In this document: positions 1-21,538 of the stretch, piece after piece
How the letters are laid out: each line of letters begins with the position of its first letter
How positions within the stretch are numbered: position 1 is the stretch's first letter
Source of the DNA: a virus
Length of the DNA stretch: 21,538 nt
Strand: one strand, 5' to 3'
Virus record (IMG/VR): IMGVR_UViG_3300035698_017755
Location: 1 to 21,538 of that record
Program-made: the position numbers and the translations under genes
The notes under the pieces: model-generated
Seen by the model: the letters and a program-made list of their open reading frames with translations, nothing else
The model's database searches: none
What the model was told of the DNA's origin: nothing

Positions 1-430
1 CAACAGGATCAATAGAAATTGTGTAATCAGGATCACTATCACTCCAAGTAACAACACTATCAGTACGATTAGGAAATCCAGTAGGTTCATTCATCGCATC
101 AAATTTTTCTCCGACTTCTTCTAAAGCAGTTTCAACTTCTGTTCCATTATAATACGCCTCTGAATCCTCAATACCAATTAATGAAGATCCTGACGGAGAA
201 GCAATAGCTCCTAATTCTGTTTCGGTATAATATCTTCCGTCATGATCGCTATTAGAAGATGACGGCATGTCAAACAAAGTGGAATGTGTTTTATTTGTTA
301 TTCCTCCTTCAAGCTCCTCTAAAGCGTCCTGTACATTTTCGGCTGACCCTGAATAAGATCCTCCCACTAGATCAAGAGGGATAGACGGTGCACCAAATTC
401 TGTATCGCCAAAAGATAAAGGGTTGTACAT
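1..430 (-). CDS. Tail fibre / receptor-binding-like protein, N-terminal part (3' end outside window)
   Basis: Reading from the ATG at 430 gives 143 residues before the window edge. The protein has two copies of a short motif with the pattern Y-x-G-x-x-V-x-x-ALEE (about residues 26-42 and 93-109). Between them is a DHDGRYYTETEL stretch (62-73). I know both elements from phage tail fibres and tail-associated receptor-binding proteins, where they form repeated shaft segments. The start overlaps the TAA stop of the upstream coiled-coil gene by one base (TAATG), so the two are probably translationally coupled. The C-terminal receptor-binding part cannot be seen. The class call is fairly firm; the receptor and the exact fibre type are unknown. 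Confidence 0.6.
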   Translation of the reverse strand, partial: MYNPLSFGDTEFGAPSIPLDLVGGSYSGSAENVQDALEELEGGITNKTHSTLFDMPSSSNSDHDGRYYTETELGAIASPSGSSLIGIEDSEAYYNGTEVETALEEVGEKFDAMNEPTGFPNRTDSVVTWSDSDPDYTISIDPV

Positions 431-1311
431 TAGTATTTACTAATTATTGGAAGTGGGGGTAATTTTGAGTCGGTGTATCTTTCTGTTTTAGATAACCAGA
501 CTTTTAATTTTTGAATATCTTGCTTGAGCCATTTTGAGCGTTTATTTAGTTCGCTTTTTTGGGTGTTATGGGCTAAAGATGTTTCTGATATTTTAAGTAT
601 AAGTTCTTTTTCTTCTTCTAATTTTTCTTTGATCCTTACTTGAATTATTGCTTTTTCCTCTTTTAGAAGTTTAAAAACTTGATTATTTTCTCTTTCAGTT
701 TTTTTATATTCAGATTCTATGTCAATAATAGATTCCTTAATAGTATTAGCTTCTTTTTTTAGCGTTTCAATTACAGTTGTAATTTCTTCTTTTGCTGATA
801 TTAGGTCTGCGTTTCTTTCTAATTGTTTAATATATTGTTTTTCAAAAGCTTCAATAATTTTTATTTGTTCTTCTTCTTTTTTTTCCAGACCTTCAATTAT
901 TAAATTTTTACTTTTTATTATTTCCTCTTTAAGATTTATTTTATTATAAAGTGAGACTATTTTCGAGTTAGTTTCATCTTCCGTTTCTGATAAAATATTT
1001 ATTTCTAATTTTTTATCATGAATTTCTTTATCTAAATCAGCTTTTTGTGATAATATTTCTTGGATCACTTTCTCGATCTCAATTTTCTCGTCTTCTGTTT
1101 TTTTAATCACCCCCTTTTTCTCCTCAATTTTTTTATCCAAAATTAATAATTCTTTATCTTTCTCTTTTTTATTGAACTCAAAATCAACGGATTGATCAGA
1201 TTTTTTTTTAATCTCCGCTAATTTTCCAGCAAAATATTTAATATCTTTTTTAAATATTTGGAGTTTTTTTTGATGAATTTCTTCTAGTGATTTTTTTTGT
1301 TTATTATTCAT
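430..1311 (-). CDS. Long coiled-coil protein of unknown function in the tail gene cluster
   Basis: This 293-residue protein is almost entirely charged heptad-type sequence rich in Lys, Glu and Ile from about residue 5 to 250. It ends in a short basic, proline-containing tail (KLPPLPIISKY). No enzymatic motif, signal peptide or membrane segment is visible. It lies between a glycosyltransferase-like gene and a partial tail fibre, and its stop overlaps the fibre start by one base. This position suggests a virion component or an assembly chaperone of the tail or fibre. It is too short for an ordinary tape measure protein and lacks hydrophobic segments. The start ATG at 1311 has no Shine-Dalgarno site and no TTAAC motif. 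Function is not known. Confidence 0.6.
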   Translation of the reverse strand: MNNKQKKSLEEIHQKKLQIFKKDIKYFAGKLAEIKKKSDQSVDFEFNKKEKDKELLILDKKIEEKKGVIKKTEDEKIEIEKVIQEILSQKADLDKEIHDKKLEINILSETEDETNSKIVSLYNKINLKEEIIKSKNLIIEGLEKKEEEQIKIIEAFEKQYIKQLERNADLISAKEEITTVIETLKKEANTIKESIIDIESEYKKTERENNQVFKLLKEEKAIIQVRIKEKLEEEKELILKISETSLAHNTQKSELNKRSKWLKQDIQKLKVWLSKTERYTDSKLPPLPIISKY

Positions 1312-1329
1312 TTAAAAGATAATTATATT

Positions 1330-2472
1330 TTATTGATAAACTTTCCCAGTTTCTCTACAAATATGCTTACATTTTATATTCGTATCTACTAACAATTTCC
1401 AGCCTGCTTCTCTAGCTAACTGACTAAAATAACTATCCTGCGTAAGACTGGCAGTTGTTTTAAACCATGGATAAGGAATTTCTGTAAACATTTTTGTGGG
1501 ATAGATTGAACACCCCATTGACATAGTATAAACTTCGTGTACTTTGTTATCTGCCTCTAATGGCTGTCTGATCCCGTCTTTAAGAACAATATGCACCCCT
1601 TGAAGACTCTCTTCTTTCTTAGGATACCAAGCTCCAACGGCTGATTTAGGGTTCTTTTTAAGTAATTCGAATAATTTTACTAAAGCATCTTTTTGTGGGA
1701 ATGTATCATCTTCTACGGTAATAATATAATTGGCTTTGTCTTTTATAGCTTCCTCTACAATATTATTATAATTATCTGCTACTGGTCGACTATACGCATT
1801 ATATACTTTTTTCTCCGCTCCACTAATCCATTCTAAGCCATCTACACATGGTAAACCTTTTTCTGCCTTATGTTCCGTTGCAACTCCTAATAATATTTTA
1901 ATCTTTCCTCCTTCTAAAAATCTTTTCTCTACTTTTCTAAAATCATCCAGTTCAGGCCATACAGTTTGCCCTATCTGTCGTAAAGCTTCTTGATTACCTT
2001 GACTAACTCGTCCTGTAGCGTTTTTATCTTGATTAGCTTGGGCTTCTATTCGTTGCTTATATTCGGATTCCTGTGCCATGTTTAATTGTTCTCTATTAAA
2101 CTTAATAGGGAACTTTTTCCATAATTGATATAAAAATGTAAACTCTCTCAATGCTCCTAATCTTGCTCTATTGGTTTGTTCTAATTCAATTTGTAAAATT
2201 TCTTTTTCTAACTCCTCCTTTTTTCCTACTTTAATTATTTCGTCTATATCAATTTTTTTTAATTCTACTTTAGCTCTCACCATTCGTAGATTATCATAAG
2301 CTATAGAAAGTTCTAACACACATTGAGCGTATCTCTGTTCTTCGGTGAACTTTGAATTTACCACCATTTTCTCCAAAACATACGGAGGACGTGGCATTTG
2401 TATTTCTAAAAACGCCTGCTCTAATTTTTCTCGATCATCAGGAGCATTATTAAAAAAATCTAAATCATTCAT
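1330..2472 (-). CDS. GT-A-type glycosyltransferase domain behind a helical N-terminal domain
   Basis: The C-terminal half (residues about 190-375) looks like a GT-A fold glycosyltransferase of GT2-like type. It has a beta-strand start (IKILLGVATE, 191-200), a helix after SRPVADNYNN, and an acidic metal-site-like EDD at 254-256 inside IITVEDDTFP. It also has an MSMGCSIYP segment (317-325) and a late TQDSYFSQLAREAGWKL motif (344-360), where such enzymes carry their catalytic base region. Residues 1-185 are helical and charged and match no family I know. The gene sits among virion surface genes, so it may glycosylate a virion protein or a host surface sugar, but donor and acceptor are unknown. 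The ATG at 2472 overlaps the upstream TGA stop (ATGA). Confidence 0.6.
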   Translation of the reverse strand: MNDLDFFNNAPDDREKLEQAFLEIQMPRPPYVLEKMVVNSKFTEEQRYAQCVLELSIAYDNLRMVRAKVELKKIDIDEIIKVGKKEELEKEILQIELEQTNRARLGALREFTFLYQLWKKFPIKFNREQLNMAQESEYKQRIEAQANQDKNATGRVSQGNQEALRQIGQTVWPELDDFRKVEKRFLEGGKIKILLGVATEHKAEKGLPCVDGLEWISGAEKKVYNAYSRPVADNYNNIVEEAIKDKANYIITVEDDTFPQKDALVKLFELLKKNPKSAVGAWYPKKEESLQGVHIVLKDGIRQPLEADNKVHEVYTMSMGCSIYPTKMFTEIPYPWFKTTASLTQDSYFSQLAREAGWKLLVDTNIKCKHICRETGKVYQ

Positions 2473-2819
2473 AAAATAGGAGGGGTTAATGATAAATCTA
2501 CCCCAATTATACCAGATTTATCTACATTTACATCTGTAATATATTTATCTTCTACCTTGTTCCCGACTTTAAAGGCTGATTCATAAAAAGATAAAGCTTC
2601 CTTTTGTGTGATTTCTTTCATCAAAAAATCTTTCTCACAAGCTTTTATTGCTTTATTGCAAATTTCATCGTTACCAATTACGTATCCAAAATATACCTTA
2701 TCTTTAACAAAAATCCCCCCACTAAAACAGGCCCCATTATCCGCAATAACGGCATAAGGTTGTTCCCCTATTTCATTCATAGTACCCAGCCATTTTAGAT
2801 CATAAGTTACATATTTCAT
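2469..2819 (-). CDS. Small protein of unknown function
   Basis: I prefer the start at 2819 (MKYVTYDLKW, 116 residues). An in-frame ATG at 2846 would overlap the upstream gene by 17 bases, whereas the 2819 start has the usual TTAAC motif 9 nt before it. The TAA inside that motif is the upstream gene's own stop codon. The protein has a short globular look: a GGIFVKDKVYFGYVIGNDEI hairpin-like stretch near the middle, two cysteines (in NGACF and KACEK), and a hydrophobic end (VDLSLTPPIL). I recognise no family. It lies between the propeller gene and the glycosyltransferase and overlaps the latter by ATGA, so the pair is probably co-translated. Confidence 0.55.
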   Translation of the reverse strand: MKYVTYDLKWLGTMNEIGEQPYAVIADNGACFSGGIFVKDKVYFGYVIGNDEICNKAIKACEKDFLMKEITQKEALSFYESAFKVGNKVEDKYITDVNVDKSGIIGVDLSLTPPIL

Positions 2820-2829
2820 AAGTTTGTGG

Positions 2830-3819
2830 TTAAACTGATCCGTCACTAAGACTCGCTAAAGATCTCCTGGATTGGGAAATAGTGGAAGTAGTTAATGCAG
2901 CAGTAACATCAGTAGAAAATGTTATTTGATCGGGATTAGCTAGATATCCCGTAGAAGAAGATTTACCCCCAGCAACATACCCATAAGTTGTTCCGTCACT
3001 AAGCCCCGCACTGTTATATCTTTTAATAGATAAATTTGAAACCGTGCTTGCTGCTGCTATACCCGTACTAAAAACTAATTTATCCGAAACAATAGTCACA
3101 TCATAGCCCCCAAGATAATATCCATTATTAGGAGAAGAAACAGAAGCTCCACCATATCTCCCCGCAGATAAATTTGAAACAGTATTAGCAGCAGTTACCC
3201 CCGTACTAAAAACTATTTTATCGCCAGTAACCACATAATTACCAGTCCATCCACCAGCAATATACCCGTTCCTTGTTCCGTCACTACAACTAAAAGCACT
3301 TAATCTTGCTTGAGATAAATTAGATGGGGTATTAACAGCATAAACTCCCGAACTAAAAGTAATTCTTTCCGTTTGAGCTATATATCCAGTAGAATACCCT
3401 CCCATTACATACCCATAAGTTCCCCCGCTACTTATCCCCGCAATAGACCTCTTACCAGTATTAAGATCCGAAGCTGTATGCGCAGAAGTAGTATCAGTAG
3501 AAAAAACTATTCTGTCCGTAGTAACTACTACATCAGGAGTTTGTCCCCCAGAATAATACCCATATTGCTTAACATCAGATATTCCTGTAAGAGCTGATCT
3601 AACCCCGGATAAATTTGAAACAGTACTAGTGGCTAAAGCCCCCGTACTAAAAGTCATTTTATCCGCTGTTGCTCTATAAGTTCCATCCGTCCCCCCAGCA
3701 ATATACCCATATACAGATACGCTAGGGGTTGCACTACCATGTACTTCTGTACCAAACGCTTTACAATTTTGATCCAGATCTTCGGTGTCTGTTCCAAATG
3801 ATTTACATTCTAACCCCAT
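2830..3819 (-). CDS. Kelch-like six-repeat beta-propeller virion protein
   Basis: After about 36 residues, the rest of this 329-residue protein is six repeats of about 46-49 residues. Each begins with a Y-G-Y-x-x-GG core (YGYIAGG, YGYYSGG, YGYVMGG, NGYIAGG, GYYLGG, YGYVAGG). This is followed by a D/E-x-hydrophobic-x-FSTG strand and then an N-L-S-x-x-R strand. The GG after an aromatic strand is typical of kelch repeats, so a six-bladed propeller is likely. The N-terminal segment has a small internal duplication (CKSFGTDTEDL / CKAFGTEV), perhaps an anchoring peptide. Phages use such propellers on tails and fibres, probably to bind glycans. No catalytic residues were identified. Confidence 0.6.
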   Translation of the reverse strand: MGLECKSFGTDTEDLDQNCKAFGTEVHGSATPSVSVYGYIAGGTDGTYRATADKMTFSTGALATSTVSNLSGVRSALTGISDVKQYGYYSGGQTPDVVVTTDRIVFSTDTTSAHTASDLNTGKRSIAGISSGGTYGYVMGGYSTGYIAQTERITFSSGVYAVNTPSNLSQARLSAFSCSDGTRNGYIAGGWTGNYVVTGDKIVFSTGVTAANTVSNLSAGRYGGASVSSPNNGYYLGGYDVTIVSDKLVFSTGIAAASTVSNLSIKRYNSAGLSDGTTYGYVAGGKSSSTGYLANPDQITFSTDVTAALTTSTISQSRRSLASLSDGSV

Positions 3820-3830
3820 TTTTTAGTTAT

Positions 3831-4226
3831 TTAAGAATTTTGAAGTCGAACTTTTGCAGCTAATAATGAATTGGTAGTATTTCCAGTAGAACTAAAACTA
3901 ATTTTTATATATCTCGCTTTTACCTGAAATCCGTATTGGAGTTCACCTGTGGTGGTAGTGGTATGTTCTTCTGGTTCATGTGTGGTCGTTCCGGCAACAG
4001 TTGATTTAGTCTGTTGTTGGTGGAAAGTTACATTATCGTCACTTTCCTCAACCTTCCATTCTAGCGAAGTCAAACTCCCTATTGTGAAATCAAGTAACAG
4101 CTCGCAATAGTTAAAATCACTTTTGGTATCTATGACGGTTCCAGCCACATATGAACCTGTTAATATAGCTGAATCTCTAATATCTTTAATATGGAAATCA
4201 TGGCCATAAGCCAGTGCGCCTTTCAT
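3831..4226 (-). CDS. Small beta-sandwich-like virion protein
   Basis: This 131-residue protein is rich in Thr, Ser and aromatic residues and reads as alternating beta-strands (FNYCELLLDFTIGSL, LEWKVEESDDNVTF, GFQVKARYIKISFSSTG). The last strand pattern, YIKISFSSTG, is like the end of discoidin-type or fibre-associated jelly-roll domains, where a galactose-like ligand often binds. It is encoded between a helix-hairpin-helix protein and the propeller gene, in the block of presumed virion surface genes. A fibre-associated or capsid-decorating role is likely but inferred only from fold pattern and context. No TTAAC motif lies before the start; the leader is T-rich. Confidence 0.45.
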   Translation of the reverse strand: MKGALAYGHDFHIKDIRDSAILTGSYVAGTVIDTKSDFNYCELLLDFTIGSLTSLEWKVEESDDNVTFHQQQTKSTVAGTTTHEPEEHTTTTTGELQYGFQVKARYIKISFSSTGNTTNSLLAAKVRLQNS

Positions 4227-4252
4227 TTAAAAAAATGGTAATTAAAGTAAAA

Positions 4253-4702
4253 TTAATCTTTATATATATATCTTTTTGCTATAAGTGGACTTACGATATC
4301 CTCTAATTTTTCTCTGTCTTTTTTAGCTTCTTCAAAATCTTCTATATTCACAATTCCTGCTTGAGTTAATCTAGTTAAAGTCATTGGTCCAAACCCCGGG
4401 ATATGGGCAAGTGGATGTACAGTTTTTTCATCCTCTTTTGTTTCTACTACTTCCGTTCCTGTATCAGCTTTTTGGTCTTCCTCCTTAATCTCTGTCTTTT
4501 TCAAAAATGGGTATCTTTTTAAGATCATCGCTCCAAGATCTGTTTCTTTACCTTTTATTTTAATAATGGGAAAATTTTTAGTTGTACCTACGGGTAATTC
4601 ATAAATCCGCCCAAATAAATTAAGACAAATTCCCGCTTTATTTTTGTAATTTTCGCCTTTTACTTGATTAAATAATTCTTCCGGATTGTGCAATGCGTAC
4701 AT
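4253..4702 (-). CDS. Protein with C-terminal helix-hairpin-helix domain
   Basis: The protein has 149 residues. Residues 1-70 form a compact domain (ICLNLFGRIYELPVGTTKNF), 71-95 an acidic linker, and 96-149 a helix-hairpin-helix-like unit. That unit contains the IPGFGPMTLTRLTQAGI signature (101-117), in which a G-x-G turn lies between two helices. Helix-hairpin-helix units usually bind DNA backbone, but in phage structural clusters similar small domains also occur in head-completion and connector-like proteins. It lies after the large beta-structured protein and before the small beta-sandwich protein. A TTAAC motif lies 9 nt before the ATG. It could be a head-tail joining protein, but I have no specific match. 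Confidence 0.5.
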   Translation of the reverse strand: MYALHNPEELFNQVKGENYKNKAGICLNLFGRIYELPVGTTKNFPIIKIKGKETDLGAMILKRYPFLKKTEIKEEDQKADTGTEVVETKEDEKTVHPLAHIPGFGPMTLTRLTQAGIVNIEDFEEAKKDREKLEDIVSPLIAKRYIYKD

Positions 4703-4737
4703 ATTGACTTTGTTAATTGATAATATTCTTATTTGAA

Positions 4738-4759
4738 GCCCTGAGCTTATTCTCAGGGC
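4738..4759 (-). other. Perfect 8-bp hairpin between structural genes
   Basis: The arms GCCCTGAG and CTCAGGGC enclose a 6-nt loop. The hairpin lies 21 bases past the stop codon of the 652-residue gene and about 35 bases before the next start. It is unusually G+C-rich for this genome. On the minus strand it is followed by TTCAAAT rather than a run of T, so it is a poor intrinsic terminator. It more likely slows 3' exonucleases or causes partial termination, lowering expression of the genes below. Confidence 0.55.
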
Positions 4760-4780
4760 CTGAATATAAAAACCTTATCT

Positions 4781-6739
4781 TTACGCTATAGTATCAATGG
4801 TAATAGCTCCTGCAGCGTCACAGAAACATTGTGCGAACCAATTCGTTCCGTCACACCAAACTTTTACCATATCTCCCGGCGTAGCAACTCCATTCTTGAA
4901 GTTGATCCTATCGGCTCCGGCAATTTCACTGTCTCCGTCCCCTCCTGATCCTTCATGAACCGTACCAATAATAATATTGGCCCCTGCATTAGTTGTGATA
5001 ATCATATCAGCAGTAGCAGGGGCTAAAGTTATAATAAACGTATAGTTCAGTCCAGCAGCAGGTGCAGGAAGTGTTGATGTAAACTCTGTGGCATGAGTCA
5101 AGAAGAATACAGAGCCTGATTCAGATGCGGCAATTACATTAGTAGTAACTACAACTTCAGTAAGATCTTTGTATCCTAGCGTTCCAGTTACAGTTGCACC
5201 AGCAGCAGAAACAGAGAAAACGGATGTATTATCATCATTACAATTGATGAACTTACCGTCTCCGGTCATTGTTCCTCCACCATTATCTAAATAGAGCATA
5301 TCAGCAGTAGTGATTGCGTCCATTGTAACCTTTATACCAAATCCATTTGTTGTAAGTCCAGCCATGACAACATCAATTCCAGTAGCAGCACCAGTAGTTA
5401 CATCAGGAATAGAAATACTAAGTCCTGTTGGTGTTGATGTAGCATCACCTGCACTAATTAATTCTAAAATTTCCCCATCGTGAGTAATTGTATTAGCATT
5501 AATTCTTAACATAGCACCAAGAGTGATACTAGTACTTGAAATATCAGCAATAGCAGCCAAAGTGGTTGCTGTATTATTGATAATTGTAGATGTTGCTCCT
5601 GAATTACTATTGCTAGTAACAGAAAAATCACCTCCTGCTAGTATCACATCTCCATCATTAACGATAATATCCCCAACGGTCAAAGTAAGTGCAGCAGTAC
5701 CTTCGGCACTTCCTGCAATTGTTACAGCTCCATTTTCGGCTATAGTAAATACATTAGCTGATGCTGTTTCATCGTAAGCACGAAAATAATATCCTCCGCT
5801 TAATGTTCCCTCTGTAACAGAAACTAATATTCCAGTACCAGAAGTCATTGCATCTAAAGTAAGGTGTATTCCTGATCCATCAGTAATAGTGTCAAAATCC
5901 ATTAAAGCTCCTATTCCAGTAGTAACCTTACAGTTCATCGTAAAAGTTGTGTCTCCCGCATCTTGTGTTGTGTCTATAACAAAGACATCTCCGCCATCGC
6001 CATTTTCTCTAATTAAAAAAGCTTCGGCGTCATCTACATCAACAATCACAACACCTTGAATAGTTGCTGAACTTGCCATTGCTACGGCACCAGTTAAAGT
6101 GACGGCTCCGGTGATTTCTCCGGTTCCTCCGATTACAACATTTCCTGAAGCGTCAACATCGAAATTGTCGTAATTGATTATACCAGTTGTCCCTACGATA
6201 GCGTTTGCACCGACATTTAAGGCATTGGTAATCCCGGCATCAGATGCATCAATCGCATCTGTGATCGTTGCCCCTGATCCAGTAGTTATAATAGATAAAG
6301 CATCCGTAAACACTGAACTAGCAGCGTAAGCATCGAGTACTAAACCACTATCAACAGTAGCACCAGAAGTATTGCGAATTTGGATATCGTAATCATTTGA
6401 AGAATCTGACAAATTCCAGACAACATCAGCAGCATCTACGGCAATCGTAGCGCCTGCGGAATAGGCATCATCAAGTGATCCTCCACTTCCTCCTCCTCCT
6501 CCAAAGACTACCCATCCTTGAGTTGTATAACCTTTATAGGCGTCTAGGGTAGAGTCGTAGAATAACTCAGCTACGGCGGGGGATGTTGGGTTTGTGGTTA
6601 GATTGGCAATAATTGTTCCTCTGTCTGCGGATGAAGAAGTCTGAAAACCGGGGGCATACACGACATCCCCGAAGGTTGTAAAAGCGAGTCTTTCTTCCTT
6701 GAATCCGCAAAACCCAGGTTGTATTTTTTTAAGTTCCAT
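4781..6739 (-). CDS. Large repetitive beta-structured fibre / virion surface protein
   Basis: This 652-residue protein is rich in Gly, Ala, Thr, Ser, Asp and Val. Its middle part (about 70-530) is built of many short strand-turn units (such as NVVIGGTGEITGAVTLTGAV), as in beta-helical fibre shafts. The last 100 residues (from LPAPAAGLNYTFIITLAP) form a separate domain I have often seen at the end of predicted phage fibre proteins, ending in VWCDGTNWFAQ. The N terminus (KKIQPGFCGFKEERLAF) would be the attachment region. It is the first gene after the major capsid protein, so a head fibre is as likely as a tail fibre. The codons use more G and C than the early genes. A TTAAC motif lies 11 nt before the ATG. 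Confidence 0.55.
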   Translation of the reverse strand: MELKKIQPGFCGFKEERLAFTTFGDVVYAPGFQTSSSADRGTIIANLTTNPTSPAVAELFYDSTLDAYKGYTTQGWVVFGGGGGSGGSLDDAYSAGATIAVDAADVVWNLSDSSNDYDIQIRNTSGATVDSGLVLDAYAASSVFTDALSIITTGSGATITDAIDASDAGITNALNVGANAIVGTTGIINYDNFDVDASGNVVIGGTGEITGAVTLTGAVAMASSATIQGVVIVDVDDAEAFLIRENGDGGDVFVIDTTQDAGDTTFTMNCKVTTGIGALMDFDTITDGSGIHLTLDAMTSGTGILVSVTEGTLSGGYYFRAYDETASANVFTIAENGAVTIAGSAEGTAALTLTVGDIIVNDGDVILAGGDFSVTSNSNSGATSTIINNTATTLAAIADISSTSITLGAMLRINANTITHDGEILELISAGDATSTPTGLSISIPDVTTGAATGIDVVMAGLTTNGFGIKVTMDAITTADMLYLDNGGGTMTGDGKFINCNDDNTSVFSVSAAGATVTGTLGYKDLTEVVVTTNVIAASESGSVFFLTHATEFTSTLPAPAAGLNYTFIITLAPATADMIITTNAGANIIIGTVHEGSGGDGDSEIAGADRINFKNGVATPGDMVKVWCDGTNWFAQCFCDAAGAITIDTIA

Positions 6740-6780
6740 TTTTAAAAATAGTTAAAAAATTAAATTAGGATAATTGCGAG

Positions 6781-7761
6781 TTAGGAAGCATAAGCAGCTC
6801 CACCACCCATTGACCCAAATATACCTCTCCAATCGTAATGACCTCCTGACCATGAAGCGAAGACATCAAAACTCATAGATCTATTTCTATGTTCAAAATT
6901 ATTTGGGACTAATTGCTCCATTTCCCAGAAAAATAGTTTGGCTCGATTAACATCAATCATGAACCAGTAATTATCATTATCACAACCGTAATCGGAGCTT
7001 AAATATAAATTCTCAATTACTGTAACCACACCGCCACCGTACACATTGATATTATTATCAGCACTATCAATTTTTAGTTCTGATCCAGATAATTCTTTAG
7101 CTTTTAAAAGAAGAGCTGGTCCCACCATAAGAACTATTTTAGGTGATAGTCCCATTGATATACCATCATCTGTTTTCTGTTGTACTAGTGCTTGTCTGGC
7201 AGTATCAAACTCGGTATAAGTAAGTGCTGCACCTGTCGCACTTGCATTAGATTGAGAGCTTTGTCCTGGTACTCTGGTAGGATGAACCGTACTACACATA
7301 GGCACTAAATCACCGTATCTGGTAATTTTAATCCCATTTGCACTTGTAGGCTGATCAGTATCAAAAGCGTGAATCCACGGTTGAGATAATAATAAATCTT
7401 TTGTTGCGTTACCTGATCGGACTAAATCACCGTATTCGTCAAGATCTGGTTGGATTTTACGTAATTGAAGAGTTTGGGCGGTAACGGTAATACCACCATC
7501 GAATATAGTAGGAATCGCTTCTGTCTGATACCCAGGGTATCTGTTCTTCTCATTCACTTCACCTCCTTGATGATTAGCTTGTAAAAATCCAGTTCCTGGA
7601 CGGTTAGTGAATATTTTTCTTGCTTCTTTATCGTTAAAGTTTTTGTAAACACCTAATCTCATTAACTCGGATTGGTATTGATCGTAGTTCTGTACGAACG
7701 AATCCGCAAAGTCTACTTCTACACCTTTGATATAATTGGCGTAAGTTGATAGATTTTCCAT
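6781..7761 (-). CDS. Major capsid protein (HK97-fold, inferred)
   Basis: The protein is 326 residues long, a common size for HK97-fold capsid proteins without a cleaved scaffold domain. It contains an N-terminal helical arm, an FDTARQALVQQ helix (185-195), and a SPKIVLMVGPALLLKAKEL segment (206-224) of the kind found in the A-domain of many capsid proteins. The end, SGGHYDWRGIFGSMGG, has the DWR-x-x-x-GS pattern common near capsid protein C termini. Position supports the call: terminase, portal, scaffold-like and decoration-like genes precede it in the usual order. The leader carries two copies of an 11-bp repeat, and TTAAC lies 11 nt before the ATG. The call is fairly firm, although the fold is inferred. 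Confidence 0.8.
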   Translation of the reverse strand: MENLSTYANYIKGVEVDFADSFVQNYDQYQSELMRLGVYKNFNDKEARKIFTNRPGTGFLQANHQGGEVNEKNRYPGYQTEAIPTIFDGGITVTAQTLQLRKIQPDLDEYGDLVRSGNATKDLLLSQPWIHAFDTDQPTSANGIKITRYGDLVPMCSTVHPTRVPGQSSQSNASATGAALTYTEFDTARQALVQQKTDDGISMGLSPKIVLMVGPALLLKAKELSGSELKIDSADNNINVYGGGVVTVIENLYLSSDYGCDNDNYWFMIDVNRAKLFFWEMEQLVPNNFEHRNRSMSFDVFASWSGGHYDWRGIFGSMGGGAAYAS

Positions 7762-7793
7762 TTTTAATAAACGTTAAATTTTAAAAAATTAAT

Positions 7794-7818
7794 CGCCTAT
7801 TCTTGACCGCCTATTCTT
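7794..7818 (-). repeat. Tandem 11-bp repeat in the major capsid gene leader
   Basis: An identical 11-bp sequence (minus strand AAGAATAGGCG) occurs twice with a period of 14 bp, 33-57 bases before the capsid ATG. The upstream copy is followed by a C that extends its neighbour to CAAGAATAGGCG. This same CAAGAATAGG sequence, and its complement, form the long stem of the structured RNA at 9123-9242. It could be an RNA pairing site or a binding site for a regulatory protein. Confidence 0.6.
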
Positions 7819-7827
7819 TTAATTCAT

Positions 7828-8346
7828 TTAAATTGCTAGTTGACTTTCATTAATTGTAACAATCAAACGAGAGCTATTTTCTGGATCTACTCCCCATGAT
7901 AGGAATTGTCCTTCGGAGGCAGATACAGATGATTCGTCTAATTTATCTGATGAAGCAACAACATCAAACATATTACCTGCCTGATCTGAATTTCCAGTTG
8001 TACCCAATGTAGCATCCACATCAACTGAATATTTAGTTGATGTTGAAACATCAATTAACGCACACATTTTGTCAACTGTTTCGTTGTCTGAAGCAGCGGT
8101 ATAATCAAGATAAAAATCTCCACCATCCCCATCATTAAGAGGAGGGCAAGCACCGTTATATTTTTCAAATCCGATAATAATTCCGTAAACAGCGACTGTG
8201 GCCAATACGGCCTCAACTGTCTCGTCATCAACATTCATTAGTACAGCAAGTCCGACTTTGACATCTTCACTGTTTGTAATAATTTTTTTTTGTAAGATTT
8301 GGACTTCTTTTGATCCTAGACTACTTACGAAAAATCCTTCTGACAT
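7828..8346 (-). CDS. Probable capsid decoration / stabilisation protein
   Basis: This 172-residue acidic protein is mostly beta-strand and Ser/Thr/Asp-rich. It contains GLAVLMNVDDETVEAVLATVAVYGIIIGF, near residues 30-60, a pattern like small head decoration proteins that trimerise on HK97-type capsids. It lies directly upstream of the major capsid gene and downstream of the scaffold-like gene, which is the usual place for a decoration protein. TTAAC lies 10 nt before its ATG. No enzymatic motif is visible. The name is inferred from location and composition. Confidence 0.5.
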   Translation of the reverse strand: MSEGFFVSSLGSKEVQILQKKIITNSEDVKVGLAVLMNVDDETVEAVLATVAVYGIIIGFEKYNGACPPLNDGDGGDFYLDYTAASDNETVDKMCALIDVSTSTKYSVDVDATLGTTGNSDQAGNMFDVVASSDKLDESSVSASEGQFLSWGVDPENSSRLIVTINESQLAI

Positions 8347-8385
8347 AATTTTTATTGTTAAATATTAAAATTTTTTGTTGAAATT

Positions 8386-9045
8386 CTAACTGAAATGATT
8401 GTTACGAATTTCAATGGCTTTTGTTGCTCGCTCCTTATCCCATCCTTTGGTGTTCATTATTTCCTGAACTTCTTTGCTTGCGCTGGATAAAGAACTACCT
8501 CTTGAGCTTCCACCCCCTAATTTTTGGATAAATTTTTCTTTTTCGTGGTCAACCTCATCTGAATCTCTGCGTACATGTGAGTACAATAGACTCATAGCAA
8601 CATTAACATCCTTAATTAATCCAACTTTGACTAGGGCTTTAGCCGATTTTTCGATATATTCTCCTCCTATTTTATCCCAGCCGTCTTCTCCGATACTTCT
8701 TTCTTTTTTGAAATTATCTATGGTGTTTTTAAAAGATAATTCTTTCTGGTTTTTGTGATAAATTCTTTCGTTGTATTTTTCAAGATCTTTTTTAGTTATT
8801 GGTGTATTATCATCAATTGCGTCAATTTCTTTATTAGCTAATTGTTGTTTTAAATCTTCTACTTCAATAGTTCTGTCTTTAAGTTTTCCGACAAGATCTT
8901 GAAATCTTTTTTCCCCTTTTTCTTCATTTTCTGGTGGCGAACCTTCAGGAGGAGTCTCAGGTGGTTTGGTTTCTTCAGGAGGCGAACCTTCAGGAGGAGT
9001 ACCTTCAGGAGGAGTACCTTCCTCTTGGATAATATTTTCAGCCAT
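8386..9045 (-). CDS. Probable capsid scaffolding protein
   Basis: The 219-residue protein begins with an acidic proline-rich region of repeated TPPEG / SPPEE units (about residues 8-38). A charged coiled-coil follows (FQDLVGKLKDRTIEVEDLKQQLANKE), then helical sequence and a short C-terminal basic helix (GWDKERATKAIEIRNNHF). A disordered acidic start, coiled-coil middle and basic end, together with a place two genes before the major capsid protein, are the usual traits of phage scaffolding proteins. Their basic C-terminal helix touches the capsid protein. It is the first gene after the terminator at 9123-9145, so it needs its own promoter or read-through. Confidence 0.65.
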   Translation of the reverse strand: MAENIIQEEGTPPEGTPPEGSPPEETKPPETPPEGSPPENEEKGEKRFQDLVGKLKDRTIEVEDLKQQLANKEIDAIDDNTPITKKDLEKYNERIYHKNQKELSFKNTIDNFKKERSIGEDGWDKIGGEYIEKSAKALVKVGLIKDVNVAMSLLYSHVRRDSDEVDHEKEKFIQKLGGGSSRGSSLSSASKEVQEIMNTKGWDKERATKAIEIRNNHFS

Positions 9046-9074
9046 AGTTTTTTAAAGTTATGAATAGATCACTA

Positions 9075-9102
9075 ATTTTATTGGCAATTAGGAAGCCTAC
9101 AA
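9075..9102 (-). promoter_or_regulatory. Weak candidate promoter before the scaffold gene
   Basis: On the minus strand TTGTAG (9102-9097) and TAAAAT (9080-9075) are separated by 16 bp. It lies just after the intrinsic terminator and before the scaffold ATG at 9045, where a new promoter would be useful. The -35 box matches only three of six consensus bases, and such boxes arise easily by chance in AT-rich DNA. Confidence 0.25.
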
Positions 9103-9122
9103 TCTTTTTTACTAAAAAGACG

Positions 9123-9145
9123 AAAAAACCTCTGTAATACAGAGG
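9123..9145 (-). terminator. Intrinsic terminator after the small anti-defence-like gene cluster
   Basis: On the minus strand CCTCTG, loop TATTA and CAGAGG are followed directly by TTTTTT. This is a standard rho-independent terminator shape. It separates the portal-to-9256 transcript from the scaffold-capsid genes. The stem is only 6 bp, so partial read-through into the capsid genes is likely. Confidence 0.75.
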
Positions 9146-9242
9146 CTTTTAAAGGCTTTCATTTATTTGAAGTCCCAAGAATAGGCAAGAAAAAACAAAC
9201 AGTGAAAGCCATTAGAAGCTTCTGTTTTTTCCTATTCTTGGG
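9123..9242 (-). ncRNA. Structured non-coding RNA candidate: long hairpin with loop-tail pseudoknot plus terminator
   Basis: This is the only gene-free stretch of about 200 bases in the structural region (9046-9255). Read on the minus strand, CCCAAGAATAGG (9242-9231) pairs perfectly with CCTATTCTTGGG (9185-9174). Inside it, an A6-CAG run can pair with CTG and a T6 run, giving an irregular extended stem. The loop holds GGCTTTCA (9210-9203), which is the exact complement of TGAAAGCC (9161-9154) just past the hairpin, so an H-type pseudoknot is possible. The stretch ends with an intrinsic terminator. No good promoter lies upstream, so it may be the processed 3' end of the preceding operon. A small element with 12-bp inverted ends is an alternative; no target duplication is visible. 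Confidence 0.45.
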
Positions 9243-9255
9243 GTGGTTTAAAAGA

Positions 9256-9645
9256 TCAATTACAGTCTAATCTTTGTGCTTTGCATAATTCAGTATAAAT
9301 TTCTCTATAAGCCTTATTTTTTTGATTTATTTTTTCATCACTTGTTTTTACAAATTGTTCTGTAAGGAGATTAATATTGTATAAAATAAACTTTTCTATA
9401 ATGATTATTCCTGAATTATTTCTGGCGTATAATTCTGTGACTGCCGTTAGTTCTTCATCAGTTACTTTGAGCGTTGATCGCTCTAACGCTGTCAATAACA
9501 GATGGGGTAAAGGCTGGTCATTAAAATATTTTAGTGCTCTTATTTCGGCATTTAATCGCTTAATTTCTTGATCTTTATTCCTTATAAGTTTGACATACTT
9601 ACTTGACTTAAACAATAAATTAAATATGGTTTCAATAAACTTCAT
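9256..9645 (-). CDS. Unknown 129-residue protein beside two anti-defence-like genes
   Basis: I recognise no family. Residues 1-15 are a hydrophobic and basic helix (MKFIETIFNLLFKSS), perhaps membrane-associating. Residues 18-42 form a charged helix (RNKDQEIKRLNAEIRALKYF). The rest looks helical, with ALERSTLKVTDEELTAVTELYARN in the middle and a KINQKNKAYREIYTELCKAQR end. It is the last gene before the structured RNA and terminator, 12 bases after the stop of the Acb2/Tad1-like gene and in one run with it and the Tad2-like gene. The neighbours suggest an accessory role against host immunity, but nothing in the protein itself shows this. TTAAC lies 11 nt before the ATG. Confidence 0.55.
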   Translation of the reverse strand: MKFIETIFNLLFKSSKYVKLIRNKDQEIKRLNAEIRALKYFNDQPLPHLLLTALERSTLKVTDEELTAVTELYARNNSGIIIIEKFILYNINLLTEQFVKTSDEKINQKNKAYREIYTELCKAQRLDCN

Positions 9646-9657
9646 AAAAAGTTTTGG

Positions 9658-9900
9658 TTAATTTTTATTCATAATTTCTTCGTCTCTCTTTTTATTTAAA
9701 TCTTCACCTCCTAAATTACCCATTTCTTTGCCTAGCCACATTTTGGCTTCTTGTAGCTTAGTAATAACTAAACTTCTCTCTCTTGATCCACCTTCAAATA
9801 ACTTAAGTGATTCAGTAGTTTCTTGAATGTTCTCTCTTAATATTCGGCAACCATCTAATGTTAAAACATTCTTAGTGTTAATTTGGTTTTCACTTGTCAT
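9658..9900 (-). CDS. Acb2/Tad1 hairpin-family-like small protein (cyclic nucleotide sponge candidate)
   Basis: The 80-residue protein has a central SRERSLVITKLQEAKMW motif (residues 39-55) after a predicted helix (GCRILRENIQETTESLK). From memory, this SRE-x-SL-x-x-T-x-L-x-EA-x-x-W signature is the hallmark of the small phage proteins grouped as the Acb2/Tad1 hairpin domain (formerly DUF7681). Proteins of that group bind immune signal nucleotides: Acb2 takes up cyclic oligonucleotides of CBASS, and Tad1 takes up glycocyclic ADP-ribose of Thoeris. The family usually ends in ANAGIARN or similar; here the end is WLGKEMGNLGG plus a charged tail. It lies 39 bases after the Tad2-like gene. The ligand cannot be predicted, and many family members are untested. 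Confidence 0.6.
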   Translation of the reverse strand: MTSENQINTKNVLTLDGCRILRENIQETTESLKLFEGGSRERSLVITKLQEAKMWLGKEMGNLGGEDLNKKRDEEIMNKN

Positions 9901-9921
9901 GGGTTGGTGATTATTAAATAA

Positions 9922-9947
9922 ATGGGTAAAAAAATAAAATTAAACTT
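9922..9947. repeat. 26-bp direct repeat, copy at the 3' end of the Tad2-like gene
   Basis: It matches 10201-10226 in 25 of 26 positions, including 21 identical bases in a row. It contains the last codon and stop of the Tad2-like gene (minus strand GTT TAA) and the A/T-rich spacer that follows. The two copies lie 279 bp apart and bracket the gene. Confidence 0.85.
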
Positions 9948-10194
9948 CCATTACAATCCATTCTTCAGAAAATAAGTCATGATTAGATGGCCAATAAGGC
10001 ATTCTTTTATATCCATCTTTTTCGTCTTTACAAGGGATATTAAAATAAATATAAGAGACGTTCATTTTACTATGTTCGTCTGGGGTTTGCATCTCTAGAT
10101 ACATTCCTGACTGATTGTTCCAACTGGCATTTGAGACTTTTTCACCATTCTTAAGCTTGTTTAAAGCTGTTGAAAAATCAAAGGTAACTGGCAT
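9940..10194 (-). CDS. Tad2-like DUF2829 protein (anti-Thoeris sponge candidate)
   Basis: The protein has 84 residues, the usual size for DUF2829. It begins FDFSTALNKLKNGEKVSNASWN (residues 5-26), the typical F-x-x-AL-x-x-LK-x-G-x-x-V-x-x-x-x-W start. It then has GMYLEMQTPDE (30-40), a YIYFN strand (48-52), and ends with PYWPSNHDLFSEEWIVMEV. The last part is the W-x-PS-x-x-DL-x-x-x-x-W signature (W68, D73, W79). Tad2 proteins are DUF2829 tetramers that bind glycocyclic ADP-ribose and so block Thoeris; some homologues also bind cyclic dinucleotides. It follows the portal gene and is bracketed by 26-bp direct repeats, which suggests it was gained as a unit. The DUF2829 call is firm; the ligand is inferred. 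Confidence 0.75.
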   Translation of the reverse strand: MPVTFDFSTALNKLKNGEKVSNASWNNQSGMYLEMQTPDEHSKMNVSYIYFNIPCKDEKDGYKRMPYWPSNHDLFSEEWIVMEV

Positions 10195-10200
10195 AAATAT

Positions 10201-10226
10201 ATGGTTAAAAAAATAAAATTAAACTT
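10201..10226. repeat. 26-bp direct repeat, copy between portal and the Tad2-like gene
   Basis: This is the partner of 9922-9947, with one mismatch. It holds the portal stop codon (GTT TAA) and the spacer with the TTAACC start motif of the Tad2-like gene. In the other copy the motif reads TTTACCC, so the single difference falls within the start motif. Confidence 0.85.
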
Positions 10227-12396
10227 GAGCCTGTCCTCCTCCTGATGCGTTATTAGCTCCCGGCAGACTTCCTGCTGCTACAGGCGGTTTGGTAGGTTGA
10301 GCTTGTGGCTGTGGCGCTGGTGCATCTTTTTCTGGTTCAAATTGGCTTTGGCCTACCAATGAAGCGTGAAGCTCAAATTGTTTCTCAAAAAGATCTTTAA
10401 TTTTCCTTTGTAGTTTTTTATATTCCTTAGTTTGTTTGTAGGCGAGTATATACTCAAAATGCTTTAAATGATTAACATTTTTAGGTAAGACTGGCGTTTT
10501 TCCTGAAAGTAAAGTTAATCTCTCATATTCAATATTACTTACATATTTAGATTGCTCATCTTTTAATTCTTTTTTGAAAAAATCTTCCGGGTTTTTTCCG
10601 TATGCTTTTATAAGATTTTCATATAATTTATCTAAATCTGTTCTTTCTGTAAATAAGGGTATAGCAACTAATTGTGCTAAAAGGCTTAGATACTCTTCTC
10701 GGTCAAGTGCCTCTAGTTCTCTGGTCATACTTCCAGCAAATACTTGAACCTCTAATTGTGTTCTTATTATTTCAGGTCTTATTTCTAATAAAGAAAATAC
10801 GCCTTGTTTTTCTTGGAGTTCTACAAAATTTATTTCTTTTCCATTCTCTGTTTTTGTCGTAGTGTTGATTTTTAAATTATCTAAGGGGATCTTTGGATAA
10901 CTTATATTTTCTTCAATTGTTCCATCTGGAAGAATTATGTTTCTTGCAATTCTACGTGGAAAAAATTCCATTAAATTACTTGTCACTTGTTGATACATCA
11001 CCCTTAATCCGGTTGATTCGTTAAATTGTCGAGTAAAAGATAACAGTTTATTCGAAATTTCTCTCTTTAGTTTAGTCTGGTAAACCCTCTCGTTTGGGTT
11101 AACCTCTTGAATATTTATATCTATTCCTGCATATCTGGTAATCTCTGTATCAAATTTATTGTCCATTCGTTCAAAATCTTGGCCTAAAGTAGGCGTAGGT
11201 GCAAACATTACATTCTGTCTGATATCTATTCCTGCGTCTATCTCATTTTCCGCACCCCACTTAATCTTTTTCATATCAATTCCTTGATAGAAAGTTGTAG
11301 GGGTAAGACTTCTTTTTGTTACGTCAAACGCTAATCCTGCAAGAGTATCTTTTAGATCTAAGACTCCACGTAGTAATGTTGTATCGCTTACTGATCTTCC
11401 AGTATGTGGAATCGGAAACGCTTTTAATTCTATTAATGGAAGCATTTTATGGGAGAATGGTATTCCGCCATCTTTTCTTATTAAAACACCATTAGACACA
11501 ATCCAATGCTCATCATCTACCCAGTTGTAATATCTCTTAATGTAGACATTATCGTTTTTTGTTCCAATGTACGTATTTTTATTTGTGTCTTCATGATAAA
11601 CGTTGTAATCCCAAGTATCCCTTCCTCCTGGCACAACACTTTCCATATTCTTGTACCCTTTAAACCTTTCTCTGAAAGTTTCTAAAGATAGAACTTCATT
11701 AATAATAATGTCTCTGGCTGAATCAATAGTCGATTCTGTGTGTAGATCATTAGCCATTTCGTCTACAAGTATGTTTTTTGGATGATGAGATATTAGTGTA
11801 GCACCATCTTTTTTAATTATTTCTTTTTCATCATATTCATTGTCGCCCTGTAGTTCTTCATTAACATCTCTTGCGTCCGCTGCTTCCCCTTTCCCTTCTT
11901 TGTATTTTTTAGGTACTTTAATCTTTTGTAAAACGCAACTATACGCTGTTTCTATATATCCCTTTTGCATTCCAAACATATCAATAAAGGAATACGTGAG
12001 CTGAGTTAAATGCCCCATATTCCTTTGATTATATTCGGAAACTATTTTAAAAATCTCAAGTCTTCTTTTTGATATATCTGATACTTCCCCATTATTCTCA
12101 ACCGCATTTTTGAAAACTAAATCAGGTAATTTTTGCAAAGTTTCGGACAATTTTTGTCTTAATATTACAAAAGCTAAGGGACTCCTTATATGGGTTTTCC
12201 AGTTTTTGGCTGGTCTGTCTTCGGGGGAAACCATCATGTTCCGCCAAAGATCATTTTCGTCTGCCTCCATACTCCTTATTTCTTCTTCTCTAGCTGCTGA
12301 CATTAATTCAGAGCGTCTTTTTACGTAAGAAATACGGTCGGTTTCTTCTTTTGTTGGTTTATACGCTTCAAATTTTGGACTTTCGTATAAAATCAT
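10219..12396 (-). CDS. Portal protein
   Basis: This 725-residue protein lies after the large terminase and before the scaffold and capsid genes. It has the portal layout: an N-terminal helical clip/wing region with RNMMVSPEDRPAKNWKTHIRSPLA (about 51-74), mixed alpha-beta wing domains, and a stem region (LPLIELKAFPIPHTGRSVSDTTLLRGVLDLKDTLAG). It ends in a long helical C terminus with coiled-coil (YKKLQRKIKDLFEKQF) and a disordered Pro/Gln/Ala-rich tail. Large portals of about 700 residues are typical of P22-like podoviruses, and the order portal, scaffold, coat agrees, but sequence likeness to P22 is not evident. A 12-subunit ring at the DNA entry vertex is expected. No TTAAC motif precedes the ATG. 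Confidence 0.7.
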   Translation of the reverse strand: MILYESPKFEAYKPTKEETDRISYVKRRSELMSAAREEEIRSMEADENDLWRNMMVSPEDRPAKNWKTHIRSPLAFVILRQKLSETLQKLPDLVFKNAVENNGEVSDISKRRLEIFKIVSEYNQRNMGHLTQLTYSFIDMFGMQKGYIETAYSCVLQKIKVPKKYKEGKGEAADARDVNEELQGDNEYDEKEIIKKDGATLISHHPKNILVDEMANDLHTESTIDSARDIIINEVLSLETFRERFKGYKNMESVVPGGRDTWDYNVYHEDTNKNTYIGTKNDNVYIKRYYNWVDDEHWIVSNGVLIRKDGGIPFSHKMLPLIELKAFPIPHTGRSVSDTTLLRGVLDLKDTLAGLAFDVTKRSLTPTTFYQGIDMKKIKWGAENEIDAGIDIRQNVMFAPTPTLGQDFERMDNKFDTEITRYAGIDINIQEVNPNERVYQTKLKREISNKLLSFTRQFNESTGLRVMYQQVTSNLMEFFPRRIARNIILPDGTIEENISYPKIPLDNLKINTTTKTENGKEINFVELQEKQGVFSLLEIRPEIIRTQLEVQVFAGSMTRELEALDREEYLSLLAQLVAIPLFTERTDLDKLYENLIKAYGKNPEDFFKKELKDEQSKYVSNIEYERLTLLSGKTPVLPKNVNHLKHFEYILAYKQTKEYKKLQRKIKDLFEKQFELHASLVGQSQFEPEKDAPAPQPQAQPTKPPVAAGSLPGANNASGGGQAQV

Positions 12397-12422
12397 TTTC
12401 TATTTTTATATATTGAAATTTT

Positions 12423-13016
12423 TTATTCATTTTTATCTTCCTGCTTTTCTTCGTTTTCTTTCAATTTTGTTTTGCTTGGTTCGGGTAATTTTTTTTTTGC
12501 GTCTTCTTCTACATCTTTAGCTTCTTTTATCGCTAAATCAATTTCTTCAATTTCTTCTTTAACGTCTCTGGTAAGAATAAGAATAGTCTCTCCTCTTGCG
12601 TTTTTTTCTTCTTTTTTATCTTTTTCAATGGCTTTTTCAATCCCTTTTTCAAAAGAAGTAGAAAGATAGCTCAAAGCTTCTCGTTTAAAAATTAAGGTTA
12701 CTTTAACATCATAGACCTTTTTAATTTCTGCATTAGCAGAATCTTGAATAATTTTTCTTTTACCTTCTAATTCGTTTCTTTGGACAGAAGTAATTTCTTT
12801 AAAATTTAGATTCTTAGTTAGCTCAAGATCTTGATTTTTGACTTTTTTAGTTATAGCTTCTTCCTCTTTTTTTACCTCATCCAACGTAGAATTAAGAACT
12901 CTATATAAGTCATTATCTTTTGTGATCTCTGACTTATTGGCTGGTTTGTAGTATGGTAAAAAGATATTACCTAAAATAGACGTTTGTTTTTTTGTTAAAA
13001 CAATTGATTTTTGCAT
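12423..13016 (-). CDS. Coiled-coil protein between terminase and portal, unknown function
   Basis: The protein is 197 residues, very rich in Lys and Glu, and predicted mostly helical. It has an N-terminal part with some aromatic residues (ILGNIFLPYYKPANKSE) and a long charged C-terminal tail from about residue 150 (IEEIDLAIKEAKDVEEDAKKKLPEPSKTK). Nothing points to an enzyme. The place between the large terminase and portal genes is often held by small accessory packaging or head proteins. It has its own strong-looking promoter (TTGACA, 17 bp, TATTTT) just upstream. The ATG at 13016 has no TTAAC motif. Confidence 0.55.
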   Translation of the reverse strand: MQKSIVLTKKQTSILGNIFLPYYKPANKSEITKDNDLYRVLNSTLDEVKKEEEAITKKVKNQDLELTKNLNFKEITSVQRNELEGKRKIIQDSANAEIKKVYDVKVTLIFKREALSYLSTSFEKGIEKAIEKDKKEEKNARGETILILTRDVKEEIEEIDLAIKEAKDVEEDAKKKLPEPSKTKLKENEEKQEDKNE

Positions 13017-13045
13017 ATTCTTGAATTATGAAATATTGTAGTTTA

Positions 13046-13074
13046 AAAATAGGGTTTAAAACATTTTATGTCAA
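13046..13074 (-). promoter_or_regulatory. Sigma70-like promoter before the 197-residue gene and portal
   Basis: On the minus strand TTGACA (13074-13069), a perfect -35 box, is followed after exactly 17 bp by TATTTT (13051-13046). It begins 3 bases after the terminase stop codon, and transcription would start about 24 bases before the ATG at 13016. This would give portal and the anti-defence-like genes expression separate from terminase. Confidence 0.6.
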
Positions 13075-13076
13075 AT

Positions 13077-14567
13077 TTAATCTTCACGTCGCTCATTCCT
13101 TTCTTTCTTTTTAAGTTCGTGTGCTTCCCTTCTGGCTGACATTTTCTTAGGCTTAGGCTCTGTTTTAGCATGTTTTAGCATAAACAATATATACATTAAA
13201 GCATCCATTAGATGATCTTGTTTTTTGACTATATTCTCATTGTCGTCTGTATCGTCTTTTTCTTCTTTATATCTGTAATGCTCGAACTCGAAAATTGTAT
13301 TAATACAAGTCGATGCAATAAACATTTTCTTATTTTTGAGTTTTGATTTAACAATTGATCGGGCTGTTTCTTTGAATCCTTTGAGTTTTTGGACTGGTGA
13401 TAGTCTTAATTTTCTTCTATTAAATTCTAGGATAGCTTGTGTGGCTGCACTATCCATTATTCTCCGCCTGAATATTTTTTTACCCATTTTTTCTTTTATC
13501 TTCTCAGCGTGGGTATCAAAATCTTGTTCCGCTTCGTAGTATTCATCAAAAATATAAATATTCTCATCATAATCTATTCCTATATATACGACGGCTGTTT
13601 CATGTCTTGTTCCAAAATCCAATCCCATAAAGAAAGTAAAATCATTGTCAGGATCAAAGTAATCAATAACGTGCTTTTCTCGGTCGAATTCGTCAAAGAC
13701 TAGTCCACCTACCGCACAAAATTCACCTTTAACACGCATTCGGTTATCTTTCTCTGAACAGGTCCGAATAAATATATCTATTTCTTTAGGATCTAGCCAT
13801 GGATTATCGGCTATATTTGATACAATACTCCACGTTAATCCCGGAACATTATTTTTATGAATCTCTTTATAAGCCCACGTAAACCCCTTAAGTGGGGTCA
13901 TGGTTATATATAAAATACCTCCTGAATCAACAGTTCTGGCCTTACACTCATTGTATATATCTTGTGGCGGTTCTTCATCAAGCCAAATCCAGTCTTTTGA
14001 TGTTCCTTGAAATTTCCCCCTTCCTGCTTCGCAATTTTTGAACCTTATTTTTGAACCATTTTTAAGCAAAATAAGGGTTGCAAGCTTGATGCAATCCTTA
14101 AAATCTGCATAAGTTATTTTAGATTTATGGTCGCCTAAAATATATTTAATTACTGATTTAGGAAGCCAATCGACTATAGCGGGCTGTGTAATTTCTAATT
14201 GTGTATTGTTATCTAAGGATACTACTAAACCGTTCGTTTTTTTTGTGAATTTTCTACCCTCCCACCATTCGGGATATTTCAAAGTAGCATGAAAAATACT
14301 CTCGGCTGCTCCTGATACGGTCTTTCCTGTACGATTTCCTCCCAAAAATAAACGTGTTTTAGCAATTGCCTTATGAAAGGCAACTTGTTTATGATGAATT
14401 TTGCTAATATTTTCAGGATTATTATATTTCAAAATCTTCCATTCATTATCCTTGTTTTTTTTCATTAACAACATTTCTGCTATTCTTCTTTTTTCTTTAT
14501 GAGATAGCGATTTTAGCCACGATTTAAATTTTTTAGGATTTTCTTTAAAGGTTTTAAATATTTTCAT
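13077..14567 (-). CDS. terL: Terminase large subunit
   Basis: This 496-residue ATP-driven DNA-packaging motor has both domains. The ATPase has Walker A GGNRTGKT (76-83), Walker B WIWLDEE (193-199, with D197 and E198), and a coupling motif ITMTPLKG (221-228). The RNase H-like nuclease has FFMGLDFGT (acid D317), RIMDSAAT (D372) and DHLMDALMY (D451/D455), the three metal-binding positions expected. Full length and all motifs indicate an active enzyme. No small terminase was recognised, although the 69-residue coiled-coil gene at 15273 could be one. A promoter-like site with a palindrome lies directly upstream. The ATG at 14567 has no TTAAC motif, unlike most genes here. Confidence 0.92.
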   Translation of the reverse strand: MKIFKTFKENPKKFKSWLKSLSHKEKRRIAEMLLMKKNKDNEWKILKYNNPENISKIHHKQVAFHKAIAKTRLFLGGNRTGKTVSGAAESIFHATLKYPEWWEGRKFTKKTNGLVVSLDNNTQLEITQPAIVDWLPKSVIKYILGDHKSKITYADFKDCIKLATLILLKNGSKIRFKNCEAGRGKFQGTSKDWIWLDEEPPQDIYNECKARTVDSGGILYITMTPLKGFTWAYKEIHKNNVPGLTWSIVSNIADNPWLDPKEIDIFIRTCSEKDNRMRVKGEFCAVGGLVFDEFDREKHVIDYFDPDNDFTFFMGLDFGTRHETAVVYIGIDYDENIYIFDEYYEAEQDFDTHAEKIKEKMGKKIFRRRIMDSAATQAILEFNRRKLRLSPVQKLKGFKETARSIVKSKLKNKKMFIASTCINTIFEFEHYRYKEEKDDTDDNENIVKKQDHLMDALMYILFMLKHAKTEPKPKKMSARREAHELKKKERNERRED

Positions 14568-14570
14568 TAA

Positions 14571-14586
14571 AAGTATAATTATACTT
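14571..14586. promoter_or_regulatory. 16-bp perfect palindrome at the terminase start: operator candidate
   Basis: AAGTATAATTATACTT is its own reverse complement and ends 4 bases before the terminase ATG. It overlaps the expected transcription start of the promoter at 14589-14618. A dimeric repressor bound here would block that promoter. A very A/T-rich palindrome can arise by chance, but 16 perfect bases beside a promoter is notable. Confidence 0.45.
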
Positions 14587-14588
14587 AA

Positions 14589-14618
14589 ATTATACCTATT
14601 TTATACCTTTTTTGTTAA
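14589..14618 (-). promoter_or_regulatory. Sigma70-like promoter before terminase
   Basis: On the minus strand TTAACA (14618-14613) and TATAAT (14594-14589) are 18 bp apart, one mismatch from the full sigma70 consensus boxes. It lies in the longest spacer between the methyltransferase and terminase genes and would produce a leader of about 15 bases. TTAACA also resembles the translation-start motif of this genome, so the -35 box could be coincidental. The -10 box is perfect. Confidence 0.55.
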
Positions 14619-14621
14619 TTT

Positions 14622-14641
14622 ATTAATTTAAAATAAAAAGT
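14622..14641. repeat. 20-bp direct repeat on the 3' side of the methyltransferase gene
   Basis: It matches 15254-15273 in 19 of 20 positions. The copies are 632 bp apart and bracket the methyltransferase-like gene, one just after its stop and one just before its start. The sequence is nearly all A and T, so part of the likeness may reflect composition. Confidence 0.6.
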
Positions 14642-14646
14642 GGGGT

Positions 14647-15252
14647 TTACTGATTAGCCTTAAAAAATGCGTTAGCAAAACCTTGAGGTGTTATTGACCT
14701 CCTGGCAGATAAAACCATTTGTCCTTTTGGCAAAATATATCCTTCAGGAAGAAGGGGAAGTTTTCTTCTATTCTTTTTTGAGTCAAGAATTTCTTTTTTG
14801 CTTAATTGTTTATTTTTAGTAACTTTTGGTTCTTTAAAATTTCCCCAAATCCAAGTTTCTTTAGAATACCTATCCCCAAAATTCCAAGGCTGAAATTTAA
14901 AAGCTGGCTTTCCCAAAAATCTTTGTAAATGACCTCTAGGATTTTCCATAGCCCAAAATTTTAAACTAAAATGACTATGTTTTTCAATTTTCCATATTAT
15001 ATTAAGGCAGGATTCAACTACTTGCATTGCAATGTAAAAATCTCTCATTCCTCCCGTTGTTCTTGCTCTGGAAAACATAGTGCATGGTGGGGCTGCTAAT
15101 ATTCCATATACATTATCTGTTGATTCATAGGTCCTCACATCTAATCCAGGCAAGGTTACTAACTTCACATCATATCCAGCTTCCTTATATGGATTACTCC
15201 AAGATCCTGTACCGCCACAAAGATCCAAAATTATTTTATTTTTGTTTTTCAT
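14647..15252 (-). CDS. Short cytosine-C5 DNA methyltransferase-like protein
   Basis: I choose the ATG at 15252 (201 residues, MKNKNKIILDLCGG). An in-frame ATG at 15285 would overlap the upstream gene by 13 bases. Residues 7-16 (IILDLCGGTG) form the S-adenosylmethionine-binding motif I. APPCTMFS (54-61) is motif IV with the catalytic Cys of C5 methyltransferases (P-P-C with FS). ENPRG (103-107) stands for the ENV motif, and a late SARRSITPQGFANAFF stretch (182-197) resembles motifs IX-X. At about 200 residues it is far shorter than the usual 300-450, and I see no separate target-recognition domain. It may use a partner or have a short recognition loop at 108-180. It could shield phage DNA from restriction. 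Direct repeats bracket the gene. Confidence 0.65.
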   Translation of the reverse strand: MKNKNKIILDLCGGTGSWSNPYKEAGYDVKLVTLPGLDVRTYESTDNVYGILAAPPCTMFSRARTTGGMRDFYIAMQVVESCLNIIWKIEKHSHFSLKFWAMENPRGHLQRFLGKPAFKFQPWNFGDRYSKETWIWGNFKEPKVTKNKQLSKKEILDSKKNRRKLPLLPEGYILPKGQMVLSARRSITPQGFANAFFKANQ

Positions 15253-15253
15253 A

Positions 15254-15273
15254 ATTAAATTAAAATAAAAAGT
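15254..15273. repeat. 20-bp direct repeat on the 5' side of the methyltransferase gene
   Basis: This is the partner of 14622-14641, with one mismatch. It fills the spacer between the 69-residue gene and the methyltransferase start. Confidence 0.6.
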
Positions 15274-15482
15274 TAATCTTCCCACCCATTTTTTTTAAGT
15301 TTTTCTTTAATTTGGGAAGCAATATTTTTTTGAATATTATTGATAGGTAAATTATTTTTTTCTAAAAGTTCATGTAAAATTTTATTCTCCTCTTCTAAGT
15401 CTCTAATCCTTTTTTCTTGCTGAAGAAGTTTTAGATAAATAGCTCTTTCATTTTTAGAGATTTCAATTCTTTTTTTAATCAT
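15273..15482 (-). CDS. Small coiled-coil protein
   Basis: The 69-residue protein has a heptad pattern of Leu and Ile from about 18 to 45 (LKLLQQEKRIRDLEEENKIL), like a leucine zipper. It has a basic start (MIKKRIEISKNER) and ends KLKKNGWED. It might be a small DNA-binding or adaptor protein. A small terminase is possible given the terminase gene two genes downstream, but no HTH is clear. The ATG follows a TTAATAAAAAAAAC leader, without the TTAAC core. Confidence 0.5.
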   Translation of the reverse strand: MIKKRIEISKNERAIYLKLLQQEKRIRDLEEENKILHELLEKNNLPINNIQKNIASQIKEKLKKNGWED

Positions 15483-15515
15483 GTTTTTTTTATTAATAAA
15501 TTAAGTTTTGGTGTT

Positions 15516-16127
15516 TCAATTCTTTTTATAATTATCCAAAATCCAATTTTGTAATTCTTCTGATTGATTATCAAAAGTCCCATAATTACCATTTTTACGG
15601 AGTCTCCAACTATTAATTAGAAAGTGTTTGTCTTCTATAAGAATAGCACATCTGTCTATTGTGATTGGGAAGTCATCAAATACAACATTAAATAATTCGT
15701 CTTTATTTTTTTCTATAAAAAAATCTCTCCCTTTCTTGTTTAATATATCCCATATCCCATATTGGTTAACATAATAATTATAAGGATTTTGTTTATATTT
15801 TTCATCCTGTCTCTCAATCTTATTAAGAATGGTTATATTTTTATATGTTCTATATGATAATTCAATATTATATTCTTTAATTATATAATCTGAGAAAATT
15901 GGAGCTTTATAAGTGCTAGCCCACGTGTGATCACGTGTCGAAGGTTTTATTAAAAAACTTTCAAAAACGTCTTTTTCTAAATTTAAATCTTCTACCTTTA
16001 AGCAATCATAACCATAGCAAACACCCTCCTTTTTTACATTTATAGCTTTTTCTAAAGCCTTTTCATAAGGCATCCCATGAATAGCTTCAATAACGGCTAT
16101 CTTGAATTTTTCTCCGATTGTTTTCAC
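15516..16127 (-). CDS. Unknown 203-residue protein, GTG start
   Basis: I recognise no family. The start is GTG at 16127, supported by TTAAC 12 nt upstream. The start of the protein is helical (FKIAVIEAIHGMPYEKALEKAI). The middle has many Tyr, Asn and Lys residues (KYKQNPYNYYVNQYGIWDIL, about 110-129), and the end looks like alternating strands and helix (ITIDRCAILIEDKHFLINSWRLRKNGNYGTF). The C terminus is a helix that ends DNYKKN. Three cysteines are present without a spacing that suggests a zinc site. It lies in the run of small early genes between HNH and terminase, where accessory proteins are frequent. Confidence 0.5.
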   Translation of the reverse strand: MKTIGEKFKIAVIEAIHGMPYEKALEKAINVKKEGVCYGYDCLKVEDLNLEKDVFESFLIKPSTRDHTWASTYKAPIFSDYIIKEYNIELSYRTYKNITILNKIERQDEKYKQNPYNYYVNQYGIWDILNKKGRDFFIEKNKDELFNVVFDDFPITIDRCAILIEDKHFLINSWRLRKNGNYGTFDNQSEELQNWILDNYKKN

Positions 16128-16133
16128 CCTTTT

Positions 16134-16205
16134 TTAATTGTTAAGTAAATTAAGTAATTTTTCTAAAATTTCAGATTCTTGTTCTTTATCTTTATCTTTA
16201 TCCAT
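16134..16205 (-). CDS. Possible 23-residue ORF
   Basis: Reading from the ATG at 16205 gives a 23-residue peptide, MDKDKDKEQESEILEKLLNL plus LNN: an acidic-basic start and a short amphipathic helix. It fills the gap between the HNH gene and the GTG-start gene. It has TAAC 10 nt before the ATG, as most true genes here do. Its own end supplies the TTAAC motif of the next gene. It may be a real micro-gene or a leader that couples translation to the next gene. Confidence 0.35.
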   Translation of the reverse strand: MDKDKDKEQESEILEKLLNLLNN

Positions 16206-16206
16206 A

Positions 16207-16467
16207 TTATTTTTTGTTAGATTTCATAAATAATAAATGTATTGGTTTTAATTCTTCTGGTCGTAAATATGGCTCTAGCTTAAGGTGTGCTCTATCATGG
16301 CATTCTCTACACAGCCCTATTAGATTACCTATTACATCCTTCCCTCCCCTTCCTTTAGATATTATATGATGTACATCTACCGCTATTTTTCCGCAATTTT
16401 CACATAAAATAATATCTTGTTCTCCATAACCGAAATATTTTATATAAATTCTGACATGTTTTTTCAT
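16207..16467 (-). CDS. HNH endonuclease
   Basis: This 86-residue protein has all HNH features: CENC zinc knuckle (C22, C25), DVHHI (H33, H34 at the catalytic place), GNLIGLCRECHDRAH with N48, second knuckle C53-x-x-C56, H57 and H61. It is a compact, apparently intact zinc-binding nicking or cutting enzyme. Phage HNH proteins near terminase genes can assist packaging, although here three or more genes lie between them; a free-standing mobile HNH is also possible. The ATG overlaps the upstream TGA by ATGA, so it belongs to the same translated run. Confidence 0.8.
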   Translation of the reverse strand: MKKHVRIYIKYFGYGEQDIILCENCGKIAVDVHHIISKGRGGKDVIGNLIGLCRECHDRAHLKLEPYLRPEELKPIHLLFMKSNKK

Positions 16468-16682
16468 TTATTTTTTTTAAATGATTCGCATAGATTTAGA
16501 AAATTAGAGACTCTTGTGCAGTTGCTATGGTTTAGGGCTTTATTAATGATTCTAAGTCCATATTTATTGCCATATCTTATGGCTGATTTATAAGAGGTAG
16601 TACTACCTCTTTCTTTAAGCCATTTTTTCAATAAATTGAAAATGGCTAGTTTTTTTGCTGTAGTTATCATAATTTTTCCCAT
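16464..16682 (-). CDS. Small basic protein, unknown
   Basis: The protein is basic and helical (KLAIFNLLKKWLKERG, then RIINKALNHSNCTRVSNFLNL). Two starts are possible: ATG at 16682 (72 residues), which has TTAAC 12 nt upstream but overlaps the previous gene by 16 bases, or ATG at 16670 (68 residues, MITTAKK), which gives an ATGA overlap. ATGA overlaps occur at several other junctions here, so both readings are credible. It may bind DNA, judged only by charge and size. Confidence 0.5.
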   Translation of the reverse strand: MGKIMITTAKKLAIFNLLKKWLKERGSTTSYKSAIRYGNKYGLRIINKALNHSNCTRVSNFLNLCESFKKNK

Positions 16683-16852
16683 TCATTAATTTTTGTTAAA
16701 TCTCGGATATATTTCACTAAAATAGTCTGTTCTTTTGAGCAAAATTTAATATTTAAATCTTTCTCAATTTTTGATCTTAATTCTTCTGGGCTAAATTGTT
16801 TGTTAAACTTGCGTATTCCTTCAAATTTATTGATTATTGCATTTTTTCCCAT
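16667..16852 (-). CDS. Small protein, unknown
   Basis: The 61-residue protein has a helical look with FSPEELRSKIEKDLNIKF in the middle and a C-terminal helix (TILVKYIRDLTKINEWEKL). It has one cysteine and no recognisable motif. Its start is preceded by ATAAC 12 nt upstream. It ends in an overlap with the next small gene, so both are translated from the same message. Confidence 0.45.
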   Translation of the reverse strand: MGKNAIINKFEGIRKFNKQFSPEELRSKIEKDLNIKFCSKEQTILVKYIRDLTKINEWEKL

Positions 16853-16895
16853 AATTTAATCTTTGTTATTTTGAATTTAAAATATGAATATATGG

Positions 16896-17103
16896 TTAAT
16901 TATCTAATTCTTGAAGCTTCTTATAATATTCTTCTTTTGTTAGTTCTATCCCATAAATAGCATATTTAAGATTATTTTCATTGAAACACTTATAACACTC
17001 AGAACACTCAAAACACTCATAACAATCAGAACACAATCAGAACACAATCACAACACTCAGAACAATCAGAACAATCAGAACAATTAATATTTTGTTTTTT
17101 CAT
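16896..17103 (-). pseudogene. Frameshifted cysteine-repeat protein with 9-bp minisatellite
   Basis: The ATG at 17103 opens MKKQNINCSDCSDCSECCDC, then runs out of frame and stops at 17028-17026 (25 residues). Shifted by +1 nt, the reading continues with the same pattern (CSDCYECFECSECYKCF) and then an ordinary tail ending KKLQELDN at 16896. The array is eleven units from 17082 to 16980. Nine units are 9 nt long and encode Cys-x-x. Two adjacent units (17046-17025) are 11 nt with an extra TG each, and these four extra bases break the frame. With 9-nt units throughout, the protein would be 67 residues with a Cys at nearly every third place, probably metal-binding. It may be a mutant, a phase-variable gene or a sequencing error. 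Confidence 0.6.
16980..17082. repeat. Eleven-unit 9/11-bp minisatellite
   Basis: Minus-strand units all start with TGT. Most are TGTTCTGAT/G or one-base variants of 9 bp, and two neighbours are TGTGTTCTGAT of 11 bp. The array lies inside the cysteine-repeat gene. Short tandem units of this kind change copy number by strand slippage. Confidence 0.85.
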
Positions 17104-17113
17104 AATTATTTGA

Positions 17114-17521
17114 TTAAAAAATATGAATATATCCGTCTGGATCTGGTATATTAACGCTTAATTCAAGAGCTGCCCACCGATAAATCCTTCTCATTAAATC
17201 CATTAATTCTATTGTTGAAAGATCGGTAGTGCTTCTTACTGTTGGTATTTTTAGCCCTTTGACTACTCGTTCTTCGTATAGGAATTTAAGCTTAATCGCT
17301 TCGTGCATTTCCTCTTTTTCGTATCCGGTAAAATCACATAATATAGGAATGACCACTCCCCAATAATATCTATTCTGCTGTACACTCCTACTCTTCTTAA
17401 ATTTAGTTATTAAAATTTCCACCTTTTTTCCTTCGAAAGTTTTTATGTAATCTAAAAATCCTTTCTGATCTTTTAATTTTAAAATCCCTTTGATTACTTC
17501 TCCGAAAAATTTAAGTTTCAT
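17114..17521 (-). CDS. NinB-like recombination protein
   Basis: The 135-residue protein has SVQQNRYYWGVVIPILCDFTG (about 46-66), followed by EMHEAIKLKFL (71-81) and a C-terminal helix before IPDPDGYIHIF. From memory, the QN-x-x-YW-x-x-x-IP pattern with a later E-x-x-H-x-x-L-K segment is characteristic of phage NinB-type proteins (lambda ninB/Orf), which bind single-stranded DNA and help recombination mediators load. It lies one small gene after the nuclease and annealing genes, as expected. Its ATG overlaps the stop of the 58-residue gene (ATGA). The lambda protein is about 146 residues, similar in size. Confidence 0.6.
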   Translation of the reverse strand: MKLKFFGEVIKGILKLKDQKGFLDYIKTFEGKKVEILITKFKKSRSVQQNRYYWGVVIPILCDFTGYEKEEMHEAIKLKFLYEERVVKGLKIPTVRSTTDLSTIELMDLMRRIYRWAALELSVNIPDPDGYIHIF

Positions 17522-17694
17522 TGTTTTTTAAGGTAGTCTGGATTAAAATATTTAATTATTAATTCTGCGGCCATTGTTGCTCTCGCCCTGCTCCATCTGT
17601 GATCGCTCATAATTTTGTAAATTTTTTGATCTCTAACGGATAAAAAAGAGTGCCATCCAATTTTATAGATAATTTTTTTAATTATATTTATCAT
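17518..17694 (-). CDS. Small protein overlapping the NinB-like gene
   Basis: The ATG at 17694 gives 58 residues, basic and partly amphipathic: MINIIKKIIYKIGWHSFLSV at the start, then DHRWSRARATMAAELIIKYF. TTAAC lies 8 nt before the start, partly made of the nuclease gene's own stop. The TGA overlaps the next gene's ATG by four bases. These two features argue strongly that it is a real gene although it is short. No family is recognised; a recombination accessory role is suggested only by neighbours. Confidence 0.6.
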   Translation of the reverse strand: MINIIKKIIYKIGWHSFLSVRDQKIYKIMSDHRWSRARATMAAELIIKYFNPDYLKKQ

Positions 17695-17703
17695 TTTTAG
17701 GGG

Positions 17704-18657
17704 TTAAATTTGTATATATTCTTCTTGCTTGCTGTAATCACAAACCCCATAAGCAGGACATTGCAAACATTTTTCTCTATCCTCAGATGAGGGATAAATC
17801 CCTAATTCTATAGTGTTTATCATGCTATCTAGTTTTTTGATTAAGGGTCTTCGGTTATCCAAAAGGCTCATTTTGTCCGCCCAATAGAAACTTGATTTTG
17901 CAGGAGCTTCTTTTGTTACTACCTGCAAACGTCCGTCACAGAGAACGTCAAAAGAAATTTGGACCAAAAATTGATAAAATGATAATTGGTCTTTATATTT
18001 CTCTAAGGCGGTTCTTCCGTCTCCCCACGTTCTATTTAAACCGTCAATTGTGGCTGCGGTCTTAATATCACTAATTAATTTTCTTTCTTCATAAAACTCA
18101 TCCATACTCCCTCTTAGTTTATGGCCTTTATATTCAATTTCGACTGAAACTTGAGCACACTTAGAATCAAAATCAAATAAGGGCTGTCTCTCAAATTCTG
18201 CCATACATCCTACTAGTTTTGTTCCTTGAGTTGTTGTGAGCTGCTCCTTACAAGAGATTTTGTTTAGCTCTTTTTTCTCTTCTATAAGCGTTTCTATCTT
18301 CTTTTTTTTTGTTTCGATTCTCTTTATTTCAGATTTTGTATATTCCTTTTTTTCTGCTTCTGCTCTTTTAGCTTCAATTTCTGCAATTTCTTTTGTTAAT
18401 TCTTCCATTGTAATGTTTATTTTGTCTAATTTTTCATGCGGATCAAATTTCTTTTTTACTATTGTATATTTTTCATTTACTGCTTTTTTGTCCTGAATAT
18501 AAAGATCAAATGCAGAACCGAAAACCAAAGCGTCACTTTTATAATCCGGGACTATTTTTTGATTATATTTCAAATCGTAGAAAGTTGGACAAAACATGAA
18601 GGTACTCATCTTTGAGTTTGTTATGAATCCCTCATTGTCTTTTATGTAATTATTCAT
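17704..18657 (-). CDS. RecB/Cas4-like PD-(D/E)XK nuclease with iron-sulfur-type cysteines
   Basis: The 317-residue protein has a RecB-family nuclease core: MSTFMFCPTFYDLKY at the start (C23), FGSAFDLYIQD (47-56), GSMDEF with D186, SDIKTA with D197 and K199 (the D-x-K catalytic pair), and the QLSFYQFL motif (Q224, Y228). Three cysteines near the end, CLQCPAYGVC (C297, C300, C306), complete the one-plus-three cysteine pattern that holds a 4Fe-4S cluster in Cas4 and AddB-type nucleases. A charged coiled-coil of about 60 residues (76-135) is inserted between the first cysteine and the catalytic core. It is next to the RecT/Bet-like gene, so the two probably form a recE/recT-type resection and annealing pair. 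TTAAC lies 8 nt before the ATG. Confidence 0.75.
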   Translation of the reverse strand: MNNYIKDNEGFITNSKMSTFMFCPTFYDLKYNQKIVPDYKSDALVFGSAFDLYIQDKKAVNEKYTIVKKKFDPHEKLDKINITMEELTKEIAEIEAKRAEAEKKEYTKSEIKRIETKKKKIETLIEEKKELNKISCKEQLTTTQGTKLVGCMAEFERQPLFDFDSKCAQVSVEIEYKGHKLRGSMDEFYEERKLISDIKTAATIDGLNRTWGDGRTALEKYKDQLSFYQFLVQISFDVLCDGRLQVVTKEAPAKSSFYWADKMSLLDNRRPLIKKLDSMINTIELGIYPSSEDREKCLQCPAYGVCDYSKQEEYIQI

Positions 18658-18670
18658 AAATTTGGGTTAA

Positions 18671-18745
18671 TTAGTAAGGAAAATTTTTTTGATCTCTCTC
18701 TTTTAGTTCTTTTTTTTGTTCTTTAATTCTTTTTTGAAGAGCATT
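18671..18745 (-). other. In-frame open stretch after the stop of the annealing protein gene
   Basis: Directly after the TAA at 18748-18746, the same frame stays open for 24 codons: NALQKRIKEQKKELKERDQK then NFPY, ending TAA at 18673-18671. It looks like ordinary coiled-coil protein. No ATG or credible TTG/GTG start in frame begins it. It may be a recent nonsense mutation, low-level read-through, or chance in A-rich DNA, where Lys/Glu/Gln codons arise easily. Confidence 0.35.
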
Positions 18746-19840
18746 TTATACGTTTTTAAGGGATGGGTTATTTTTAATAGTTTCTTCAATTTTTTCTTGT
18801 TCTAATATTTTGAATTGATCTTCAAATGCTTTATCAATCTCCTTGCGGTCTTCTTCGTTCCATTTTTTAGATTTTTCAAAATTCTTAATTGCATTGGCTA
18901 AAAGTTCTTTGTCTGGAATTTCTTTAATTGCTTCACTAAATGTTTTTTTATTAACTGCGGAAAATTCAACTTTTACTGTTTCTGTTTGATTCGCCTTCTT
19001 AATATCATCACAAATTATTTCAGGCTCTTTTTTTTCTAAATATTTAATATTTTTATTATTAATTGCATCTAATTTAACTTTTAGATGTTCTGAAATTCTT
19101 TTTTTATCTTCATCTGAAAATTTTGAAAAAATCGGGGGTAAAGTTCTTTTAATTTTATCTAATTCATCAAAATCATTAGCTTCATTAATTTTAGTCAAAA
19201 TATCTTCGACTGTAATTTCTTGTTGTACTTCAATTGATCCCGCCATTGATTCCTCTGCTGTAATATTCATTATTTCCCTATCTTCTGCATGAGAACACCC
19301 AACAGGGAATGCAACCTTCAAACACCGTCTTGTTGCTCTCCCCTCTGCCATTTGTTCCACAAATAACGTTGATACGAATTTTCGGGCAATTGAACTAGGG
19401 TCTGCACTCGCTTCTCTTTCGAATATAACCTCACGGCCTCCTATTAATCTTACAATTGTACATTTATACCGGAAATATTTTTTAGCTATATCTTTCTCGA
19501 TAAGTTCAGTTTTGTTAGATATTAAACTTCCGTCATTCTGAGCATTGAATAAATGTCCGTCTAGGGTGATATAATTCTCGCCCTCTAATACTTGTAAATG
19601 CTTGAGTAGTGGATTTAGCCCCATTGTTCGACAAGATACTACATAACTGAACGCCTCATAAATTGTCAAAGGTCTTTCTTCTTTCCCTTTTTCCTTGGTT
19701 TTTTTGATATTCAAAACCACAAATACGTCCCGGGTGATTTCTTTCTTTACTTGGCCTTCATAGGTTGAAGCTAAACTAGCTAAAATGTTTTTAGTTCGGT
19801 CTTCGGATGTCTTTAGTGCTTTTTCTGTGTTTTCTTTCAT
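18746..19840 (-). CDS. RecT/Bet-like single-strand annealing protein
   Basis: The 364-residue protein has a core at about 40-190. It contains AFSYVVSCRTMGLNPLLKHLQVL (63-85) followed by YITLDGHLFNAQNDG (90-104). These match the C-x-x-x-GLNP-x-x-K and later D-G-x-x-x-x-A pattern of phage Bet/RecT proteins. A later MAEGRATRRCLKVAFP (164-179) is like the R-A-x-x-RAL-x-x-AFP segment of the superfamily. Residues 200-364 form a charged helical tail that could bind the partner nuclease. The recombination function is to anneal complementary single strands; the neighbouring exonuclease would supply them. ATAAC lies 11 nt before the ATG. Rad52-like families are less likely. The likeness is clear in pattern but not strong. 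Confidence 0.6.
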   Translation of the reverse strand: MKENTEKALKTSEDRTKNILASLASTYEGQVKKEITRDVFVVLNIKKTKEKGKEERPLTIYEAFSYVVSCRTMGLNPLLKHLQVLEGENYITLDGHLFNAQNDGSLISNKTELIEKDIAKKYFRYKCTIVRLIGGREVIFEREASADPSSIARKFVSTLFVEQMAEGRATRRCLKVAFPVGCSHAEDREIMNITAEESMAGSIEVQQEITVEDILTKINEANDFDELDKIKRTLPPIFSKFSDEDKKRISEHLKVKLDAINNKNIKYLEKKEPEIICDDIKKANQTETVKVEFSAVNKKTFSEAIKEIPDKELLANAIKNFEKSKKWNEEDRKEIDKAFEDQFKILEQEKIEETIKNNPSLKNV

Positions 19841-19855
19841 AATTGTTTTTGGTTA

Positions 19856-20017
19856 TTAAATTAAAATTAGTTCTCCCTTATATTGTTGATAAGTTCGTTC
19901 ACACATAACACATGTAAGGTAATGACTTACGTCTTGGCAATGCTCCCCGCCTTCGTTCGAGTAATCTAAAATTCTTTCTTCCGATTCTAGCCTTAGATTG
20001 CAATATGGACACTGCAT
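19856..20017 (-). CDS. 53-residue zinc-ribbon protein
   Basis: The ATG at 20017 reads MQCPYCNLRL and later TCVMCERTYQQY: two CxxC knuckles (C3, C6 and C36, C39), 29 residues apart, the classic zinc ribbon. A further C27 and H26 lie between. The protein ends at 19856, and its end overlaps the TAAC leader of the annealing protein gene. A longer reading in another frame (20159-19899) covers the same bases but has no motif. The zinc ribbon explains the conserved cysteines better. Small zinc ribbons of phages often act as DNA- or protein-binding adaptors; the partner is unknown. Confidence 0.65.
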   Translation of the reverse strand: MQCPYCNLRLESEERILDYSNEGGEHCQDVSHYLTCVMCERTYQQYKGELILI

Positions 20018-20082
20018 AATCGCTTATATAATAGAATAATAATAATACTGGAATTAATGTGATTTCATTTATAATATACATT

Positions 20083-20235
20083 TTAATTTTGGTAAAGTGA
20101 TTGTTGGATTTTTGCGTAATTATCCAGGTTTTCTTTGCTTTTATTTGGATAATGCACAAACATGCTATAGACTAATTCTCGCAGCTTTTTATTTCCTTTA
20201 TCTGGATTGGGTGGTATTGTTGATTTAATCTTCAT
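20083..20235 (-). CDS. 50-residue protein, unknown
   Basis: The ATG at 20235 opens MKIKSTIPPNPDKGNKKLRE and continues to LYQN, 50 residues, with a basic N terminus and a C-terminal helix (ENLDNYAKIQQSLYQ). TTAACC lies 10 nt before the ATG, with a leader almost identical to that of the annealing protein gene (AACCAAAAACAAT). This motif and the full-length opening support a real gene. Between it and the zinc ribbon are 65 A/T-rich bases in which I see only a possible TATATAAG promoter box. Confidence 0.55.
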   Translation of the reverse strand: MKIKSTIPPNPDKGNKKLRELVYSMFVHYPNKSKENLDNYAKIQQSLYQN

Positions 20236-20265
20236 ATTGTTTTTGGTTAATAATAATGGTCTTCT

Positions 20266-20290
20266 AGGGGAGTTTGTTGCTCCCCTTTTT
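20266..20290 (+). terminator. Intrinsic terminator-like hairpin on the plus strand
   Basis: AGGGGAG, loop TTTGTTG, CTCCCCT then more T gives a 7-bp G+C-rich stem and a T run when read on the plus strand. On the minus strand the stem is followed by AGAAG, so it would not terminate the genes here well. It lies 5 bases past the HTH gene stop. It could end antisense transcription or act as an mRNA end stabiliser. Confidence 0.55.
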
Positions 20291-20295
20291 GATGT

Positions 20296-20544
20296 TTAAC
20301 TATACAGTGCGTTTTTTTTCCAATCTGAAATTAATTTGTTCGTTTTTTTGACCGAATAAATAAAGCCTTCTAATAATATCCGTCTTAACTTATCTTCGCT
20401 TATTCTTTTGTTTTGAGTCTCTATCAGCACCAGATTAGAGTGTTTTACTCCTAATCTTTTGCAGATTTCTCCGCTTCTTATTCCTAATTTAGTTCTGATT
20501 TCTTTTATTTCTTCTCCGCAATTATAAAAATAGGTTATTTTCAT
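20296..20544 (-). CDS. Small HTH (Cro/CI-type) transcriptional regulator
   Basis: The 82-residue protein has an XRE-type HTH at about 11-56: EEIKEIRTKLGIRSGEICKRLGVKHSNLVLIETQNKRIS. Helix 2 and recognition helix 3 fall at about 24-31 and 35-42 around the LGV turn, and the E-T-Q-N-x-R-I-S loop after it is typical. It is likely a dimeric DNA-binding repressor or Cro-like switch for early or late genes. The 16-bp palindrome by the terminase promoter is a possible target, but there is no direct evidence. TTAAC lies 11 nt before its ATG. Confidence 0.7.
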   Translation of the reverse strand: MKITYFYNCGEEIKEIRTKLGIRSGEICKRLGVKHSNLVLIETQNKRISEDKLRRILLEGFIYSVKKTNKLISDWKKNALYS

Positions 20545-20600
20545 CTATAGATTTTGTTAAAGAATTTGTAATAGAATTGTATCTTATTGAAATTCCAAAG

Positions 20601-20750
20601 TCAAGAATTTAAATCATTTTTTTGGTGGATTAACTCGACTCTTTTATCCCATAATTCTGAATATCGTTGACTTTCAGGATCAATTTTTTTTAAGATTTTT
20701 GTTAAAATCTTAATTTCAGTCCTTATTTTAACAAATTCTGATTTATTCAT
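20601..20750 (-). CDS. 49-residue protein, unknown
   Basis: The ATG at 20750 opens MNKSEFVKIRTEIKILTKIL, and the protein ends QKNDLNS with a TGA stop. It is charged and mainly helical. Its leader (TTAAC, 10 nt spacing) is nearly identical to the leader of the neighbouring repeat protein gene, so the start is well supported. No family is recognised. Confidence 0.6.
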   Translation of the reverse strand: MNKSEFVKIRTEIKILTKILKKIDPESQRYSELWDKRVELIHQKNDLNS

Positions 20751-20790
20751 ATTAATTTTTGTTAATAAATATTACTTTTCTAGTTCTTTT
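20751..20790. repeat. Repeated spacer plus gene end, copy 1
   Basis: This stretch and 21330-21369 are nearly identical for about 36 bases. They include the TTAAC leader of the following gene and the last codons of the preceding repeat protein gene (ELEK). This marks a tandem duplication of gene plus spacer. Confidence 0.7.
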
Positions 20791-21329
20791 TTCCTTTCTT
20801 CTAAAGCTTTTTTATTCGCCCCAGGGATAAAACGAGCAAATCTAAAACACGCATCCCCATCCCCAATCTCAAGAACTCTTTTTTGAAGTTTTTGAATATC
20901 TGCTCCTTTAACATAATTAGCAAACACATAGCAATCCCACCCATCCCCAATTTCAAGAACTCTTTTTTGAAGTTTTTGAATATCTGCTCCTTTAACATCT
21001 TGAGCGAACATAAAACAATCATCCCCATCCCCAATCTCAATAACTCTTTCTTGTAGTTTTTTTATATCTGCACCTGGAATATTTTCAGCAAAACTTAAAC
21101 AATCCCCCCCAGTACCAATCTCCACTACTCTTTTTTGTAATTTTTTGATATTTGCTCCTTTTATATTTTGAGCAAACTCAAAACAATTCCACCCAGTCCC
21201 AATCTCAAGCACCCTTTTTTGGAGTTTTTTGATATCCGCTCCTTGGATATCTCTAGCCAATACATAACAATCCCAACCATCCCCAATCTCAAGAACTATT
21301 TTTTGTTCTTTTTTTTGTTCTTCATCCAT
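20772..21329 (-). CDS. Protein of six 28-residue repeats (complete)
   Basis: The 185-residue protein consists of a short acidic-basic start (MDEEQKKEQKI) and six repeats of 28 residues, KRVLEIGDGWDCYVFA then a helix ending GADIQKLQ. Fixed positions are EIG-x-G-x-x-C and FA, GA and L near the end. The period of exactly 84 bp with high DNA identity suggests recent growth of the array. Similar repeats with GD-x-x-x-FA-x-x-x-x-GAD-x-x-x-L occur in phage and bacterial proteins as I recall; they would form a helical solenoid that binds partners. Each repeat keeps one Cys at the same place, so a row of cysteines would line one face. Function is unknown. Confidence 0.65.
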   Translation of the reverse strand: MDEEQKKEQKIVLEIGDGWDCYVLARDIQGADIKKLQKRVLEIGTGWNCFEFAQNIKGANIKKLQKRVVEIGTGGDCLSFAENIPGADIKKLQERVIEIGDGDDCFMFAQDVKGADIQKLQKRVLEIGDGWDCYVFANYVKGADIQKLQKRVLEIGDGDACFRFARFIPGANKKALEERKKELEK

Positions 21330-21369
21330 ATAAATTTTTGTTAATAAATATTATTTTTCTAGCTCTTTT
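21330..21369. repeat. Repeated spacer plus gene end, copy 2
   Basis: This is the partner of 20751-20790. The gene end and spacer between two repeat-protein genes match the next junction, which shows that the unit was duplicated in tandem. Confidence 0.7.
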
Positions 21370-21538
21370 ATTCTTTTTTGGAGAGCTTTTTCATCCGCTC
21401 CTTTTACATAATTAGCAAATCTGAAACAATCATCCCCATCGCCAATCTCAAGAACTCTATCCTGTAATGCTTCAATATTTGCTCCTTTTACATAATTAGC
21501 AAAACTAAAACAATCATACCCATCACCAATCTCAATTA
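21351..21538 (-). CDS. Second 28-residue-repeat protein, C-terminal part (start outside window)
   Basis: The open frame runs in from the window edge and gives two more repeats of the same type (EIGDGYDCFSFANYVKGANI and EIGDGDDCFRFANYVKGADE), then KALQKRIKELEK and a stop at 21353-21351. It is a paralogue of the downstream gene: same repeat, same Cys position, same ending. The N-terminal part and total repeat number are unknown. Confidence 0.6.
   Translation of the reverse strand, partial: IEIGDGYDCFSFANYVKGANIEALQDRVLEIGDGDDCFRFANYVKGADEKALQKRIKELEK

Follow-up and report, generated by a model that had tools for sequence, protein, structure and literature searches.

Transcription attenuators of the leader and riboswitch type consist of an intrinsic terminator placed after a strand able to pair with its 5' arm, by which the terminator is prevented. 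Hairpin-terminator 3' ends of phage transcripts, of the RNase III or lambda sib type, form another known class, in which a long hairpin right after the stop codon is followed by a terminator, and exoribonuclease-resistant RNAs stop a 5'-3' exonuclease by a ring-like pseudoknot around a multi-way junction. A pRNA family is included in Rfam, as is Mu-gpT-DE (RF03012), a structured RNA near phage Mu gpT-like capsid genes. Short pseudoknot-capable RNAs ahead of a Rho-independent terminator are represented by the type III antitoxin ToxI, according to one report (PMC5086642), and phage phiTE produces a pseudo-ToxI RNA against ToxIN, as described in another (PMC3475682).

The window, that is, the whole stretch of 21,538 nucleotides analysed here (positions 1-21,538 of IMG/VR record IMGVR_UViG_3300035698_017755, G+C 33%), carried nearly all of its large open frames on the minus strand, and the relevant RNA was therefore taken to be that of the minus strand. 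Read 5' to 3', this RNA ran from the stop codon (9258-9256) of a 129-aa ORF through a gap of about 14 nt, a long hairpin, a 12-nt linker, UGAAAGCC (9161-9154) and UUU to a terminator with U6. About 78 nt separated the terminator from the ATG (9045) of a scaffold-like ORF, which was followed by a 172-aa ORF and then by a Mu gpT-like capsid gene, and the genes transcribed ahead of the terminator were the portal gene, two anti-defence-like genes and the 129-aa ORF. The spacer (9046-9255, 210 nt) had been singled out as the only sizeable gene-free one of the structural region, and it was indeed the largest gap among the called genes between 1 and 16852, where the next largest measured 78-79 nt. 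The 129-aa ORF had no relatives in the phage collection and its single-sequence structure model was unusable (mean pLDDT 42), and the 219-aa scaffold-like ORF matched no family and nothing in the phage collection. Two further genes separated the portal gene from the scaffold-like one and directly preceded the RNA: a Tad2-like gene (9940-10194, Pfam 2.9e-12), and a small ORF in which the Acb2/Tad1 hairpin motif was recognised (9658-9900, 6.7e-5, under the curated cut-off). Elsewhere in the window, the minus-strand frames at 20772-21536 were built of repeats of about 28 aa (84-bp units), and an array of 9-18-bp units of the AACAATCAG type lay at 16994-17084, within a gap between called genes.

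Table 1. Positions in the window of the RNA elements and of the genes beside them.
Feature	Position	Strand	Remark
Outer stem S1, 5' arm, 12 bp	9231..9242	-	exact complement of 9174-9185
Outer stem S1, 3' arm, 12 bp	9174..9185	-	exact complement of 9231-9242
CUUG bulge, 4 nt	9186-9189	-	between S1 and inner stem
Inner A/U-rich stem, 5' arm, 8 bp	9223..9230	-	pairs with 9190-9197, probability ~0.8 (nested ensemble)
Inner A/U-rich stem, 3' arm	9190..9197	-	nested ensemble
Antiterminator-like strand (loop plus 2 nt of inner stem), CAGAAGCUUCUAAUGGCUUUCA	9203..9224	-	19/22 complementary to 9140-9161
Loop target, UGAAAGCCUUUAAAAGCCUCUG	9140..9161	-	UGAAAGCC + UUU + most of terminator 5' arm; 19/22 complementarity
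Intrinsic terminator hairpin	9150..9124	-	12 pairs (4 G-C), loop of 3, -14.1 kcal/mol, U-tract to 9123
129-aa ORF, no assigned function	9256..9645	-	stop codon 14 nt ahead of hairpin
219-aa scaffold-like ORF	8386..9045	-	downstream of RNA; name inferred from position and composition
Mu gpT-like major capsid gene	6781..7761	-	two genes downstream of RNA

The original prediction had described three exact helices, and all of them were confirmed from the letters: one of 12 bp (S1 in Table 1), one of 8 bp (9154-9161 with 9203-9210) and one of 6 bp (9129-9134 with 9140-9145), the last lying next to A6 at 9123-9128, which is U6 on the minus strand. The 12-bp and 8-bp helices interleave, as claimed. 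The 12-bp stem was found to be extended by 8 A/U-rich bp, giving a long hairpin of 12+8 bp with the CUUG bulge and a 25-nt loop, and the terminator comprised 12 pairs rather than the 6-bp helix first described. Its G-C-containing stem stood directly before U6 in the coding orientation, as in intrinsic (Rho-independent) terminators, and it was the strongest minus-strand terminator-like site among those listed in the window. The 12-bp stem is thus as reliable as the terminator, and the description of the locus as a structured RNA with an intrinsic terminator at its end was supported.

The minus-strand fold of 9256-9106 reached -44.9 kcal/mol (z = -5.2) and none of 200 dinucleotide shuffles was as good; the plus-strand fold gave z = -3.65, with 0/200 shuffles as good, and in a scan of both strands corrected for G+C the locus was the top fold residual of the window. 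By length alone, an exact 12-bp repeat was present in 48 of 200 whole-window shuffles; a 12-bp repeat of equal energy was found in 3/200, and an interleaved pair as strong in none of the 200. Helix length alone is unimpressive at 33% G+C, but the strength and the combination are not. Given the stem, the conditional P of the 8-bp helix was about 0.003 by energy and 0.017 by length.

This 8-bp helix between loop and tail is real, but it is not the full extent of the pairing, being part of a 22-nt complementarity that enters the 5' arm of the terminator. The longer complementarity was first suggested by a one-sequence covariance model that gave a weak hit (E = 0.089) on the other strand of this locus. 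It was non-random by statistics that are somewhat generous, since they follow a data-prompted search: 9224-9203 and 9161-9140 were complementary at 19/22 positions, a count that none of 20,000 loop shuffles attained, none of the equally spaced segment pairs of the window outside the locus (n = 8,489) reached even 18/22, and the energy of the duplex between loop and target, -23.0 kcal/mol, was reached by a fraction of 0.0002 of 5,000 loop shuffles and by 3 of 4,764 window draws, draws overlapping the locus included. Half of the target (11 of 22 bases, 9150-9140) belonged to the 5' arm of the terminator, so the extended loop pairing and the terminator would be mutually exclusive, and the loop is therefore an antiterminator-like strand. 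When the upstream 115 nt of 89 distinct terminator-like sites from the comparison loci and the window were scored for pairing with the arm, the present site ranked second (z = -3.29, 0/100 shuffles), with its arm clipped to 8 pairs by the detector. The top-ranked site was in locus L050, the site just behind was on the plus strand near 5550, inside a minus-strand gene, and z <= -3.2 was found at 3 of the 89 sites. An upstream strand complementary to the terminator 5' arm beyond chance, as attenuators have, was present here and was not unique to this site.

The balance between the competing forms was estimated along the transcript, the opening of S1 (12 bp) being treated only crudely. With the 3' end at 9142-9133, where the 5' arm is made and the 3' arm is absent, the loop-paired form would win unless its penalty exceeds 17-24 kcal/mol, and when the terminator is complete (3' end 9124) the break-even penalty drops to 13-14 kcal/mol. 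In the energy model, this shift of stability is the behaviour expected of a terminator/antiterminator pair. The complete 22-bp duplex would not fit the closed 25-nt loop, and part of S1 must open. As for the pseudoknot proposed for the full-length RNA, no clear advantage in stability over the nested fold emerged, the two being equal at a loop penalty of 12.8 kcal/mol. The start penalty of Dirks and Pierce is reportedly 9.6 kcal/mol; at this value the pseudoknot would win by 3.2 kcal/mol, and at 15 it would lose by 2.2. Within model error the two forms are predicted to be equal, with the break-even penalty inside the usual range, and in a cruder estimate, with the hairpin-loop term left in, the pseudoknot with the full stem came out less stable by 1.2 to 6.2 kcal/mol. 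In the nested ensemble the loop favours its own inner hairpin, and a 12-nt linker beside a 20-bp stem would probably be tight for a pseudoknot.

We consider the locus to be an attenuator-like junction of the terminator/antiterminator type before the scaffold-like and capsid genes, a reading based on one sequence to which a probability of about 45% is given, and which was ranked ahead of a static mRNA 3' end, then of a functionless inverted copy, and then of an autonomous RNA. The stable fold (z = -5.2) and the position just ahead of the scaffold-like and capsid genes are points for it. Minus-strand transcription of the portal gene, the two anti-defence-like genes and the 129-aa ORF would arrive at the intrinsic terminator; the long hairpin would form first, upstream of the terminator, with a loop nearly complementary to the terminator 5' arm and the preceding 11 nt, and the emerging 5' arm could be captured by this loop as a pseudoknot-like antiterminator. 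Quick capture would delay the terminator and allow the polymerase to continue into the scaffold-like and capsid genes, whereas transcription would stop if the loop were locked in its own inner hairpin or displaced by the 3' arm. Since the completed nested form with the terminator is about equally stable, such antitermination would be kinetic. The pairing may form in the cell, alter read-through and thereby set scaffold and capsid output. A more particular version is rather doubtful, namely that the antiterminator in the loop of the early-forming hairpin catches the terminator arm in a transient pseudoknot as it emerges, and that the proportion of cargo to scaffold/capsid transcripts is fixed by a purely kinetic switch or by a factor opening the inner hairpin. 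If the attenuator reading is true, read-through from upstream or cargo genes into structural genes would be metered in a compact, sequence-defined way that needs no antiterminator protein, and what looks like a pseudoknot followed by a terminator can be two halves of one switch; if it is false, the locus amounts to a usual terminator accompanied by a strong hairpin.

The strongest rival is a static mRNA 3' end, in which the terminator simply closes the upstream transcript and the scaffold and capsid genes are transcribed from a promoter of their own that has escaped notice; the long hairpin, whether or not the 8-bp pseudoknot forms, would make the 3' end more stable or be a site of processing of the RNase III type. 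A terminator that outranks all other minus-strand sites listed in the window, a hairpin beginning 14 nt past the stop codon, a very stable nested fold and a possible full-length pseudoknot all agree with such an end, which has an appreciable chance of being correct. It leaves the complementarity of 19/22 between loop and terminator arm unexplained, and from the terminator to the scaffold start (9046-9123) no sigma-70-like promoter above chance was found (8/12; equalled by 751 of 1,000 shuffles), though host promoters may differ. Given this result and the strongest listed minus-strand terminator, it is plausible that scaffold and capsid are expressed through read-through. Against the attenuator reading, the scaffold gene may be driven by an unseen promoter, perhaps a non-standard one, as the gene starts are without Shine-Dalgarno sites. 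TAAC began 10-16 nt before the start codon at 16 of 28 minus-strand gene starts, compared with 4.9% of random minus-strand 15-mers, an enrichment reached by 0 of 1,000 mononucleotide shuffles, and GGAG, GAGG and AGGA were absent at -20 to -4 from all 28; the motif looks like a non-Shine-Dalgarno initiation signal of the host.

Template switching during replication leaves near-identical inverted short copies about 40 nt apart, and the loop could be such a mutational copy of the terminator region, without function, with the stem as a second chance or mutational repeat. The short inverted copies at this distance, the occurrence of exact 12-bp repeats by length in 48/200 window shuffles and the reliance on a single sequence are consistent with this origin. 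However, the two repeats are interleaved and not nested, so two events would be needed, the stem is strong in energy (3/200 shuffles), and no other large spacer than the one occupied by the locus exists in this tightly packed structural region. A functionless copy is unlikely. A small RNA acting independently on targets of its own, such as an anti-defence decoy or an RNA like the type III antitoxins that accompanies the Tad2-like and Acb2/Tad1-hairpin-like genes, is improbable: the anti-defence-like genes adjoin and the pseudo-ToxI of phage phiTE is a precedent (PMC3475682), but ToxI-like tandem pseudoknot repeats were absent from the spacer, the flanking ORFs gave no ToxN-like or other toxin match in Pfam, PADLOC and NCBIfam, no family of Rfam 15 reached its gathering score in the window (Phe_leader came nearest, with 29.9 bits vs 55), and no promoter of its own was recognised. 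The original suggestion of a small RNA found no positive evidence. A packaging RNA of the phi29 type, also suggested, is disfavoured by the same Rfam result in the window and by the ordinary terminase large subunit of the phage. The GC-skew keeps its sign near 9.1 kb, and a replication-origin reading of the locus was rejected on this ground.

In IMG/VR, no close relatives were found for the capsid, the portal, the 364-aa protein (18746-19840) and the 129-aa ORF, in searches from which records very near the window's own may be excluded. TerL relatives showed at most 40% in the best segment and capsid relatives (n = 80) at most 32%, and the portal was found in 0/15 TerL- or Acb2-linked records; by sequence, the phage appears isolated among those sampled. 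A homologous RNA by DNA similarity was rejected, with no plasmid match at E <= 1 and, among phages, 69 records at E <= 10 that matched in short pieces only (best E 0.2 among the 20 matches listed). The single-sequence covariance model, applied to 111 loci, gave nothing below E = 0.24 outside the window. The 12-bp arms with a 30-60-nt gap occurred in no IMG/VR viral contig record and, with a 20-50-nt gap, in one stretch among genome contigs, an intergenic palindrome of Pseudanabaena (L104 3370-3416) with the same arms and an unrelated loop, located by ORF reading between histidine-kinase-like and dehydrogenase-like genes. This match was treated as coincidence because of the unrelated loop and the different gene setting, and a host-derived or mobile hairpin was rejected. 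In the capsid loci inspected (50 of 81), gaps of about 200 nt recurred some 3 kb upstream of the capsid, with a terminator-like site within such a gap in 7 of the 50. When aligned, 16 of these gaps resembled short reading frames rich in Lys, preceded or accompanied by AAAGGAG sites, rather than RNA, and a conserved RNA spacer before the capsid in relatives was rejected. In L009 (2715-3320) and L012 (1595-2308), the terminase matches were split by additional stretches of about 400 and 520 bases, respectively, at nearly the same point (query residues 230-303); inteins or other insertions may be responsible.

Among the known systems, Mu-gpT-DE shares with the window RNA a structured RNA near Mu gpT-like capsid genes. 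Of five distant capsid relatives scanned, four had it after the capsid match (L023 5594-5646, L033 6623-6668, L063 6624-6669 and L075 6629-6679), whereas the window RNA lies upstream of the capsid gene, is without an RF03012 match, and no such RNA was found around that gene. The predicted fold, a hairpin plus the terminator, is without the multi-way junction of exoribonuclease-resistant RNAs, and nothing positive was found for the exonuclease-blocking 3' end raised in the original prediction. With ToxI and the phage pseudo-ToxI, the locus shares a short pseudoknot-capable RNA before a Rho-independent terminator, but it has no tandem repeats, no toxin gene was found past its terminator, and its stem is much longer. 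The long hairpin right after a stop codon, followed by a terminator, is shared with phage 3' ends of the lambda sib type; here, the loop complements the terminator arm. With the leader- and riboswitch-type attenuators, an intrinsic terminator after a strand able to pair with its 5' arm is shared, while no leader peptide, T-box or aptamer was recognised here and no ligand or sensor was identified. No report of the arrangement was found among open-access papers. The locus further differs from the known attenuators in that the competing strand is held in the loop of a strong upstream hairpin, between phage genes.

Follow-up and report, generated by a model that had tools for sequence, protein, structure and literature searches.

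Adjacent Tad2-like and Acb2/Tad1-hairpin-like genes in the head block of a viral genome: a putative two-sponge cassette

Described nucleotide sponges and the gene order of the locus

The described proteins closest to the present pair belong to three groups. In Tad2 (SPO1 Gp34.65, SptTad2, ModTad2; PF11195, formerly DUF2829, a family that includes AcrIIA7), the gcADPR pocket is formed by the β1–β2 and β3–β4 loops, strand β4, the β4–α3 loop and helix α3, as reviewed in PMC12043709. The ligands vary within this family, MoTad2 binding His-ADPR and SPO1 Tad2 binding gcADPR (as stated in PMC13299392). In the case of Acb2 (T4 Vs.4 and relatives; PF24729), the aromatic residues Y8 and F82 of the T4 protein are required for the binding of cyclic dinucleotides or stack on them (PMC12657218), and the T68M substitution weakens binding (PMC12657230). 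Tad1 carries an N-terminal β domain that contributes to its gcADPR site, and cyclic trinucleotides bind at the trimer interfaces of Acb2 as well as Tad1 (PMC12043709). At the level of gene organization, the closest likeness is with acr/aca loci, the anti-defence clusters of mobile elements, in which inhibitors of different defences adjoin one another (PMC7648647).

The locus studied here lies in an IMG/VR virus record of 21,538 bases, which is referred to as the window; its recognizable genes, and the features of the head block given below, are on the minus strand. The initial annotation had singled out a run of three adjacent small genes, and its coordinates proved exact: the run consists of three complete ORFs of 84, 80 and 129 aa, separated by 39 and 12 bp. 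In transcription order, the head block begins with the large terminase gene (13077–14567; PF03237), followed by an ORF at 12423–13016, the portal protein gene (10219–12396; PHROG 1216, 2.6e-8), which is the upstream neighbour of the pair, the Tad2-like gene (9940–10194) and the Acb2/Tad1-hairpin-like gene (9658–9900). It continues with an orphan ORF (9256–9645) as the final gene of the run, and then with two hairpins, a scaffold-like ORF of 219 aa (8386–9045), an ORF at 7828–8346 and the gene for the major capsid protein (6781–7761; PF25209, 27.6 bits for a cut-off of 27). The scaffold-like ORF, the downstream neighbour of the run, is named from its position and composition, and has no family match in Pfam or PHROGs. 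The moron-like slot that had been proposed for the pair, inside the head block between portal and scaffold, is borne out. As in acr/aca loci, presumptive inhibitors adjoin one another; in contrast to them, the window displays no visible aca-type regulator, and both of its genes belong to nucleotide-sponge families and sit in a head block. Searches of the viral contig collection for relatives of the whole phage returned none when the portal or the Tad2-like protein served as single query, and only distant ones with the terminase.

The explanation that we favour, and consider probable, is that the two genes constitute a small counter-defence cassette of two sponges, carried as accessory genes in the portal–scaffold interval, whose ligands we leave unassigned.

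Family membership of the two proteins

Membership of the 9940–10194 product in the Tad2 family is secure on profile evidence. The protein matches PF11195 with an E value of 2.9e-12 and 47.4 bits, well past the curated cut-off of 25, and it reaches 81.6 bits with a Tad2 profile from which it had been left out, as compared with 13.5 for the best of 5000 shuffles. A profile made from seven of its relatives matches solved Tad2 chains in the PDB with E values from 5e-17 to 4e-14. The window protein also resembles Tad2 proteins in length and has in common with them F7, A10, G17, W25-N26, the P38-D39-x-HSKM segment, S70, D73 and W79. The DUF2829/Tad2 label given to this gene at the outset can thus be retained.

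The same domain is, however, present in AcrIIA7 (PMC6739104), so that the protein might alternatively be an anti-CRISPR protein of this type, with a neighbour unrelated to signalling. Indeed, a PDB chain named AcrIIA7 (9kzr) is also among the matches to the seven-relative profile. Yet 9kzr aligns to the Tad2 profile by residues identical to those of 8kbi, an entry entitled 'Inhibitor of Type II CRISPR-Cas system' that we take to be a Tad2 structure, and the repeated pairing with Acb2-hairpin genes described below suits nucleotide signalling better than Cas9 inhibition. We therefore regard an AcrIIA7-type role as improbable and continue to treat the protein as a putative sponge.

The comparison with 89 relatives from viral contigs, phages and bacterial genomes, which is our own conservation test and no published criterion of membership, revealed that the window protein departs from the family at eight near-invariant positions: R22N, G24S, G27N, W67Y, Q71N, T72H, L75F and D78E (residue of the relatives first). 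It also has one extra residue at position 29. Of the two near-invariant motifs, R-x-GWNGK and W-x2-SQTD-x-L-x2-DW, it retains just the W25, N26, S70, D73 and W79 already mentioned. Part of the sample was gathered by a pattern over residues 64–72, so that invariance within this stretch is inflated, while that of R22, G24, G27 and D78 is unaffected. When the loops are assigned by sequence only, with the pocket residues taken from published work and from conservation, the changed stretches would map mainly to the β1–β2 loop and to helix α3 with the residues leading into it, both of which are expected to line the pocket. The function of this pocket could accordingly be changed or lost.

For the 9658–9900 product, the placement in the Acb2/Tad1 hairpin family put forward in the initial annotation has to be argued differently, since the Pfam match is sub-threshold (PF24729, E 6.7e-5, 23.4 bits for a curated cut-off of 27) and confined to residues 37–57. 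Its membership is based on three other lines of evidence, namely an alignment of the family, a comparison with shuffled sequences and a predicted structure. All 11 members of the alignment match PF24729 at E ≤ 1, the best of them at 1.6e-8. When scored with a profile made from 20 relatives only, the window protein reaches 49.9 bits, as against 11.3 for the best of 5000 shuffles. Across the 21 sequences, whose members other than the window protein come from viral contigs, R40-E41, the ITKLQE segment at 46–51 (I46-T47-K48-L49-Q50-E51) and W55 are invariant. AlphaFold (AF2, 21 sequences) predicts a helical hairpin made of helices 3–33 and 40–62, with a core pLDDT of 92–97; the two-helix hairpin thus modelled bears the conserved RE...TKL.EA..W helix. 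Foldseek searches of the PDB with the model gave generic helical matches only, none below E 0.26 and nothing significant or specific. This is expected of a plain hairpin, for which Foldseek is uninformative.

In searches of the PDB with the family profile, the best match is Tad1 (8kbb, E 5.7e-9), followed by further Tad1 chains, and a solved Acb2 homolog (homolog 43, 9ptq) is matched with an E value of 0.0036 over most of its length. The helix of the window protein is nearer to that of Tad1 than to that of T4 Acb2, the C-terminal motif CREN..AITKLQE..MWLG being common to it and Tad1 (8kbb and others). Contrary to Tad1, however, it has no N-terminal β domain, the AF2 model being devoid of strands and the protein just 80 aa long. 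With Acb2 it shares a length of about 80 aa, an all-helical hairpin and a TKLxEAxMW helix that aligns with KTKLKEASMW of the T4 protein, T47 falling on T68. It differs from Acb2 in its N-terminus, in its sub-threshold Pfam score and in the lack of counterparts of Y8 and F82: in the alignment, residues 1–30 contain no aromatics and the F82 position (W+6) is occupied by G61. Each of the two window proteins is a new and divergent member of a known family. Elsewhere in our collection, Acb2-motif ORFs of 102–120 aa (L006, L009, L147 and L149) have a longer N-terminal part and mostly an R-x-VEG-type tail; these look Tad1-like.

Recurrence of the pair and its genomic slot

The association of the two genes was surveyed by scanning 115 Tad2-anchored loci, with flanks of up to 5 kb per side, with three local Acb2 profiles. 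An Acb2-like gene was present in seven of them, and in all seven the gap to tad2 was at most 248 bp. Three of these are bacterial-genome loci, from Mycolicibacterium (L150), Lysinibacillus (L155) and Paenibacillus (L158), in which the Acb2 gene, scoring 75.7, 92.2 and 88.8 bits against Pfam, respectively, immediately follows tad2, as it does in the window; the others are L054, L056, L104 and L111. The Acb2 genes of the three bacterial loci and of L054 and L056 are well above the Pfam cut-off, and that of L104 is below it. Three additional pairs (L194, L240 and L243) came to light when Acb2 was the starting point, and Pfam confirms their Tad2. In L143, a contig that we read as crAss-like from its gene content, an Acb2-like gene belonging to the same subfamily as that of the window is followed by a degraded-looking Tad2-like ORF (23.6 bits, cut-off 25), the two being located after the capsid region. 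The pair is also found in a cultured phage, as genes 4 and 5 of Mycobacterium phage MalagasyRose. In total, about a dozen further records contain it, from unrelated phages and with either gene first. Since L111, L194, L240 and L243 look mutually related, independent pairing events are fewer than the records, perhaps six to eight.

The pair is nonetheless rare, and one may ask whether two common phage accessory genes have simply met by chance. Most isolates carry one gene or the other, 604 phage records matching one or both parts of the paired query and three covering at least 80% of it, and 108 of the 115 Tad2 loci have no nearby Acb2-like gene. Chance encounter would not, however, readily account for the finding that every one of the seven Acb2-like genes present in Tad2 flanks is within 250 bp, nor for the occurrence of both gene orders in unrelated phages. 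We consider it very improbable that the pairing of Tad2 with Acb2 is a coincidence. The literature that we searched, which includes few of the subscription papers, yielded no description of this pairing, and this is no proof of its being unreported. A different arrangement was observed in L149, a 157,880-base contig (G031), in which two Tad2 genes are adjacent (150902–151204 and 151239–151442) and a gene of Acb2/Tad1 type is 7.6 kb off.

The recurrent pairs are often located at the edge of packaging or head genes. In L155, L158, L150 and MalagasyRose, the pair is just 5′ of genes annotated as, or positioned like, terminase subunits. In four loci whose capsid gene is distantly related to that of the window (L064, L066, L058 and L051), tad2 is found alone between portal and scaffold, beside a GroES-like ORF, and Tad2 in this slot keeps the usual pocket motif. 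The small GroES-like ORF, recognized as such by eye, was seen in the portal–scaffold interval of these four loci and of L018. Because kin carry tad2 or a GroES-like ORF there, accessory genes seem to be exchanged at this interval in the lineage of the window phage.

The location within the head block, together with the eight changed positions of the Tad2-like protein and the missing dinucleotide-binding aromatics of its neighbour, could also be taken to mean that the two proteins are descendants of sponge families that drifted or were re-used as accessory proteins of the virion or of its assembly. Several observations speak against such a re-use, which we think unlikely. Both ORFs are intact and the genome's own start motif precedes tad2; the same slot in kin is occupied by a GroES-like gene or by a Tad2 whose pocket motif is the usual one; and the helix motif of the Acb2-like protein is fully conserved. 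A cassette of two sponges thus remains our preferred explanation for the pair.

Possible mode of action and surroundings of the pair

If the two proteins operate as their families do, the Tad2-like protein would form a tetramer of Tad2 type, and its neighbour a hexamer of helical hairpins of Acb2 type. Each would capture immune nucleotide signals and leave them uncleaved, and the effectors that act in Thoeris, CBASS or a related signalling system would thereby remain off. The suggestion of the initial annotation that the pair neutralizes Thoeris and CBASS is a reasonable one to this extent, and we infer no more than that the pair may do so. The classical ligands cannot be taken for granted, because near-invariant positions are changed in the Tad2-like protein and the dinucleotide-binding aromatics are wanting in the Acb2-like one. 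Since the latter keeps the helix common to Acb2 and Tad1 while missing both the Y8/F82 aromatics and the Tad1 β domain, our best guess for its ligand would be cyclic trinucleotides, a weak guess that argues from absence. The Tad2-like protein may possibly bind an ADPR-type signal or a cyclic dinucleotide with altered specificity. A more far-reaching view, which we think unlikely, would be that Tad2 and the Acb2 hairpin constitute a recurrent, functionally paired two-sponge module, here with both proteins acting on ligands outside those described (the Tad2 pocket having been rebuilt and the minimal hairpin corresponding to the common core of Acb2 and Tad1), which would point to an undescribed nucleotide signal of the host.

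The recurrent pairing and the altered pockets are the parts that deserve follow-up. Were the pairing functional, certain phages would have to block two signal classes simultaneously. The pairs, including that of MalagasyRose, a cultured phage of M. smegmatis, are ready test material. Together, the diverged Tad2 and the minimal hairpin protein would indicate to what extent pocket sequences may diverge and which part of the Acb2/Tad1 core suffices for signal binding.

The third gene of the run (9256–9645, 129 aa) had also been put forward as a candidate anti-defence protein, a proposal that found no support. Its product has no match in Pfam, PHROGs, NCBIfam or PADLOC, apart from sub-threshold, chance-level hits in Pfam and PHROGs, and no homologue was detected by tblastn in phages, nor in viral contigs, genome contigs or the records of kin; it does not recur beside sponge genes. 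A single-sequence AlphaFold model, mostly helical at very low confidence (pLDDT 42), is unusable. The ORF is probably a real gene, since its GC3 is in keeping with the genome at large and the TTAAC start-site motif characteristic of this genome lies at −16. Nothing marks it as anti-defence, and we take it as an ORF that shares the run and stands outside the proposed mechanism.

The TTAAC motif is present 13–17 bases upstream of the start in 13 of the 28 minus-strand genes, as compared with 4.6% of random 30-base windows, a frequency reached by none of 2000 shuffles; it is at −14 of the Tad2-like gene. Shine–Dalgarno motifs are nearly absent (one of 28 minus-strand starts). It may be that the host uses TTAAC as an atypical signal for the start of translation or transcription. 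At its other end, the run terminates in terminator-like hairpins. The region between the orphan and scaffold-like genes (9046–9260) contains two strong hairpins and has a fold z score of −5.6, equalled by none of 200 shuffles. They are a long imperfect hairpin with 18-nt arms and a 33-nt spacer, 3′ of the orphan ORF (9174–9242), and a stem-loop followed by a T tract, 3′ of the run (9124–9150). The latter is one of three terminator-like sites found in 5.2 kb, for 2.9 expected. Rfam and tRNA searches of the window, hairpins included, were empty.

Two other ORFs of the window may be mentioned. The C-terminal half of the ORF at 1330–2472 resembles a family 2 glycosyltransferase (PF00535, 21.9 bits, cut-off 23.3). 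The ORF at 20772–21329, whose Pfam matches are sub-threshold only, contains about six in-frame copies of a unit of about 28 residues (EIGDGWDCY..A..I.GADI.KLQKRV).
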